A DNA stretch of 64,000 nt from Rikenellaceae bacterium. Its GTDB lineage: Bacteria; Bacteroidota; Bacteroidia; Bacteroidales; Rikenellaceae. Positions 1 through 64,000 of the stretch are shown piece after piece. The stretch is from the NCBI GenBank assembly GCA_020860245.1, contig JAJBUQ010000015.1, forward strand, positions 62,001 through 126,000, in the 5' to 3' direction. A model generated the notes under the pieces. It was given only the letters and a program-made list of their open reading frames with translations, ran no database searches and was not told the origin of the DNA. Made by a program: the position numbers and the translations under genes. The first letter of the stretch is position 1; every line of letters begins with the position of its first letter.

Positions 1-1
1 G

Positions 2-778
2 ATGATGTGGGGTCAGCCGTTCTTTAAGAAGACTGTCAAATGGCTGATGCCGGACAAACGTCCGCACGACAATATGGAACTCGATCCGGATCTTCCGCAG
101 GAGGAGGAGTTCGCCGTGGGGAGCATGATGCCGTACTCATACTACAATTTCTGGTTCTTCCCTAAATATCTGGACGAATACTGCGATAAATATCTGTTAT
201 TCGACGAGATTACCGACGAAGAGAAGGAAATTTTCAGGGAGACGCTCATTAAAGTCGTAAAAATATCTTTATGGAATACAGGCGGCACTCAGTTTTTATC
301 TAAGAACCCTCCGCACACGGCACGGATAAAATTCCTGTTGGAGACCTTCCCGGACGCTAAGTTCATCTATCTGATGCGCAACCCGTACACGGTTTTCGAG
401 AGCACGCGCAGTTTCTTCATGAACGCATTACAGCCACTTAAACTTCAGGACGTTACCAGGGAGTATATGGAAGAGAAGATTCTGGAAGTTTACACTAAAA
501 TGTACCGCAAGTACGAATCGGAGAAGTCCCTGATCCCGGCAGGCAACCTGATTGAAGTGAAGTTCGAGGACTTCGAGGCAGATTCCATCGGACTTACCGA
601 GAGAATTTACGATGAATTAAACCTACCCGGTTACGATCTCGCCGAGATGAACATTCGAAGGTATCTCGAATCGAAGAAGGGATTCAGGAAGAATAAATAT
701 AAGTACGACGACCGCACGGTCGAACTGGTCGAGAAGCACTGGGATTACGTAATAAAAGACTGGGGATATACCCTGTAA
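2..778 (+). CDS. Sulfotransferase family protein, 5' end cut by the window edge
   Basis: Sulfotransferases move a sulfuryl group from PAPS to a hydroxyl or amine acceptor. The segment with FPDAKFIYLMRNPYTVFEST (near residues 114-133) matches the 3'-phosphate-binding region of the family: a strand, then RNP, then a helix with a conserved serine. The tail, with a VKFEDF strand and later YLESKKGFRKN, also fits the family. The N-terminal P-loop-like 5'-PSB motif is absent. The frame is open to base 1, so the true start most likely lies upstream and the first ATG here is probably internal. The acceptor cannot be read from this fragment; glycan, lipid or small-molecule sulfation are all possible. 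A 32-base palindrome follows the stop. Confidence 0.72.
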   Translation: MMWGQPFFKKTVKWLMPDKRPHDNMELDPDLPQEEEFAVGSMMPYSYYNFWFFPKYLDEYCDKYLLFDEITDEEKEIFRETLIKVVKISLWNTGGTQFLSKNPPHTARIKFLLETFPDAKFIYLMRNPYTVFESTRSFFMNALQPLKLQDVTREYMEEKILEVYTKMYRKYESEKSLIPAGNLIEVKFEDFEADSIGLTERIYDELNLPGYDLAEMNIRRYLESKKGFRKNKYKYDDRTVELVEKHWDYVIKDWGYTL

Positions 779-826
779 TTTTATTGCAAAACCGTTCATT
801 ACCGAGCGGTTTCAATATACCTGGAT

Positions 827-858
827 ATACGGATATAATTATATAATTATATCCGTAT
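827..858 (+). terminator. Perfect 32-base palindrome, probable terminator
   Basis: ATACGGATATAATTAT is followed directly by its exact reverse complement, so RNA from either strand can form one long hairpin. It lies 49 bases after the sulfotransferase stop and is followed by TTTATTCTT. A weaker hairpin (AACCG/CGGTT) lies just before it. Terminator function is inferred; the perfect symmetry could also bind a dimeric protein. Confidence 0.6.
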
Positions 859-898
859 TTATTCTTAATCTGCAGTTATCAAACACTTATATATAGAT

Positions 899-931
899 CT
901 TGAAAAATCGGATATTACTGGCATAATTTTG
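899..931 (+). promoter_or_regulatory. Bacteroidota-type promoter of the Dps-like gene
   Basis: A -7 box TAATTTTG (924-931, consensus TAnnTTTG) sits 21 bases after CTTG (899-902), which resembles the -33 TTTG box. The predicted start of transcription is about 35 bases before the ATG at 975. Confidence 0.6.
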
Positions 932-974
932 GCTTGCTCCACAGTAATCGCTAATCAACGTAAAAGAAATTATT

Positions 975-1412
975 ATGGAAACTGCAACAAAATCAAAACC
1001 AAAGACTCAGAATCAGAATCAAAACCAAGGTAATCAATCCGGAGCTAATAAGAACGTAGGAGACTTCTTCGGCAAATTATATTCGTTCAACGTGAGTCTC
1101 AAACTCTATCACTGGCATGTAACGGGTAAGGGGAGCTACGCTGAACACATGGCTCTCGATCAGGCGTTGGAAACTCTTGCGGATGCGTTGGACCGCATCG
1201 TAGAGACAACATACGCTCTTCTGGAGAATATCGACATAACCGTGCCGGAGACTCCGACTCCGCAAAATATCGTACAGCACTGTTCCGAATTCTATGATTA
1301 TATAAAAGAAGAGAGAGAAGATCTTTTCACGGAAGATTTTTCAGATTCCATAATCGACGACTTCCAGGAAGCAATACAGCAACTTCTTTACAGACTTAAA
1401 AAATTGCAATAA
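975..1412 (+). CDS. Dps/ferritin-like helical protein (DUF5856 type)
   Basis: A 145-residue protein. After a low-complexity Gln/Asn/Lys-rich tail (residues 1-27), LKLYHWHVTGKGSYAEHMAL begins a ferritin-like helix pair. The HWHVTGKGSYAEH pattern, with a further acidic helix (ETLADALDRIVETTYALL), is the signature seen in Dps-like proteins and in the short Bacteroidota family DUF5856. Dps proteins store iron and protect DNA, and their Lys-rich tails can bind DNA; neither activity is proven here. The family is shorter than classical Dps, and the full set of ferroxidase ligands cannot be confirmed by eye. The gene has its own promoter and a strong terminator, so it is monocistronic. DUF5856 naming is from recognition, not from a search. 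Confidence 0.68.
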   Translation: METATKSKPKTQNQNQNQGNQSGANKNVGDFFGKLYSFNVSLKLYHWHVTGKGSYAEHMALDQALETLADALDRIVETTYALLENIDITVPETPTPQNIVQHCSEFYDYIKEEREDLFTEDFSDSIIDDFQEAIQQLLYRLKKLQ

Positions 1413-1433
1413 AATTCGGTATACCATAATCGG

Positions 1434-1465
1434 ACGGCTCTCTTCACAGGGAGCCGTTTTTTTTT
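1434..1465 (+). terminator. Rho-independent terminator after the Dps-like gene
   Basis: The stem ACGGCTC (1434-1440) / GAGCCGT (1451-1457) is followed by an uninterrupted T run reaching 1465. This is the clearest intrinsic terminator in the left part of the window. Confidence 0.9.
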
Positions 1466-1559
1466 CTGAAATATGTTGTAGAGGCATATTCTTTCTTTTA
1501 TTGAAAAAAATTATTAATTTTAGTCGTTTTTGTTCCTACAACAATTTAAACAACAAAAT

Positions 1560-1829
1560 ATGAGTACGATAAATACAGCTTTAATGCTGCTTGCCGTCGG
1601 TATGGGTACGGTTTTTATCATTCTTTTGCTGATAATATATTTCAGCCGGGGGTTAATAAAATTAGTGAATAAATTCGCTCCGGACGAGACCCTTAAATCT
1701 GCACCCTCGGTAGCTATATCAGGAAGCAACGATGCTATTCCGCCTAAAATCATCGCTGCTATAACGGCAGCGGTCAGTATGGCGTCCAAAGGCAGATCCA
1801 AAATCGTTAAGATCGAAAAATTAAAATAA
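1560..1829 (+). CDS. oadG: OadG-family gamma subunit of a sodium-pump decarboxylase
   Basis: An 89-residue protein with one N-terminal membrane helix (MLLAVGMGTVFIILLLIIYF, residues 9-28) and a soluble, basic tail. This is the layout of the small OadG subunit, which anchors the decarboxylase complex and helps its assembly. The ATG at 1560 follows an A-rich stretch and is preferred over an in-frame TTG at 1530, because it begins directly before the membrane helix. It is the first gene of an oadG-oadA-oadB operon (21 bases to oadA). Family members diverge quickly, so the call rests on size, topology and position. Confidence 0.85.
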   Translation: MSTINTALMLLAVGMGTVFIILLLIIYFSRGLIKLVNKFAPDETLKSAPSVAISGSNDAIPPKIIAAITAAVSMASKGRSKIVKIEKLK

Positions 1830-1850
1830 TAACTGTAAAACTAAAACTAA

Positions 1851-3737
1851 ATGAGCAGAGAAATTAAATTCAGCCTTTTGTACAGGGATATGTGGCAGTC
1901 GGCAGGCAAGTATGTGCCGAGAGTGGATCAACTCGAACGCGTCGCGCCTGAGATCGTCAGGATGGGGTGTTTCGCAAGGGTCGAGACAAACGGAGGCGGA
2001 TTCGAACAGGTGAACCTTCTCTTCGGAGAGAACCCCAATAATGCGGTTCGTAAATGGACGCAGCCATTCAACGACGCGGGAATACAAACCCACATGCTCG
2101 ACCGCGGATTAAACGGGCTCCGCATGAGCCCTGTTCCTACGGACGTAAGGAAGTTGTTCTACAAAGTTAAAAAAGCGCAGGGAACAGACATCGCACGTAC
2201 GTTCTGCGGATTGAACGATACGAGAAACATAATTCCTTCCATAAAATACGCTAAGGACGCAGGAATGATCTCGCAAGCGGCGTTGAGTATTACGGTATCC
2301 CCTATTCACACGGTGGAATACTATACAAAGATGGCTTACGAGCTTATCGAAGCGGGTGCGGACGAGATCTGTATCAAAGATATGGCGGGCATCGGACGCC
2401 CTGTATCGCTCGGAGAGATCGTCGCTAATATTAAGAAAAAATATCCTGAAATTCCTGTGACATACCATAGCCACGCAGGACCGGGATTCTCCGTCGCATC
2501 GGTGCTCGAAGTATGCAAGGCAGGAGCGGATTATATCGACGTGGGAATGGAACCGCTCTCGTGGGGAACCGGACACGCGGATCTTCTTACTATACACGCA
2601 ATGCTCCAGGACGCAGGCTTCAAGGTTCCGGATATTAACATGGAGGCATATATGAAGGTGCGGGCTCTTACGCAGGAATTTATGGACGACTTCTTAGGGT
2701 ACTATATCAGTCCCCGCAACAGACTTATGAATTCCCTACTTATCGGACCGGGACTTCCCGGCGGTATGATGGGAAGCCTTATGGCGGATTTAGAGACCAA
2801 TATCGAGAGCATAAACCGTTACCTCGACAAGAACAATAAACCGAAGATCACACAGGACGATCTTCTTATAAAACTATTCGACGAAGTCGCTTATGTATGG
2901 CCACGCCTCGGATATCCTCCTCTCGTTACTCCATTCAGCCAATACGTAAAGAACGTAGCTCTTATGAACGTAATGCAGCTCATCAAAGGTAAAGAGCGCT
3001 GGAGCATGATCGCGGACGACGTATGGGATATGATCCTCGGCAAGGCGGGACGACTTCCGGGCAAACTCGATCCGGAGATTATCGCCATTGCTAAAGAACA
3101 GGGATGCGAATTCTTTACCGGAGATCCTCAATCCGCATACCCTGACGCGCTGGAGGACTACAAGCAGAAGATGAAAGACAAAGGCTGGGAACTTGGCAAA
3201 GACGACGAAGAGTTATTCGAGTACGCTATGCACCCTGCTCAATACGAGGCTTACAAATCCGGCAAGGCCAAAGCGGACTTTGAAGCAGATATAGCTAAAC
3301 GCAGAGAGAAGGATCTTATGCCGGAACCAACATCCGCAGCTGAAGTTCTCAAGCCACAGAGTCTGACAGTGAATGTGAATGGAGAATTGTTCCGCGTAAC
3401 CGTCGCACCGGAGGGAATGGATCTCCCGAACGACAACGTTCAACCAGGGGCTCCTGCGGAATCTCCCGCATCCGTAACCGCGCCGGACCCTGTGCCGGAC
3501 GGTAATGCAGAGGATATAGAATCTCCGCTGGAAGGCAAATTCTTCCTCACTAAAACTCCTTCGGAGACTCCGCTTAAAGTAGGCGACAGCTTCAAGAAGG
3601 GCGACACGCTTTGTTATGTCGAGGCTATGAAGACTTACAACGCCATTCTTGCAACCAAGGACGGTGTGATAGTCGATATTCCTGTCAAGAGCGGCGAGAC
3701 TGTTTACGAAGACGACGTGATACTTAAAATCCGCTAA
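1851..3737 (+). CDS. oadA: Alpha subunit of oxaloacetate decarboxylase / pyruvate carboxylase subunit B family
   Basis: A 628-residue biotin-dependent carboxyltransferase. The N-terminal HMGL-like TIM barrel carries the Bacteroidota variants FSLLYRDMWQSAGKYVPR and VETNGGGFEQVNLLFGENP, then EICIKDMAGIGRPVSLGE with the metal-site lysine, and YHSHAGPG. A conserved carboxylase domain follows (PGLPGGMMGSLMADLETN). A Pro/Ala-rich linker (about 490-545) leads to a C-terminal biotinyl domain. The predicted biotin lysine is K594 in EAMKTYN; the usual AMKM has Thr in place of the second Met. In such complexes the carboxyl group passes from oxaloacetate (or another acid) to biotin and is then released by the beta subunit, pumping sodium. 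The exact acid is inferred from family and operon; methylmalonyl-CoA decarboxylase is less likely because of the barrel type. Confidence 0.9.
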   Translation: MSREIKFSLLYRDMWQSAGKYVPRVDQLERVAPEIVRMGCFARVETNGGGFEQVNLLFGENPNNAVRKWTQPFNDAGIQTHMLDRGLNGLRMSPVPTDVRKLFYKVKKAQGTDIARTFCGLNDTRNIIPSIKYAKDAGMISQAALSITVSPIHTVEYYTKMAYELIEAGADEICIKDMAGIGRPVSLGEIVANIKKKYPEIPVTYHSHAGPGFSVASVLEVCKAGADYIDVGMEPLSWGTGHADLLTIHAMLQDAGFKVPDINMEAYMKVRALTQEFMDDFLGYYISPRNRLMNSLLIGPGLPGGMMGSLMADLETNIESINRYLDKNNKPKITQDDLLIKLFDEVAYVWPRLGYPPLVTPFSQYVKNVALMNVMQLIKGKERWSMIADDVWDMILGKAGRLPGKLDPEIIAIAKEQGCEFFTGDPQSAYPDALEDYKQKMKDKGWELGKDDEELFEYAMHPAQYEAYKSGKAKADFEADIAKRREKDLMPEPTSAAEVLKPQSLTVNVNGELFRVTVAPEGMDLPNDNVQPGAPAESPASVTAPDPVPDGNAEDIESPLEGKFFLTKTPSETPLKVGDSFKKGDTLCYVEAMKTYNAILATKDGVIVDIPVKSGETVYEDDVILKIR

Positions 3738-3742
3738 CCGGT

Positions 3743-4948
3743 ATGAATATTCTGGAGAGACTGTATGAGATGACCGCTCTGAACTCCATTATAGCGGAAC
3801 CTCAGATACTTATAATGTTCGGGATAGGCTTTCTGTTCCTTTATCTCGGTATAAAGAAACAGTACGAACCACTCCTGCTTGTTCCGATAGCATTCGGAAT
3901 ACTACTCGCAAACTTTCCGGGCGGTGAAATGGGCGTTGTGCAGGCTACCGACGAGAACGGTATCATGCACAAGACCCTACTCGAAATTGCCCACGACCAC
4001 GGTATAATGAACCTAATTTATTATGCGCTGATTAAAACCGGGATTCTGCCTCCTATTATTTTCATGGGTGTAGGTGCTCTTACGGACTTCGGTCCGCTTT
4101 TAAGGAATTTACGTCTGGCGATCTTCGGCGCTTCGGCGCAAATTGGAATTTTCTCCGTACTGGTGGTCGCTGTACTTCTCGGTTTCACTATCGAGGAAGC
4201 TGCATCGCTCGGTATTATCGGCGGAGCGGACGGTCCGACAGCGATTTTTACTACGATAAAACTCGCTCCGCACCTCCTCGGACCGATCGCCATAGCGGCT
4301 TATTCCTACATGGCTCTGGTTCCGGTGATAATACCGCTTGTGGTCAGGGGATTATGTTCCAGAAAAGAGCTCATGATCAACATGAAGGATCAGGAAAAAA
4401 AGTTCCCATCCAAGACCGAGATCAAGAACATGCGCGTGGCAAAGATCATATTCCCCATCGCCGTAGGTACGCTCGTTGGGATTATCGTTCCTTCGTCCGT
4501 TCCGCTGGTCGGTATGTTGATGTTCGGTAATCTTATAAAAGAGATCGGTGCTAATACGTCACGGCTATACGATGCAGCATCCGGAGCTATTATGAATTCG
4601 GCAACAATATTCCTCGGCCTTGCCGTAGGGGCAACAATGACAGCCGAGGCATTTCTCGACTGGAAGACTATCGGCATCGTAGTGGGGGGATTCCTCGCGT
4701 TCGCCTTGTCTATCGCGGGCGGTATCTGCTTCGTGAAGATATTTAATTTATTCACTAAGAAGAAGATCAATCCGCTTATCGGAGCAACCGGACTGAGCGC
4801 GGTGCCGATGGCATCGCGTGTAGCCAACGACATAGCTGTCAAATACGATCCACGCAATCATTTATTGCAGTATGCAATGTCAAGCAACATATCCGGTGTT
4901 ATAGGGTCGGCAGTGGCAGCTGGGGTGCTTATTTCTTTTTTAGGATAA
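3743..4948 (+). CDS. oadB: Beta subunit of a sodium-ion-translocating decarboxylase
   Basis: A 401-residue polytopic inner-membrane protein. GIIGGADGPTAIFTTIKLAP (about residues 157-176) carries the conserved Gly-Gly-Ala-Asp-Gly-Pro-Thr loop whose aspartate is needed for carboxybiotin decarboxylation and sodium transport. A second conserved stretch, GATGLSAVPMASRVAN (about 347-362), lies near the C-terminus. The gene starts five bases after the oadA stop, so the three subunits are surely co-transcribed. A bidirectional palindromic terminator ends the operon. The complex would add to the sodium gradient that NhaD (32476) also handles. Confidence 0.93.
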   Translation: MNILERLYEMTALNSIIAEPQILIMFGIGFLFLYLGIKKQYEPLLLVPIAFGILLANFPGGEMGVVQATDENGIMHKTLLEIAHDHGIMNLIYYALIKTGILPPIIFMGVGALTDFGPLLRNLRLAIFGASAQIGIFSVLVVAVLLGFTIEEAASLGIIGGADGPTAIFTTIKLAPHLLGPIAIAAYSYMALVPVIIPLVVRGLCSRKELMINMKDQEKKFPSKTEIKNMRVAKIIFPIAVGTLVGIIVPSSVPLVGMLMFGNLIKEIGANTSRLYDAASGAIMNSATIFLGLAVGATMTAEAFLDWKTIGIVVGGFLAFALSIAGGICFVKIFNLFTKKKINPLIGATGLSAVPMASRVANDIAVKYDPRNHLLQYAMSSNISGVIGSAVAAGVLISFLG

Positions 4949-4970
4949 AACTGTGTAAGAACGAAAAATG

Positions 4971-5000
4971 AAAGAAGGTTCTGAATTCAGAACCTTCTTT
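4971..5000. terminator. Perfect 30-base palindromic bidirectional terminator
   Basis: AAAGAAGGTTCTGAA is followed directly by its exact reverse complement, which ends in TTCTTT. The A-rich and T-rich outer arms give a U tract on both strands. It sits between the convergent oadB and PatB-like genes, so it can end both transcripts. Confidence 0.85.
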
Positions 5001-5021
5001 ATTTCAATAAACTCTGAATGC

Positions 5022-6206
5022 TCAATTCTGCGTACTATCCATAGCGGCTCTCAACTGCTCCATAGCCTGCCTGATATTTGCCAGCGGAGTTCCGATATTC
5101 ATTCTCATGAACCCCTCGCCTCCGGGTCCGAACATCTCTCCGTCGTTAAGACCCAACCGTGCTCCGTTTACGAATAACGATACGAGCGGCCCATGATCGA
5201 GTCCCAGTCCACGACAGTCGAGCCATACTAAGAACGATGCCTCCGGCCTGATTACTTTTATTGCGGGAATATTTTTACCTATATAATCTGATACATATTC
5301 GATATTCTTACTTATGTAAGCAAGCATCTGTTCCCTCCACTCGTATCCGTATGTAAATGCAGCCTCCGCGGCGATAGCCGAGAATATCGAAGGATCACTG
5401 AGTTCATTAGCGTCCAGCCACTCATAGAATTCATGCCTGAGCCTATCGTCAGGCACAACGGCATAAGAACTGACGATTCCGGCGATATTGAAGGTTTTAG
5501 ACGGAGCGGCAAATGTTATGGAATTTTTTCGCGCCTCCTCCGACACCGTTGCAAACGGGATGTGTCGATTGCCGAAGAGGGCGAGATCTGAATGTATTTC
5601 ATCGGATATTACGAGAATGTTATTTTTATAACAAATATCCGCAAGACGGATAAGCGTATCCCTGTCCCATACACGGCCTCCGGGATTGTGCGGATTCGAT
5701 AATATCAACAATTTACACTTATCGTCGATAACGGATTCGAGTTGCCCGAAGTCCATCCGATACTGTCCGTCCACGAGTTTGAGCGGATTATTAACTACCA
5801 CACGTCCGTTTTTTTCGGTAGTAATCCTGAATGGATGGTACACAGGTGGCTGAATAATGACTTTATCCCCGCGCCTGGTAAAATAATTTATCACCATAGC
5901 GATACCCTTAACTACTCCGGGGATGAATGTTATCCAATCTTTTCTCAGGCTCCAGCCATGAATTTTCTCATTCCATTTTATAATGGAATCGGTATAATTG
6001 GGAGAGATACGGGTATATCCGAATATAGGATGTTCCATTCTCAGTTTTATGGCATCGAGAATAAAATCCGGAGTCTCGATGTCCATGTCCGCAACCCACA
6101 TAGGAAGGACATCGTCTCTTCCATACAGCGCTTTTAGCGAATCAGTTTTGATGGCACCTGTCCCTCGTCTGTCGATCAATTTATCGAAGTCATATTTTTT
6201 CCCCAT
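5022..6206 (-). CDS. PatB/MalY-type PLP-dependent cystathionine beta-lyase
   Basis: A 394-residue fold-type I PLP enzyme of the aminotransferase class. Visible marks are PMWVADMD (35-42), NPHNPGG (171-177), SDEIHSD (201-207) and the Schiff-base lysine K237 in APSKTFNIAG. This combination is typical of the MalY/PatB family, which cleaves cystathionine or other C-S bonds to pyruvate, ammonia and a thiol. The start at 6206 gives the expected MGKKYDFDKLIDRRGTGAIK opening. It diverges from cysK, with which it shares a 167-base regulatory region, so a role in sulfur amino-acid turnover is likely. The precise substrate is inferred. Confidence 0.87.
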   Translation of the reverse strand: MGKKYDFDKLIDRRGTGAIKTDSLKALYGRDDVLPMWVADMDIETPDFILDAIKLRMEHPIFGYTRISPNYTDSIIKWNEKIHGWSLRKDWITFIPGVVKGIAMVINYFTRRGDKVIIQPPVYHPFRITTEKNGRVVVNNPLKLVDGQYRMDFGQLESVIDDKCKLLILSNPHNPGGRVWDRDTLIRLADICYKNNILVISDEIHSDLALFGNRHIPFATVSEEARKNSITFAAPSKTFNIAGIVSSYAVVPDDRLRHEFYEWLDANELSDPSIFSAIAAEAAFTYGYEWREQMLAYISKNIEYVSDYIGKNIPAIKVIRPEASFLVWLDCRGLGLDHGPLVSLFVNGARLGLNDGEMFGPGGEGFMRMNIGTPLANIRQAMEQLRAAMDSTQN

Positions 6207-6225
6207 ATAATATGTGATTTTAATG

Positions 6226-6342
6226 CAAAGATATTATTTTAGCACGGAATATATGCAGGACTAACCATGCGAATACCACATTTATGGTATGAAAATACCG
6301 CCTGATAGTTATTCTTAGCGGTAGTATTCTTGCATATCTTTG
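6226..6342. promoter_or_regulatory. Divergent promoter region of the PatB-like gene and cysK, with inverted repeats
   Basis: Two identical -7 boxes TATCTTTG face apart: one on the minus strand (6226-6233) for the lyase and one on the plus strand (6335-6342) for cysK. Neither has a clear -33 TTTG. Between them lie a perfect 6-6-6 inverted repeat, ATACCA/TGGTAT (6273-6290), and a looser one, TACCGC/GCGGTA (6296-6301 and 6318-6323). Both share the core TACC(A/G)C. They are candidate operator sites; the protein that binds is unknown. Confidence 0.5.
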
Positions 6343-6373
6343 CAATAAGAAAAAACACTAAAAAAATACGACG

Positions 6374-7321
6374 ATGGCAAAAATCGCAAAACAACTTACA
6401 GAACTGATAGGCAACACTCCGCTGCTTGAACTGTCTAACTTCAACAAAGCTAAAGGATTGGGAGCGACAGTAATCGCAAAACTCGAATCATTTAATCCGG
6501 GCGGCAGCGTCAAGGACCGCATAGCATTCGCAATGATCGAAGATGCGGAGAAGAAGGGAATAATCAAACAAGGGTCCGAAATAATCGAGCCTACGAGCGG
6601 CAACACCGGTATCGGATTAGCATTGGTGTCGGCGGTTAAAGGATACAAGCTTACCCTGACAATGCCTGAGACTATGAGTATAGAGAGACGCAATCTTCTA
6701 AAGGCTCTGGGAGCAAATATCGTGCTGACTCCGGGAGCAGAGGGTATGAAGGGGGCGATAGCCAAAGCTCAGGCGTTAAAGGAAGAGAATCCGAACGCAA
6801 TTATTCTTCAGCAATTCGAAAATCCGGTAAATCCGGCTATCCATAAAGTTACGACAGCGGAAGAGATCTGGCGCGATACCGACGGCAAGGTGGATATATT
6901 TGTCGCAGGGGTAGGCACGGGAGGCTCCGTGAGCGGTGTCGGTGCGAGATTAAAGGAGTTGAATCCGAACGTTAAAATTGTTGCCGTGGAACCGGAAGAC
7001 TCACCGGTACTCTCAGGAGGCACTCCGGGCCCTCACAAGATACAAGGCATCGGAGCGGGATTTGTTCCGAAGACATTCAACGGGGATGTTGTTGATGAGA
7101 TTTTTAAAGTATCCAACGACAACGCGATCAGAACCAGCCGCGAACTTGCAGGAACCGAAGGATTATTGGTAGGAATATCGTCAGGCGCGGCTGTTTATGC
7201 GGCATCGAAACTTGCCGAACTACCTGAGAATAAGGGTAAAAGTATTGTTGCGATTCTTCCCGATACAGGCGAAAGATATTTATCGACAGTACTCTACGCA
7301 TTCGAGGAGTATCCACTATAA
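6374..7321 (+). CDS. cysK: Cysteine synthase (O-acetylserine sulfhydrylase)
   Basis: A 315-residue fold-type II PLP enzyme that makes cysteine from O-acetylserine and sulfide. The PLP lysine is K47 in [10 protein letters not shown], the substrate loop is TSGNTG (74-79), and the phosphate loop is [10 protein letters not shown]. The C-terminal half keeps [11 protein letters not shown] and GISSGAA, as in CysK, and the length is standard. The start gives [20 protein letters not shown], the usual opening. It has its own promoter and ends at a 13-bp hairpin shared with the convergent regulator gene. CysM is less likely given the length and motifs. Confidence 0.95.
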
Positions 7322-7338
7322 GAATAACTGCAAATGTA

Positions 7339-7370
7339 ATAGCGGAGTATTAGATGCAATACTCCGCTAT
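7339..7370. terminator. Strong hairpin between cysK and the response regulator gene
   Basis: A perfect 13-bp stem, ATAGCGGAGTATT (7339-7351) / AATACTCCGCTAT (7358-7370), encloses a 6-base loop. It overlaps the last codons and stop of the minus-strand regulator, so part of the hairpin is coding. There is no long T run, so termination efficiency is uncertain. Confidence 0.6.
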
Positions 7371-8003
7371 ATCTATTATACCGGACTTCATTGCGTATCT
7401 GGTCGCTTCCTGAATATTGTTCACGTCGAGTTTGCGAAAAATATTTTTTTTGTGGGTTATCACGGTATGTACGCTGAGATTCCTCTGCGCGGCTATCTCT
7501 TTGGCTGAACGCCCCATTGAAATCTCTCTGAGAATCTGAACCTCGGTGGCGGTAAGATTCACATCGGTTTTAACCGTAGAAGACATCTTTGTTCCCAGGA
7601 GATGATTGCTTATGGTATTGCAGATAAACCGTCCTCCGTGAATCGATGACGAGAACGCCATCTCTATTTCCGCAGACGAACAAGTTTTTAAAACTACGCT
7701 TATATTATAGTTGCACTGCACTATTCTCCTTAAGAGCATATCGTTAAGGTTATCCGAGAAGAGGATCCATGCACTCGCAGGGAATCTCTCCTGAATTAAA
7801 GCGACATAGTCAATACTCGAAAAATCGAAGAGCGTATAATCAAGGAATACCACGGCATCCGAGCGATCGAGGAGTAATTTAACGAGCTCCTGTTTATTAG
7901 ACATAGAGAATATATCGTTAATTTCCTCTTTAGAGGAGAACAGATAACGAAGTCCTGCTTCGGTTATCTCTTGATTATCGGCAATGATAAGTGTTTTCAT
8001 CAT
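7350..8003 (-). CDS. NarL/LuxR-type response regulator
   Basis: A 217-residue protein with an N-terminal receiver domain and a C-terminal LuxR helix-turn-helix. The receiver keeps D9, the phospho-acceptor position D55 (VVFLDYTLFD) and K106. The rest of the receiver is divergent. The HTH runs about 150-205 (LTATEVQILREISMGRSAKE, then NLSVHTVITHKKNIFRKL). Its ATG overlaps the stop of the O-acetylhomoserine sulfhydrylase gene by four bases (ATGA), so the two are translationally coupled. No histidine kinase lies nearby. By position it may control sulfur genes such as the inverted repeats at 6273-6323; this is inference. Confidence 0.85.
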   Translation of the reverse strand: MMKTLIIADNQEITEAGLRYLFSSKEEINDIFSMSNKQELVKLLLDRSDAVVFLDYTLFDFSSIDYVALIQERFPASAWILFSDNLNDMLLRRIVQCNYNISVVLKTCSSAEIEMAFSSSIHGGRFICNTISNHLLGTKMSSTVKTDVNLTATEVQILREISMGRSAKEIAAQRNLSVHTVITHKKNIFRKLDVNNIQEATRYAMKSGIIDIAEYCI

Positions 8004-9247
8004 ACTGCTTCCAACGCCTGTTTAAAATCGGCCAATATGTCGTCCGCATTCTCCAATCCCACGGATATTCTTATGGTAGTCTGGCGGACATTCATTTTTA
8101 TTTGCGTCGGTTCGTCGAACGTTCCGTATATGGTGCTTGCCGGGTGTATGGCAAGGGTCTTATTATCGAAAAGATTGGTCGAACGCTTTACCAATTTCAG
8201 ATTATTCAGGAACTTGAAACACGCTTCGCGCGACTCGAGGTCGAATGTAAACATCGCTCCGGGAGTATCCCCAAACTGCGCCCTGCTTATGTCGTAGAAT
8301 TCGTTATCAGGCAAACCGGTATAATTTACGGATACTATTCCTTTCAAATCCTTAACACCGTTCACAACTTTGTTTGTATTTGAGACGGCCTTTTCGAACC
8401 GTATCTGCAAGGTTTCGAGTCCGAGCGACTGCATGTAAGCGGTCTGCGGCGTCATATAAGAACCCAGATTCCGATGTATCTCCTTCCTCATTTTAAATGT
8501 GAAAGAATTATTCCCAAAGGCTTTGGCAACCGGAAGTAATTTCACGGACCTGGACCAATCGAAGGTTCCGTAATCTATGCTGAGGCCTCCTATGGAAGTG
8601 GCGCCTCCGGATATATATTTGGTACTCGATACGATCTCTATGTTTATACCGAACTCCTTCGCTGTGAAGACGGTGAAGGGAACAATCGTCGTATCCGCAA
8701 TCAAAGGGACTCCCTTGTCCACGCACACCGCCGATAATTTTTTAAGATCGACGACTTCGAGCTGCGGGTTAGTTATTATTTCCAGGAATACGGCGCAAGT
8801 ATTTTCATCGATGTTCTTTCTTACTTCCTCTTCCGAATTGAGGTCGCAGAATCGCGTTTCTACTCCAAAATCCTTGAGCGTGGAGTTGAGAAACGAGAAT
8901 GTATTACCGAACAGGTGCGGAGAAGTAACGATATTCGAACCGCTGTAAGCAACGGTAATTATAGTATTACAGATAGCAGCCATTCCAGAATTGAAGGCAA
9001 CCACGTCGATGCCTCCCGTAAGGACTTTAACTCGGTTCTCGAAATTCTGAACGGTAGGGTTCGTGATACGGGAATAAGCGTGCTCTGCGGAACGTCCGAC
9101 AAAGGCGCTCTCCATTTGTTCTGCCGTTTCAAACTCGAACGCAACGGTATTGTACATGGGCATCGAGAGTGAATTGTATGTATCCGGCTGTGGATATGGA
9201 TTATGCAGAATGACGGTCTCCGGCGATAAATTCTCTCTCTTTTTCAT
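8000..9247 (-). CDS. O-acetylhomoserine sulfhydrylase family PLP enzyme
   Basis: A 415-residue member of the Cys/Met metabolism PLP family. Features are AYSRITNPTVQNFENRV (57-73), GMAAICNTI, LEIITNPQLEVVDL, and the PLP lysine K210 in VSSTKYISGGATSIGG. It likely joins O-acetylhomoserine with sulfide to make homocysteine, or acts in gamma-elimination; the family does not allow a sharper call by eye. A -7 box TATATTTG (minus strand, 9271-9278) lies 24 bases before the start. It forms an operon with the response regulator. Together with CysK and the PatB-like lyase it completes a small sulfur-assimilation group. Confidence 0.9.
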   Translation of the reverse strand: MKKRENLSPETVILHNPYPQPDTYNSLSMPMYNTVAFEFETAEQMESAFVGRSAEHAYSRITNPTVQNFENRVKVLTGGIDVVAFNSGMAAICNTIITVAYSGSNIVTSPHLFGNTFSFLNSTLKDFGVETRFCDLNSEEEVRKNIDENTCAVFLEIITNPQLEVVDLKKLSAVCVDKGVPLIADTTIVPFTVFTAKEFGINIEIVSSTKYISGGATSIGGLSIDYGTFDWSRSVKLLPVAKAFGNNSFTFKMRKEIHRNLGSYMTPQTAYMQSLGLETLQIRFEKAVSNTNKVVNGVKDLKGIVSVNYTGLPDNEFYDISRAQFGDTPGAMFTFDLESREACFKFLNNLKLVKRSTNLFDNKTLAIHPASTIYGTFDEPTQIKMNVRQTTIRISVGLENADDILADFKQALEAV

Positions 9248-9270
9248 ATACGTATAATTGATTTTACCTG

Positions 9271-9278
9271 CAAATATA
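9271..9278 (-). promoter_or_regulatory. -7 box for the O-acetylhomoserine sulfhydrylase operon
   Basis: The minus strand reads TATATTTG, a perfect TAnnTTTG match, 24 bases before the start codon. No good -33 box is visible. Confidence 0.5.
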
Positions 9279-9321
9279 CGTATATATAAGCTAAAATGAT
9301 ACTTAAAACCGAATTTTTACT

Positions 9322-10044
9322 TTATTGTTTTTGCATAATTCTCGATGTGGTATTCCCATAAATTTCCGGATCTCCTATATAATAAACCGTTCCGGCACCG
9401 ACAGTGTTCACCCACAATGAACGGTATGGCGCAACCACTATACTTCCGCTGCCGGTCTGGGATATCCGGGCTTGGTTAACAGTAAGGTATTCGCAATCGA
9501 CCGCGCTTCTTCCTGACGATACGATATCGATTTCACTGCATTCTCCTGTAAGATATACGGGTCCTGAACCTGCGATATTGATAAATATTTTATCGCATAC
9601 CACATTCATAGCGGTTAATTTACCGCTGCCTGTTGTTTTCACGTCAAATTCATCTGTCACCGGAACCTTAATCGTCACGGAGGCCGTACCATTATTGACA
9701 ACCGATTCTATCGGATCAGACATCATAATAACTACCGTATTTTTAGTTTTCGTAAGATTTACCCCTTTCGCATAAGATATATAGAGGACATTACCCTCCT
9801 GCTTAATTACGATATATTCATGATGGTTGTCATAAGAAGTAAGATTTATCAACCTTTCACGGCTTGGAATCAGTTCCACACTACCGTCAATAGAGACATT
9901 AACGGAATTAAATGGAGCATCGATCGATTTCACAGTCGTTATTTGTTTTGCGCTTCCTTTAATCTTTAATTTAGAGGGAGATTGTCCAAAGGATAGAACA
10001 AACATGGATGCGACAAGAATAAGGGTAAGAATTATTTTTGCCAT
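9322..10044 (-). CDS. Secreted head-GIN domain (DUF2807) protein
   Basis: A 240-residue protein with a Sec signal peptide (MAKIILTLILVASMFVLSFG, residues 1-20). The rest is the beta-rich, repeating pattern of the DUF2807 'head GIN' family: FNSVNVSIDGSVELIPS, VKTTGSGKLTAMNVVCDKIF, INIAGSGPVYLTGECSEIDI, ARISQTGSGSIVVAP. The regular GSG turns suggest a right-handed beta-helix. The family is exported and often annotated as a putative adhesin, but its function is not known. The gene stands alone, with its own 5' spacer toward the 48-residue gene upstream. Confidence 0.8.
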   Translation of the reverse strand: MAKIILTLILVASMFVLSFGQSPSKLKIKGSAKQITTVKSIDAPFNSVNVSIDGSVELIPSRERLINLTSYDNHHEYIVIKQEGNVLYISYAKGVNLTKTKNTVVIMMSDPIESVVNNGTASVTIKVPVTDEFDVKTTGSGKLTAMNVVCDKIFINIAGSGPVYLTGECSEIDIVSSGRSAVDCEYLTVNQARISQTGSGSIVVAPYRSLWVNTVGAGTVYYIGDPEIYGNTTSRIMQKQ

Positions 10045-10149
10045 AAGATTTTATACGTTTACAGCAAATATAATTAAAACCGTGAGGAGAACAAGAGGGC
10101 ATACGGTGGATTAAAATCGTATTGTGCACTTTAGGAAGTTAAAATAAAA

Positions 10150-10173
10150 GAGGACGCTTATACCTGCGTCCTC
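10150..10173 (-). terminator. Terminator after the 48-residue gene
   Basis: The perfect 8-bp stem GAGGACGC (10150-10157) / GCGTCCTC (10166-10173) has an 8-base loop. On the minus strand it is followed by TTTTATTTTA. It ends the sigma factor transcript. Confidence 0.8.
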
Positions 10174-10185
10174 CTTCCTAACCGA

Positions 10186-10332
10186 TTAATCCGAATCGCA
10201 TGAATATGCGTTTCTAAGCATTCCGTCGATCGCAAGAAGATCGTAATCGTCTTTGATGACATGCTCGGCAAACAACATATCCTCATCATATTCGGCATTA
10301 TCAATCAGAGATTCATCGTAATTTTCTTTCAT
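10186..10332 (-). CDS. Small acidic protein, 48 residues, downstream of an ECF sigma factor
   Basis: An open frame from ATG (10332) to TAA (10186) encodes 48 residues beginning MKENYDESLIDNAEYDEDML and ending NAYSCDSD. It is very acidic, with no signal peptide or membrane segment. It lies 54 bases after the ECF sigma factor on the same strand and is followed by a strong terminator, which supports its being the second gene of that transcript. No known family is recognised. An antisigma-like or sigma-stability role is possible from position alone. Confidence 0.6.
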   Translation of the reverse strand: MKENYDESLIDNAEYDEDMLFAEHVIKDDYDLLAIDGMLRNAYSCDSD

Positions 10333-10386
10333 AGGCAAATATGTTTTATGGGTATAACGCATTTTGCCGGCTGATATTGTCTCTGA

Positions 10387-11016
10387 TTAGTTCAAAACCA
10401 ATTGTTTTTCTTCAATCAGTTTTCTCAGATTAATGAGCGCATATCTCATACGCCCCAGGGCAGTATTGATGCTGACTCCGGTCTGGTCGGCTATCTCTTT
10501 AAAACTCATATCTAAATAGTATCGCATAATTACCACTTCCTTCTGTTTCGCAGAAAGGAATTCGACAAGTTTCCGTATATCGGAAGTAATCTGATCGGAG
10601 ATCATTTCTTCCTCGACGGTTCTGTCAGAATATTTCTTGTTGTTGAGAAGGTCGTAACCTGCGTCTTCGCTGCGCACGTTATTTTGTTGTTTCTGTCTCC
10701 GGAAATGATCTATCACCTGATTATGCGCGATACGCATAACCCATGCAAGAAATTTCCCGTTGTCTTCATAACGGCGCTCTCTTAACGATTTCACTACTTT
10801 TATAAAGGTTTCTTGAAATAAGTCGTCAGCCAAATCCGAATCTTTCACCATCATACGAATATAATCATATATCCTTTTACGGTGTCTTTCGATCAATACG
10901 GAAACAGCATCTCCATTGCCCGAGGAGTAAGCAATCAGCAACTCCCGATCATTCATTTTTGTAAGATTCATTCTACTCAAGTTTTTTGTTAAGAGTAGAT
11001 TTACATCAATAGGCAA
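10387..11016 (-). CDS. ECF-type sigma-70 family RNA polymerase sigma factor
   Basis: A sigma factor of about 200 residues with region 2 (DDLFQETFIKVVKSLRER, then GKFLAWVMRIAHNQVIDHFR) and region 4 (LSAKQKEVVIMRYYLDMSFK, then EIADQTGVSINTALGRMRYA). These match the ECF subfamily common in Bacteroidota. The start at 11016 gives an extra lead of about 21 residues; the later ATG giving MNDRELLIAYSSGNGDAVSV is an equally good start. No FecR-like antisigma gene is next to it; instead a 48-residue acidic protein follows. Targets are unknown. Confidence 0.9.
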   Translation of the reverse strand: MPIDVNLLLTKNLSRMNLTKMNDRELLIAYSSGNGDAVSVLIERHRKRIYDYIRMMVKDSDLADDLFQETFIKVVKSLRERRYEDNGKFLAWVMRIAHNQVIDHFRRQKQQNNVRSEDAGYDLLNNKKYSDRTVEEEMISDQITSDIRKLVEFLSAKQKEVVIMRYYLDMSFKEIADQTGVSINTALGRMRYALINLRKLIEEKQLVLN

Positions 11017-11182
11017 TTAATTTTAGGTTAAACTTATGCAAGATAGATATTAAAAATCAATCCTACAAATATTTTTTAATTTCACTTTAAAATCATACAA
11101 TTTATATGCCAAAAAGATCGAATTATCGACATTACGGGTGGAATAAATGATATTTTTAAAATTAACGGAATAATCTTATTAT

Positions 11183-11881
11183 TTACTCTATAAGGGGTAA
11201 ATTGGATCTTGCGTAGGCACGGGTACAGTAATTGAAGTGCCACCATTCTGTTTTTAAGGGCATGAATCCGGCCTTTTTCATAACTTTTCTCAGCAATTCC
11301 CTGTTCTGCCTTTCGTTCTCGGTTATTTTACCTGTTGCCACTAACTCTTTTTCCCGATCTATATTAGACTCTTTGCCGAGAAAATCGAAATCAGTCCCCA
11401 TGGAGAGCGGTTCGCCGCTCTTATCCACTATTGTGATATCCACAGCCATTCCATAATTATGGAGGCCGCCTCCGTTTTCGGGGCTCGAAACATAAATATC
11501 CATATCAGTCCCTCTCACCTTATCCTTCATCTTCTTCTGTACGGACATAGGCCTCGCTGCATCATAGATAAGTAATGAATATCCGGGGAATTCTTCTTTC
11601 AACGACTGCTGCGCCCTGACGACAGCCTCGGCAGCTTCAGGCCGGAGAAACGCCCTGGTAATATCATCGTAAAGAACCTCGCCTACAAAATTATCGGCAG
11701 TCGCGTACATGAGCCTCACTTTTATGGACGGATCGAGCTGTGTAAGATCTACAAGGCCCATGGACGCCATCCGCCTTTCGGTTTCACTATAATTAAGATG
11801 CTCCTGTGCCGCGATTCGTTGCACCTGAGGCATTAAAAAAAGTAGAATTACTGCTTTGAGGAAGAAGATTCGTAAAGACAT
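11183..11881 (-). CDS. Exported D-alanyl-D-alanine dipeptidase (VanX/DdpX family)
   Basis: A 232-residue M15D zinc peptidase with a signal peptide (residues 1-25, ending IAAQ). Family motifs are intact: YDAARP with R110, GLHNYGMAVDIT with the zinc ligands H141 and D148, and EWWHF with the base E212 and ligand H215. It hydrolyses D-Ala-D-Ala; with a signal peptide it would work in the periplasm on released peptidoglycan fragments, not as a cytoplasmic vancomycin-resistance VanX. No vanH/vanA genes are nearby. It diverges from the LolC/E-like permease. Confidence 0.92.
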   Translation of the reverse strand: MSLRIFFLKAVILLFLMPQVQRIAAQEHLNYSETERRMASMGLVDLTQLDPSIKVRLMYATADNFVGEVLYDDITRAFLRPEAAEAVVRAQQSLKEEFPGYSLLIYDAARPMSVQKKMKDKVRGTDMDIYVSSPENGGGLHNYGMAVDITIVDKSGEPLSMGTDFDFLGKESNIDREKELVATGKITENERQNRELLRKVMKKAGFMPLKTEWWHFNYCTRAYARSNLPLIE

Positions 11882-11935
11882 ATTTTCGCGAATTATTTAG
11901 ACAAATGTATATTTTTTATGTTTCTTTGCATCCAG

Positions 11936-13183
11936 ATGGGAATGATCGATCTTGAATATTTTTTCGCCAAACGCCTTGCAGCGGAGAAGGGCGGCAGGAC
12001 CAATTCGGTAATGGTCAGAGTAGCGACTCTGAGCGTAGCCATAGGTCTTGCGGTTATGATAATCTCTCTCGGCATAATTTTCGGCTTCAAAAAGGATATT
12101 GCGGACAATCTTACCGGATTTATGTCACACGTACAAATCAAGCACTACAACGATTACAATCCTATCGAAGCTCAACCAATATCCTCGGAGCAACCGTTCT
12201 TGGAAGATATACAAAAACTGCCCCATTTCCACAGTATCAACCGCTACGCTCTTAAGGCTGGCATTATCAAAGGCGGTGAAGTCATTGACGGCATCTTGCT
12301 CAAGGGGGTAGGAAGCGAATACGACTGGAGTTTTTTCAAAAAAAATCTGGTCGAAGGGGAGGTTCCTGTCGTGTCTGACAGCATCCGCAGCAAGGACGCT
12401 CTAATATCCCAGCGCCTCGCATCGGATATGCGCCTCAATCTGGGAGACCGCATGGAACTGATGTTCCTTCAGGATCCTGTCCGCAGAGATATATTCAAAG
12501 TGGCCGGGATCTACAAGACGGAACTGACAGATATAGACGAGATAATGATCCTTACCGACATCCGTAACGTACAGCGCCTTAACGAATGGTCTCCAACGGA
12601 GATTTCCGGATTCGAGGCAGCAGCAGACGACTTCAACCGTATCGAATCGTTCGGCATCGATATATATGAACTGCTTAATTCCATGTATGACGAGATAAAC
12701 GATCCTTTGGTAGTGGTAGATCTTAAAGAGAGTAATCCGGTGATATTCGACTGGCTGGAGACACATAACCTCAACGCACTAATAATTATAGTGATAATGC
12801 TTCTTGTTGCGGTATTCAATATGATCGCGGCGCTGTTGATAATTCTTCTGGAGAAGACACAATTTATCGGAATTCTTAAATCGCTGGGAATGAAGTATTC
12901 GTCTATACAAAAAATATTTATAGCACGATCTTCATACATTATCGCCAAAGGTATGTTAGTAGGCAATATTCTCGGGTTGGGGCTCTGTTTTTTACAACAG
13001 AAGACCGGTTGGCTGAAATTAAATGCGGAGGGATATTTTCTTTCGCGGATTCCGGTTTATGTAGACTGGATCTATATAATATTGCTGAACATGGGGGTTT
13101 TCGTGGTAATTATACTTCTTTTATCTATTCCTACAAGGGTAGTTTCCGGAATACGTCCTGAAAAAACAATAAGATTCGAATAA
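11936..13183 (+). CDS. FtsX-type ABC permease, LolC/LolE-like
   Basis: An inner-membrane protein of about 415 residues with the LolC/E layout. One N-terminal helix (VATLSVAIGLAVMIISLGII) is followed by a large periplasmic MacB-PCD-like domain, then three C-terminal helices (ALIIIVIMLLVAVFNMIAAL; IAKGMLVGNILGLGLCF; YIILLNMGVFVVIILLL). Such permeases release lipoproteins from the inner membrane with LolD, or serve other FtsX-type roles. The ATG at 11936 (MGMIDLEYFFAKRLAAEKGG) is chosen over 11918, because the family begins close to the 'FIARR' type element. Two bases separate it from menG. No ATPase gene is adjacent. Confidence 0.87.
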   Translation: MGMIDLEYFFAKRLAAEKGGRTNSVMVRVATLSVAIGLAVMIISLGIIFGFKKDIADNLTGFMSHVQIKHYNDYNPIEAQPISSEQPFLEDIQKLPHFHSINRYALKAGIIKGGEVIDGILLKGVGSEYDWSFFKKNLVEGEVPVVSDSIRSKDALISQRLASDMRLNLGDRMELMFLQDPVRRDIFKVAGIYKTELTDIDEIMILTDIRNVQRLNEWSPTEISGFEAAADDFNRIESFGIDIYELLNSMYDEINDPLVVVDLKESNPVIFDWLETHNLNALIIIVIMLLVAVFNMIAALLIILLEKTQFIGILKSLGMKYSSIQKIFIARSSYIIAKGMLVGNILGLGLCFLQQKTGWLKLNAEGYFLSRIPVYVDWIYIILLNMGVFVVIILLLSIPTRVVSGIRPEKTIRFE

Positions 13184-13185
13184 TA

Positions 13186-13911
13186 ATGAGCCTTAAACCG
13201 TACAATGCAGAGGAATCGAAAAAAGAGCAGGTCAGGACAATGTTCGACCGCATAGCGTTCCGTTACGATCTTCTCAACAGAGTCCTCTCCTTCGGAGTGG
13301 ACCGCAGCTGGAGGAGGAGGACGATAGCGATGGTTTCTGAACATAGGCCCTCGAAAATTCTCGATCTTGCCACAGGCACGGGTGATATGGTGTTTTTGAT
13401 GGCAGAAAAATTACCTGCGGCGGAGATTCACGGCGCGGATCTTTCCCAGGAGATGCTCACCGTTGCCAAAGAGAAGGCGCGTAAAAAATTTCCGGACAAG
13501 AATTTATTTTTCCAAGAAGCTGACGGAGAGAATCTACCGTACGGCAATAACGACTTCGACGCGGCAACCATATCCTTCGGAATACGGAATTTCGAGAATA
13601 TCCCCAAGGGATTACAGGAGATATACCGCGTACTAAACCAAGGAGGGAGAATCTATATTCTCGAATTCTCTATGCCTGACAATACAATTATTAACAAACT
13701 GTACACGTTCTACTTCAGAAAATTTCTCCCTTACATAGGCGGGTGGGTATCCGGCGACAGCAAGGCGTACAGATACCTTCAGGAATCGGTGGAAGATTTC
13801 CCCTACGGCGAGAGATTTTTAAAAATTCTTACGGAAGCTGGGTTTAAAGAAAATAAAATGTTATGTTTGACATTCGGACTTGTAACTATATATTCAGGAG
13901 TGAAAAAATGA
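13186..13911 (+). CDS. menG: Demethylmenaquinone methyltransferase
   Basis: A 241-residue class I SAM methyltransferase of the UbiE/MenG family. MFDRIAFRYDLLNRVLSFGV (18-37) is the family's first signature. ILDLATGTGDM is the SAM-binding motif I, and ATISFGIRNF is the second family signature. It performs the last step of menaquinone synthesis, which fits an anaerobic or microaerobic respiratory chain using menaquinone only. A futalosine hydrolase (29479) elsewhere in the window suggests the futalosine route supplies its substrate. It is coupled to the next gene by an ATGA overlap. Confidence 0.94.
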   Translation: MSLKPYNAEESKKEQVRTMFDRIAFRYDLLNRVLSFGVDRSWRRRTIAMVSEHRPSKILDLATGTGDMVFLMAEKLPAAEIHGADLSQEMLTVAKEKARKKFPDKNLFFQEADGENLPYGNNDFDAATISFGIRNFENIPKGLQEIYRVLNQGGRIYILEFSMPDNTIINKLYTFYFRKFLPYIGGWVSGDSKAYRYLQESVEDFPYGERFLKILTEAGFKENKMLCLTFGLVTIYSGVKK

Positions 13912-14390
13912 AAAAATTATTATTGATAGCGATTATTGCGGTTTCACTCGCAGCATGCAAGGTGAACGATGATGCGGATATAAAAATCGAGAACGCCAAA
14001 GTAAGCACGCACGGCATATCGATGTCGAAGGCAAGGATCACGGTTTCAGCAGATGTATACAGCACTCTTAACCGTAAAATAAAGATTACCGAAGCGCAAC
14101 TTTCTCTGAATCTGCCTTCAGGCAAAGAATTAGCGAGAGCAAAACTTACCGACCACATAATCGTACCCAAGAAACAAGAAGTGCGCGTAGATATTCCTCT
14201 CGACATCGATTACGATCTTGCCGGGGCATTTATCATGATGAACGGAAATCTTGAAAATCTTACCGAACAAGATATTCGTGTAAACGGTTATATCAAGGGC
14301 AAAACTGCGGGATTGGGCAAAAAATTTAACGTAGACGATATGCCTCTGGAAGAGTTCATAGAGATGATCGGTCTGGACGATATTTTTTAA
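13908..14390 (+). CDS. Small lipoprotein, LEA type 2-like
   Basis: A 160-residue protein with a type II signal peptide and lipobox (SLAAC, lipidated Cys near residue 17). The ATG at 13908 overlaps the menG stop by four bases and is preferred to the in-frame codon at 13863. The mature part has alternating strands (ISMSKARITVSADVYSTLNR, IKITEAQLSLNLPSGKELAR) that resemble the immunoglobulin-like LEA type 2 / WHy fold. It is predicted to sit in the periplasm or outer membrane. Its function is unknown. Confidence 0.75.
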   Translation: MKKLLLIAIIAVSLAACKVNDDADIKIENAKVSTHGISMSKARITVSADVYSTLNRKIKITEAQLSLNLPSGKELARAKLTDHIIVPKKQEVRVDIPLDIDYDLAGAFIMMNGNLENLTEQDIRVNGYIKGKTAGLGKKFNVDDMPLEEFIEMIGLDDIF

Positions 14391-14408
14391 ACTGCAAATA
14401 TTCGAATT

Positions 14409-14915
14409 ATGATACGCAAACAACTGATATTACTCTCTTTGGCAATAATCCCGATACCTGCGCTGTCTATATCCGGCGAACTCAGAAATTCGCTTGAACA
14501 ACCGGATTCCGCGACAGGCGCTAAAGTTACCGTTACCGAACACGGTAGCGCGGCCAACAGATCAGACAGCACCTATTTCGATCCTGAAAAAAAAGTGAGC
14601 GGATACCGCGTAAGAATATTCTTCGACAACGGACAAGACGCGCGCGCACAGTCTAACCGCGTAATGGAACAGTTCAAAAATAATTTTCCCGATATACCCA
14701 TATACTGGTCTTACGACAATCCTTACTTTAAAGTTACTGTCGGAGACTGTCTCTCTCCGGAAGAGGCGATTATCGTCTGGGGGAGGGTTAAAAACCTGTA
14801 TGACAAAGCATTCGTAGTCCGGGAAGAGATTCCGTTAAGTAGTTTTGTTACTGTATCTGCAAATCCGGAAGAGGTTGCGGACGAGGAGACGGAATCGGAA
14901 TCAGAAGATATCTAA
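14409..14915 (+). CDS. Exported SPOR-like domain protein
   Basis: A 168-residue protein with a signal peptide (residues 1-21). Residues about 63-140 (GYRVRIFFDNGQDARAQSNR, then PIYWSYDNPYFKVTVGDCLS) have the pattern of a SPOR domain: a strand, an Asn/Gln-rich helix, and a strand pair reading YFKVTVG. SPOR domains bind peptidoglycan stripped of stem peptides at division sites. The tail is strongly acidic (EEVADEETESESEDI). It is the last gene of the permease-menG-lipoprotein run, and a hairpin follows. Confidence 0.72.
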   Translation: MIRKQLILLSLAIIPIPALSISGELRNSLEQPDSATGAKVTVTEHGSAANRSDSTYFDPEKKVSGYRVRIFFDNGQDARAQSNRVMEQFKNNFPDIPIYWSYDNPYFKVTVGDCLSPEEAIIVWGRVKNLYDKAFVVREEIPLSSFVTVSANPEEVADEETESESEDI

Positions 14916-14928
14916 TAGTATTATTTAT

Positions 14929-14967
14929 AACAGACGAGGTGGCGCAGTTCGTTATTAATCGTCTGTT
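14929..14967. terminator. Convergent hairpin terminator
   Basis: The stem AACAGACGA (14929-14937) / TCGTCTGTT (14959-14967) is followed by TTATTTC on the plus strand. Its right arm covers the final codons of the minus-strand TamB gene. It can end the plus-strand SPOR operon and probably also the TamB transcript. Confidence 0.65.
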
Positions 14968-17900
14968 TTATTTCTGCGTTTCCGCCTGAACAGTTCACTG
15001 AACGAGTCGAAATCCTTTTTGTAATACAACCCCACTCCGCTCTCCTGTAATCCTTGATTTTCATCGAACCGGTCGATCGTACGCGTGAATGCCCGTGCCC
15101 GCAGATTGCCTATGCGGTCGAATATGTACGTTATATAAAAGTCTCCGGTGAGCTGGTTCACATTGTTATTTATAGTTGTAGCCTGATTATTACCCAGATT
15201 GTAGTTCGCTTCCGCTTCTATAAGGAGTTTATTGGGAATAATTTCCTGAGAGTATGAGAAGTCGATCTCGTCCGAAGACATCTCGCTCTTGGGCCTGTAA
15301 CCGAAGTTAAATCTCAGACGGTCGTTCGACACCCAATTGCTCAACTGATTTGTGAGGAATTCGACCCCTGTGGATACCGTAGCTACGGTTCCTATATTAT
15401 TGGTCAGGTTGTTATCCATATAGAAACTGTTGGTCGCAAGAAGCCATATAAACTGCGTGGACTTCATCTCCTGAGTGTTCATCGCATTCTGCACCACGCT
15501 CTGTATCTCGGTATCGGCAGTAGGGACGCGGACATCGAAATTTATAGTCGGCTGTGTAAGGCGGTCGGTAAGGAGAATAACGCATTCTACCGGAACATTT
15601 TGACGGTAGGCTCCTCTCTCAGCTCCCATGAGCGGAGCTATGGACGCCCTTAGCTTATATATGGTCTGAATGTCGAGAATCGCATCCAGCGGATTCCCTG
15701 TCCATTGTATATGGCTTCCGCTCTCAATCGAGAACTGTTTGCTCGCAGGGAGATTGGGAATGCTGAAATCATAGGTTCCTTCCGTTATCTCGTAGTCGCC
15801 GGAGATCGTAAACAAACTCTCGTTAGGCCTGATTTTCATATCTATCAGTCCTATACCCTTACCGTTTATCTCATTTTTATTGTCCTGGTCTAACTGAATC
15901 CTAACCTCAAGCCCCGGAGTGATATTCATAGATATATCTATTTCGAGATCACTGCGCGACTCCGGTCTCCTGCTGCGCATGCGATTGCGAAGCTCCTCTC
16001 TGCGGGTTGCCTCCGATCGTATCATAGTATCGGACGGCTGACGGAAGTATATAAAATCGGCCTCCGATATGGACGCGGCATCGCCGACAGGAATTACAAT
16101 TCTCGAATTCGCTTCGCTACTGGCGTATATATCCATATTTACCTTCCTTTTATTACCTTTTATCCCTACTACCCCGGAGGCAAATACACGTCCGTAGAAT
16201 ATGTCGTTATCGTCTGCCGTAGTATTGACGGCCATCAGATTCTCCGGATAAATCCTGATATCGTAATTCATATTTGCGAGATAGGTAGTGGTAAGCGTCA
16301 TATCTACGCGCGCCTCTCCTCCGTTCGGATCATACAGAACACCCTCGTTCAGGTATATATTGTTATCTACTATCTCCACCGTCTCGTTATTCATAGTGTA
16401 CGGGACATTCGTAAAATCTACCACAGCAGAAAAATTTTCGACTCCGATGGTCCCGTTTATTATAGGTTTGCCCCCAGTTCCGGTAAAATACAACTTGGTG
16501 TGTGCCTTACCTTCGATATCCTTCAATATTCCGTCGAGGAACGGACTCAGGAAGACCAGATCGGTATCCGGAAATTCCGCAATAACAAAATAATTTTTCC
16601 CGCGTGGTACATAATATCCGTCAATCATCTTATCCCGTCCGTCCGAAGATAAGGAGACAAGTATTCTCTCTTGTTCATTATCCCATACAGTGTGGAATCT
16701 GCTGTCCGGAAGGGATCGGTCGTTTACGACTACATCATTCAAGTCGATCTCGGAATAAAAGAGCCTGTCTCCTGATACTGCCGTAATATCCGCATATCCA
16801 TTCGTATAACCTGACAATCCGAATCCGAACCTGTCGACTAATGCGGACAGCGGAGCGAGATTGAAATTATTCATCGTAACGCGCAGAGTATCCGACTGGC
16901 TTGACGATATAACACCGTCCACAGCTAATTCCTGTCCAGAGCTTTGTACGCGGAACCAGTCTATACCGATTTTACCGTTGCCGAATAGTATCTCCGGAGT
17001 AGATACCCTCCATGAATAATCGCCAACCACAAGACGGGATGAATAGATCCGCGTCGCGAGCATATTCTCTCCGCTTAGGGAATCTGTCATAGTCCGCGAT
17101 ACAGAATTTATCAGTGCGGAGGTATTGTTTATATCGTTCTTAAATCCTGCGGAGAGATTGATCTGGTTATCCTTCGCACCGCCGTTGAGGGAAAAATCCG
17201 GCATATAAAAATTTCCCATACCGAATTCCTGTGTGCGCAAATAGACTGCGATCGAATCGGATTGATTCATATTAGTAAACTTAAGACCTGAAGCATACAT
17301 ATTCCCATACTCCACAAGATCCGACTCGAACATCACGGAAAAATCTTCGCTCAACGGATTAAAAATAAACGACAGATTAGTACCCTCAGACACCTTCAGA
17401 TTCGGAATAATCGCCGATACGAAGTTACGGTTCTCTTTCACATAAGCCTTGGCAATATAGTAATCTCCTACCGTACTGGTCACTCCGGGGCGCAGTTTCG
17501 ATTCCAGTTCCTCTTCCTCTTCGATCCGCATGGAGAACGAAGAGACGTACTTCGAGAGGGTCCTTTTAAAATAAGGGATCATATCCACATAACTCAAACG
17601 GGTATGAAGTTCCACATCCATAATATCCGAATAGAGCGCGATCATTTTGTTGTGTTCCGTATTCTCAGCTAACAGGTGGACTCTTTCGGACCTGACCGTA
17701 TCACTGTTGAATATATAATGAAGACCGGTAATAACTCCGTAACCACGGATATCGTCTACATCTACCCCTACGGCATTAAGCTCCATTCCTAAACTTAAAA
17801 CCGCTGTCGAGTCGCGTTTATTCAGGTTCAGTTTTTTAAGATCGGCATGGGTAATATTGAGATCGAACTCGTAATCGGGAAGTTCGTCTGTGAAATCGAA

Positions 17901-19430
17901 TATTCCTGATATCTCCAGCTCCGCATTGCGATCATAAGATATTATCTTCCCTTCGTAATAATTTTTACGGATATTACCGTCAAAGTCTATATCCTTATAC
18001 TCGTACCCGTTGAAAATCAGTGAATTTATAAACGCATCGGCATAAATCGACAAATCGTCGGCAGTAATAATTCCGTTTATTTTCGCCTCCATCGTCGTTT
18101 CTCCCAAATTATCGCTCCCCAAAATATTACCGATATGCAGATTATCCAAATAAACCGATCCTTTTACATTATTGCCGGTTTGTGCTGACGGTGCTGTCTC
18201 CAGATCAAAGATAAGATCTCCGGAATCGGTAATCAAGGTTCCTTCGGTATAAAAATCAGCGAAGGAACCCTTAAAATTTCCGTTGAGATTTATATTCCCC
18301 AATCCATCGATATAAGGCATGACTTTGTCCAAATCTTTTCCTTTTATTCCTGTATAAATATCGTTTATATCCTCGTCTTCGGTAACAAGACGATTCAATA
18401 TAAAATTAAAATTTGCATTATCCGTATCAGGCAACCCTTCCATAATAAAATCCACATCAATTACGGTATTCTTTACGGCGGCGTCCCTAAGGAATCCTTT
18501 CATTTCCACCACAGGACCATCCACCCTGCCCTGCGGAATCCATACCTTAAGATCCCATGTCAGGAGCTTAGGTGCGAATAGCGCTATCGTATTGAAGTCT
18601 ACGAGACAATTTTCCATATCGGACCTCAGGGCGACATCGTCCGTGAACGTTTTGAAGGCGATCCAGTCGTCGTACAGCATAGCGAATTCACTCATATTAA
18701 TGCGAGAATATTCGTCCCTTAATTTAAAATCGGAGAGTTTGATCCTTTGCGGCGATACCTCCACGTTCTCGGCAAAAAATTCCCGGCATTCGAATCCGCC
18801 CTTCTCCTCAAAGGTCAGAGATTTTATCCGTGCCGTTATACGGTCCTTCACAAGGATAAATCTGTCAATCTCCAGTTGGACTCCCTCTATATCGAGATCC
18901 GCGAAGTTCGTACCGTAGGGGCGTTCGGGGATCTCATATTTTTTCATCGAGAATCTCATTCCCATAACATTAATGTTTCCGCCCCTCAATGTAAAATTAC
19001 GTTTACGTTCCCGTTTCTCTTCCCTTTTAAGTTTAGCAAGGACAGCAGCGAGATTTGAAGTCTGGGTAGAATCCTGTCTGAGATTTAAGACGGCATTGCA
19101 CAAAGTAACGTCTCCGAGTCTCAGCACGTTGCGCACAGGGTTATAGCCTCTGAATCCTACATCCACGAGACCTGCGTAGATCAGCGTATCGCCGTTAAAA
19201 TCTTCAGAATAGAATCCGTCGATAACTACACGGTTGAAGAGTTTTATATCTATCTTATCTATCCTTACGGTAGTACCCAAATAGTCGCTGAGCATCGACG
19301 CAGCCTTCCCGACCGCATAGTTCTGTACCGAATGAACACTCATCACGACGGACAGCACAACCGGAATTATTATCGCCGAGAGGATAAGGAGAGAAAATAC
19401 AGACAATATTATTTTTATAAATTTCCGCAT
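14955..19430 (-). CDS. tamB: TamB-like translocation and assembly / lipid-transport protein (DUF490)
   Basis: A very long protein (about 1490 residues) with one N-terminal membrane anchor (KIILSVFSLLILSAIIIPVV), a long beta-strand-rich groove, and a C-terminal DUF490 domain (NGKGIGLIDMKI, ITEGTYDFSIPNLPASKQFS, GNPLDAILDIQTIYKL, PTINFDVRVPTADTEIQSVV). AsmA/TamB proteins bridge the periplasm and move phospholipids toward the outer membrane or help outer-membrane protein insertion. The ATG at 19430 is chosen because it begins MRKFIKIILSVF directly before the anchor; starting at 19538 would leave no room for a promoter before tsaD. No TamA partner is seen in the window. Confidence 0.9.
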   Translation of the reverse strand: MRKFIKIILSVFSLLILSAIIIPVVLSVVMSVHSVQNYAVGKAASMLSDYLGTTVRIDKIDIKLFNRVVIDGFYSEDFNGDTLIYAGLVDVGFRGYNPVRNVLRLGDVTLCNAVLNLRQDSTQTSNLAAVLAKLKREEKRERKRNFTLRGGNINVMGMRFSMKKYEIPERPYGTNFADLDIEGVQLEIDRFILVKDRITARIKSLTFEEKGGFECREFFAENVEVSPQRIKLSDFKLRDEYSRINMSEFAMLYDDWIAFKTFTDDVALRSDMENCLVDFNTIALFAPKLLTWDLKVWIPQGRVDGPVVEMKGFLRDAAVKNTVIDVDFIMEGLPDTDNANFNFILNRLVTEDEDINDIYTGIKGKDLDKVMPYIDGLGNINLNGNFKGSFADFYTEGTLITDSGDLIFDLETAPSAQTGNNVKGSVYLDNLHIGNILGSDNLGETTMEAKINGIITADDLSIYADAFINSLIFNGYEYKDIDFDGNIRKNYYEGKIISYDRNAELEISGIFDFTDELPDYEFDLNITHADLKKLNLNKRDSTAVLSLGMELNAVGVDVDDIRGYGVITGLHYIFNSDTVRSERVHLLAENTEHNKMIALYSDIMDVELHTRLSYVDMIPYFKRTLSKYVSSFSMRIEEEEELESKLRPGVTSTVGDYYIAKAYVKENRNFVSAIIPNLKVSEGTNLSFIFNPLSEDFSVMFESDLVEYGNMYASGLKFTNMNQSDSIAVYLRTQEFGMGNFYMPDFSLNGGAKDNQINLSAGFKNDINNTSALINSVSRTMTDSLSGENMLATRIYSSRLVVGDYSWRVSTPEILFGNGKIGIDWFRVQSSGQELAVDGVISSSQSDTLRVTMNNFNLAPLSALVDRFGFGLSGYTNGYADITAVSGDRLFYSEIDLNDVVVNDRSLPDSRFHTVWDNEQERILVSLSSDGRDKMIDGYYVPRGKNYFVIAEFPDTDLVFLSPFLDGILKDIEGKAHTKLYFTGTGGKPIINGTIGVENFSAVVDFTNVPYTMNNETVEIVDNNIYLNEGVLYDPNGGEARVDMTLTTTYLANMNYDIRIYPENLMAVNTTADDNDIFYGRVFASGVVGIKGNKRKVNMDIYASSEANSRIVIPVGDAASISEADFIYFRQPSDTMIRSEATRREELRNRMRSRRPESRSDLEIDISMNITPGLEVRIQLDQDNKNEINGKGIGLIDMKIRPNESLFTISGDYEITEGTYDFSIPNLPASKQFSIESGSHIQWTGNPLDAILDIQTIYKLRASIAPLMGAERGAYRQNVPVECVILLTDRLTQPTINFDVRVPTADTEIQSVVQNAMNTQEMKSTQFIWLLATNSFYMDNNLTNNIGTVATVSTGVEFLTNQLSNWVSNDRLRFNFGYRPKSEMSSDEIDFSYSQEIIPNKLLIEAEANYNLGNNQATTINNNVNQLTGDFYITYIFDRIGNLRARAFTRTIDRFDENQGLQESGVGLYYKKDFDSFSELFRRKRRNKTDD

Positions 19431-19540
19431 TATGCTACATTTGTGGTACAATTTTAATAAAAAAAATCGGCATATTAAGTCTTTATAAAGGAACAGCAGC
19501 CTCCACCAGCGGTTAATATAAGAATTACACGGTTTCAATT

Positions 19541-20560
19541 ATGGATATAACTCTACTCGGAATAGAATCTTCATGCGACGATACCTCGGCAGCAGTGCTC
19601 CGCAACGGAATTCTCCTTTCGAATGTCATAGCCGGACAGGAGGTGCACCGCAAATACAGCGGAGTGATTCCTGAGTTGGCATCACGCGCGCATCAACAGA
19701 ATATTGTTCCGGTAGTGGATACGGCTCTCCAAGAGGCGGGTGTCACGATCGACGATATAGACGGCATAGCGGTCACGAGAGGTCCGGGTCTTCTCGGGTC
19801 GTTGGTCGTAGGGGTATCGTTTGCCAAGGGATTATCGCTGGCCAAGAATATTCCTCTAATAGAAGTGAACCACCTTAACGGGCACGTACTGTCCCATTTC
19901 ATCAAGGTTCCTGAAAAAAATACGGATCATCCGGAATTCCCTTTTTTGTGTTTGCTGGTGTCGGGAGGCAATTCACAGATCATTCTCGCCAAGAGTCATA
20001 AAGATATGGAGATTGTGGGAGAAACAATAGACGACGCAGCCGGTGAAGCGTTCGATAAATGTGCGAAAATAATGGGTCTTCCCTATCCCGGCGGTCCGGT
20101 AATCGACAGGCTCGCTAAAGAGGGCGATCCGGCGCGGTTCAAATTTGCCAAACCTCAGGTCGAGAGGCTAAATTACAGTTTCAGCGGGCTTAAGACATCA
20201 TTTCTATATTTTCTGAAAAAAGAGATGGCGGCAGATCCGGAATTCATAGAAAAAAATAAGAACGATCTTTGCGCTTCGCTTCAGGCAACCATTATAGAGA
20301 TTCTTATGAACAAACTTATCAAAGCGGCAAGACAATACAATATAGAGCAGATAGCGTTAGGCGGCGGGGTATCGGCAAATTCCGGCTTGCGGGAGGCGGT
20401 AGTACGGGAAGGATATAAACACGGATGGAAGACCTTCATTCCGGAATTCCGGTTCACGACGGACAACGCAGCGATGATAGCCATGGCAGGATATTATAAA
20501 TATCTTGACAACGATTTTAGTTCTCTAGATACCTCTCCGGAGGCTCGGAATAATTTTTAG
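19541..20560 (+). CDS. tsaD: tRNA N6-adenosine threonylcarbamoyltransferase
   Basis: A 339-residue member of the Kae1/TsaD/Gcp family, which transfers the threonylcarbamoyl group to A37 of tRNAs reading ANN codons. ILGIESSCDDTSAA-type opening (LLGIESSCDDTSAAVL) is exact, the metal ligands H111 and H115 are in EVNHLNGHVLSH, and the ASKT-fold nucleotide motifs are present (LVSGGNSQII, GGGVSANSGLR). Length is standard. Six bases separate it from the murF-alr fusion. It diverges from tamB. Confidence 0.96.
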   Translation: MDITLLGIESSCDDTSAAVLRNGILLSNVIAGQEVHRKYSGVIPELASRAHQQNIVPVVDTALQEAGVTIDDIDGIAVTRGPGLLGSLVVGVSFAKGLSLAKNIPLIEVNHLNGHVLSHFIKVPEKNTDHPEFPFLCLLVSGGNSQIILAKSHKDMEIVGETIDDAAGEAFDKCAKIMGLPYPGGPVIDRLAKEGDPARFKFAKPQVERLNYSFSGLKTSFLYFLKKEMAADPEFIEKNKNDLCASLQATIIEILMNKLIKAARQYNIEQIALGGGVSANSGLREAVVREGYKHGWKTFIPEFRFTTDNAAMIAMAGYYKYLDNDFSSLDTSPEARNNF

Positions 20561-20566
20561 CTCCAG

Positions 20567-23005
20567 ATGAACTACCGCTTGAGTGATATTGCACGGATTA
20601 CCGAATCGGAATTTAAAGGCTCCGACCACACGGTACGGAATATCATCACTGACAGCAGGTCGGTAATCAAGACTCTGGAGGCTTCCGTTTTCATAGCAAT
20701 CAAAGGAAGATACCACGACGGACACAATTACATCGGAGAGATGTACGCCAAGGGGATTAGAGCCTTCATATTAGAACACGAACCGGACATACCGGCCTAT
20801 GCTGATGCAGGATTTATTATCTCCGCCAACGGTCTTGCGACCCTTCAGACTCTTGCTGCGGAACATCGCAGGAACTTCAGAGGAACTGTGATTGCCGTGA
20901 CAGGCAGCAACGGCAAGACAATCGTTAAGGAGTGGATTGCGCAACTCTGCCCTAAGGATCTTAAAATCTTCCGCAGTCCGCGAAGCTACAATTCCCAATT
21001 GGGAGTACCTTTATCTATCCTTATGCTCGAAGGAGACGAGGATTTTGCCGTTATCGAGGCGGGAATATCCGAAACGGAAGAGATGGCGGTTCTGGAAAAA
21101 ATCATACGACCGGATACCGGTATAATTACAAACATCGGAACAGCACATTTAGAAAATTTTAAATCCGCTGAGCATTTGGCAGAGGAGAAACTCATTCTCT
21201 TCAAGAATGCCAAAACCATAATATACAACACGGATCATCGATACATACATAAAATAATCGCTGCCCAGTACGGAGATAAGCGGATCTTTACAACAGGTAG
21301 GACCGGAACTCTGTCATACCGCTTCTCCGAAGAGGGGGAACTGACAATGAACTACGGCAGCAAACGGTATTCCATAATCCCCGGCATCACGGACAGTATC
21401 TCGATAGAGAATATTATCTCCGCAATCGCAGTGTACTTCTCCGTAGGAATAAATCCGGAAGCTATTCTCAGCAATGTCGGGAACCTCATGCCTGTGGTTA
21501 TGCGGATGGAACTGATTCAAGGGATCCATGGCAGCAAACTGATAAACGACAGCTACAATTCCGATATAAATTCCCTCTCCGCATCCCTCGATTATCTCGG
21601 AACTATTGCAGGTGAGGACAAAAAAATAGTGATTCTGTCCGATATTCTCGATTCCGGAACCGACTCGGCCACACTTTATAAAGAGGTCGAGACGCTCCTC
21701 GGATACAAGCAGATCGACAGACTCATCGGAATAGGGGCAAATATCTCTTCCCAACAGCATGTATTTAACCGCGGAAAAGAATTCTACGAAAGTACGGATG
21801 AATTTATCCGCAAAATAAATAAGAGCCTCTTTGCCGGCTGCGCTGTACTGATAAAAGGAAGCAGACCTTTCGGTTTTGAAAAAATCACACACGCACTCGA
21901 ATACAAGATTCACTCTACCACTCTCGAAGTAGATCTGGATGCGATGGTATATAATCTCAATCATTACCGCAGTAAACTGCGCGAAGATGTCAAAGTCATG
22001 GCGATGGTTAAAGCATTCTCTTACGGCAGCGGATCGTTCGAGGTCGCTTCCATGCTCCAGCACCAAGGTGTGGATTATCTCGCGGTGGCATTTGCGGACG
22101 AAGGGGTAATTTTACGCGAAGCAGGCATAACGATGCCTGTCGTGGTTCTTAACGCGGATTCTTGGAGCTTTGCAGCAATGATCGAGAATTCACTGGAACC
22201 TGAGATATACAGCTTCTTATCGTTAGAGATGTTTATCGGGGAACTGAGGCGCTACGGGGAGATAGGATACCCCATACACATAAAGATCGACACCGGAATG
22301 CACCGGCTCGGATTCGAAGAAAAAGATACTGACAAACTTATAGAAATTTTGTCCACACACGAAGAGATTACAGTAAGCACTGTATTCACTCACTTTGCCG
22401 TAAGCGAATCCGCAGATCACGACGAATTCACCCTACACCAGATCGAACTATTCCAGAAGACCGCCGATAAAATAAAAAATAGTTTTAAGGATAGGAAGAT
22501 TCTCTCCCACGCGTCGAACAGCAGCGCGATAGAGAGGTTCGGCAGCGCACATTTGGATATGGTTAGGCTCGGCATAGGATTGTACGGCATCAGCGCAACC
22601 GAACAAGAGCACCTCAAAAACGTCAGTACTCTCAAGAGCCGTATCGTACAGATAAAAAAGCTCGGCGTAGGAGAAACTGTCGGATATGGCAGGCGTGGAA
22701 CGATACATAGGGAATCCGTTATCGCTACCATACCGATAGGATATGCGGACGGATTGGACAGAAGACTGGGCAACGGAGCGTGGAAGGTGTACGTAAACGG
22801 TATACCGGCCCCGACCATCGGGAATGTTTGTATGGATACCTGTATGATCGACATTACCGGCATACCGGCAAATGAAGGGGATGAAGTGATTATTTTCGGC
22901 AGTTTGCCTCACGTAAGTGCTATGGCGGCCACTCTCGGCACCATACCCTACGAAATATTAACTTCGGTATCGCCACGAGTTAAACGTATATACATAAAAG
23001 AATAA
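20567..23005 (+). CDS. Fused MurF ligase and alanine racemase
   Basis: An 812-residue fusion. Residues about 1-445 are UDP-MurNAc-tripeptide:D-Ala-D-Ala ligase, with P-loop TGSNGKT (112-118). Residues about 450-812 are alanine racemase, with PLP lysine K482 in MAMVKAFSYGSG and the catalytic-Tyr region GETVGYGRRG. The fusion makes D-Ala and then consumes D-Ala-D-Ala in cell-wall precursor synthesis. It is a hallmark of Bacteroidota. In most free-standing alanine racemases the lysine lies in VVKANAYGHG; here the motif is the fusion-type variant. A strong terminator follows directly. Confidence 0.95.
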   Translation: MNYRLSDIARITESEFKGSDHTVRNIITDSRSVIKTLEASVFIAIKGRYHDGHNYIGEMYAKGIRAFILEHEPDIPAYADAGFIISANGLATLQTLAAEHRRNFRGTVIAVTGSNGKTIVKEWIAQLCPKDLKIFRSPRSYNSQLGVPLSILMLEGDEDFAVIEAGISETEEMAVLEKIIRPDTGIITNIGTAHLENFKSAEHLAEEKLILFKNAKTIIYNTDHRYIHKIIAAQYGDKRIFTTGRTGTLSYRFSEEGELTMNYGSKRYSIIPGITDSISIENIISAIAVYFSVGINPEAILSNVGNLMPVVMRMELIQGIHGSKLINDSYNSDINSLSASLDYLGTIAGEDKKIVILSDILDSGTDSATLYKEVETLLGYKQIDRLIGIGANISSQQHVFNRGKEFYESTDEFIRKINKSLFAGCAVLIKGSRPFGFEKITHALEYKIHSTTLEVDLDAMVYNLNHYRSKLREDVKVMAMVKAFSYGSGSFEVASMLQHQGVDYLAVAFADEGVILREAGITMPVVVLNADSWSFAAMIENSLEPEIYSFLSLEMFIGELRRYGEIGYPIHIKIDTGMHRLGFEEKDTDKLIEILSTHEEITVSTVFTHFAVSESADHDEFTLHQIELFQKTADKIKNSFKDRKILSHASNSSAIERFGSAHLDMVRLGIGLYGISATEQEHLKNVSTLKSRIVQIKKLGVGETVGYGRRGTIHRESVIATIPIGYADGLDRRLGNGAWKVYVNGIPAPTIGNVCMDTCMIDITGIPANEGDEVIIFGSLPHVSAMAATLGTIPYEILTSVSPRVKRIYIKE

Positions 23006-23006
23006 A

Positions 23007-23034
23007 CTACAGCGGCATCGATGCACCGCTGTAG
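23007..23034 (+). terminator. Hairpin terminator after the murF-alr fusion
   Basis: A 9-bp stem, CTACAGCGG (23007-23015) / CCGCTGTAG (23026-23034), with a 10-base loop, starts two bases after the stop codon. It is followed by TCTCATATAT, a weak U tract. Confidence 0.75.
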
Positions 23035-23112
23035 TCTCATATATAAATAATTAAAAAGGTTGATCAAGAAGAAACTGATGCAAATCATTTATCTATCGAA
23101 CTACGTCCTCAA

Positions 23113-23304
23113 TAAAAAAGGGCGTGAGGTTGTTGGAGCTTATCGTATAAAGGTCTTAGGACTACCTGTAAGCAAATAAGCACAACAACCCACGCCACCC
23201 TATGACATTTCCGAGGAAAAAGGTGAGTCTTGTTATACTTATTGTTCGCTTACCATTGCAGAATCCTAAGTTCTTATACAAACAATAAGAAATTTATTCC
23301 ATTT
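23113..23304 (-). ncRNA. Candidate structured RNA with two hairpins and complementary loops
   Basis: On the minus strand about 190 bases fold into two domains. The 5' domain closes with CTTATTGTT/AACAATAAG (23238-23246 and 23281-23289) and carries a small hairpin with loop CTTAGGA (complement of 23264-23270). The 3' domain is a 19-bp bulged stem (arms 23121-23142 and 23177-23196) capped by an AGGT/ACCT hairpin whose loop contains TCCTAAG (complement of 23155-23161). The two loops are exactly complementary over 7 bases. The 3' stem is followed by CTTTTTT (minus strand), a typical intrinsic terminator, which fixes the strand. A -7-like TAATTTTG lies at 23311-23318 without a proper -33 box. It may be an independent RNA or the 3' untranslated region of terL. 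No open frame of note is inside. The family is not recognised. Confidence 0.55.
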
Positions 23305-23402
23305 CAAATACAAAATTAATACTTTTCGGCAAAGATCGGCGATTTACCGAGGATTTTTATTGAGTTTATCCGTTTTTTTATAGCAAAAAAATGAACAGCA
23401 TC

Positions 23403-24860
23403 CTATCCGAACCACGCGGCTTTAAGGGTATTGTCCACCTTCCCGACCACTTCTTTTTCTACAATTCCAGTAAGAACATCGGCAGCATCGTGGGTTCTGT
23501 TCAGTTTAAAATCCCGTTTATAGCGTATAACATCCATATAGAAGGCATTCCATCGCAGATGCCAGTCCTCAGGCATTAATATATGCTTTAACACTGTCGC
23601 CGAATTGGTTATAATTCTCGATTCCTTGTTACCCTTCTGATAAAACCATTCTATTTTGGTAAGGGATACTTTTTTATCTATATTCCTTGCGAATCCGCGC
23701 CCTTCGTTGTTGCTTTCGATATAAGCCGTCCTGGTCTTATTATTATCGAGCATAGCAGCGACAGTTTCTTCCGTTATTTCCATACCCTCACACGTATAAA
23801 CAATGTCCGAGACGTAAATATTGTTCTCCTTATCAATTTCGTAACAAACCGAACAAAGATAATCGGTGCCCGTATCGGCAGTATCCGTGTAATTGCCCTT
23901 CTTTATTATGTCTTCCGGGATTTTTAAATAGGTCCTGAATCTATCACCGTAAAGAAGTCCTCCGGCAGCCACCGGTTTACCTTGATACATCGTCTCGAAT
24001 ATATATGGCTCGAGCCGCCTTCTATTCAATAAAGATTCCACACCGTGTCTTTCAGGCCATAACGGCTCGCCAATACTCCTTTCATCATAAATATTCGGGG
24101 TAGACTCTTTTAACGCCTCGAAATTCAGCTCGTACCAGCAATTGCCGCCGATTTCATCCACAGCCAATTGCCAAACAGGAAGTATCGGCTCTCTTCTTTT
24201 GATCTCTCCGATAATATCTTCATCGTGCCAACGGGTCATAACCATAAGTTCACGGCTATTGTCATGGAGCCTCGTTTTAACCACCGATATATACCAATCC
24301 CAGATATTATTTCTAATTACAGGCGAATTGGCCTCACTACTATTTTTGTACAGGTCGTCCATTATTATTACATCTACCATATTCCCGGTCAGCGGACCTC
24401 CTCTGCCAACGGCCAGCATTCCGCCATCCCTGCCGACTATTTCGAATTCTTCGGCAGTCCGGAGGTAATTCCGCCCCCCGGTACCACTGTCCTTCAGGGA
24501 AGTTTCCGGAAAAACAGCACGGTAACTTGTACTGTCTATTATTCTTTGCACGTATCTGTTGTATCTCGAGGCGAGTTTAAAACCGTATGATGCTATAACT
24601 ATTTTTAAATCCGGGTCCACGCCCAACAGGTACGCAGGAAGAAGCACGGCCGCACCTGAAGATTTACCGTGCTGCGGAGGCATTGTAACGATAAGTTTCT
24701 TTATTTTCCCGGCAGCGAATTCATGGAGCACTTTGTAGTAGGAGTCATGAAATCCGGACATTCGGAATTCCCTTTGCAATTTTATAAAATCGGTGAAATT
24801 ATTCCGCGCGTGTTCAATTTCCGAATTATCCGGAATCTTCTGTTTTATCTTTTTACCCAT
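23403..24860 (-). CDS. Phage terminase large subunit, apparently intact and isolated
   Basis: A 485-residue TerL, the ATPase-nuclease that packages phage DNA. The ATPase has Walker A MPPQHGKSS (60-68), Walker B VIIMDD (164-169) and the coupling motif LMVMTRWHD (205-213). The RNase H-like nuclease keeps acidic residues in NYTDTADTGTDYL (D326/D329/D333), YIESNNEGRG (E382) and HDAADVL (D458/D461). Length is normal and nothing is broken. No portal, capsid, tail, lysis or integrase gene is present. Its start overlaps a 29-residue gene, and a divergent CI-like repressor lies upstream. It is either a remnant kept by selection or part of a domesticated function. Confidence 0.9.
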   Translation of the reverse strand: MGKKIKQKIPDNSEIEHARNNFTDFIKLQREFRMSGFHDSYYKVLHEFAAGKIKKLIVTMPPQHGKSSGAAVLLPAYLLGVDPDLKIVIASYGFKLASRYNRYVQRIIDSTSYRAVFPETSLKDSGTGGRNYLRTAEEFEIVGRDGGMLAVGRGGPLTGNMVDVIIMDDLYKNSSEANSPVIRNNIWDWYISVVKTRLHDNSRELMVMTRWHDEDIIGEIKRREPILPVWQLAVDEIGGNCWYELNFEALKESTPNIYDERSIGEPLWPERHGVESLLNRRRLEPYIFETMYQGKPVAAGGLLYGDRFRTYLKIPEDIIKKGNYTDTADTGTDYLCSVCYEIDKENNIYVSDIVYTCEGMEITEETVAAMLDNNKTRTAYIESNNEGRGFARNIDKKVSLTKIEWFYQKGNKESRIITNSATVLKHILMPEDWHLRWNAFYMDVIRYKRDFKLNRTHDAADVLTGIVEKEVVGKVDNTLKAAWFG

Positions 24861-24942
24861 TAAATTTCATAATATCTGCCCAAACCTGATATTCCGCACT
24901 TCCGGCAAACGACCGAGGGCAATTAAAGTGATTTTTATTCAT
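24853..24942 (-). CDS. Tiny coupled gene before TerL, 29 residues
   Basis: An open frame from ATG (24942) to TAA (24853) encodes 29 residues: MNKNHFNCPRSF followed by AGSAEYQVWADIMKFNG. Its ATG shares one base with the stop of the 95-residue gene (TAATG), and its end overlaps the terL start by 8 bases. Such overlaps on both sides are typical of translational coupling and fill an otherwise empty 81-base gap. No family is recognised. A very short terminase accessory peptide is conceivable. Confidence 0.5.
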   Translation of the reverse strand: MNKNHFNCPRSFAGSAEYQVWADIMKFNG

Positions 24943-25229
24943 TATATGAATTTTTTGAACTCGGTCCAGCTGAAATCATTCGATTCCTCTCCGTTCTCAG
25001 CATAAGTTTTAAAATCCCACCAAACGGGCATTATCTTTTCTATACGGCTGTATTCCACTTCAAAATCCTGATAATTAACCCGTTCAAACAACAATGTACA
25101 CAGTAAAAAGGAGGAGAACTGTTCGGTATCGAATTCAATTTTCCCATTAAAGATTCCATCTTGATTATCAAGTTTTTCCATCAATTCACATGCGACTCCG
25201 GAATAAATTTTGCTGTCTATTGAAATCAT
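24942..25229 (-). CDS. Conserved-looking small protein of the phage island, 95 residues
   Basis: An acidic 95-residue protein with a strand-rich N-terminal half (ISIDSKIYSGVACELMEKLD, then GKIEFDTEQFSSFLLCTLLF) and a Trp-containing C-terminal part (IMPVWWDFKTY, then FSWTEFKKFI). It has no helix-turn-helix, signal peptide or membrane segment, so it does not look like a classical small terminase subunit. It is first in the transcript that leads to the 29-residue gene and terL, with a leader of about 90 bases after a near-consensus promoter. It resembles small uncharacterised proteins of Bacteroidales prophages in general style; this is an impression only. Confidence 0.7.
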   Translation of the reverse strand: MISIDSKIYSGVACELMEKLDNQDGIFNGKIEFDTEQFSSFLLCTLLFERVNYQDFEVEYSRIEKIMPVWWDFKTYAENGEESNDFSWTEFKKFI

Positions 25230-25327
25230 TTTTTGAACTATTTTATGATAAATTGATTTTTTTAATTACTTTCGTGACATATTGTAACATTAAAATTTTA
25301 TTGTGTGTTACTTTATGATCTTTTAAA

Positions 25328-25359
25328 CAAAAGTAATTGTTAGCGATCCAATAAACAAA
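25328..25359 (-). promoter_or_regulatory. Near-consensus promoter for the terL unit
   Basis: On the minus strand, TTTG (complement of 25356-25359) is followed after 20 bases by TACTTTTG (complement of 25328-25335, TAnnTTTG). It is among the best promoter matches in the window. The heptamer TTACTTT overlaps this -7 box and occurs twice more, in the opposite direction, at 25266-25272 and 25308-25314. Those copies are candidate operator repeats in the leader. Confidence 0.7.
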
Positions 25360-25371
25360 CTTTTTTGAATT

Positions 25372-25384
25372 TTGTATAATACAA
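25372..25384. promoter_or_regulatory. Palindromic candidate operator before the CI-like repressor gene
   Basis: TTGTATAATACAA is a perfect inverted repeat around one central A, 17 bases before the repressor ATG. It overlaps a weak -7-like sequence (GAATTTTG, 25367-25374). An autoregulatory site of the repressor is the simple reading. Confidence 0.5.
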
Positions 25385-25400
25385 TTATTGAACATTAAGG

Positions 25401-26084
25401 ATGGAGAACCGCCTCAGAGAGATACGTAAAGTTTATAATATGACGCAGGATCAGCTCGGCGAAATTCTGGGAGTACGTAAGAGCACTCTCTCAATGATAG
25501 AAACCGGTCGATCTTCTTTGTCAAGAAGAAATAAACAAATATTAATTCAAAAACTGAACATAAATCCTGAATGGCTCGATACCGGCGAAGGAGAGATGTC
25601 GTCGGGAGAATTAGTACGGGAGTTTACTCCGCTTGCGCATTCGCGCACGGACCGCAGCGTCAGCATTCAGCGCGTACCTCTCTACAACATAGAAGGTACC
25701 GCAGGACTGGTACCGCTGTTTCTCGATAATAATTACATTGCTCCGATAGATTACATCCAGATACCAAACCTCCCGAAATGCGACGGAGCCATTTATATCG
25801 GAGGAGACAGCATGTATCCACTTCTCAAGAGCGGAGACATCGTGCTTTATAAGCAAACGACAGATATTGTGAACAATATATTCTGGGGAGAGATGTATCT
25901 AATCTCGATAGATCTCGACGGGGAGGAATACATTACGGTTAAATATATTCAGAAGTCGGAACTCCCCGAACATATAAAATTAGTAAGCCAGAACCCGCAT
26001 CTCGCAGATAAGGATATCCCCATATCCCGTATCAAGGCTCTGGCATTCGTCAAGGCGAGTATACGGATTAATTCTACTCGCTGA
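25401..26084 (+). CDS. CI/LexA-like repressor: HTH plus S24 self-cleaving domain
   Basis: A 227-residue protein. Residues 1-60 are an XRE helix-turn-helix (MTQDQLGEILGVRKSTLSMI, then ETGRSSLS). Residues about 92-225 are a LexA/CI C-terminal S24 domain. The self-cleavage set is present: A101-G102 in EGTAGLV, serine S137 in GGDSMYP, and lysine K181 in ITVKYIQK. Their spacing (36 and 44 residues) is like phage lambda CI. Such repressors are inactivated by RecA-stimulated self-cleavage after DNA damage. It faces away from the terL unit, so it probably represses that promoter. Its 3' end overlaps the convergent DUF5684 gene by 11 bases. Confidence 0.88.
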   Translation: MENRLREIRKVYNMTQDQLGEILGVRKSTLSMIETGRSSLSRRNKQILIQKLNINPEWLDTGEGEMSSGELVREFTPLAHSRTDRSVSIQRVPLYNIEGTAGLVPLFLDNNYIAPIDYIQIPNLPKCDGAIYIGGDSMYPLLKSGDIVLYKQTTDIVNNIFWGEMYLISIDLDGEEYITVKYIQKSELPEHIKLVSQNPHLADKDIPISRIKALAFVKASIRINSTR

Positions 26085-26592
26085 TATCTAAGTAATTCTT
26101 ATCTTCCGACGCAAGCAATGGTGTGTATCGGTAATTACCGAACGCAAGAATCGGCAAGAATATAACAGGAAGTAATAATATTCCCAATGTAAACCACCGG
26201 GAGACTCCGAACCTGTCGCAGAGCGATAAAAAAACCAGCACTATATAGACGATACATACTATACTGAATACCAATATAAGCAGCGACATTAACATAGATA
26301 TTCCGGGATTGGCCGGTCCACCGTACTGAAGAGTGTTCATAGCGTTTATCGTATAAGTAAAGAATGGTACGCATATCATAACGTACGAGGCAAAAATTAT
26401 CCAAAAATAATAGATCGGCCTTCCGCTGATTTTAACCAGAATATAATTATTATACACAGGAATCAGCGCCTTCCACCCTTTTTCACCGGCTTTTTCAAAT
26501 ATTTTCCAGTTAGAGACCAATAATATGACCATTACTATGGACCATACTATGTAGTAGACGACAAAAAAAGAAGAGTAATTAGAATTATACAT
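26074..26592 (-). CDS. Four-helix membrane protein of the DUF5684 type
   Basis: A 172-residue polytopic membrane protein. Helices are near residues 10-27, 60-78, 100-127 and 138-152. The cytoplasmic loop WKIFEKAGEKGWKALIPVYN (29-48) is the hallmark of this family, which in some bacteria is fused or linked to signal peptidase-like genes. The function is unknown. Convergent overlap with the repressor gene suggests independent expression. The Pfam number is from memory. Confidence 0.75.
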   Translation of the reverse strand: MYNSNYSSFFVVYYIVWSIVMVILLVSNWKIFEKAGEKGWKALIPVYNNYILVKISGRPIYYFWIIFASYVMICVPFFTYTINAMNTLQYGGPANPGISMLMSLLILVFSIVCIVYIVLVFLSLCDRFGVSRWFTLGILLLPVIFLPILAFGNYRYTPLLASEDKNYLDISE

Positions 26593-26636
26593 AGAATTTT
26601 TAATTAGTTTGTTCTACAAATATAAAATTTAAAAGT

Positions 26637-29477
26637 TTACCTACAAACATTCTTAAACGGACAATAATCGCACGTTTTAGAGTCCTTACATCTTTCGAAC
26701 GGAATCTCCGGATCGAAGAGTTCGGTTAATTTCAGCCTCAAACCAGCCTCCAGCTCATCCGCGATGTCGCTGTATTCGGTTATAATCCGCTTCCCTTTCT
26801 GCGATACGTCAGCTAACAACGGTGAGAATCCAACTTCATTCATATGCCTGACGTAATACAACGATGGAACGACTTCTTTTCCGAACACATTCCGTACCAT
26901 AAAAGAATAGATCAACGTCTGAAGGACGGCAGGATTTCTTTCTCTGAAATTATTCGAGAACAACGCCTCCACACCACTGAATTGCGAGTTACTCTTACCT
27001 GTTTTATAATCGACTATGCGCATCTTTCCGTCATGCAGTACGTCCAGACGGTCGATTTTACCTCCGAGTTTTATATTCTTCCCTCCCACATCTATGAAAG
27101 TGTTGATCCAAAATTCGTTCTCGGCCACCGTAAAATGAGGATTCTCAATGTCATACCTCAATACACATCGTGAGAGATATTTTATCACTATACCCATGAT
27201 CATAGTAATATTTCCTCCGATCTCTTCCGGTAGATTATCCTCCCTGAAGTATTCCGCACGGACCGCTTCTTCTACCGCCTCCTTTATCTTTACGTGCTCG
27301 TATTCTTTGAGAATCCGCACACCGAGAGGATCACCCTTAACTGTTCCGTAGATAATTTCAGCGGCCTTATGAAGGATGTTACCGAACATAGGAAGGTCCA
27401 CTTCCTCCGTAATCTCGTCGTCTTCGGATATCCGTGCAAGGGTCTGATAGTAAAATTTTACCGGACACTCCACATATCCATAGAATGCGGACGGCGACAA
27501 CGATCTGACAGCATCCACGCCCGCGAACTGATCGAGAAGACGTAATATCTCCTCGTTCTTCCGGATCGGTTCATTCTCTTCGCTTCCGATATTCACGTTA
27601 AGCGATATTGTCTCGAATTTCACATCGTGCGGCGACTCATAATCCAATTGATAGATATATCTGCTCGGTTCTCCGGTCTTCTTATCATCTGCCTTGGCCG
27701 AATAAACTATGCAGACATTCTCCGCTCTCTGGATTAAGCGGTAAAAATAATATCCATAGACCCCCTCGTGATGCTGAGGCGTGGGAAGACCGTATGCGAG
27801 TCTCAGGCTGTATGGCACGAAGGACGACGAGACCGACAGATTGCCGGGGAAGGTATCGTCGTTTGCCGACAGTAGAAGCACATTCTTAAAATCGATATTC
27901 CGCGTCTCCAGAATTCCCATAACCTGTACTCCTTTCAGAGGTTCTCCTTCAAACGGCACCCTTACCGAATTTAGGGATTTTCTCAGCAACGACAGCAAGA
28001 CCTTATCGCTGATCTCTAATCCACAGTTATTCAAAGAGTTTTTAAGCGCGGCAACCCTGTCGGATACGGTAATCAAAAAATCCTTATTCACGTAACCATT
28101 ACTCGCATCCTGCGGAAACTTATCGAAAATATAGTTAAATATATCGATAAAATAATCGCATAACGCCTCCCATCCCTCGACAGCCGTAAATATTTGGAGA
28201 GCCAGTTCGTCCCCGTCCGAGAGAATACCTGCGGACAGATATATCTGCTGTCTACGATCGACTTCCACCCTCTTACGCTCAGCCAGATCGGGATTCAATA
28301 AACTAATGTACGGATGGTTGAATATTCCTTTAATATCATTATGGTAGAAAAAACATGAGTTGGCGGAGATCTTCCTGCGCTGCTGTAGTCCTATTAATTT
28401 TTCAAGGAGCGTATAGGCAGGCGACAGCTTCAACGGATAGCCCATCGTAATATTCACGTCAGAGATCCTATCCGGGATCGAATGAAGCACGGGAATCAGT
28501 AGGTTCTCGTCGGTAAGAACTATCGCCGTATCTTTATCCGGAATCTGCCCTTCGTGGATCGTTTTTTCGAGAAAATCCGACGTATATTTTGCCTGCATAA
28601 CGTCCGACGGAGCAGATACGACCGTTATATTTTTTTTCCTTGTAAAATTATTGTTAGAACCGTGCAGGGGCGATGGATATCTTTTAATATTATCCCTCAG
28701 GAATAAACCGGATTCCTGAGACCTGTACTCCGTGTAATATATGTCGTAATCCCAGTAAAAATCGGCACGTTCCGTATTTTTCAAGTAATCGAATACAATC
28801 TTCTCGCATTCGGTCAAGGCATTAAATCCAATAATAGCATATCTTTTACCGTTTACGGTTTCCGGCAGCGTATTATTCTTTACCTTATCGGCAGCCTCGC
28901 GGTATACCATCCCAGTGTATGCCATTCCCGACTTTAAAAGATTATTCCTCAACAGAGTATAAATATCGTATAAGGTATTCCAGATATTGGTAAAATTACG
29001 CTTCTCCGGCGAGGACATATCTTCAGGAGCAAAATTTTTCCAGAATTTTTTTACGATGGCGATCTGTTCTTCGTTGAGATACGATAAATCGCGTTCCATA
29101 TCCTTAAGATCGGCAATATTGACAAAGAGGGTCCGGGCATCTATACGGTATTTATCTATGGTGTCGAAGTCGGCGAGAAGCATCTCGCCCCAGAAATAAA
29201 ACGAATCGAAAGACTCGTCGTGGAACTTCCCGTATGCCTTATACAGTTCCGCAAGGAGTCTTACCGACTCACTCTTACCGACTCCTGCGATCTGTTCCAT
29301 AAGATCGTCCACGGAGAGATATTCCGGCTGCCAGATCGGTTTGTCGGCGATAGCCACTAATTCGTTATTGAAAAAAATCCTGGCCCGCCTGCTTGGAAAA
29401 ATTATTCTGAGATCATGAATTCCGTCCCCGTATCTCCCGTAGAGATCGCGGGCGACGTCTCCCAAAAATGTCTGCAT
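26637..29477 (-). CDS. AddB-like PD-(D/E)XK nuclease of the Bacteroidota type
   Basis: A protein of about 946 residues with a helicase-like inactive N-terminal part (IIFPSRRARIFFNNELV) and a C-terminal RecB-family nuclease. The nuclease shows SPSAFYGYVECPVKFYYQ, GNILHKAAEIIYG, GGKIDRLDVLHDGKMRIVDYK-type core (GKIDRLD...VDYKTGK), and AVLQTLIYSF. Four cysteines, one in VECPVKFYY and three in CKDSKTCDYCPFKNVC, fit the AddB iron-sulfur cluster. AddAB repairs double-strand breaks by end resection. The ATG at 29477 directly follows the mqnB stop (TAATATG) and is preferred to 29531. No addA is next to it on the downstream side in this window. Confidence 0.85.
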   Translation of the reverse strand: MQTFLGDVARDLYGRYGDGIHDLRIIFPSRRARIFFNNELVAIADKPIWQPEYLSVDDLMEQIAGVGKSESVRLLAELYKAYGKFHDESFDSFYFWGEMLLADFDTIDKYRIDARTLFVNIADLKDMERDLSYLNEEQIAIVKKFWKNFAPEDMSSPEKRNFTNIWNTLYDIYTLLRNNLLKSGMAYTGMVYREAADKVKNNTLPETVNGKRYAIIGFNALTECEKIVFDYLKNTERADFYWDYDIYYTEYRSQESGLFLRDNIKRYPSPLHGSNNNFTRKKNITVVSAPSDVMQAKYTSDFLEKTIHEGQIPDKDTAIVLTDENLLIPVLHSIPDRISDVNITMGYPLKLSPAYTLLEKLIGLQQRRKISANSCFFYHNDIKGIFNHPYISLLNPDLAERKRVEVDRRQQIYLSAGILSDGDELALQIFTAVEGWEALCDYFIDIFNYIFDKFPQDASNGYVNKDFLITVSDRVAALKNSLNNCGLEISDKVLLSLLRKSLNSVRVPFEGEPLKGVQVMGILETRNIDFKNVLLLSANDDTFPGNLSVSSSFVPYSLRLAYGLPTPQHHEGVYGYYFYRLIQRAENVCIVYSAKADDKKTGEPSRYIYQLDYESPHDVKFETISLNVNIGSEENEPIRKNEEILRLLDQFAGVDAVRSLSPSAFYGYVECPVKFYYQTLARISEDDEITEEVDLPMFGNILHKAAEIIYGTVKGDPLGVRILKEYEHVKIKEAVEEAVRAEYFREDNLPEEIGGNITMIMGIVIKYLSRCVLRYDIENPHFTVAENEFWINTFIDVGGKNIKLGGKIDRLDVLHDGKMRIVDYKTGKSNSQFSGVEALFSNNFRERNPAVLQTLIYSFMVRNVFGKEVVPSLYYVRHMNEVGFSPLLADVSQKGKRIITEYSDIADELEAGLRLKLTELFDPEIPFERCKDSKTCDYCPFKNVCR

Positions 29478-29478
29478 A

Positions 29479-30075
29479 TTATAGGTTTTCGAGAAATCCG
29501 GAGAGTCCGTAGGCAAGATTATCCACCGCAAGCCTCAAGTTCCATGAACTCCTATCGGTCGAGACAAAATTGGATACGGTTCGCATCTCGGCGAATTTTA
29601 CTCCGTAATGCAAACATACTAAAAATAATCCGTAACCCTCCATGCTCTCGACTTCCGCACTTCCGTTTTGTTCCACATAAGGAGAACATGCCATATTGAC
29701 CGTGTTACCGGCGACACTCTGATATTCGTAAGTATCGGGATTGCAGAGTCTTGTACATTCGACAAATTCACGCTTCATTCCGTCTTCATGCAATACTCCG
29801 AGATCGGCAATCGATTCGCTTTGTATCATAACCGTATCTCCGACCTTCAGTCCGCTATCCGTATAGGCTCCGCATATTCCTGCCTGTATTACAATATCGG
29901 GTTTATATAAATTCAGGTACTCTTGTATTTTGAGGGAGGCCATCGCCACACCTATCCCGGTGTATCCTACAACCACACTATGCCCGTAGATATGGTTCCA
30001 TCCGGCCTTAACCGAATTAAGCGACACAAAGCGTTCTATCTCCTTGTCTGTTGCGGAGACAATAAGAATTTTCAT
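29479..30075 (-). CDS. mqnB: Futalosine hydrolase
   Basis: A 198-residue nucleoside phosphorylase-type hydrolase. The family marks are YTGIGVAMASLKIQEYL, VIQAGICGAYTDSGLKVGDT, VESMEGYGLFLVCLHYGVKF and MRTVSNFVSTDRSSWNL. The active-site Glu/Met of VESMEGYG and the terminal catalytic Asp are conserved. MqnB removes hypoxanthine from futalosine in the alternative menaquinone pathway. This agrees with MenG at 13186. A 5'-methylthioadenosine nucleosidase is the close alternative, but the FVSTDRSSWNL end is typical of MqnB. The gene abuts the DUF454 gene with no spacer. Confidence 0.87.
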   Translation of the reverse strand: MKILIVSATDKEIERFVSLNSVKAGWNHIYGHSVVVGYTGIGVAMASLKIQEYLNLYKPDIVIQAGICGAYTDSGLKVGDTVMIQSESIADLGVLHEDGMKREFVECTRLCNPDTYEYQSVAGNTVNMACSPYVEQNGSAEVESMEGYGLFLVCLHYGVKFAEMRTVSNFVSTDRSSWNLRLAVDNLAYGLSGFLENL

Positions 30076-30459
30076 TTATTTAGAAGTCTTTATTCTTACG
30101 ACGTGAATAGTTACCGATACAGCGATCAATATGAGCAGACATCTAAGCCACAGCATATCGGTAGCAAAAATTGCCGATGAAAGTATTGTGACCCAAAGCA
30201 TACTCAGGATATATATTTTCACTCTTCGCGGTATTCCCCGGTTAGCCTTATAATTCCGCAAATACTCTCCGAATATCTTGTTGGTAAGAAGCCAGCGGTG
30301 TAATTTATAGGAACTTTTACTGAAACAATACGCAGATAACAATAAAAATGGAGTCGTCGGCAGTAACGGCAACACAATTCCAAGCAGGCCTAAAGTGAGG
30401 GAAGTAAGTCCGGCTGCCTTCAACAGCCATTGTATTATTTTACCACGAACCACTCGCAC
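30076..30459 (-). CDS. DUF454 (YbaN-type) inner-membrane protein
   Basis: A 127-residue membrane protein with GLLGIVLPLLPTTPFLLLSA near residues 22-41, the DUF454 signature, followed by YCFSKSSYKLHRWLLTNKIF and two more helices near the C-terminus. The family is widespread and its function is not known. Its start overlaps the TPM protein gene by 20 bases, so it belongs to the same operon. Confidence 0.88.
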   Translation of the reverse strand: MRVVRGKIIQWLLKAAGLTSLTLGLLGIVLPLLPTTPFLLLSAYCFSKSSYKLHRWLLTNKIFGEYLRNYKANRGIPRRVKIYILSMLWVTILSSAIFATDMLWLRCLLILIAVSVTIHVVRIKTSK

Positions 30460-31210
30460 CGCCTCCTCCGGTCATACCTCCACCGAATCCGCCAAATTCT
30501 CCCCCTCCGAAGCCTCCTCCGCGCCCTCCTCTACCCATAAACGGCAATCCGCCTATGAATATGGTCGGGGGAACTCCGGTGCTGCTCGATGATACAGTGT
30601 GTCCGCGCCTGCGCCTGAGGCTTAACAGGAATACGGCGATCATAAATATCAGAACGGAGAATATAGTCGTAATCGCCTCACTTCTCTTATGTCTGTTTAT
30701 ATATTCCTCCGCGGTGAATTCTCCTTGAGTCAGTCCTCTAAGGGTGTTAACGGCAGCGACGACACCCGAATAATAATCGTCGTTTCGGAAATACGGTATC
30801 ATATCGTAGTCCACGATCCGTCCTGCGAGTATATCGGGAACCGCCCCCTCCAAACCATAACCTATGTTTATAGACACTTGTCCGTTCTCGGTCTCGGTCT
30901 TAGGTTTAATTAATATCAATATACCGTTGTCCTTCTTCGCCGCACCTATTTTCCATTTCTCGAATAACCGTACTCCGTAATCCGAGACATCGTACCCTTG
31001 CAGATCGTTAACCGTAACTACGGCTATCTGATTAGAGGTAGAATCATCGAATTCCACCAATTGGTTTTCAAGAGCATCCCTCTGAGATGAAGAGAAGATT
31101 CCAGCAAAATCGTTGACAAGTCTGGCAGGCCGCATAGGATCGGGTATATCCTGCGCAGACGTGACTATTACCGCCATTATGGCGGCTATTATAAATAATA
31201 ACTTTTTCAT
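30440..31210 (-). CDS. Exported TPM-domain protein with Gly-rich tail
   Basis: A 256-residue protein: signal peptide (1-19), TPM domain (about 30-150, VNDFAGIFSSSQRDALENQL and GILILIKPKT), one transmembrane helix (TIFSVLIFMIAVFLLSL, about 184-200), then an arginine cluster and a Gly/Phe-rich tail (RGGGFGGGEFGGFGGG). This is the YgcG/Psb32-like layout that is often paired with LemA. TPM domains are linked to membrane-protein quality control and repair in some systems; the bacterial role is not settled. The gene lies directly after a second TPM gene and lemA. Confidence 0.88.
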   Translation of the reverse strand: MKKLLFIIAAIMAVIVTSAQDIPDPMRPARLVNDFAGIFSSSQRDALENQLVEFDDSTSNQIAVVTVNDLQGYDVSDYGVRLFEKWKIGAAKKDNGILILIKPKTETENGQVSINIGYGLEGAVPDILAGRIVDYDMIPYFRNDDYYSGVVAAVNTLRGLTQGEFTAEEYINRHKRSEAITTIFSVLIFMIAVFLLSLRRRRGHTVSSSSTGVPPTIFIGGLPFMGRGGRGGGFGGGEFGGFGGGMTGGGGASGSW

Positions 31211-31218
31211 CGCGTTAA

Positions 31219-31656
31219 TTAATTGTCTCCGAAGGAGATATCGTCCGGAAGTTCATTCACGTCGTCCTTCCGGTAAGGGAAGTGCGATTTGAGTTCCACT
31301 TCGAGTTCTTCTATCGCACTGCATATTCCTTCGGCGAATCTACCTTCGGCGAATAATTGTGTCATAGTTTTGCAACAGCCGCCCCAGAAGTCAGGGGAGA
31401 CATGCTTATTTATATTCACATCGCCTATGATCGCATCTTTGTGATCTTTAACGGCTATATATATCAGTACACCATTACGTCCTTCGGTTTTGTGCATCTT
31501 AAGCTCGGAAAAGACTTCGACGGCACGGTCCAAAGCTTCGCCTTTACAATGATTCTCTATATGCACCCTTATCTCGGCAGAGGTATTCAATTCTGCCTTC
31601 TTTATGGAATCGACAATAGACTCCCTCTGTTCTTTAGTGAATATATTCGATGCCAT
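31219..31656 (-). CDS. Short cytoplasmic TPM-domain protein
   Basis: A 145-residue protein, FTKEQRESIVDSIKKAELNT then EIRVHIENHCKGEALDRAVE and GVLIYIAVKDHKDAIIGDVN. It is a TPM domain without signal peptide or tail. In Bacteroidota such a short paralogue commonly sits between lemA and the exported TPM gene, so a shared complex is plausible. Two bases separate it from lemA. Confidence 0.82.
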   Translation of the reverse strand: MASNIFTKEQRESIVDSIKKAELNTSAEIRVHIENHCKGEALDRAVEVFSELKMHKTEGRNGVLIYIAVKDHKDAIIGDVNINKHVSPDFWGGCCKTMTQLFAEGRFAEGICSAIEELEVELKSHFPYRKDDVNELPDDISFGDN

Positions 31657-31658
31657 CG

Positions 31659-32252
31659 TTAGTCGAAATTTACCACCGGCGCGGTAGCTGCACCGGGTTC
31701 AGCCGCAAAGTACGGTATAGATTCAAATCCGAACAATCCTGCGATTATATTGTTAGGGAACTGCCTGATTGTAGTATTATAGTCCCTTGCTTCATCGTTG
31801 AATCTCTTCCGTTCGGTAGATATTCTGTTCTCTGTCCCCTCCAACTGCACCTGAAGGTCGCGGAAGTTCTGGTTTGCTTTAAGATCGGGATAGCTCTCGG
31901 CTATTGCCATTAAACGTCCTAATGCCGACGACAACTGTCCCTGAGCAGCGTTGTAATTCGCTATTGTCTGATCGTTAAGGTCTTCAAAATTAACCTGCAT
32001 CTGAGTAGCTCTCGCCCTTGCATCCGTAACTGCCTCAAGGGTACTGCTCTCATGCGAAGCATAGCCTTTAACCGTATTTACGAGGTTAGGAATAAGATCA
32101 GCACGCCTTTGGTATTGGTTCTCGACATTCGCCCACTGCGATTTTACACTCTCCCGCATACGTTGAAGGCTGTTATATTTACCTACGGTACTGAATATCG
32201 CGATCAAGACTAATACACCGATCACTATCAAAGCTATCGTTCCTTTTTTCAT
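31659..32252 (-). CDS. lemA: LemA family membrane protein
   Basis: A 197-residue protein with one N-terminal membrane helix (GTIALIVIGVLVLIAIFS) and a helical body. Family marks are YNSLQRMRESVKSQWANVEN, QYQRRADLIPNLVNTVKGYA, and ARDYNTTIRQFPNNIIAGLF (near 157-176). It is first of the run lemA - TPM - TPM - DUF454 - mqnB - addB-like, about 5.6 kb with no spacer above 44 bases. The molecular role of LemA proteins is unknown. Confidence 0.93.
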   Translation of the reverse strand: MKKGTIALIVIGVLVLIAIFSTVGKYNSLQRMRESVKSQWANVENQYQRRADLIPNLVNTVKGYASHESSTLEAVTDARARATQMQVNFEDLNDQTIANYNAAQGQLSSALGRLMAIAESYPDLKANQNFRDLQVQLEGTENRISTERKRFNDEARDYNTTIRQFPNNIIAGLFGFESIPYFAAEPGAATAPVVNFD

Positions 32253-32449
32253 TTTTATCTCAATTTAAATTTTATTTTCTGTAATATTTCTCCAAATATT
32301 ATACAAAAAAACGAATTATTACCTTAAAAACGAAATTAGAGAAGATTTTTTAGTAATTACTTTGAATCTGTCCTCACGCAAATGGCTGGGCGTTATAAAA
32401 ATAACAATAAATATGATCCGGATCGATAATAACGGGAATCATTTGAAAA

Positions 32450-32457
32450 TATCTTTG
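32450..32457 (+). promoter_or_regulatory. -7 box before nhaD
   Basis: TATCTTTG (TAnnTTTG) lies 18 bases before the ATG at 32476, giving a very short leader. No clear -33 box is seen. The remaining 190 bases back to lemA hold nothing else that I can assign. Confidence 0.5.
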
Positions 32458-32475
32458 TGACTTAAATTTTATGGT

Positions 32476-33897
32476 ATGACGGCATTAATGTTATGTATTT
32501 TCGTTCTCGGATATCTCGGCATTGCACTGGAGCATAATTTGAACGTTAATAAGGCTGGAATCGCTCTGGTTACCGGCGTCCTTTTATGGGTAGTCTACAT
32601 AGCAGCTTCTCCGGGAATTATTCCGGTATTCAGTCCTGACGAGTTCGATACTTATATATCAGTGAACAATCTGGGTGGTTTATCTCTAAGGGAACAATAC
32701 ATAAGTTTCGTATCGAACTTCCAGCTTCTAGAACAGATCGGGGATATTGCGGAGATTCTTCTACTTTTGATGGGAGCCATGACTATTGTCGAACTTATCG
32801 ATGTTCACGGAGGCTTCGATTTCATAACAAGTCGGATAAAATCCAGAAATAAACATAAACTCTTGTGGATCGTAGCGTTCTTAGCGTTCTTCATGTCTGC
32901 TCTTCTGGACAACCTCACCACCTCCATAGTCATGGTTATGCTTCTGCGCAAGATCATAGCGAACTACAAGGAGAGATGGCTGTTCGGCAGCATAATAATA
33001 ATTGCAGCCAACAGCGGAGGGGCATGGTCTCCCATTGGAGACGTTACGACTATCATGCTATGGATTAAAGGCAATATTACCTCGCTTCCGACGATCGTAT
33101 ACCTGATACTGCCTTGTCTGGTATCGTTGATAATACCTGCTATTATAGCCTCAAGGCTTCTGCACGGCATTCTCACATCGCCTGATTATAAAGATGAAGT
33201 ACCTGAAATTTTCGATGTGATCGGTGTCAAAGGAAGATTATCGATACTAATAGGAGGGATACTGTGCCTTCTGTCCATTCCCGTGTTCAAATCGGTTACA
33301 CACCTGTCGCCGTTTATGGGTGGACTTCTCGCATTGGGCGTTCTGTGGATTTACACGGAAGTTATGTACAGCAGCATCAAGAATATCGAAGAATCGATCA
33401 AGTTCAGGGTCGTTAAGGTCATTAAACACATAGATATGGGGACGATACTGTTCTTCCTCGGTATCCTTCTCTCGGTCGGTGCGCTGCAATGCGCGGGAAT
33501 CTTATCCCGATTCGGAGTCTTCCTCGACGATAATCTTCACAATCCTTACATGATAACAACGATAACAGGGATTCTATCCTCTATTGTGGACAACGTACCG
33601 TTAGTAGCGGCCGCGACAGGGATGTATCCGGTTGCAGACCCTGCAATGGCAGCGGTTGCGGCAGATCTCGAGTACCTGTCCATGTTTGTTCAGGACGGTA
33701 TGTTCTGGCAGCTCCTGACTTACTGTGCGGGAACAGGGGGAAGCATTCTTATAATCGGTTCCGCAGCCGGAGTCGTGGTTATGGGACTCGAGAAAATAAA
33801 TTTCATGTGGTACGCGAAGAATATATCTTTAATGGCTCTTACCGGATTCCTTTCAGGTGTGTTGGTTTACTATCTCCAAACCCTTATTTTCTTTTAA
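32476..33897 (+). CDS. nhaD: NhaD-type sodium/proton antiporter
   Basis: A 473-residue polytopic membrane protein of the ion-transporter superfamily. MSALLDNLTTSIVMVMLLRK (about 137-156) and IIIIAANSGGAWSPIGDVTT (173-192) are the paired discontinuous-helix motifs, and GILSSIVDNVPLVAAATGMY plus AGTGGSILIIGSAAGVVVMG form the matching second half. It exports sodium in exchange for protons, and fits with the sodium-pumping decarboxylase at 1560-4948. Start 32476 is chosen because the nearby ATG at 32471 runs into a stop at once. Confidence 0.92.
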   Translation: MTALMLCIFVLGYLGIALEHNLNVNKAGIALVTGVLLWVVYIAASPGIIPVFSPDEFDTYISVNNLGGLSLREQYISFVSNFQLLEQIGDIAEILLLLMGAMTIVELIDVHGGFDFITSRIKSRNKHKLLWIVAFLAFFMSALLDNLTTSIVMVMLLRKIIANYKERWLFGSIIIIAANSGGAWSPIGDVTTIMLWIKGNITSLPTIVYLILPCLVSLIIPAIIASRLLHGILTSPDYKDEVPEIFDVIGVKGRLSILIGGILCLLSIPVFKSVTHLSPFMGGLLALGVLWIYTEVMYSSIKNIEESIKFRVVKVIKHIDMGTILFFLGILLSVGALQCAGILSRFGVFLDDNLHNPYMITTITGILSSIVDNVPLVAAATGMYPVADPAMAAVAADLEYLSMFVQDGMFWQLLTYCAGTGGSILIIGSAAGVVVMGLEKINFMWYAKNISLMALTGFLSGVLVYYLQTLIFF

Positions 33898-33930
33898 TCG
33901 GGCGTTAATACTTATTGGTCGGGAATTTGT

Positions 33931-33938
33931 TATATTTG
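33931..33938 (+). promoter_or_regulatory. -7 box before the S41 peptidase gene
   Basis: TATATTTG matches TAnnTTTG exactly, 19 bases before the ATG. No good -33 box at the usual spacing. Confidence 0.5.
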
Positions 33939-33957
33939 TTTCTACAAAAGAAATAAA

Positions 33958-35532
33958 ATGAAAAAAATAACCGTCTTCCTGTTCATATTATTCTATGTCG
34001 CAATATCTGCTTCAGCACAATCGAGCAGGGAAGACCTTAAGGAATTTCAAAAATTCACACAGTTCTATAACTACCTGACGTCGACTTATATTGACACTCT
34101 CAACACCTCTGAGATCGTGGAAGATGCCATCAAACAGATACTCTCGGAACTGGATCCCCATTCCGCTTACATATCCGCCGAGGAGATGAAGAATGTGGAG
34201 GAGAGTTTCGGAGCCAATTTCGAAGGCATAGGAGTAGAATTCAATATTCTCAGAGATACCGTCTTTATCGTAAATACCATTGTAGGCGGTCCTGCCGAGA
34301 AGGTCGGAATTCTTCCCAATGACCGAATCGTAACTATCGAAGGAGACGGCATCGTAGGCATAAAGAACACCGATGTTCCCAAACTTCTCAAAGGTCCGAG
34401 GGGCACTTCCGTAGAGGTGGGGATAGTAAGGCGTGGAATAGATAGTGTCATGACGTTCCGTATCGTGAGGGATAAAATTCCTATCAACACAATCGACGCA
34501 TCGTATAGAATCGACGACAGTATAGGCTACATAAAAATGAACCGGTTCGCGGCAAGTACCGACAGCGAATTGAGCGAATCCTTGAGATCAATGGAGGGAA
34601 TAACATCCCTCATTCTCGACCTGAGAGGCAACGGCGGCGGTTTTATGGATCAGGCTGTCGAGGTCAGCAACCACTTCCTGGAACGAGGGTCTCTGGTTGT
34701 ATGGATGGAGGGGCGCGCGGTGAACAGGCAGGACTTACTCGCGAGGAAGAATCCTCAGTTCCTTCACGGGAAACTCATCATACTTGTGGACGAATTTTCA
34801 GCATCATCGAGCGAGATCGTAGCCGGAGCCATACAGGACTGGGACAGAGGGCTTATAATAGGAAGACGGACGTTCGGCAAAGGTACTATCCAGAGACAGT
34901 TCGTCATGGTGGACGGTTCGGCTGTAAGGATAACCATAGCAAGGTACCACACCCCTTCGGGACGCGTAATACAACGCCCTTACGAACGCGGTGATAATCA
35001 GAACTATTACGCTGACTTCCGGCGCAGGTTATATTCTTACGAAGAGGAAGTTCAAACGGACTCCATGGAATTTTACACTCTCCGCAGCAGACGCGTCGTT
35101 TACGGAGGCGGTGGGATTACCCCTGACATTACCGTTCAGCGCGATACTACTTATTTCTCCGACTACCGCGCTCTACTGATTAGGAACGGCATCATAAATC
35201 AGTTCACCATAAATTACATAGACAACAACCGTGAGCAGCTGCTCGGAAAGTATGCTGACTTCGAGAGCTTCGAAAGAAATTTTATAGTAGACGAGCAGAT
35301 GACGGACGAGTTGATCGAATTCGGCAAATCACGCGGAATATCCTACGACCAAAGCGGTTTCGAAAAATCGGGAAGCGAGATAAAGATACAGATTAAAGCG
35401 CTTATCGCACAGAAACTTTGGAATATGGACGAATATTACAGAATGATAAACAAGTATCTCGACCCTGAATTCAGCAAGGCTGTCGAAGTACTCCGGAACT
35501 GGGATCGATATTCCGACGGAATTTTTTCCTGA
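33958..35532 (+). CDS. S41-family C-terminal processing peptidase
   Basis: A 524-residue exported protease. Signal peptide 1-20 (ending SASAQ), PDZ domain about 85-165 (GIGVEFNILRDTVFIVNTIV, GGPAEKVGILPNDRIVTIEG), then the S41 core. By comparison with CtpB the catalytic set is S283 (DEFSASSSEIVAGA), K308 and Q312 (FGKGTIQ). The C-terminal part (about 380-524) is longer than in simple Ctp proteins and of unknown role. A perfect -7 box TATATTTG at 33931-33938 precedes it. It trims C-termini of envelope proteins. Confidence 0.93.
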   Translation: MKKITVFLFILFYVAISASAQSSREDLKEFQKFTQFYNYLTSTYIDTLNTSEIVEDAIKQILSELDPHSAYISAEEMKNVEESFGANFEGIGVEFNILRDTVFIVNTIVGGPAEKVGILPNDRIVTIEGDGIVGIKNTDVPKLLKGPRGTSVEVGIVRRGIDSVMTFRIVRDKIPINTIDASYRIDDSIGYIKMNRFAASTDSELSESLRSMEGITSLILDLRGNGGGFMDQAVEVSNHFLERGSLVVWMEGRAVNRQDLLARKNPQFLHGKLIILVDEFSASSSEIVAGAIQDWDRGLIIGRRTFGKGTIQRQFVMVDGSAVRITIARYHTPSGRVIQRPYERGDNQNYYADFRRRLYSYEEEVQTDSMEFYTLRSRRVVYGGGGITPDITVQRDTTYFSDYRALLIRNGIINQFTINYIDNNREQLLGKYADFESFERNFIVDEQMTDELIEFGKSRGISYDQSGFEKSGSEIKIQIKALIAQKLWNMDEYYRMINKYLDPEFSKAVEVLRNWDRYSDGIFS

Positions 35533-35542
35533 GGCTGTAAAT

Positions 35543-35574
35543 TTTGAAATTTGATTTTTTTATACGTATATTTG
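35543..35574 (+). promoter_or_regulatory. Consensus promoter of the PUR-family gene
   Basis: TTTG (35543-35546), 20 bases, then TATATTTG (35567-35574): both boxes match the Bacteroidota primary sigma consensus exactly. The leader is about 28 bases. Confidence 0.8.
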
Positions 35575-35608
35575 ATTTAAACTGAAACTATACTAAACGT
35601 TAAAACTT

Positions 35609-35950
35609 ATGTATTCTACATTCGAGAACAAACAGGATAACGATGAGAGCGGCGGAGAGGTTTATTCCAAAACTGTTAGAGCAGGTAAAAGAACGTACTT
35701 TTTCGATGTGAAGGCTACGAAAAACGACGATTATTACCTTACAATAACAGAGAGCAGAAAGAAGATCGGCAAGGACGGAACGTTCTCCTACGACAAACAT
35801 AAAATTTATCTATATAAAGAAGATTTTTCGAAGTTTGCAGACGGACTCGAGGAAGTTATGAACTTCATCAAGGAGAATAAACCGGAATTCTTCAATAATA
35901 TGCAAACCGCATCCGATCCTTCCATAGATGAAGAATTCGACAATTTGTGA
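35609..35950 (+). CDS. PUR-family DNA/RNA-binding protein (DUF3276)
   Basis: A 113-residue protein with the PUR-alpha-like repeat: GGEVYSKTVRAGKRTYFFDV, KNDDYYLTITESRKKI, HKIYLYKEDFSKFADGLEEV. The Bacteroidota DUF3276 family forms dimers that bind single-stranded nucleic acid; it has been studied in Borrelia and Bacteroidota relatives as a Pur-alpha homologue. It has a consensus promoter and its own terminator, so it is likely expressed strongly. Confidence 0.9.
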   Translation: MYSTFENKQDNDESGGEVYSKTVRAGKRTYFFDVKATKNDDYYLTITESRKKIGKDGTFSYDKHKIYLYKEDFSKFADGLEEVMNFIKENKPEFFNNMQTASDPSIDEEFDNL

Positions 35951-37070
35951 GAATTCACCGGAAGATAATAAGGAAGGCTGTCCCGGGCCTTCTTTTTTAT
36001 GTTCGACATGTTCAAAAAAAATTCTGGCTGCTGTAAGCGGAGGAATAGACAGTGCGGCTACTACCCTACTATTGAAGAATGCCGGCTTCGAAGTAACCGG
36101 AATAAATTTCATTCTGACCGACGAAGACCATTCACTCGATACTGCGACGCTACTATCGAACCAACTCGGAATACAGGTCATCTCCGCAGACCTTCGCGAT
36201 GTATTCCGTAAAAAGATAATCTCTTACTTCACGGACGGATATATGTCGGGAGAGACTCCGGCACCATGCTCCGTCTGCAATCCACAAATCAAATGGAGAT
36301 ATCTCAAAGAATACGCAGACAGTTTAGGTATACCGTATCTTGCCACCGGGCACTACATCGGAATCTCAAGATCGGGGAAAAAATATTTTGTCCGCAAGGC
36401 CAGGGATCCCCTTAAGGATCAGTCTTATTATTTATGGGGATTGGGGCAGGAGATTTTGTCGCGCGCAGTCACGCCTCTTGGAAAATTAACCAAAACAGAA
36501 GTTCGTGAATTCATGTCTGCACAGGGTTACGAAGTATTTACACATAAAAAAGAGAGTATGAGCGTATGCTTCCTCAGGGACGGTAGTTATACTGATTTTT
36601 TAAAACAGAATATTCCGGATATCGAACTACTTAACAGGGGGCGTGTTATTAACGATTATGGAGAGACAATAGGCAGTCACTCCGGATTCCCGTTCTATAC
36701 TACCGGACAGAAGCGCGGATTCAAGCTCTTCAAGGGTGAAGATTTATATGTTACAGGGATCGATGCTGTAAATAATACCATTACCTGCGGGGGGAAAAAA
36801 GATTTATTTTTCGATATTTTATACGTAGGGGATACGGTTATTACCGATAAGGAGCTATTGCTGCAATCCGGTAAAATAACGGTAAAAATCAGGGGGATCG
36901 GTATAAATCCAGGAGGATACTGCGAGATAACCGAAGTTGACGGATTTCTCCGAATTATAACGGCAGAACCGGTATATGCTCCTGCCAAAGGGCAGCCTGC
37001 GGTCTTTTATATGGATGACATTGTCGTCGGAGGCGGAATATTGAAAAGTTACAATAAGACAGGGATTTAA
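35928..37070 (+). CDS. mnmA: MnmA-type tRNA 2-thiouridylase; start uncertain
   Basis: A 380-residue frame of the MnmA family, which thiolates U34 of tRNAs for Lys, Glu and Gln. PP-loop SGGIDS is at 37-42. The catalytic cysteines by family alignment are C117 (APCSVCN) and C212 (MSVCFLRD). LATGHY, KDQSYYLWGL and TGQKRGF are also present. The in-frame start at 35928 overlaps the PUR gene by 23 bases and spans its terminator, giving a Cys-rich lead (C18, C25, C28). A more natural ATG at 36000 (MFDMFKK) is out of frame by a run of eight A (36014-36021); seven A would give the usual MnmA opening. Bacteroidota often carry two mnmA copies. Confidence 0.85.
   Translation: MKNSTICENSPEDNKEGCPGPSFLCSTCSKKILAAVSGGIDSAATTLLLKNAGFEVTGINFILTDEDHSLDTATLLSNQLGIQVISADLRDVFRKKIISYFTDGYMSGETPAPCSVCNPQIKWRYLKEYADSLGIPYLATGHYIGISRSGKKYFVRKARDPLKDQSYYLWGLGQEILSRAVTPLGKLTKTEVREFMSAQGYEVFTHKKESMSVCFLRDGSYTDFLKQNIPDIELLNRGRVINDYGETIGSHSGFPFYTTGQKRGFKLFKGEDLYVTGIDAVNNTITCGGKKDLFFDILYVGDTVITDKELLLQSGKITVKIRGIGINPGGYCEITEVDGFLRIITAEPVYAPAKGQPAVFYMDDIVVGGGILKSYNKTGI
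35971..35998 (+). terminator. Rho-independent terminator after the PUR gene, inside the mnmA frame
   Basis: The stem GAAGGC (35973-35978) / GCCTTC (35987-35992), extendable by two weaker pairs, is followed by six T (35993-35998). It begins 22 bases after the PUR stop. It lies within the first 25 codons of the longest mnmA frame, which casts doubt on that start. Confidence 0.75.
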
Positions 37071-37134
37071 GGTCGGGTAATCAACGGAGATAGTTCTTCG
37101 GGAAATAACAAATCCGTTATGTATAAAACCAAGT

Positions 37135-38598
37135 TTAAAGAAAATCGACTATATCCTCCGAATTCATTTGTTCTACCCCTTTGGCAAGCGCGGCATCGTC
37201 CCCTGCGCGCCCATGATCGAACACCCCTTTTATAGCTGCCTGAAGAGGTTCCATACCCTTAGCAAGGTAACCGGTTATCAATCCCGTAAGAACATCTCCG
37301 TTTCCGCCTTTAGACATACCCGGATTCCCTGTGGAATTAAAATAAATTTTCCCGTCAGGCGGACAGATCATCGTATAGGCTCCTTTGACGACCATTATTA
37401 TTTTATATTTCCGGACAAACTCCGCCACTTTATTTATCTTCTCTTCGTCTCCGTCCCATTCACCGATCAACCTCTCCAGCTCTCCGGGGTGGGGAGTAAG
37501 TATAGAATTCTCCGGAATAAGGGGAATAATATCGTTGTTCTCAGAGAGTATATTCAAGGCATCCGCATCCAACACCATCGGGCTTCGGTATACGGATAGA
37601 AGTCCGCGCATGGCCTCGACAGTCCTCTTAGCAGTCCCCATACCGCTCCCTATACCGATCGTTTTATATTTATCCAATTTTTCAGGCAGACTGCCGAACG
37701 CATCACCTTCGTAACAGCTTACAATTGCTGATGGATTGGTTGTCTGGATTATATTTCGCTCGCTCTCAGGAATATGTATGGTTACCAATCCACAGCCTGA
37801 ACGCAGTGCTGAGGAGGTAGATAGCACCGCTGCCCCCATCATTCCCTTTTTTCCGCAGATCAGAAGAGCATGGCCGTAGATCCCTTTGTTACTGAACGTC
37901 CGTCTTTTTTTATCCATCGGCGCCACATTTTTAGCAGTAACAAAGTTATATACGGTATCGGACTTCTCCATAAATTCCCGGTCGAGTCCGATCGGAAGTA
38001 CAACCATCTCTCCTGCGTTATCTCCACCTTCCGGGAGAAGGAGAGACAATTTGGGGAACTGCAGGGTAAGAGTTATGTCCGATTTTACAACCGCTCGGTC
38101 CTTATTCCCAAATTCCGTAGTCATACCTGACGGCATATCTATGGATATAACGGTATTTTGGCGGCGATTGATGAATTCTACCGCTTCCTTCACAGGAGTC
38201 GAGACAATCCTTTTAACGCCGGTTCCGAGAATTGCATCGATTACTACTGCATGACGGTTTAATATGTTATCTCCGGTAAATTTTTCCACAGCGATCTCTT
38301 CCGGAAGTATACGGTAATTAGACTGATACTCTTCACTGCACTCCGTTCGATCGAACAAAGTGATAATACGACATTTATACCGTTTCAGGCTGAGAATCCT
38401 GGCCACAACCAATCCGTCGCCTCCGTTATTGCCCTTCCCTGCAAATATTACGAATTCAGTTCTTTTAGGGAATTTGTCCGAGATATAGTCCGCGATTCTC
38501 TGCGAGGCGCGTTCCATAAGGTCGAGCGACGATACGGGCTCGTTACGCATCGTATAAAAGTCAGCTTCGCGAATATTATTTCCTGTGAGTATTTTCAT
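37135..38598 (-). CDS. nnr: Bifunctional NAD(P)H-hydrate epimerase / dehydratase
   Basis: A 487-residue fusion that repairs hydrated NAD(P)H. The N-terminal epimerase (about 1-210) shows EFVIFAGKGNNGGDGLVVAR and the Asp-containing VVIDAILGTG. The C-terminal ribokinase-like dehydratase (about 230-487) shows ALLICGKKGMMGAAVLSTSS, ILTPHPGELERLIG and NPGMSKGGNGDVLTGLITG. Its ATG overlaps the lipoate ligase stop by four bases. It is the last gene of the long minus-strand operon, or a housekeeping tail on it. Confidence 0.93.
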   Translation of the reverse strand: MKILTGNNIREADFYTMRNEPVSSLDLMERASQRIADYISDKFPKRTEFVIFAGKGNNGGDGLVVARILSLKRYKCRIITLFDRTECSEEYQSNYRILPEEIAVEKFTGDNILNRHAVVIDAILGTGVKRIVSTPVKEAVEFINRRQNTVISIDMPSGMTTEFGNKDRAVVKSDITLTLQFPKLSLLLPEGGDNAGEMVVLPIGLDREFMEKSDTVYNFVTAKNVAPMDKKRRTFSNKGIYGHALLICGKKGMMGAAVLSTSSALRSGCGLVTIHIPESERNIIQTTNPSAIVSCYEGDAFGSLPEKLDKYKTIGIGSGMGTAKRTVEAMRGLLSVYRSPMVLDADALNILSENNDIIPLIPENSILTPHPGELERLIGEWDGDEEKINKVAEFVRKYKIIMVVKGAYTMICPPDGKIYFNSTGNPGMSKGGNGDVLTGLITGYLAKGMEPLQAAIKGVFDHGRAGDDAALAKGVEQMNSEDIVDFL

Positions 38599-39272
38599 TT
38601 TTCAAAATATTTATCCTGTGATGGATCGGATAATTTTTCATATCCGTCCAGAGAATAGTAGCCTACGAATCCTTCGATTAATTTAACGAAAAAATCATTT
38701 ACAGACAATTTTTCTGCCATATATCGGATGATATTGGTCACTTCGCTGCGGACGGATGCCACACTCTTGCCTCTCAACGACTCGTCTCCACGCAACGCAC
38801 TATTAAGTATGGCAAGATCCGAATCATAAAGAAGAGTTCCGTGGAACATTACCCTGTGCTTTGTAATATGCGATGCGGTTCCGGAAATTTTTTTACCGTC
38901 CAGCCACAAGTCTTTCCGTTTACCTTTTTCCGCTTTTATACCGAATCCGGATAAGACAGCGACTACCGGTTCGAGAAAATCCACGTCGAGAACTAATTCG
39001 CTTCCCTTATCCTTTACAAAACAATAATTTATATTTCCGGGATCGTGGTAAACGGTTCCGCCGCCGGACAGACGCTTCAGAACATGAATTCCGTATTTAC
39101 GGCAGAATTCCGTATCTACTTCAGCCTCCGGAATTTGATTGCGTCCCACAACGACACACGGAAGATTCCTGTAAAGAAACAGAACGTCTTCATGAAGACG
39201 TTCTGTCAGAATATGCTTCTCGGAAGCAATATTGAAATAAGGACTATTACTATTGCTTACGATAAGTTTCAT
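38595..39272 (-). CDS. Lipoate-protein ligase, short form
   Basis: A 225-residue LplA catalytic domain. VVVGRNQIPEAEVDTEFC, KRLSGGGTVYHDPGNINYCF and LDGKKISGTASH (with the lipoyl-adenylate lysine) are the classical marks. It lacks the roughly 90-residue accessory domain of E. coli LplA, though the last 60 residues may replace part of it. It attaches lipoate to E2 proteins. It is 60 bases downstream of the aldolase gene and on the same strand as a full 2-oxoacid dehydrogenase complex, so it likely serves that E2. Octanoyl-transfer activity cannot be excluded. Confidence 0.9.
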   Translation of the reverse strand: MKLIVSNSNSPYFNIASEKHILTERLHEDVLFLYRNLPCVVVGRNQIPEAEVDTEFCRKYGIHVLKRLSGGGTVYHDPGNINYCFVKDKGSELVLDVDFLEPVVAVLSGFGIKAEKGKRKDLWLDGKKISGTASHITKHRVMFHGTLLYDSDLAILNSALRGDESLRGKSVASVRSEVTNIIRYMAEKLSVNDFFVKLIEGFVGYYSLDGYEKLSDPSQDKYFEK

Positions 39273-39332
39273 TTTCAGCGGATTACGTTTTTTACGTAAA
39301 TATACCGATTATTATTTCATCCGCAACGGAAG

Positions 39333-40634
39333 TTACTTCACGTTGAATGCAATCCTGAGTTCTTCTACCTCTTTGTCATTGATCGGTTTAAGTTTACCTA
39401 TCGGAGCAGCGAGAATCAAAGACTTGGCACTGAATTCGGCAACCTCAAGTTTATCGAAGGTCTGGAGAAGTTTGTCTCCGGTTACGATAACCGAGTCGTT
39501 AGCGATAAGAACCGCTGGCACTTTACCCAGCATTTCGGCAATTTTACCAGGTTGTTCGAAGTGGACACCGAACGGAATTGTCGGAATATCCTGAAGGAAT
39601 ATCCAGCTTTCAGGTATTGTCCTCACATCGAATTTAACGCCAGAGGTACTGAATGCCATAAGATTGGGCGACTGCGTCATTATGATAGAGTTAATATGCG
39701 GGTTCATCTGGTATATCTTCTGATGAAGAGCTACCGAACGGCTCGGAATTTTACCTGCCTCTACCATTCCGTCTTTGATCTGAACGATCTGTTCAGGCTG
39801 GATATCCCATCTCGGAACTCCCGGAGAAGTTATAAGGAAGTCGTTACCCCTCCATCTTACGGATACTGTTCCGTATGTACTTATCATAAGATCCTGGTCG
39901 CACGAACGTCTCACCATTCTCACGATGTCCGTACGTATAGCGCGTTCGTCGGAAGGGTAAGTAACGTCCATAAAATGAGGATACTTTGTCTGGATAGATT
40001 TTTCGAACTGTCCGATCTGGTCGTCAGTAAGATACGTGGGGTTACCGAGAGTCTTGGCTTTGATGATAGTTCGCGCACAGAATTCGAGTGTCTCGAATCT
40101 TTCATAGGCATCCATCATATCGGTACCGCAGAGCACCACACCGTGGTTCTCCATGATAACAGCTTTGATTCCCGGATTATTCTTGAACTCTTTAGCGATC
40201 TTCTGTCCCAGTTCCTCGCTTCCCGGAACGTCGTAAGGAGCAAATCCTACCTTACCGCAGATGCTTTTAGCCTGCGGGATGATATTGGTATCCGGAACCT
40301 CGTGTACGATACTGAACGATACGAGTGCAGGCGGATGAGCGTGAATAACTGCGGTAACCTCAGGCCTCATATCGTATATAGCCCTGTGGAACGGATGCTC
40401 GGAAGATGGTTTGTGCGGTCCGACGATAGTGCCGTCCTTCTTTATGCACATGATATCCTTCTCCGTAAGATTACCTTTGTCGATTGCGCTCGGGGTAATC
40501 CAGATGTCTCCGTTCTCGTCTTTTATGGAGATGTTACCACCTGAAGTGGTAGTCATTCCGCTACGGTATATGCGCCCTATTATGACAGTAATTTGCTCTG
40601 CCGGGTGCATAAACTTCGTATCCAACTGTTTCAT
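39333..40634 (-). CDS. Tandem class II aldolase/adducin protein
   Basis: A 433-residue protein with two class II aldolase domains. The first (about 10-205) is complete: TTTSGGNISI for phosphate binding, VIHAHPPALVSF with two zinc histidines, and MENHGVVLCG with the third. The second (about 220-430) has the same order of elements (DLMISTYGTVSVRW, SIIMTQSPNLMAF, VLIANDSVIVTGDKL) but lacks all zinc histidines, so it is a degenerate copy. Class II aldolases cleave ketose 1-phosphates such as fuculose 1-phosphate to DHAP and an aldehyde, or act as epimerases or decarboxylases. The substrate is unknown. Confidence 0.88.
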   Translation of the reverse strand: MKQLDTKFMHPAEQITVIIGRIYRSGMTTTSGGNISIKDENGDIWITPSAIDKGNLTEKDIMCIKKDGTIVGPHKPSSEHPFHRAIYDMRPEVTAVIHAHPPALVSFSIVHEVPDTNIIPQAKSICGKVGFAPYDVPGSEELGQKIAKEFKNNPGIKAVIMENHGVVLCGTDMMDAYERFETLEFCARTIIKAKTLGNPTYLTDDQIGQFEKSIQTKYPHFMDVTYPSDERAIRTDIVRMVRRSCDQDLMISTYGTVSVRWRGNDFLITSPGVPRWDIQPEQIVQIKDGMVEAGKIPSRSVALHQKIYQMNPHINSIIMTQSPNLMAFSTSGVKFDVRTIPESWIFLQDIPTIPFGVHFEQPGKIAEMLGKVPAVLIANDSVIVTGDKLLQTFDKLEVAEFSAKSLILAAPIGKLKPINDKEVEELRIAFNVK

Positions 40635-40689
40635 TTCCTTAAAAAAATTATTTATGGTTTACGCAGTAAATATTACTTGCGTACTTGAA

Positions 40690-41967
40690 CTAACCAAGGT
40701 TATCGGCATTGGCCAGCAGATACTCTTCTGCCTCCACACTCCAAAGGCCGTTGTTACGGGTGCAAATATCGCTAAGTTTTTTGAATATAGGGCATTTTTC
40801 ACCTTTTTTTTCAAAATCGGCAATCGCCGTTAAATCCATATCGATATGGGTATAGATCAATTTCTTTCCTCCAGGTATGTTCGGCAGATTAAGAGTGGTT
40901 TCAGCCACCGCATCGAGTCCTCCGATGTGGGTTACCAGCCCTGCGGGATCGAGCTCTTTACCCATAAGTTCGAGAGCTTCAACCATATCGTCCATATTAC
41001 CTCCGCTCGTTCCAACTACGTGTGTATAGGCATAGTGAACATTGTAGAAATTCAGAGGAGCGGTGAATTCCGGATTCGCAGGACCGGCGAAGAAGTTAAG
41101 GCATCCGTCAAACGCGAGAATTCCGTCAGCCTGTTGAATAACGGAGGCAACCGGAGCGAATACGAATACATCGTCGTAACCCTTGCCACCTGTAATATCG
41201 CGTAACTCCTTAACCGCATCCTCCATTGCTCCTGTATTTACATAACGCAGTTCTATACCGTTCTCCGCGGCTTTTTCCGGAGTGTATAACGATGCTGCCC
41301 TGTCGAGGCGGGTCTGATCTATATCGGTTACAATAACCAGTTTAGGTTTCCTGTCAGTACGGTTTATGACATAATTTATCGCTGCGAGCCCCATTGGTCC
41401 GACACCGGCGAGAATAGCCATATTCCCTCCGTCCACAATCTCCATTTTATGAATATACGATCCCGGTGTAGTGTGGTAATTAGCGTGCATAGCGCCTATC
41501 ACGCACGACAACGGCTCCGATAAAGACGCAGGATAGTAACCCGCACCATTATATTTAAGAAGACAGCCTTTCTCCATAACCTCTTTAGGTATAATAACAT
41601 AGGTCGCGTCTCCTCCTATATACCGATACGAATATCCGGGAGCACTAAGCACTCCCACAGGACCGTCTTCATAATTCAGTGCGGGCTGTATGGAGAACTT
41701 ATCTCCTGCCTTGAAGGCATCTGTCCACTTCGAGCCAACTTCCACGATCTCTCCGGCGAATTCGTGTCCTATAATCACCGGATTTTTATCTATATCCCTC
41801 GGTACGCGCTTATGTTTATCCGCCTCGGTAGAAGCCTTATAGGATGACATACAAAGACTATCGCACACTACTTTGGCTAAAATCTCGTCGTCTTTAATCT
41901 GAGGCAGTTCGAACTCTTCGAGGCGAAGGTCCTTCCTGCCGTACAGTCTGACCGCTTTTGTTTTCAT
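40690..41967 (-). CDS. Zinc-binding dehydrogenase, L-sorbose-1-phosphate reductase-like
   Basis: A 425-residue medium-chain dehydrogenase. Likely catalytic zinc ligands are C39 (DSLCMSSYKA), H68 and E69 (GHEFAGEI), with E151 in SEPLSCVIGA. The Rossmann motif is LAGVGPMGLAAINYV. The four-cysteine structural zinc loop of other alcohol dehydrogenases is absent, and the body is longer, as in the SorE (sorbose 1-phosphate reductase) group. It would oxidise a sugar or sugar-phosphate alcohol, or reduce the ketose. It lies between the two aldolase genes (20 and 55 bases), so it acts in the same pathway. Confidence 0.85.
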   Translation of the reverse strand: MKTKAVRLYGRKDLRLEEFELPQIKDDEILAKVVCDSLCMSSYKASTEADKHKRVPRDIDKNPVIIGHEFAGEIVEVGSKWTDAFKAGDKFSIQPALNYEDGPVGVLSAPGYSYRYIGGDATYVIIPKEVMEKGCLLKYNGAGYYPASLSEPLSCVIGAMHANYHTTPGSYIHKMEIVDGGNMAILAGVGPMGLAAINYVINRTDRKPKLVIVTDIDQTRLDRAASLYTPEKAAENGIELRYVNTGAMEDAVKELRDITGGKGYDDVFVFAPVASVIQQADGILAFDGCLNFFAGPANPEFTAPLNFYNVHYAYTHVVGTSGGNMDDMVEALELMGKELDPAGLVTHIGGLDAVAETTLNLPNIPGGKKLIYTHIDMDLTAIADFEKKGEKCPIFKKLSDICTRNNGLWSVEAEEYLLANADNLG

Positions 41968-41987
41968 ATTTTAAACTTTTTAAATTT

Positions 41988-43949
41988 CTAATTAAGCATT
42001 ACCTGTCCGCCTGTGATCGGAATTGCCTGCCCTGTTTCGCAAGTCTGCTCCACAAGATACAGCACCGCTTTGGTGACATCTTCCGGTAAACATCCCTTGC
42101 GCATCGGAACCTGAGCCATATAAAATTCTTTTACGTCCTCGATAGTCTTCGCACCGGGCACTTTGCCCGCACGCAGATATTGAACGAACAATCCGTTCTC
42201 CGGATCGGACCACAGCGGGCCTTCGTAGAAGTTGCCCGGACAAATCGAGTTAACTTTAATACGGAACGGAGCGAGCTCCAGAGCGAATGACTGCGTGAGC
42301 CCGACGCCTCCGAATTTACCACCGGCGTAAGCGAAGTTTGCCTTGCTTCCACGGAGTCCGGATTTGGAGTTAATCTGTATTATATCGCAATATTTATCCT
42401 CTGAATATTGTGCCTGCAGCTTCATAATCGGAGACACCGCCTTTGCACAGTAGAAATAAGCGTTGTAATTTATTTTCGTGACGAACTCAAAATTCTCAGG
42501 TGTCATATCTTCCAATCCTCCTGCACGAAGCACTCCGGCATTGCTGATGAATATATCGATCCCTCCGAAGCTGCACACACTTTGGTGCATCAACTCGTCG
42601 AGGCTTTGCATCTCCGCAACGTTCGTCTTCACGAATATGGCACGGTTGCTCTTCGCCATTCCATTAAGCCTGTACGCAGTCTCCTTACCCACTTCCTCGT
42701 TAAGGTCCGCAACCACGATATTCGCTCCCTGTGCGATAAGACACCGTGCAATTCCTTCGCCAAATCCCTGCGCTGCTCCTGTAACGACGATAATTTTATT
42801 TTCGGCACGTCCGGCAACAGCTCCTGCGCTAATCTTACGACGGTAATTCTCCACCTCCCAGTTGTCGATAAAATCTATCTGCTCCTGCGTCATGGGGTGT
42901 TCTCCACCGAATGATTGCGCATAGTAAGCAATCTTCATCATGTCTTCGAATACGTCGAGGATCGTGTCGCACTGCGCGGCATTATCTCCGACAGCTACGA
43001 GTCCAAGACCCTTGATAAGGATTACTTTAGGCTGATATCCGAATTTAGCGGTGAATTTTTCAATTTCGGTCTGTGCCGTATTGATAATATCTTCGCACTC
43101 GCTGTCAATGTATATGTAATTCGATTTACAATATACGATAGCATCAGGCGAGAACGGACGGGATATTTTTTTATAGTTCTCCGCATCCAAGACGAAGTAA
43201 TCGATAAGCGCATTATTCTTAACTTTCAGGGTTTTAATCGACTCTTTAGAGAGCATCATCCTTATCGCGGGTACAACCTTCTGCGCGCAACGGCACACAT
43301 CCACCCCACCTTCCGGAAGCGGCTGTTTTATCTCTTTTTCCAGTTTTTCAAGAATGCCGGTATAAATTTCTTTAACTTTTTCCGGTGAATCAGCACCTAC
43401 GAACGCTCCGTGATTTTGTAAAAGAATCACTTCCGGCTCTCTGCCGAATTTTTTCTTATAATCCCTGACGCGGTTATCTACCTCTTTATACAGTACATAA
43501 CCCGGATCGATGTAAGGTATATAGAGGACTTCCTCGCCCAAAATTCTTTTGGTGTCGGCTTCCGCATTCTGCGATCCCATAAGACCGTTTATCAATGTAG
43601 GGTGTAGATGGATCACGAAGCTCGCACTCATAGCGTTATGAAGAGATGTCTCCACAGACGGTCTTCTGTCCTTTGTTATACACGCATCCGCAAGATCGTT
43701 CTTTACCTGCTCTTCGCGTTCGGCAGTGTCGGTGCTGTACTGCCTGAATGCCATTGCATTGAGTTTCTCGCGGTCGAGGACTGCAAATCCCTCTTCTATT
43801 ATTGTCGCAAGGGCGTAACCGCTCGCTTTGACCCAAAGTTTACCTTCGTTTTTATATGATGTATTACCTCCTCCGGCGATTACATACCTGCTGTCGCATC
43901 CGTAATGGCGCGATATATCTACTAATTGTTGTAATTCTTTCATTTTCAT
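41988..43949 (-). CDS. Bifunctional class II aldolase / short-chain dehydrogenase
   Basis: A 653-residue fusion of the rhamnulose-1-phosphate aldolase/alcohol dehydrogenase type. Residues about 1-375 are the aldolase part, with AGGGNTSYKNEGKLWVKASG for phosphate binding, SVETSLHNAM with a catalytic Glu, VIHLHPTLINGL with two zinc histidines and LLQNHGAFVG with the third. Residues about 385-653 are an SDR domain with VTGAAQGFGEGIA, ISNAGVL and the YAGGK (Y-x3-K) pair. In relatives the first half splits a ketose 1-phosphate to DHAP and an aldehyde such as lactaldehyde, and the second oxidises the aldehyde or substrate. Its ATG overlaps the PHP gene stop by four bases. Confidence 0.9.
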   Translation of the reverse strand: MKMKELQQLVDISRHYGCDSRYVIAGGGNTSYKNEGKLWVKASGYALATIIEEGFAVLDREKLNAMAFRQYSTDTAEREEQVKNDLADACITKDRRPSVETSLHNAMSASFVIHLHPTLINGLMGSQNAEADTKRILGEEVLYIPYIDPGYVLYKEVDNRVRDYKKKFGREPEVILLQNHGAFVGADSPEKVKEIYTGILEKLEKEIKQPLPEGGVDVCRCAQKVVPAIRMMLSKESIKTLKVKNNALIDYFVLDAENYKKISRPFSPDAIVYCKSNYIYIDSECEDIINTAQTEIEKFTAKFGYQPKVILIKGLGLVAVGDNAAQCDTILDVFEDMMKIAYYAQSFGGEHPMTQEQIDFIDNWEVENYRRKISAGAVAGRAENKIIVVTGAAQGFGEGIARCLIAQGANIVVADLNEEVGKETAYRLNGMAKSNRAIFVKTNVAEMQSLDELMHQSVCSFGGIDIFISNAGVLRAGGLEDMTPENFEFVTKINYNAYFYCAKAVSPIMKLQAQYSEDKYCDIIQINSKSGLRGSKANFAYAGGKFGGVGLTQSFALELAPFRIKVNSICPGNFYEGPLWSDPENGLFVQYLRAGKVPGAKTIEDVKEFYMAQVPMRKGCLPEDVTKAVLYLVEQTCETGQAIPITGGQVMLN

Positions 43950-45136
43950 CCCTCCTGTCCGATAGCCTCTTTAATAACCTTGTCTCCGTACTCGATGTAA
44001 TAAGCAGTATTTTCACTGTCGGCATTGCCGTCTTTATCTACGAATCCGCGTTTACCGTGTTTTACCAGTTCCTGATGAGCGGCAGTAATACAAGCTCCCT
44101 CATAATTTATACGCATTAACTTCTCAGTCAGAGGCTTGCCCCCGCGTGCGAACAGTTCCACCGGTTCCATAGCCGGAGTATTGTGTTCGCTTCCGAACGT
44201 CACGGCAAAACCGTTTTCACTAAGATAGCCGGCATATTTTTCCAGCCATTCGACACTGTTGCGAGTAGTAATGAACTCTACGGAATGTATCCCCCTTTTT
44301 TTCAGGGTTTCAGCAGTTTTAACCACGTCTTCCTCGAAGTCGGTGAATCCTCCCTTGGCATCGTCCGCAAGGAACGGATAAGCCGGTATTCCACCGGCAG
44401 CGAGTATGATTTGTCTGACTGTCTCCATAGGAAGGAACGCCTTAGGGTCCTCCGGTACGAACGCGCCTCCGCCTGCCTTGAGAAGATTGCCTCTGATCTC
44501 ATTTTCAACTGCCGCGTGATCGCTGACAGATGATTTGAGGTCCTTACCTCCGAATACGGCACGGAACATTTCTTTGATCTTCGATTCGTCGTTTCCGCAC
44601 TCAGTATAAACCGCTTCCCGTAACGCCTTAGCAAGGTGGCGTTCGCGGATCGAGCCTTTAGTGAGACGAATTGCTATATCGTTGAAGTCGAGAGTTATTC
44701 CTGTATTTTTATCCGCAAGAATACCATTGAGTTTCCCGCACATTTTTTTAACGTGTGCGTTGGACTCCGCCCTTACGTCCGCCAGCTGCGACGCATAAGG
44801 TTCCGGAAGATTTACAGGGAATGCAAGTCCTTTCCCGCTAAGATAGGTCCTTCCCGGATTATTGGGATCGTTTACCCTTATTCCGGCTTGTTGATCCTCT
44901 TTATTAAGGCTGATGAATTCGATATTGAACAGCGGAGCGAGCTTCCTTTTACGGCACTCTTCGTTCCATTCGTCATATCCGTCCATCGAATAGAAGTCGT
45001 TTATTCCCACGACCTTCACACCTTCTTTTACAGCCATATCGAGCGCCTGCGGTATTCCGTCGAAGGCACTGAACGAGTATGGCGTGTGGAGGTGGGCGTT
45101 AACCTTCACCACCTCCGGTTTATTATTATTTGCCAT
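43946..45136 (-). CDS. PHP-domain metallophosphoesterase of unknown substrate
   Basis: A 396-residue PHP protein. Metal-site candidates are H15 and H17 (NAHLHTPYSFSAFDG), D47 (VVGINDFYS), E73 (FNIEFISL), the histidine of FGSEHNTPAM, and the C-terminal ACITAAHQELVKHG. A long insert (about 80-230) makes it larger than HisK-type phosphatases. PHP enzymes hydrolyse phosphoesters with a trinuclear metal site. In this operon it could release phosphate from an aldolase substrate or product. The substrate is not known, and the group has no named member that I recognise. Confidence 0.8.
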   Translation of the reverse strand: MANNNKPEVVKVNAHLHTPYSFSAFDGIPQALDMAVKEGVKVVGINDFYSMDGYDEWNEECRKRKLAPLFNIEFISLNKEDQQAGIRVNDPNNPGRTYLSGKGLAFPVNLPEPYASQLADVRAESNAHVKKMCGKLNGILADKNTGITLDFNDIAIRLTKGSIRERHLAKALREAVYTECGNDESKIKEMFRAVFGGKDLKSSVSDHAAVENEIRGNLLKAGGGAFVPEDPKAFLPMETVRQIILAAGGIPAYPFLADDAKGGFTDFEEDVVKTAETLKKRGIHSVEFITTRNSVEWLEKYAGYLSENGFAVTFGSEHNTPAMEPVELFARGGKPLTEKLMRINYEGACITAAHQELVKHGKRGFVDKDGNADSENTAYYIEYGDKVIKEAIGQEG

Positions 45137-45172
45137 TTAGTCAGTTTTATTCAGTTAATAGTTTCACAGAGT

Positions 45173-47647
45173 TTAAACCCCTTCCTTAGCCCTTCTGATC
45201 TGCTCGCCGTCCGTGAAGTTGCGAGTCGGAACATGTCCGTTTAGGGGCAGAATCTTCTCGTGGATAGCATCTAAGAACCAATCCGGCTGTGGGAAGAACG
45301 CATCTTCGAGCTCGTAGCACGGCGTGATCCAGTTGCGCGAACCTACGACCACAGCAGGGGCGTCGAGGTAATCGAATGCGAGTTCCGTAATATTGCGCGC
45401 CATCTCGTTTAGGAACGACCCGCGTGAGTTGGCATCGCTCGCAAGAAGAATACGCCCTGTCTTCTTTACCGATTCGATTACTTTCTCGTAATTGAACGGA
45501 ACGAGCGAACGTGCGTCGATAATTTCCGCGCTCATGCCGTATTTTTCCTGAAGTATATCTGCTGCTTTAAGTGCAGGATACAGAGTTGCCCCAATCGTAA
45601 GAATAGTTATGTCCTCACCTTTGCGTTTTATATCCGGTTCCCCCATAGGTATTTCATAATAACCCTCAGGTACACCGCCTTCGTGGAACTGTTCGCCGAT
45701 ATCGTAAATTCTCTGGCTCTCGAAGAATATAACCGGATCGGTACCCTGCAGAGCGCTGTTCATAAGCCCCTTCGCATCGTAAGGAGTGACAGGGAATACG
45801 ACTTTAAGTCCGGGAATATGAGCTACTAAGGAAGTCCAGTCCTGAGAGTGCTGCGCTCCGTATTTTGAACCGACTGACACACGAACTACGACAGGCATCT
45901 TGATAACGTTGCCGCTCATAGCCTGCCATTTAGGCACCTGGTTGAATATCTCGTCTCCGCAACGTCCGATGAAGTCGCAGTACATTATTTCAGGAATAAC
46001 ACGCCCTCCGCACATAGCGTATCCGATAGCCGTACCTACGATAGAGGCTTCCGATATAGGCGAATTGAACAGTCTGTGATATGGAAGAGCTTCGGTAAGT
46101 CCGCGGTAAACGGCGAACGCTCCGCCCCAGTCGCGGTTCTCTTCACCGTATGCCACGAGCGACGCATCCTTATAAAACCGGTCGATTATCGCTTCGAAGA
46201 GCCCGTCTCTCAGTTGGTATTGTTTCATTTTAGAGAACAGCTTACCGTCCTTATCGAATGCGAAGCGTTCTTTTTTAGCTATCTGTTGAACACGGAAGTT
46301 CTCCTCAATAGGATGGTTTACATCCGGTTTAGCATCAGACAATGAATCCACCGATTCGTTCGAGAACATCATTGTTCCTATAAGTTCCGGTTCTTTTTTA
46401 AGATCCATTCTCGGAGATTTTTCCTCGTCGATAGCGAGTTTGAAGATATCGAATATAAGGTCGCCCACTTCACTGCTTATTTGGTCGAGTTCCTCCTGTG
46501 TCGCGACTTTACCGTCGATAAGCTGTTTAGCGAATCCTTTGATACAGTCGTGCGCTTCCCATGCTTCTACCTCTTCCTTGGTACGATAAGAGGAAGCGTC
46601 GGAAGGCGAGTGACCGCTGTAACGGTATGTAAGCACGTCCAGAAGAACCGGTCCATCCTTCTCCTCGAGAACCTTCATTTTACGTTTGTAGGCATCGATA
46701 ACCGCAAGCGGGTTGTAACCGTCCACTCGTTCCGCGTGCATCTGTTCCGGATTGACTCCTGCTCCGATACGCGCAGCCTGACCGTAACCCATTGTCTCGC
46801 CGCAAGTCTGTCCGCCCATACCATATTGATTGTTCATTATATTTATAATGATTGGAAGTCCTCCTTTCATATCACCTTCCCACAAGGTCTTGAATTGATC
46901 CATAGCAGCGAAGACAAGGCCTTCCCATACAGGACCGCAGGCCATAGACGCATCGCCGATGTTCGCTACGACTATACCCGGTTTGCGGTTTACTTTTTTA
47001 TAAAGAGCCGCACCTACAGCGATATCGCCGCTACCGCCAACAATCGCATTGTTTGGATAGATACCGAACGGCGTAAAGAACGCGTGCATACTTCCTCCGA
47101 GCCCTTTGTTGAATCCTGTAACGCGTGCGAATACTTCCGCCATCGCACCGTATACGAGGAATCTTTTAGCAAGGTCCTTAACCGACCCCTTGAATCCTGC
47201 CTCTACCACCTTAACGGTAGCCCCGTCCCAGAATCCGTTCATAATTTCGGTCAGTTTATCTTCACTGAGAAGCTCTATTGCGCGGAGACCTTTAGCAAGA
47301 ATCTCGCCGTGGCTCCTATGTGAACCGAAGATAAAATCGTCGATGGTAAGGTTGTAAGCCATACCCACCGCAGCTGCTTCCTGTCCTGCGGACAAATGCG
47401 CAGGCCCCGGATTATTATATTCCACTCCTTTATAGCCTCCGGTAGTCTTAACAAGGTTGAGCATGGTTTCGAACTCGCGGATTACCACCATATCGTGGTA
47501 GATTCTTTTAAGGTCTTCTTTAGTGAAGTTTTTCTCTTTCAGTTCGTCTTTTACAGATTTTTTATACTGATTTACAGGTATCGGCGTGAATTTGATCTCA
47601 CCTGCCTGCCTCATTTTGTCCGGATCGATGTATTGTGACTTTGGCAT
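45173..47647 (-). CDS. 2-oxoacid dehydrogenase E1, alpha and beta fused
   Basis: An 824-residue thiamine-diphosphate enzyme. The alpha part (about 1-430) shows [45 protein letters not shown] and the cofactor region [20 protein letters not shown] with [13 protein letters not shown]. The beta part (about 470-824) shows [44 protein letters not shown] and a transketolase C-domain ([20 protein letters not shown]). It decarboxylates a 2-oxoacid and passes the acyl group to lipoyl-E2. The sequence sits in the acetoin/branched-chain/pyruvate alpha2beta2 class; the acid cannot be named by eye. Fusion of both subunits removes the need for separate genes. Confidence 0.9.
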
Positions 47648-47694
47648 AATTTTATGTTTTAATTTTTCTGTTAATAACTTTGTTAATTGTTTGT

Positions 47695-49050
47695 TTAAAA
47701 CGAAAATACGGTCTCTTTAAATATCTCTGAAACAGTTGGATGAGGAAATACAACTTCTTCCATCTCTTTCAACGTCATCTCCTGTTCGATAGCCATGCAG
47801 GCTCCGTAGATCATCTCGCTCGACGGATTTCCGAGCATGTGAACTCCTAATATCTCGCCGTATTTCTCACCCACGAGAACTTTACAGACTCCGTTGCCGC
47901 CTTCATTTTCAGCAACAAACCGTCCTGCGTAAGCCATCGGCAGAGAGGACACGCGGTAAGGAATATTTTTCGCTTTGGCTGCCTCTTCGGTAAGCCCTAC
48001 TCCTGCGATCTCAGGGTTGGTATAAACTACTCCGGGGATAGCGTTATATCTCATTATGTCGCCGCGTCCGGTAAGATTGTTCACTACCACTTCACCTTCG
48101 CGGCTTGCCGTATGTGCAAGAAGCGAGAATCCGGTGACGTCACCTGCCGCGTATACGTTAGGTACGTTAGTCCTCATTTTTTCATCTACTTTTATGCCCC
48201 CGCGATAGAGTTCTACTCCGAGATTTTCGAGTCCGAATCCGGCTATAACAGCACGCCTTCCAACGCTTACAAGGATTCTATCCCCGCCTACGGATCGTCT
48301 CTGACCGTCTTTTTCGAAGACCACTTCGCTGCCGTCGATCTCTACGACTTTGGATTGAAGATTAAATTCCACACCCTTTTTCGCATACATATCGCGCAGC
48401 ATCGCGCTCATACCTTTATCCATTCCGGTAAGAATCTCGTCGAGCATTTCGATAACAGTCACTTTGGTTCCCATGCTGTTGAAGAAACTCGCGAACTCCA
48501 TTCCGATGACACCACCTCCGATTATTACCAGAGATTCCGGTTTCTCAGTAAGTGCCAGAATCTCCCGGTTGGAGAGGATCCTGTCTCCTGCGGATTCTAA
48601 TCCGGGAATAGGGGGGACGAACGCCTCCGAACCGGTACAGATAAGGAGGTTCTTAGCGAAGAAGCTCTGCCCTCCGCATTCGATCTCAATCCCTTCTGTT
48701 CCGCGCCCTTTAATATATGCGTCTCCTTTGATTACTTCCACATGGTGAGCTTTCATCTTCGCGCCCACGCCTCCGACAAGTTTCCTAACCACTTTATTTT
48801 TACGGTCTACAATCTTACCGAAATCGAAAGTCACGTCCGGAGCGAAGACTCCGTATTTATCTCCGTGTTTAGCCGTATCGTAAACTTTTGCGCTGTACAG
48901 CAGGGTTTTAGTAGGGATACACCCCTCGTTCAGGCACACGCCTCCAAGCGAGTTTTTCTCGAAGAGCGCGACTTTAAGCCCCTTCGCCCCTGCCCTCTCG
49001 GCAGCGACGTATCCGGCAGGCCCTGCGCCTATTATTGCTAAATCTATCAT
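47695..49050 (-). CDS. lpd: Dihydrolipoyl dehydrogenase (E3)
   Basis: A 451-residue FAD disulfide reductase. [16 protein letters not shown] is the FAD motif, and [13 protein letters not shown] carries the redox pair C39 and C44. [16 protein letters not shown] is the NAD motif, and FPHPTVSEI near the end carries the catalytic His. It reoxidises the dihydrolipoyl group of E2. It lies between a small membrane protein gene and E1 in the operon, as expected for a complete complex. Confidence 0.94.
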
Positions 49051-49060
49051 ATTTATGGAA

Positions 49061-49390
49061 TTAATATTTTTCTTTTCTTAAGAGCAGACACACTGTCAAA
49101 AATGCCGAGACCGCCATCAAAAGAATTGACGGAATATGCCATTTATTATCGACAGTATTCAGAAATCCGACAAAGCACAACATTATATTCATCCCCAATA
49201 TGCGTCTGTAAGCCGCAGGTGTGGAATTTTTATAATAGAACAGGTTGCCGGCACCGGACAGCGCTAAGGCAAGTCCGAACCCTGCAAACCACATTTGTCC
49301 CAAATTAAACAGAACGTGAACGATCCCTAACACGAGCATCGTTATTCCGCATATCCGGATAGCTTTGTCAATTACCGCCGCCTGCGTCAT
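49061..49390 (-). CDS. Small four-helix membrane protein inside the dehydrogenase operon
   Basis: A 109-residue membrane protein with likely helices at about 10-27 (ICGITMLVLGIVHVLFNL), 31-52, 64-80 (ILGMNIMLCFVGFLNTV) and 86-103. It begins on the base directly after the E2 stop (TAAATG), so it is translated with E2. No family is recognised. A place between E2 and E3 is unusual for a membrane protein; it could tether the complex or be an unrelated passenger. Confidence 0.75.
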   Translation of the reverse strand: MTQAAVIDKAIRICGITMLVLGIVHVLFNLGQMWFAGFGLALALSGAGNLFYYKNSTPAAYRRILGMNIMLCFVGFLNTVDNKWHIPSILLMAVSAFLTVCLLLRKEKY

Positions 49391-50731
49391 TTAAATGTCG
49401 AAGTCCAGATTTTCAATCTCGATTGCCACTTGTTTCACGAACCTTGTCGCCTCGCCTCCGTCGAGTGCGCGGTGGTCATATGTCAAGCTCAATCCGATAT
49501 GGGGAACGAATCCGTAAACTCCGTCACCCAGATCCTTCGGACGAGGAACAATAGTGTTCACACCGAGTATCGCGACCTGCGGAAGATTTATTACAGGGGT
49601 AAATATCTCCACACCGTAATTACCTAAGTTCGACACGGTAAACGATGCTGCATCCGCTGCGAGAAGATCGGGGTCGATGCTCCCTTTTTTACAGGCGTTC
49701 GCTATCTCTTTGAACTGATTGGACAATCCCTGAATAGACAGATCGTCTGCATTTTTAACCACAGGCACCATTAACCCCCTATCGGTATCGACGGCAAGGG
49801 CAAGATGTACTTTATTGAACAGCTTCATGCTGTCGCCAAGCAGCTGCGCATTGACCTGCGGGAATTTTTTAAGCGCCTTTATAACCGCGAAGCATACCAT
49901 ATCGTTAAGGGTGATATTTGCTCCTGTTCCCTTATCCATAGCTGCTTTGACTTTTTTCCGAAGCTCCAGAATCCTGCGTGCGTCGGCGCTAAGATGGTGA
50001 GTAAGCTGCGCGGAATTCTGCAACGACGCGTGCATTGCCTTCGCAATAAGCTTACGCATATTGGTAAGCGGTTTCATCTCGAAGTCGCCTGAATAAACAG
50101 GATTCTTAGATATAACATCCGCTCCGGTAACTTTGCCTGCGAGTCCTGTTCCTGCCTGCGGAACACTTCCGGTCTCTTTAGCAATTTCCTTAGCGAGAGG
50201 TGTCATTTTAGGTCTTGATTCCGCAACGGCCTTAACATCGCGCTCGATAATTCTCCCCTTCGGTCCTGTACCCCGCACATCGGATAGACTCACCGCCTCT
50301 TTATCCGCAAGCGCGCGCGCGCGTGGAGATATTCCGACTGATTTTTCGCCTGAAGCCTGCATCTGAGGAGTAGATTTTACGTCCTCTATCTTAACTTCCG
50401 CAATCTCTTCTTTTACCGGCTGTACCGGCTCCGGTTCGGATACACGGACATCACCGCCTCCCCCATTCGGATTGAATTCGGCAGTAGATTCACCCTCCTG
50501 TCCGATCACCATTACATTCTGGAGTACGGGAATCTCATCTCCGTCGCCGAAGAACACATCGAGAACGGTTCCGTCCACCGGAGACTCCTCTTCGAACGAG
50601 GCTTTGTCTGTTTCATAGGCGAACAGGATATCCCCTTTGGATACTTTGTCCCCTTTTTTCTTTTTAAACTCGGAAACAATACAGCTCTCGACCGATTGTC
50701 CCTGTTTGGGCATGATTATTACTGTAGCCAT
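49391..50731 (-). CDS. Dihydrolipoyl acyltransferase (E2) with two E3-binding domains
   Basis: A 446-residue E2. The lipoyl domain is at 1-78 with lipoyl lysine K43 (YETDKASFEE). An acidic, Pro-rich linker leads to a peripheral-subunit-binding domain at about 134-167 (SPRARALADKEAV, GTGPKGRIIERDV) and a second similar one at about 176-207 (MTPLAKEIAKETG, GTGLAGKVTGADV). The catalytic domain ends with the D419-H420 pair in TYDHRALDGG. The ATG at 50731 (MATVIIMPKQGQ) is preferred to 50812. It is the first gene of the operon, 52 bases after a promoter -7 box that faces the GntR gene. Confidence 0.92.
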   Translation of the reverse strand: MATVIIMPKQGQSVESCIVSEFKKKKGDKVSKGDILFAYETDKASFEEESPVDGTVLDVFFGDGDEIPVLQNVMVIGQEGESTAEFNPNGGGGDVRVSEPEPVQPVKEEIAEVKIEDVKSTPQMQASGEKSVGISPRARALADKEAVSLSDVRGTGPKGRIIERDVKAVAESRPKMTPLAKEIAKETGSVPQAGTGLAGKVTGADVISKNPVYSGDFEMKPLTNMRKLIAKAMHASLQNSAQLTHHLSADARRILELRKKVKAAMDKGTGANITLNDMVCFAVIKALKKFPQVNAQLLGDSMKLFNKVHLALAVDTDRGLMVPVVKNADDLSIQGLSNQFKEIANACKKGSIDPDLLAADAASFTVSNLGNYGVEIFTPVINLPQVAILGVNTIVPRPKDLGDGVYGFVPHIGLSLTYDHRALDGGEATRFVKQVAIEIENLDFDI

Positions 50732-50782
50732 AAAATAGTTAGTATGTAATTTGATTTTAATATTTACAAATACGGTTCTCCA

Positions 50783-50813
50783 CAAAGTTACGGTTTTATT
50801 CAATATATACAAG
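50783..50813 (-). promoter_or_regulatory. Promoter of the E2-led operon, with a GntR half-site on its -33 box
   Basis: On the minus strand TAACTTTG (complement of 50783-50790) is the -7 box, and CTTG (complement of 50810-50813), 19 bases upstream, is the -33 box. The -33 box is part of TACTTGTA, the same half-site found twice in the operator at 50873-50891. Confidence 0.65.
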
Positions 50814-50872
50814 TATTTTTAAAAATATTTTTTATCATTGATTTTCAATAGATTACAAAACAAATTCGTATT

Positions 50873-50891
50873 TACAAGTTTACAACTTGTA
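50873..50891. promoter_or_regulatory. Operator: 8-3-8 perfect inverted repeat before the GntR gene
   Basis: TACAAGTT, three bases, then AACTTGTA: an exact inverted repeat. It covers the -33 box of the GntR promoter. A further half-site (TACAAGTA) lies at 50808-50815 over the -33 box of the opposite promoter. Autoregulation and repression of the operon by the adjacent GntR/UTRA protein is the natural inference. Confidence 0.68.
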
Positions 50892-50918
50892 TAGTTTCGG
50901 GCTTTTATTTTATATTTG
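50886..50918 (+). promoter_or_regulatory. Promoter of the GntR-family gene
   Basis: CTTG (50886-50889) and a perfect -7 box TATATTTG (50911-50918) are 21 bases apart. The CTTG lies inside the right arm of the operator. The ATG follows at 50941. Confidence 0.68.
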
Positions 50919-50940
50919 TGTTGATCATACAAAACGAATA

Positions 50941-51648
50941 ATGAAAAATCTGCCAATATATAAATCGGTATACGAGACCCTTCGAAAAGAGATAACGGAA
51001 GGAAAATACAAGGCCGGAGACCTGCTTCCTTCGGAGAACGAACTCTGTGATAAATTCAAGACCACACGTTCCACCGTCCGCAAGGCCCTGCGAACACTGG
51101 TGGAAGAAGGGATGGTTCTAAAACATCACGGCAAGGGGAGTATAGTCAAAGGGGCTCCCAAAGGGATCGGAATACTATCTCTGTCGGGCACAACCACCGC
51201 GGTTGGCAAGGAGTCCCTGCGGACTAAGATTATCGTGAAGCCCGAACACCGGGAATGGGACGAGGCCTTCTCGTTCCCTATCACGCGCGACGAAAAAAAA
51301 TCGGGCTGCATATACTTCGAACGCCTACGAGAAATGAACGGCTCACCGATGTTCTTCGACATAACCATGCTTCAGGATAAGGGTTTGGACAAATTCTACG
51401 ACATCGACTTCGAAAACGAATCGTTATTCGATTCCCTGCGTAAAAATTACGGAATAACCGTTACTGGCGGCACTCAGCAAATATTTGCTATCAAGGCAGA
51501 CAAGCGGCTCAGCGATTTTTTCCACACGGCTCCGGGAACTCCGGTCTTACAACTGAACCGGAAGATAGAGACATCATTCGAGGATTTTTATATATACAGT
51601 CAGGTGTTCTGCGTTACGTACGGATACGGTCTGACGGGAACGTTCTAA
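50941..51648 (+). CDS. GntR family regulator with UTRA ligand domain (HutC subfamily)
   Basis: A protein of about 235 residues. Residues 1-65 form the winged helix (IYKSVYETLRKEITEGKYKA, LLPSENELCDKFKTTRSTVR, HHGKGSIV), and the rest is a UTRA domain (SGCIYFERLREMNGSPMFFD, GTPVLQLNRKIE). UTRA domains bind small sugars, sugar phosphates or amino acids. The ATG at 50941 is chosen over 50887, which would place the promoter inside the gene. It faces the aldolase/dehydrogenase operon and very probably controls it, with the operon's substrate or an intermediate as inducer. Confidence 0.92.
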   Translation: MKNLPIYKSVYETLRKEITEGKYKAGDLLPSENELCDKFKTTRSTVRKALRTLVEEGMVLKHHGKGSIVKGAPKGIGILSLSGTTTAVGKESLRTKIIVKPEHREWDEAFSFPITRDEKKSGCIYFERLREMNGSPMFFDITMLQDKGLDKFYDIDFENESLFDSLRKNYGITVTGGTQQIFAIKADKRLSDFFHTAPGTPVLQLNRKIETSFEDFYIYSQVFCVTYGYGLTGTF

Positions 51649-51664
51649 AAATTCCACGTAAAAA

Positions 51665-51694
51665 TTTGCTTATCAAAAAATTTCATTACATTTG
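51665..51694 (+). promoter_or_regulatory. Promoter of tRNA-Leu
   Basis: TTTG (51665-51668), 18 bases, then TACATTTG (51687-51694). The tRNA starts 11 bases further on. Confidence 0.75.
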
Positions 51695-51704
51695 CACAAT
51701 CCAA

Positions 51705-51786
51705 GCGGATGTGGTGTAATTGGTAGCCACGCTAGACTTAGGATCTAGTGCCTTGCGGCGTGGGGGTTCGAGTCCCTTCATCCGCA
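51705..51786 (+). tRNA. tRNA-Leu (anticodon UAG)
   Basis: An 82-base class II tRNA. The acceptor stem is GCGGATG (51705-51711) / CATCCGC (51779-51785) with discriminator A. The anticodon stem CTAGA/TCTAG holds the 7-base loop CTTAGGA (51737-51743) with anticodon TAG at 51739-51741. The long variable arm (TGCCTTGCGGCGT region) and the T-loop GTTCGAG are clear. The 3' CCA is not encoded; CTA follows. It reads CUN leucine codons. It has its own promoter and terminator. Confidence 0.97.
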
Positions 51787-51789
51787 CTA

Positions 51790-51832
51790 AAGAGCCTCGG
51801 ACATTTTAGTTCGAGGCTCTTACTTTTTATCT
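51790..51832 (+). terminator. Terminator after tRNA-Leu
   Basis: A perfect 10-bp stem, AAGAGCCTCG (51790-51799) / CGAGGCTCTT (51812-51821), is followed by ACTTTTTATCTTT. Confidence 0.9.
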
Positions 51833-51845
51833 TTAGTTGTTATTT

Positions 51846-52280
51846 TTATTCTCCGTTGCGGATATTCTGCAACTTACCGGCAGAATATTTTATTTCCGAA
51901 AATACCGTTTTAAACTCTTCTCCGCGAGGAGACTGCGACAAGAATCCTATTTTTAATTTTTTATCCGTGCCCATCTCGAAGTAGCGGAACATGTGCCAGA
52001 ATTCTCCGTCGAGCGAATAATGGAAGGCATACGCTCCACCTCCAAGACCTGAGATACGCGCGTAAACTTCATCTCCTTCCACGTAATGATGATTGTTATC
52101 ATCTGAATATTTTTTATTTACCACACTAACCATCATGGGTTTATAATCAGGCGCATGCTCGAAGCACAACTTCGCCCAAAGATCGGTGTCGTCACGACTC
52201 TCCTTCTGCGGATCCACGAACAGGCGCGATCCTCTGCCACGCAACAAGTATGCATATCGATAGTCAGGATACGACCACCC
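51846..52280 (-). pseudogene. Decayed DUF1349-type (concanavalin-like) gene
   Basis: The frame encodes the C-terminal two thirds of a DUF1349 protein: WAKLCFEHAPDYKPMMVSVV, FHYSLDGEFWHMFRYF, IGFLSQSPRGEEF, VFSEIKY. Upstream in the same frame SRLFVDPQKESRDD can be read, but it joins directly to DLWAKLCFEH; about 35-45 residues usually found between these (the DFTL...YDAGVL part) are missing without a frame change. Above that, a TAA stop closes the frame with no good start codon; the longest open frame would need TTG. An in-frame deletion plus loss of the 5' end is the simplest reading. The gene sits between tRNA-Leu and tig. No promoter is seen. DUF1349 proteins are lectin-like and of unknown function. 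Confidence 0.7.
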
Positions 52281-52381
52281 TTAACAACTTTTCATTTCGG
52301 TTTTAAATGTTTTTCATCAACAATCAACTGAATAGCAAATGCTTATACCGTGAAAGTAATATATATTTTTATTTAGTCAAA

Positions 52382-52412
52382 TTTGTTATATATTTTAAAT
52401 ACTCTATCTTTG
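52382..52412 (+). promoter_or_regulatory. Consensus promoter of tig
   Basis: TTTG (52382-52385), 19 bases, then TATCTTTG (52405-52412). The leader is about 45 bases. The rest of the spacer from 52281 holds nothing that I can assign. Confidence 0.75.
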
Positions 52413-52463
52413 TGCCTTAAAATTCATGGGTTTAACCTGAAATAACAATATAAACAACATAAA

Positions 52464-53786
52464 ATGAACATCGTAAGAGAGAATCTTGACAACCAGACCG
52501 CTGTACTTAAAGTATCCGTAGGAGAGCAGGATTACAACGACGCAGTCGAAAAAACACTCCGCAATTACAGAAAAAAAGCGAATGTACCGGGGTTCCGTTC
52601 GGGAATGGTACCCATGGGCATCATAAATAAAATGTACAGGAAGAGCACCGTTGCCGAGGAGGCTTACAAGATCGCTACCAAAGCAAGCATCGACAATCTT
52701 AACGAAAGCAGTACGAAGACTCTCGGCGAACTGATGCCGAGCAGTACGCAGGAACCGATAGATTTTGAAAATAACACCGATTTCGAATTTATTTTCGAAA
52801 TCGGGCTTGCTCCGGAAGTGAACATCGAGCTCGACAAGAAGGAGGACAAGGTAACAAAATACACCATCAAGATAACAGACAAGATGGTTAGCGGATACAA
52901 GGAGAACTATCTCCGTCGCTTCGGCAAACTCGAAGATGTAGACGTGGTTACCAAAGACGAAGCCCTTACCGTAACTCTGGATCAGGAAGATATGAAAATC
53001 GAAGAGGCCTACGTAGGTCTTATCGGCATGAGCGAAGAAGAACGCGCTCCGTTTATCGGCAAAAAGGTCGGCGACAAAATGGAAGTGAACGTAAACGAAC
53101 TCTATAAAACTCCTTCGCAAAGAGCATCGATTTTCGGAATAAAGGAAGAAGAACTGGACGGTATAAATCCTGAATTTTCACTTGAAATAACCAAGATTCG
53201 CCAATTCGTGACACCTGAACTGGACGAAGAATTTTTTAAAATGGCATTTCCGGAAGGTAACATTAAGAACGAAGAGGAATTCAATAAATATATCGAAGAT
53301 CAGATAGCATCGGAACTAAGTCGCGAAACCGATTATAAATACGCTATCGACGTTAAAGACTACCTTATGAAGAAGGCCGATCTCAGCCTTCCAGAAGAGT
53401 TTCTCAAAAACTGGCTTTTCGCCGTGAACGAAGGTAAATTTACAAAAGAGGATATAGATAAGGAGTTCCCGGCGTTCGCAGACATGATGCGGTGGGATCT
53501 TATTCAGAGATACTTCATTGATAAATTCAGTCTCGAAATATCACAGGAAGAATTGAAAGAAGAGGCGAAGAGTTACGCAACCATGCAGTTCGCTTACTAC
53601 GGCATGCCATCGCCTGCGGAAGAGATGCTTGCGGGATATGTTGAACAGATTCTATCGAACAAAGAGGAGTTGAAAAAAATATACGATAAGGTATTTGAGA
53701 AAAAAATCGTAGATGCAGTCAGCAGGGATATATCCGTAAACAAAAAGACTATCTCTGCGGACGACTTCAACAAACTGTTCGCATAA
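52464..53786 (+). CDS. tig: Trigger factor
   Basis: A 440-residue ribosome-associated chaperone. The ribosome-docking signature GFRSGMVP (43-50) is the Bacteroidota form of GFRxGxxP. The middle FKBP-like domain (about 150-245) is divergent, and the helical C-terminal chaperone domain ends at DDFNKLFA. It binds nascent chains at the ribosome exit. It has a consensus promoter and a terminator at 53812. The usual clpP-clpX genes do not follow. Confidence 0.92.
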   Translation: MNIVRENLDNQTAVLKVSVGEQDYNDAVEKTLRNYRKKANVPGFRSGMVPMGIINKMYRKSTVAEEAYKIATKASIDNLNESSTKTLGELMPSSTQEPIDFENNTDFEFIFEIGLAPEVNIELDKKEDKVTKYTIKITDKMVSGYKENYLRRFGKLEDVDVVTKDEALTVTLDQEDMKIEEAYVGLIGMSEEERAPFIGKKVGDKMEVNVNELYKTPSQRASIFGIKEEELDGINPEFSLEITKIRQFVTPELDEEFFKMAFPEGNIKNEEEFNKYIEDQIASELSRETDYKYAIDVKDYLMKKADLSLPEEFLKNWLFAVNEGKFTKEDIDKEFPAFADMMRWDLIQRYFIDKFSLEISQEELKEEAKSYATMQFAYYGMPSPAEEMLAGYVEQILSNKEELKKIYDKVFEKKIVDAVSRDISVNKKTISADDFNKLFA

Positions 53787-53811
53787 ACGATCGAAAAGAT
53801 TTAAATCATTT

Positions 53812-53845
53812 AGAGGGTTGCTTGCGGGCAGCCCTTTATCTTTTA
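53812..53845 (+). terminator. Terminator after tig
   Basis: The 10-pair stem AGAGGGTTGC (53812-53821) / GCAGCCCTTT (53828-53837) with two wobble pairs is followed by ATCTTTTA. Confidence 0.8.
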
Positions 53846-53877
53846 CCTCTAAAACATCCGGTTTTAGATAATATTAT

Positions 53878-53885
53878 TATATTTG
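53878..53885 (+). promoter_or_regulatory. -7 box before the SLBB exporter gene
   Basis: TATATTTG is an exact TAnnTTTG match 36 bases before the ATG; no -33 box at normal spacing. Confidence 0.5.
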
Positions 53886-53921
53886 TAGCCTAATTATTAG
53901 AGACTTTGTAAATTATTTCCT

Positions 53922-56273
53922 ATGAAGATTACCAAACCCATTCTGCTTTTTTTAGCAGCCATAACTCTTTTTCAATTTACTAATGCCCAAACAGCAGTAC
54001 AACAGGCGGTACAGCAAGCCGTCACTACGGGCGGCATCGGCAACCCGCAAATAGAGGCGGCATTAAGCGGTGTAGGAGAAGGATTTACGGATAATTTCGA
54101 TTTTGGCGGGCAGGATTTAGATCTGTTTGAGAATGAAGACCGTGAAGTCGACGAGTCGGACGACGATGACAACTACCGGAGAATGGATAACTTCACTTCC
54201 GGGGGTCAGGTTTTCGGCAGGGATATTTTCCGCAGCAGCAGACTCACTTTTACTCCTAACTATAACATGCCTACCCCAAAAGATTACGTATTGGCGGCAG
54301 GAGATGAGATAATAATCGAGATCTGGGGACAATCAGAATTCAATACCAAAGCAAAAATATCAACAGAAGGAACGATAAACATCAGCAGAGTAGGACTGAT
54401 TTATCTTAACGGGCTGACAATAGAAGAAGCGGAGAACAGAATTAAGAAGAGCCTCAGTCAGATAATGAGCAATATCGATTCGGAGGATTCGGAGGTGAAG
54501 GTATCGTTAGGACAAATAAGGAGCATTAAAATAAATATGGTAGGTGAAGTCGCTGTTCCCGGCACATATACTTTACCGTCACTTGCGACCCTTTTCAATG
54601 CGATGTATTCCGCAGGAGGAGTCAATGCCATAGGTTCCCTGCGCGATATTAAAGTTTACCGTTCGAGCAGGCAAATCGCGTCTTTGGACGTATACGATTA
54701 TTTAATAAACGGTAATTATGAAACAAATATAAGGCTCGAAGATAACGACATGATAATCATACAGCCTTATGATAAATTGGTGAAGATATCGGGATATGTA
54801 AAACGCCCCAGAATATATGAGCTCAAAAATGGAGAGACCTTGGCAAAACTTATCGAATATGCGGGTGATTTCAGAGGAGACGCATATACCGACAATATCC
54901 GCATCAGAAGAAAATCGGGAGTACAATATGAAATTCTTACGGTGGGGGCGGACGAACTCGAATCTGTAATTATGGAGGACGGCGACGAGGTCTACGTAGA
55001 TAAAATTATCGAAGCGTATGCCAATAGGGTCTCGATCAGAGGCGCTGTATTACGACCTGGAGAATACGAATATTCGGACAAAATGTATACCCTATCGCAG
55101 CTTATTGAAAAGGCGGAGGGACTTTTGGGCAACGAGTTCTCCTCACGCGGACAGATCACGAGGCTGAAACCAGATCTTACGTACGAAATTATCCCTTTCG
55201 ATGTACTAAGCATAGCGACAGGCACCAGTGATATTTCATTAAGACCTGAGGACTACATATACATTCCCACGATTTTCGATATGAGGGAAGATTACACGGT
55301 AAGTGTCAAAGGGGAAGTCAATCATCCGTTAACACTTCCTTACAGGGACAATCTGACAATCGAGGACGTAATAATGATGAGCGGCGGACTGAAAGAATCT
55401 GCTTCCACATCTAAAATCGAAGTTGTCAGAAGAATAAAAGATCCGCGATCGATAAATTACAGCGAAGAAATAGCAGAAACATTTACTTTTTCAATATTCG
55501 AAGATCTCGGTTTGAGCGAAGATGCAAATAAATTTATTCTTCAGCCATTCGATATTGTCTATGTCCGCAGATCTCCGGCATATAACGCTCAACAATCGGT
55601 TTATATAAACGGAGAAATTCTTTTCGGCGGCGAATACGTACTGTCGCGTGCAAGTGAAAGAATAACAGAACTCGTAAAAGGGGCAGGCGGTCCTACTCCT
55701 GAAGCATATATCAAGGGCGCTCATTTGAAACGAAAAATGACAGACGAGGAGAGGATAAGGATGGAAACAATCCTTAAGGTCGCACAAAAGAATACGGGCA
55801 ACGGTACCGATTCAATCTCAATTCAATCTCTCGATATTTCCGAATATTATCCGGTAGGAATCGATTTGGAAAAGATTCTTAAGAATTCCGGTAGCGACGA
55901 AGATCTTATTCTACGTGAAGGGGACATGCTCTTCATTCCTAAAATGAATAGCACGGTGAAAATTTCCGGAGCGGTCTTATACTCTAATACCGTCGCGTTC
56001 ATGCCGAAGAAGAATATTAACGAATATATTTCTCAAGCAGGAGGTTATGCTCTAAATGCAAAAAAACGACCCTTCATAATTTATATGAACGGTACCGTAA
56101 CCTCTACGCGTAAAGGATTCCTGCACAAAAAATATCCTAAGGTGGAACCCGGATGTGAAATAGTAGTGCCTACCAAACAGATCAAGAATAATAACGTGGG
56201 CTTTGCCGAAGTGCTGGAACTTACCTTATCTGCGACTTCCACCGCCGCGGTTATTGCGAACCTCTTAAAATAA
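53922..56273 (+). CDS. Large SLBB-domain polysaccharide export protein
   Basis: A 783-residue exported protein: signal peptide (1-22), an acidic Asp/Glu-rich segment (about 60-85), a poly-export domain (PKDYVLAAGDEIIIEIWGQS, KAKISTEGTINISRVGLIYL), then several SLBB repeats (INMVGEVAVPGTYTLPS, VKISGYVKRPRIYELKNGET, VSIRGAVLRPGEYEYSD, VSVKGEVNHPLTLPYRDNLT, VYINGEILFGGEYVLS, VKISGAVLYSNTVAFMPKKN). It resembles Wza/GfcE-like outer-membrane export channels, but it is twice the length of Wza and has no lipobox. The C-terminal stretch (SATSTAAVIANLL) could be a membrane helix. No capsule or tyrosine-kinase genes are near. CstA follows after 14 bases, although the two functions seem unrelated. Confidence 0.88.
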   Translation: MKITKPILLFLAAITLFQFTNAQTAVQQAVQQAVTTGGIGNPQIEAALSGVGEGFTDNFDFGGQDLDLFENEDREVDESDDDDNYRRMDNFTSGGQVFGRDIFRSSRLTFTPNYNMPTPKDYVLAAGDEIIIEIWGQSEFNTKAKISTEGTINISRVGLIYLNGLTIEEAENRIKKSLSQIMSNIDSEDSEVKVSLGQIRSIKINMVGEVAVPGTYTLPSLATLFNAMYSAGGVNAIGSLRDIKVYRSSRQIASLDVYDYLINGNYETNIRLEDNDMIIIQPYDKLVKISGYVKRPRIYELKNGETLAKLIEYAGDFRGDAYTDNIRIRRKSGVQYEILTVGADELESVIMEDGDEVYVDKIIEAYANRVSIRGAVLRPGEYEYSDKMYTLSQLIEKAEGLLGNEFSSRGQITRLKPDLTYEIIPFDVLSIATGTSDISLRPEDYIYIPTIFDMREDYTVSVKGEVNHPLTLPYRDNLTIEDVIMMSGGLKESASTSKIEVVRRIKDPRSINYSEEIAETFTFSIFEDLGLSEDANKFILQPFDIVYVRRSPAYNAQQSVYINGEILFGGEYVLSRASERITELVKGAGGPTPEAYIKGAHLKRKMTDEERIRMETILKVAQKNTGNGTDSISIQSLDISEYYPVGIDLEKILKNSGSDEDLILREGDMLFIPKMNSTVKISGAVLYSNTVAFMPKKNINEYISQAGGYALNAKKRPFIIYMNGTVTSTRKGFLHKKYPKVEPGCEIVVPTKQIKNNNVGFAEVLELTLSATSTAAVIANLLK

Positions 56274-56287
56274 ATTAAAATAACGGA

Positions 56288-57706
56288 ATGGCAACCTTCT
56301 GTATTTGTCTTTTCCTGCTGCTCGTATCGTATTTTTCGTATGGGAAATATATCGAGAGAATCTTCGGAGCAGAAAAAAATGGTGATGTTCCGTCGAAAAC
56401 ACGCTACGACGGAGTAGATTATATTCCATTACCGATGTGGAAGACATTCCTTATTCAGTTCCTGAATATTGCAGGTCTGGGTCCGATATTCGGAGCTATC
56501 CTGGGAGCTGCTTATGGTCCGGTCGTCTTCCTGTGGATTACATTCGGAGGGATATTTGTCGGTGCGGTCCACGATTACGCTTCGGGAATCATATCCATAA
56601 AAAATAACGGATTGAGCTACCCGGAAATAATAGGTAAATATCTGGGGCTTAAGGTAAAACAGGTTTTAAGGGTATTCACCGTATTTCTTATGATATTAGT
56701 AGGAGCAGTATTTATGGCGGGACCAGCAGGGCTGCTTCAGGGAATAACCGGACTCGACGCGGTAATATGGCTTTATATTATTCTTATATATTATGTTCTT
56801 GCGACGTTGATGCCTATCGACAAGATTATCGGAAGAATTTATCCGGTATTCGGATTCGCTCTACTATTTATGGCTCTCGGAATTCTTGTAGTTATTTTTT
56901 CCGGATCTTATCAAATACCGGAACTATCGCTGACTAACATGAAAATGGATTCGGAATCGTTCCCCATATTCCCTACTCTTTTCATAACAGTAGCATGTGG
57001 TGCGGTCTCCGGATTCCACGCCACACAATCTCCGCTAATGGCGCGGTGCGTAACATGCGAGAGGCAAGGCAAACCTGTATTTTTCGGAGCAATGATTACC
57101 GAGAGCATAGTCGCGCTTATATGGGCTGCTGTCGGAATGGCATTTTTCGGAGGTGTTAAGGAGCTAAACCTCAATCTCGCAGAGCACGGAAACAATGCTG
57201 CATGGATAGTTGACACAATTGCTAATACAACCCTCGGACGTTTCGGCGCTATACTCGCTCTTCTGGGAGTAGTATTCGCACCTATAACCAGCGGCGATAC
57301 AGCGTTCCGGAGTGCACGGCTTATCGTAGCAGACTTCCTGAAAATAGAGCAAAAATCAATAAAAAACAGAATCTACGTAAGCGTCCCCTTACTTGCAGCG
57401 GGTTTCATAATTACATTCTTAGATTTCGATGTGATATGGAGATATTTCGCATGGGCCAATCAGACACTTGCCGCTGCAACATTATGGGCAGTGACGATAT
57501 ACCTGGCAGAAAATAAAAAAAATATTTATCTGACTTTTATTCCTGCGGTCTTTATGACAATGGTGGTAACGGTCTATTTTTTCACGTCAGAACAAATGGT
57601 CGGCATGTCTTATACGGCGGGGCTAATCCTCTCTTCGATATTGACATCGGCCGTAATGGCATGGACATGGAAGGTAATCGGTAAGCGATATAAATTAAAG
57701 CGGTAA
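56288..57706 (+). CDS. CstA-family peptide/pyruvate transporter, short form
   Basis: A 472-residue polytopic membrane protein of the carbon-starvation A family. FLNIAGLGPIFGAILGAAYG, FVGAVHDYASGIISIKNNGL, YPEIIGKYLG, GFHATQSPLMARC and ANQTLAAATLWAVTIYL are the conserved stretches. E. coli CstA has about 700 residues; this is the compact form. Members import peptides or pyruvate. Start 56288 leaves a short cytoplasmic N-terminus before the first helix. A bidirectional hairpin follows. Confidence 0.92.
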   Translation: MATFCICLFLLLVSYFSYGKYIERIFGAEKNGDVPSKTRYDGVDYIPLPMWKTFLIQFLNIAGLGPIFGAILGAAYGPVVFLWITFGGIFVGAVHDYASGIISIKNNGLSYPEIIGKYLGLKVKQVLRVFTVFLMILVGAVFMAGPAGLLQGITGLDAVIWLYIILIYYVLATLMPIDKIIGRIYPVFGFALLFMALGILVVIFSGSYQIPELSLTNMKMDSESFPIFPTLFITVACGAVSGFHATQSPLMARCVTCERQGKPVFFGAMITESIVALIWAAVGMAFFGGVKELNLNLAEHGNNAAWIVDTIANTTLGRFGAILALLGVVFAPITSGDTAFRSARLIVADFLKIEQKSIKNRIYVSVPLLAAGFIITFLDFDVIWRYFAWANQTLAAATLWAVTIYLAENKKNIYLTFIPAVFMTMVVTVYFFTSEQMVGMSYTAGLILSSILTSAVMAWTWKVIGKRYKLKR

Positions 57707-57725
57707 TCAGTTAATTTAAATTAAT

Positions 57726-57752
57726 AATCCCGGAAGATCGGCTTTCGGGATT
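57726..57752. terminator. Bidirectional hairpin between cstA and the aldose epimerase gene
   Basis: AATCCCG (57726-57732) pairs with CGGGATT (57746-57752), extended inward by AAG/CTT around one mismatch. T-rich tails lie on both sides. It separates convergent genes. Confidence 0.8.
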
Positions 57753-57776
57753 TATTATATAAGATTTAAAAAATCT

Positions 57777-58775
57777 TTATTTTATATACACCTTACTTAC
57801 TGCGCTCCACTCTGCGTGAGGAGCAACAGCTTGGAATCCGGTAACATCGTCTGGAAGATCGATATTTGGAGCATTTATCGCCCAGGTCTGCGGTTCCGCA
57901 CACGCCCAGGGAACTCCGCCTCCGTTATTCCAGAAGGTCCAGTGTCCGAATTTTTTATCGGTCTCGTAATATACGCTGATATTATTAGCTGTGTCCGTGA
58001 ATACAGCTCCGTAATATTCTTTACCGTTGATATTAAGAGGTTCGGAAGTCATGGACATCTCCATTCCTGTTCCCACGGGGGCCATTCCTTCTCCGTTGAA
58101 CTTCGACTCCGTCTCGTTCAATTCCAGGAATTTACCCGTAGGAAGGGTTCGTTCGTTAAGCTCCCATCTTTTACCGACAGACATTTTAAGCTTATATTGC
58201 TCAGGATCAGCACCTTTTACAAACGGAACCATTATCGGAGTATGATAGCCTACTCCGAGAGGCATGGGTTGTTCGCTGTTATTAATGAACGTCACCGTGT
58301 GTTCCAATCCGTCCGCCGAGAGTTTGAAGTCCATGCGGCATTCGAACTCGTGCGGGAATCCCCTGTATATCGCATCATTTATACGGTTTGAGAAGAATGA
58401 AGCTGATACTTTGACGTAATTCTCTCCTATCTCCGTGCGGGTTACGGTAAATTTCTGAACCTTAATTAATCCGTGATGGTGGTTATTCTGGTGCGGAATA
58501 GTTATCGGGAATTCATATTTTATTCCGTTGTAAGTGTAGGTTCCGTCTTCGATACGGTTCGGAGGAAACAATAACGGCAGACCGAACAACTGAGGAGTTT
58601 TAAGGAAATTCTCCACTTCTTCCTCTGTTGGGGTTCTGAAAATTTCTATATTTTTCGATGGGATTGATAATTTTATCAGATTTGCACCGACTTCCGGGAT
58701 AAGCAGAGCTTCGTAACCGCCGGCTTCCATTTTAACGGCTTCCATGCCGTACCATTCCGTTTTTTCGATATTCAT
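57777..58775 (-). CDS. Aldose 1-epimerase-like protein
   Basis: A 332-residue galactose mutarotase-fold protein. LFGLPLLFPPNRIEDGTYTY (about 63-82) is followed by HHHGLIKVQKFTV, carrying the first catalytic His, and by GVGYHTPIMVPF with the second; the catalytic Glu is probably in ACAEPQTWAINAPN. Aldose epimerases interconvert sugar anomers. The final part is long, and the exact sugar is unknown. Twelve bases separate it from aroK upstream. Confidence 0.88.
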   Translation of the reverse strand: MNIEKTEWYGMEAVKMEAGGYEALLIPEVGANLIKLSIPSKNIEIFRTPTEEEVENFLKTPQLFGLPLLFPPNRIEDGTYTYNGIKYEFPITIPHQNNHHHGLIKVQKFTVTRTEIGENYVKVSASFFSNRINDAIYRGFPHEFECRMDFKLSADGLEHTVTFINNSEQPMPLGVGYHTPIMVPFVKGADPEQYKLKMSVGKRWELNERTLPTGKFLELNETESKFNGEGMAPVGTGMEMSMTSEPLNINGKEYYGAVFTDTANNISVYYETDKKFGHWTFWNNGGGVPWACAEPQTWAINAPNIDLPDDVTGFQAVAPHAEWSAVSKVYIK

Positions 58776-58786
58776 AATGTTATCAG

Positions 58787-59308
58787 TTAAAAGTTATTGT
58801 TTTTTATTATATCGGCGAGCCGATCTATTATCTGCATATCTGTGTATCCGTCGCATCCGACGATAAGCTGCGCCTTGGAGTAGAACTCTTCCCTTTTACC
58901 GAGGGCTTCGGTAATGAATTCGAGGAGTTCCTCTTCCGACTTACCTTTTAATAACGGTCTCTTATCCAGTCCGTACCGCAAGCGTTGCATCAGTCCTTCG
59001 GGCGATACCTGAAGATATACGGTCAATCCGGCTTCGTTCATCATGTCCATATTATCGAAAAAACAGGGCGCCCCTCCTCCGGTGGCGACCACACACCCCT
59101 TACGGGAACAAAGTTCCTGAACAATATCCTTCTCCATTCGCCGGAACTCATCTTCTCCATCGACAGCAAATACTTCGTTTATCGTCCGCTTGTGTTTATC
59201 TACAAAGTAATTGTCCATGTCGAAAAATTCCATTCCGAGTTTTTTCGCGAGCGGTTTGCCTACCGTGGTTTTACCCGACCCCATATATCCTACGAGAAAT
59301 ATATTCAT
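58787..59308 (-). CDS. aroK: Shikimate kinase
   Basis: A 173-residue P-loop kinase: FLVGYMGSGKTTVGKPLAK (Walker A), FFDMDNYF with the substrate Asp, EDEFRRMEKDIVQEL with the shikimate Arg, GGGAPCFF, and RPLLKGKSEEEL as the lid. It phosphorylates shikimate at the 3-hydroxyl in aromatic synthesis. Six bases separate it from parC, so parC-aroK-epimerase form one minus-strand transcript. Confidence 0.95.
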   Translation of the reverse strand: MNIFLVGYMGSGKTTVGKPLAKKLGMEFFDMDNYFVDKHKRTINEVFAVDGEDEFRRMEKDIVQELCSRKGCVVATGGGAPCFFDNMDMMNEAGLTVYLQVSPEGLMQRLRYGLDKRPLLKGKSEEELLEFITEALGKREEFYSKAQLIVGCDGYTDMQIIDRLADIIKNNNF

Positions 59309-59314
59309 ACCGGG

Positions 59315-61984
59315 TTAGAATAATGCCATTTGCGAATCGTCTTCCTGATCGTCAGAAGTTTCATTTATGTCAGATTCTCCGATAGGTTCTTCCTCTCCAA
59401 CCGGATCGGGATCCTTCCGCAACGGTTCCGCAAATTCTATTTTAGCGACATCCAGAATCGTAAGCCGTTTGCCTTTAGCCCTGTGGCTCTTAATTCCGAT
59501 AAATTCCTCCGCATCGACAATCTCATCGGGTCTGCCTTCATTCCGGCCTCCGAAGACAATCCGCACCTGCGGATAGTTATCCTCAGAAATTCCGACCATG
59601 TAGGATCCTGGCGATTCCTCAATAAACGGCTGGAGTTTTTCTGTCGATTCAAATGCGAAGCGTTTTAGGTAGAAGAACTTCTGGTTCGCATCGTAATAAA
59701 CGACGGAATATATTTTTTCCGGATCGTAACGTTCCACTATCATTGTATCTTCGGGGAAGTGCTGGCTGAGATCGAATCCAGATGTATAATAGCCTCCTGC
59801 GGATGTTATTACAACGATTTTGTCGTCACCTGCGAACTCACCGAGCAGCGTTCCGCGCCCATCGGCGTTCAGGCGTCTGATATCTTCGTCAAACCAGATG
59901 TTCTGCCCTCCGAGCGTCGATGTACCCTGCTCCTTTAAAACTATTTTATGGATGCCGTATCGCGTGAACAGATTACCCTGAGATTGACGTCCCTTAATAG
60001 CCAGTTCGCTGAAATCCATATCTACGATGAGCTTCTTGAGCCTCGGACGCGGTTTAAAATAAATCTTAAGAACCTCTGCTTCGCCGTTCGGATTAACGCT
60101 CATATAGAGTATCGCGGAACCGGGAGCGCCCTTCGTGATATCGTATTCGCGATCACGAGTAATGCTTGTAATCGCGCATCGTTTCATCATGATAGGACCG
60201 TTCTTTCCGTCCCTGTAAATTACATTATATATCTTGCGGTCGTCGTTCTTTTTGAAGACCCCGATGTAGTATATGCCTTTACTGAAGAACGCCTTCTCGG
60301 AGACTTTAGTAACGATATATTTACCCTCTTTATTGAATACGATCACGTCGTCGATATCGGAACAGTCGCAGATATATTCCGCCTTCTTCATAGCATTGCC
60401 TATACCGAAGAAGCCCTCCTCCCTATCCACATAGAGCTTGGCGTTGGCTACCACAACCTTCGTAGCCTCGATGGAATCGAAATTGCGGAGTTCTGTCTTA
60501 CGTTCCCTGCCTTTCGAATATTTATCTTTAAGTCTTTGGAAGTAATCGATAGTATAATCCGTTAGAGACGCAAGATGTTTTTTTACCTCCTCCATGCTCT
60601 CTTCCACCGAACGTATATGTTCGTCCGCCTTGAACGCGTCGAACCTCGATATACGCTTAATCTTTATTTCGGTAAGTTTAACGAGATCGTCGCGCGTTAC
60701 TTCACGTTTAAGAAGCCCTTTGAATGGATCGAGCCCCTTATCGATTGTTTCGAGGATCTCCTCCCAAGTGGTGCATTCCTCGATATCCGTATATATTTTA
60801 TTTTCGATAAATATCCTTTCGAGACTCGACGAATGCCAGTCGTCCATCAGCTCCGCGAACTTAATTTCGAGTTCACGTTTAAGTAGATACTGCGTACGAT
60901 CCACATTATGACGCAGAATATCGCTGACACCGATAAAATACGGTCTGTCATCTTTAATTACGCACGCATTCGGAGATATCGAGACTTCACAATCCGTGAA
61001 CGCGTATAAGGCATCTATTGTTTTATCCGCAGAGACGTCGTTCGGAAGGTTTATCCGTATCTCCACCTCCGCAGCGGTATTGTCATCGACGCTCTTAACC
61101 TTTATCTTACCCCTGTCGTTGGCTTTAAGAATCGAGTCTATGACCGTAGATGTAGTTTTGCCGTAAGGTATCTCGGTAATCACAAGGGTGCGTTTATCGA
61201 CTTTGGCAATTTTAGCCCTCACTTTAACGGCTCCTCCGCGCAGCCCGTCGTTATATCTCGCGCAGTCGGCCATACCTCCGGTCGGGAAGTCTGGATTTAA
61301 CTCGAACTCTTCCCCTTTAAGGTAAGCGACGGATGCGTCGATGAGTTCAATAAAATTATGCGGAAGTATTTTGGACGCAAGTCCGACGGCGATACCCTCC
61401 ACTCCCTGAGCCAGAAGCAGCGGGAATTTCACTGGAAGAGCGACAGGTTCCTGATTACGTCCGTCGTAGGAGAGCATCCATTCCGTAGTCTTCGGATTAT
61501 AAACCACATCGAGAGCGAACTTCGACAGTCTTGCCTCGATATATCGAGGAGCTGCGGCACCGTCTCCTGTTAGAATATTGCCCCAGTTGCCCTGCGGGTC
61601 CACCACGAGATCCTTCTGCCCAAGCTGGACGAGCGCATCGCCTATCGATGCGTCTCCGTGGGGATGGAACTGCATGGTACTACCGATAATGTTCGCAACC
61701 TTATTATATCGCCCGTCATCCATTCTCTTCATCGCGTGAAGAATACGCCTCTGTACGGGCTTTAGTCCGTCGTCGATATGGGGAACGGCACGTTCCATAA
61801 TAACGTACGAGGCATAATCGAGGAACCAATCCATGTACATCCCTGTCAATTTATGACGGTTCATGGAAGTATCGTCGGTCAGTTTGTTATATTTATAATC
61901 AGTATTATTTTTTTTCGGAGTTATTTCAGGTTCATTTTCAATTTTCTCCCTGTTTTCTCCGTCCATTTCGATCTCTTCGCTCAT
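59315..61984 (-). CDS. parC: DNA topoisomerase IV subunit A
   Basis: An 889-residue type IIA topoisomerase A subunit. The catalytic tyrosine is Y148 in AAAPRYIEARLS. The winged-helix segment reads MQFHPHGDASIGDALVQLGQ; the position matching E. coli GyrA Ser83 is A112, while the Asp87 counterpart is D116. The C-terminal beta-pinwheel lacks a GyrA-box (QRRGGKG), so it is ParC, not GyrA. A long acidic tail (DPDPVGEEEPIGESDINETS) ends with the MALF peptide. A -7 box TATATTTG precedes it (minus strand, 62036-62043). No parE gene is adjacent. Confidence 0.92.
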   Translation of the reverse strand: MSEEIEMDGENREKIENEPEITPKKNNTDYKYNKLTDDTSMNRHKLTGMYMDWFLDYASYVIMERAVPHIDDGLKPVQRRILHAMKRMDDGRYNKVANIIGSTMQFHPHGDASIGDALVQLGQKDLVVDPQGNWGNILTGDGAAAPRYIEARLSKFALDVVYNPKTTEWMLSYDGRNQEPVALPVKFPLLLAQGVEGIAVGLASKILPHNFIELIDASVAYLKGEEFELNPDFPTGGMADCARYNDGLRGGAVKVRAKIAKVDKRTLVITEIPYGKTTSTVIDSILKANDRGKIKVKSVDDNTAAEVEIRINLPNDVSADKTIDALYAFTDCEVSISPNACVIKDDRPYFIGVSDILRHNVDRTQYLLKRELEIKFAELMDDWHSSSLERIFIENKIYTDIEECTTWEEILETIDKGLDPFKGLLKREVTRDDLVKLTEIKIKRISRFDAFKADEHIRSVEESMEEVKKHLASLTDYTIDYFQRLKDKYSKGRERKTELRNFDSIEATKVVVANAKLYVDREEGFFGIGNAMKKAEYICDCSDIDDVIVFNKEGKYIVTKVSEKAFFSKGIYYIGVFKKNDDRKIYNVIYRDGKNGPIMMKRCAITSITRDREYDITKGAPGSAILYMSVNPNGEAEVLKIYFKPRPRLKKLIVDMDFSELAIKGRQSQGNLFTRYGIHKIVLKEQGTSTLGGQNIWFDEDIRRLNADGRGTLLGEFAGDDKIVVITSAGGYYTSGFDLSQHFPEDTMIVERYDPEKIYSVVYYDANQKFFYLKRFAFESTEKLQPFIEESPGSYMVGISEDNYPQVRIVFGGRNEGRPDEIVDAEEFIGIKSHRAKGKRLTILDVAKIEFAEPLRKDPDPVGEEEPIGESDINETSDDQEDDSQMALF

Positions 61985-62035
61985 CTGGAATAATCAGTAA
62001 ATTTTGTAGATTATGTAAATCCGCTTTTAGCCATA

Positions 62036-62043
62036 CAAATATA
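62036..62043 (-). promoter_or_regulatory. -7 box before parC
   Basis: The minus strand reads TATATTTG, 52 bases before the parC ATG. It faces away from the matching box of proA at 62106. Confidence 0.5.
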
Positions 62044-62105
62044 ATGATTTTAATTTTAAGCGGGCAGGGTAATTTTACCGAATAAACATAATAAACAAAA
62101 AGCGT

Positions 62106-62113
62106 TATATTTG
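62106..62113 (+). promoter_or_regulatory. -7 box before proA
   Basis: TATATTTG lies 14 bases before the first proA ATG (20 before the second). No -33 TTTG at the normal distance. Confidence 0.5.
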
Positions 62114-62126
62114 TAGATAAAAATTC

Positions 62127-63371
62127 ATGAACATGGAACTTTTCGAGACTGCGGTCCAAGCCAGCCGCAAATTGAGACTTATCGACGAGGCGGCTATAAA
62201 CAAGGTGCTTAACGACCTTGCTGACGAGGCGGAACGGAACTGCACTTATATTCTGGAAGAGAATGTTAAGGATCTCGCCCTTATGGACAAAGAGAATCCT
62301 ATGTACGACAGGCTTATGCTCACGGAGGAGAGAATCAGGGATATTGCCGGAGATATAAGGAAGGTAGCAGCGCTGCCCTCTCCGCTCGATATTCTTCTCG
62401 AAGAGAACGTACGCCCTAACGGCATGGTTATCAGGAAAATTTCGGTTCCGTTCGGAGTGATCGGAATTATATACGAGGCGCGTCCGAACGTTAGTTTCGA
62501 TGTATTCTCATTGTGCCTGAAATCGGGCAACGTTTGTATCCTGAAGGGAGGCACGGACGCCCACAATTCGAATACGGCAATTGTAACGGTTATAAAAAAA
62601 GTCCTCGAAGAGAACGGTCTCGACACCGATATCGTGACCCTTATGCCTGCGGGACGGGAAGCTACGGCACAGCTTCTTAACGCGGTGGGATACGTGGATC
62701 TTATAATACCGAGAGGAAGTCAGGGGTTGATTAGTTTTGTAAGGGATAACGCCAAAGTCTCCGTGATAGAGACCGGTGCGGGTATTTGCCATACATACTT
62801 CGACAAATACGGCGATACGCGGACAGGTGCTGACGTGATATTCAACGCCAAGACGCGCAGGGTAAGCGTTTGTAATGCTTTGGACTGCGTGATTATACAC
62901 AGAGACAGGCTCTCCGATCTTCCGAAGATTTGCAGCCAGCTTGCGGAGAAGAACGTTATTATTTACGCGGACGAACCTGCTTACGAAATTTTAACGGGGA
63001 ATTATCCTTCGAATCTGCTTGAACATGCGACAGAAGAGAGCTTCGGCACGGAGTTTCAGGCTTATAAAATGGCAATAAAGACTGTCGTAAATATTGAAGA
63101 AGCTATCGAACACGTATCAAAATACTCTTCGAAGCACAGCGAAGCGATAATAAGCAAGAATAGAGACAGTATCGATTTATACGAACGTTCGGTGGACGCT
63201 GCCTGTGTGTACGCGAATGTCTCTACCGCATTCACGGACGGAGCACAGTTCGGTCTCGGAGCAGAGATAGGGATCAGCACTCAGAAGCTCCACGCAAGGG
63301 GTCCTATGGCATTAAGGGAATTGACAAGTTATAAATTTATTATAGAGGGGGACGGACAAATCAGGGCTTAA
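62127..63371 (+). CDS. proA: Glutamate-5-semialdehyde dehydrogenase
   Basis: A 414-residue aldehyde-dehydrogenase-fold enzyme that reduces gamma-glutamyl phosphate in proline synthesis. [48 protein letters not shown] and the nucleophile cysteine in [13 protein letters not shown] are all conserved; [15 protein letters not shown] closes the family pattern. Start is 62127 or, two codons later, 62133. No proB is nearby. It overlaps the convergent gene by 11 bases. Confidence 0.95.
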
Positions 63372-64000
63372 CGTCTGCCTTCAACAAAACGATAAAATCG
63401 CCGAACCGTTCCCAGAGCGGTTCGGTTTTAAACCATATTTGACGAGCACGGGTCTCGTGCGACATTCTTCCGCTGTCTAATTCCTTTATATAATCTCCGC
63501 CCGCATCGTGGGTATCGGAGATAAATTCTTTATACAACCGGGGGTGGGAAGATTTAAAATTTTGCAGAAGGTTATCGTCCAGTCCTCCGTTAAATCTATA
63601 CGACGCCCATAATTCGATAAGCGGCACCTCCATATCCTTCGGATCAACATTCAGTAATTTGGCACGGTATGCCTCTTCGTCATTCAGTGCAATATAACAA
63701 TAAACCAACATTTTAGAACAATCGAGATGGTCTTCGGGATCGACGTCGAGACACGTCTCGAACAGAGCTGACGCCACTTCGAAGTCTCCTATTATAAAAT
63801 GATCCACAGCGGAATAATTAAGAAGGAATATCAGCGTCCTGTTCTCCTTCACGCTCCATGAGAGTTCGATCTCTTCGTCTTCAGGGAGGAGATCGTTAAT
63901 CCTTTGACATGCTTCGAAACGAATGCCGCACGCCTTGTCCACTGCTCCTTTATCGGTAAATTCATTGGATAGGGCCAACGCAGCTTCGAAGTTATAAGGA
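63361..64000 (-). CDS. TPR-like helical protein, 5' end beyond the window
   Basis: The frame is open to the right edge of the window (reading [13 protein letters not shown] before the TTG at 63978), so the start lies outside. The visible part is over 200 residues and helical, with a TPR-like pair ([20 protein letters not shown], then [20 protein letters not shown]) and a Trp-rich C-terminus. No catalytic motif is seen. It resembles small tetratricopeptide proteins of Bacteroidota with unknown role. The stop (TGA) overlaps the proA end by 11 bases. Confidence 0.6.

Follow-up and report, generated by a model that had tools for sequence, protein, structure and literature searches.

Gene transfer agents (GTAs) have been demonstrated in few lineages, and a 2026 study of faecal virus particles reported them mainly from Gram-positive gut bacteria (PMC12946183). 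The closest described layout to the one presented here is that of FpGTA I and II of Faecalibacterium, where operon I carries TerS, TerL, portal and capsid and operon II carries lysis and baseplate genes, the two lying ~125 kb apart on the chromosome (one strain); the particles have no visible or only a very short tail, and both particles and packaged DNA have been demonstrated (PMC12946183). A second point of reference is RcGTA of Rhodobacter capsulatus, a domesticated, vertically inherited element with an HK97-fold capsid, more than one locus and no obvious sequence-specific TerS (PMC7947584, PMC6854486).

Here we describe a 64,000-nucleotide window of a Rikenellaceae chromosome (GCA_020860245.1, contig JAJBUQ010000015.1, positions 62,001 to 126,000). 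In our judgement the window quite likely holds the DNA-packaging part of a domesticated phage that is spread over two loci and found throughout the family, most likely a GTA. The open-access literature, to which our search was directed (preprints and most subscription journals lie outside it), contained no description of a GTA in Rikenellaceae, Alistipes or Bacteroidota.

Results

The packaging locus

The relevant features of the window are the following.

23110-23310, minus strand: structured RNA with a terminator, outside the unit (folding against shuffles)
23403-24860, minus strand: TerL, large terminase (phrog_38, E = 1.7e-84)
24853-24942, minus strand: 29-aa ORF, probably no functional gene (absent from the sister species)
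24942-25229, minus strand: p95, a conserved small protein, first gene of the packaging operon (HMM)
25328-25359, minus strand: candidate promoter, TTTG-N20-TACTTTTG (Bacteroidota consensus)
25380-25392, minus strand: operator-like palindrome TTCAATAATTGTA, 7/8 to TTCA-N5-TGAA, between repressor and promoter
25401-26084, plus strand: HTH + S24 (LexA/CI-type) repressor, divergent from the TerL operon (Pfam, PHROG)

A preliminary description of this DNA had reported an intact TerL with its ATPase and nuclease residues kept, and we indeed found a full-length member of phrog_38 in which the motifs of the ATPase (MPPQHGKS as Walker A, VIIMDD as Walker B, and TRWHDED) and those of the RNase-H-type nuclease (TADTGTD / HDAADVL) are all readable. 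The coordinates that it gave are correct, the 95-aa and 29-aa ORFs with their TAATG junction and the 8-base overlap of the 29-aa ORF with TerL are as described, and reading of the sequence confirmed the promoter on the minus strand. This promoter fits the Bacteroidota consensus, TTTG at -33 and TAnnTTTG at -7, and not that of E. coli sigma-70; it was not among the sites listed by a sigma-70 scan, and comparable TAnnTTTG boxes occupy the promoter position in most homologous loci. Of the 27 family loci, 21 have an HMM match to p95 on the 5' side of TerL, and the protein had no match in Pfam or PHROG.

Two further elements that had been counted as parts of the unit do not belong to it. The 29-aa ORF is not conserved: in the sister species the gap between the 95-aa gene and TerL measures ~16 bp and has no counterpart of the ORF, which in the window occupies the place of a TerS-like gene in other genera. 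As for the structured RNA 3' of TerL, its folding is real (MFE -54.7 kcal/mol, z = -3.5), as had been claimed, and its membership of the unit was rejected. It adjoins TerL in the two genomes of the window's genus only, and a search with a model built from these two congeneric copies recovered weaker copies at other places in the two genomes and in further Rikenellaceae, away from TerL, marking a separate multicopy RNA family for which Rfam returned only a chance microRNA match.

The promoter region of p95-TerL is shared with a divergent repressor gene that the preliminary description had overlooked. The encoded protein matches Peptidase_S24 (2e-11) and HTH_19 (3.6e-11) in Pfam and the phrog_4 repressors (3.3e-34), and retains an Ala-Gly cleavage site (GTAGL), a Ser (GDSM) and a Lys (VKY); with its HTH, Ala-Gly site and Ser-Lys dyad, it is predicted to be a self-cleaving repressor of the LexA/CI type. 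HMM searches placed a homologue in 24 of 27 TerL loci. The palindrome TTCA-N5-TGAA was present at 7/8 or better in 12 of 18 homologous repressor-p95 gaps (shuffles: mean 2.1, maximum 7), a count that is somewhat generous because the motif was chosen by eye before counting. The repressors of four genomes (G033, G004, G024 and G035) have lost both the Ala-Gly site and the catalytic Ser, which suggests that these lineages may use an altered trigger.

The head, tail-tip and lysis locus

No capsid, portal or integrase gene lies within the fetched flanks of the window's TerL, so that the earlier portrayal of a lone terminase with no integrase nearby holds locally. It does not hold for the chromosome: capsid, portal, protease and tail-tip genes are present on another contig, C30, with portal and capsid at 219.5-221.8 kb, and the suggestion of a TerL working without portal and capsid thus loses its ground.

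C30:219.1-226.8 kb, minus strand: head locus (L117), directly downstream of rpoC

This locus reads p60, c12, c7, c4 (774 aa), c10 (91 aa), protease, capsid, portal, connector, and ~35 bp separate its end from the rpoC 3' end. The rpoC-adjacent site is also used in the genus sister, and in G020 the site was judged the same by position, portal and rpoB being ~6 kb apart on C23. The order p60-c12-c7-c4-c10-protease-capsid-c9-portal-connector-holin-lysin is repeated in 80 species, whose head loci, retrieved with organism names, belong without exception to Rikenellaceae (Alistipes, Tidjanibacter and unnamed members). Among these 80 loci we counted the protease in 74, the capsid in 79, the connector in all 80, c4 in 70, c7 in 65, holin in 56 and endolysin in 52; at the head locus of the window's genus neither holin nor lysin was found. 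In database contig scans, a single TerL sequence as query gave nothing among genomes and one locus among viral contigs, and alignments of portal and capsid worked.

The protease is a head maturation protease of the ClpP type (phrog_94, 2.6e-49; Pfam CLP_protease, 2.1e-28), the portal belongs to phrog_11226 (1.4e-23), the connector is DUF6712 and c12 is tail-completion-like. The capsid is only weakly recognised from sequence, and searches of PDB sequences returned no match for it or for TerL. Its AlphaFold model (pLDDT 85) shows an HK97 fold, the fold matches being HK97-fold capsids of the PDB that include the native Rhodobacter GTA (6tb9). The c4 model (pLDDT 88.6) weakly resembles proteins of the tail-tip hub, namely the monocin tip and the Mu gp44-type, and because the structural matches are weak we call c4 a hub tentatively. 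By inspection, c42 looks like a holin, c44 like an endolysin and c111 like a spanin. No tape measure is conserved across the family: the search for one, which was also the way in which a third locus was sought, matched scattered prophages only, and the idea of a third locus was dropped.

Distribution and two-site layout

We searched 61 related genomes, 37 of them from the family. TerL was found in 31 of the 37, generally in one copy (48-64% identity), and portal and capsid each in 29; in the 24 other Bacteroidales families sampled there was neither TerL nor capsid, and no strong match to the portal. The three genes share the same genomes, with two TerL-positive exceptions, G014 (57% complete), where the TerL match is a distant phage-like contig, and G029 (54%). 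In a wider set of family genomes the portal is present in 243 of 268 and in 106 of the 110 that are near-complete (at least 90% completeness), and TerL is single-copy in 106 of these 110. In G562 and G599 TerL was found and the portal was not, and genera g9, g11 and g21 are without any of the genes.

Around TerL, 20 kb cuts revealed one plan: an S24 repressor, a divergent p95, sometimes a TerS-like gene, TerL, and normally no other phage gene. HMMs recognised TerS-like genes in seven of the 27 loci and a second type in two more. The unit does recur at several genomic sites without phage neighbours, as the preliminary description had anticipated, in a form that includes neither the 29-aa ORF nor the RNA. 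Three genomes of genera g7 and g13 (G007, G032 and G013) depart from this plan in that TerL is followed contiguously by protease, capsid-like protein, portal and connector, and these genes therefore belong together; in G026, TerL and the head genes are spread over ~10 kb.

Such neighbourhoods free of other phage genes might suggest that the TerL unit acts by itself, in defence or DNA processing. We find this hardly credible given that TerL co-occurs with capsid and portal and is contiguous with them in G007, G013 and G032; the lone terminase as a defence system or satellite had been entertained earlier and was rejected after the portal and capsid searches. Another candidate partner for TerL, a further prophage in the same genome (G000:C39), turned out to be an ordinary phage whose TerL, portal and tape measure are its own and unrelated.

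The preliminary description had also envisaged that the missing genes could lie in the same prophage, split by assembly. This is not so. Five one-contig genomes were available, and only in G013 are TerL and the head genes together; TerL and portal are 216 kb apart in G008 (Alistipes sp. dk3624), 18 kb in G605, 755 kb in G606 and ~2 Mb in G577. Moreover, TerL is in none of the 80 head loci, each of which was taken with up to 10 kb to the left and right of its portal. Because one-contig genomes show the same separation, it does not stem from assembly.

Descent and selection

FastTree trees of 23 genomes (20 splits) were compared with rpoB as reference. TerL had 12 of 20 splits in common with rpoB, the capsid 13 and the portal 8, the random maximum being 3-4, and the correlations of distances with rpoB (TerL 0.62, capsid 0.66, portal 0.78) were reached by none of 2000 permutations. 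With these congruent trees and its presence in 243 of 268 family genomes and 106 of 110 near-complete ones, the element has descended vertically and is fixed in the family.

The genomic surroundings tell of the same inheritance. Host genes downstream of TerL are common to several genera (clusters c2-c5-c12-c6-c7), and the sister species has the same neighbours as the TerL unit of the window; the unit has therefore been inherited in place, with some relocations. Host flanking genes are likewise common within groups of 23, 22, 7 and 3 head loci. A query with one tyrosine recombinase detected no integrase-like sequence at either kind of locus, TerL or head. Present in a single copy at fixed sites and lacking both integrase and replication genes, the element is unable to move itself.

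These data bear on the proposal that the locus is a mobile phage satellite or a small prophage with a TerL, hijacking other phages. TerL units at several different genomic sites, and the existence of head-only islands in other Bacteroidales families, are what such an element might leave behind; nevertheless, the single copy without integrase, a phylogeny that follows rpoB and a site common within genus groups make it very improbable.

Selection was examined by dN/dS, which was taken where synonymous sites were unsaturated, as they are often saturated between congeneric species. In such pairs dN/dS of TerL, capsid and portal was 0.03-0.17 (rpoB, 0.01-0.03), and pN/pS was 0.06-0.41 throughout. 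TerL is thus under purifying selection, in line with the earlier expectation that the unit is maintained, and the unit looks domesticated, as had been suggested.

State of the element in the window's genus

The portal of the window's genome carries an in-frame TGA in place of a Trp codon (TGG to TGA, HHN*M). In the sister species the same change is found in TerL (MTR*H), and the connector is frameshifted. Genome-wide use of TGA for Trp was considered and rejected, as the standard code gives uninterrupted frames for rpoB, rpoC, alanine racemase and the TerL of the window. Two nonsense mutations also offer a simpler account than a recoding confined to the portal and the sister TerL. A further TGA attributed to the TerL of G015 is located upstream of the true start and not within the gene. 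The stops mean either loss of the element in the window's genus or assembly errors. The copy in the window's genome may be dead because of the stop in its portal; the stops lower the chance of functional particles in this strain, and the family-level conclusion is unaffected.

Could the whole then be a defective prophage from the family ancestor, decaying, with functionless pieces? The stops in the portal here and in the sister TerL, the frameshifted connector, the lost tape measure and the genera g9, g11 and g21 without everything would all fit. Against this, TerL and portal are kept by ~96% of near-complete genomes, their frames being open in nearly every case, dN/dS is well below 1 and gene order is kept across 80 species. 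Decay is largely refuted family-wide and possible for the window's genus; as an account of the element as a whole we regard it as unlikely.

Discussion

A two-locus candidate gene transfer agent

Phage-derived head, portal and terminase genes reside on the host chromosome at more than one locus, without integrase or replication genes of their own; they are inherited vertically, fixed, and under purifying selection in the genes of the particle. An inducible prophage would be expected to combine an integrase, replication genes and a contiguous complete morphogenesis module, a combination that we did not find. A selected, vertically inherited, single-copy set of terminase, portal, protease, capsid and lysis genes at two loci carries the genomic hallmarks of a GTA, and among the functions offered by the preliminary description that of a gene-transfer component is the best one. 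We further hold it to be probable, with somewhat less confidence than the assignment of the window itself, that nearly all Rikenellaceae species carry an independently evolved GTA whose separate terminase, under a self-cleaving repressor, serves as an arming switch for particles without a tape measure, and that this would be the first GTA in Bacteroidota as far as the open literature searched shows.

The two loci would work together as follows. Locus 1 comprises the S24 repressor, the divergent p95, an optional TerS-like gene and TerL, and locus 2 the genes from p60 to the connector near rpoC, with holin and endolysin added in most relatives. The repressor would hold the p95-TerL promoter shut, as the palindrome at the promoter suggests, until activation of RecA type led to its self-cleavage and to the making of TerL, which would dock on the portal-bearing capsids supplied by locus 2 and package DNA by the headful. 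Packaging would probably not be sequence-specific, because the window's genus has no TerS-like gene and in most others this gene is either lost or not recognised, and chromosomal DNA would then be taken up; particles would be released by holin and endolysin. A repressor operator common to both loci was sought by eye 5' of the head operon, where no obvious copy was seen; joint control of the two loci is no more than a possibility.

The particle may also have been domesticated for another use, for example to act like a bacteriocin, to export DNA or to lyse its own cell. That a tail-tip hub and lysis genes are kept and a tape measure is not would speak for such a device; however, a tailocin-like one would have no need for the TerL, portal, head protease and capsid that are under purifying selection, and we consider this use rather improbable. 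The strongest observation contrary to the GTA reading comes from virus particles in the faeces of three donors, where GTA-type events were seen in Gram-positive families though Rikenellaceae were abundant (PMC12946183).

A conserved candidate of this kind would add a new phylum, and the common gut genus Alistipes, to the bacteria that possibly trade random DNA via capsids. What keeps such costly machines under selection is an old question that the split makes testable: because the terminase is separated from the capsid genes, packaging could be abolished while the assembly of particles is left intact. Prophage finders will overlook such elements or wrongly class them as phage; in IMG/VR, host genes lie beside the capsid operon on contigs L223 and L230.

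Comparison with known systems

Element genes are nearly absent from 50,697 phage records, and INPHARED held no phage with the capsid of the element, its portal matches being weak or on tiny faecal scaffolds. The closest phage relatives of TerL are Bacteroides siphophages such as B124-14 and B40-8 (~45% identity over 94-98%), which represent complete free phages, unlike the Rikenellaceae element. Four uncultivated phages of IMG/VR (L232-L235) share the gene order of the element, from tail completion through the c7-like and c4-like genes to protease, capsid, portal and connector; their capsids are only 32-33% identical to that of the element. Upstream of the protease and next to the c4-like gene they have a tape measure of ~1000 aa, a place taken in the Rikenellaceae element by c10, of ~91 aa.

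Like RcGTA, the element is domesticated and vertically inherited, has an HK97-fold capsid as modelled, shows no obvious sequence-specific TerS and occupies more than one locus. Homology to the RcGTA head-tail cluster was not found, and the comparison of the portal profile with the RcGTA portal (E = 0.75) indicates no meaningful sequence relation. Control differs as well: RcGTA is under the host regulators CtrA/GafA, whereas the Rikenellaceae element has a LexA/CI-type repressor.

With FpGTA the element shares a gut anaerobe as host, two chromosomal operons, holin and endolysin, and packaging genes together with capsid and portal, and in having no conserved tape measure it may be likened to the tailless or very short-tailed FpGTA particles. 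It differs in its phylum and in that the terminase and repressor are split from all structural and lysis genes, and while particles and their packaged DNA have been demonstrated for FpGTA, the Rikenellaceae element is known from its genes.

Variation in the TerL, repressor and portal genes

At a conserved Trp codon, TGG is replaced by TGA in one gene of the two-locus element in each of the two genomes of this genus, that of the window (G000) and its sister species (G001):

L117 (head locus of G000), 9288 region: TGG to TGA in the portal gene
L024 (G001), 10207 region: TGG to TGA in the TerL gene

Nonsense decay and assembly error are the alternative explanations for these two codons, recoding being unlikely. 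Neither the catalytic Ser nor the Ala-Gly cleavage site has been retained in the S24 repressors of four other genomes (G033, G004, G024 and G035; loci L042, L043, L045 and L046, respectively), which implies that the induction route differs in these lineages. A few genomes carry second, more diverged TerL copies (G577:C1:664139, G478:C26:84446, and contigs C9 and C31 of G468). Finally, at positions 8-18 kb of L049 (G026), the TerL, portal, connector and protease genes lie in one orientation with unrelated or repetitive spacers between them. This arrangement appears intermediate between the contiguous and the dispersed layout.

A structured RNA family

The structured RNA of the window belongs to a family of about 190-250 nt, of which each genome of this genus has about three copies:

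23110-23310, minus strand: structured RNA, window copy

Further copies were found in G000 (L281 on C22, L283 on C3), G001 (L280 on C8, L284 on C5) and G011 (L273). Conserved elements are AACTTAGGA...TCCTAAGACC and GGCGTGRGYTGTTG...CACGCCTTTTTT. Both long helices overlap in order, and therefore represent either a pseudoknot or alternative folds. The window copy had no credible match in Rfam.

Phage records, a resident prophage and head-only islands

Several records filed as phage or virus (MT838736, our L142; MT838805; IMG/VR entries L223 and L225-L231) look like pieces of the Rikenellaceae chromosomal element or close kin; in L223 and L230, host genes (RNase HII, phosphate transporter) adjoin the capsid operon. 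A separate, apparently complete prophage lies in the window's own genome (G000:C39; L137, L056, L138), with its own TerL, a 1084-aa tape measure, a tyrosine recombinase and a distantly related portal (E = 1.2e-26).

Other Bacteroidales harbour compact islands (L268 in G382, L269 in G345, L266 and L267 in G207, L270 in G193) encoding TerS, PBSX-type TerL, protease, capsid, portal and connector, with no tail or integrase seen. Near-identical versions of these islands occur in members of two Bacteroidales families, and the one in G345 adjoins a transposase. They look like mobile head-only elements, perhaps capsid-encoding satellites.
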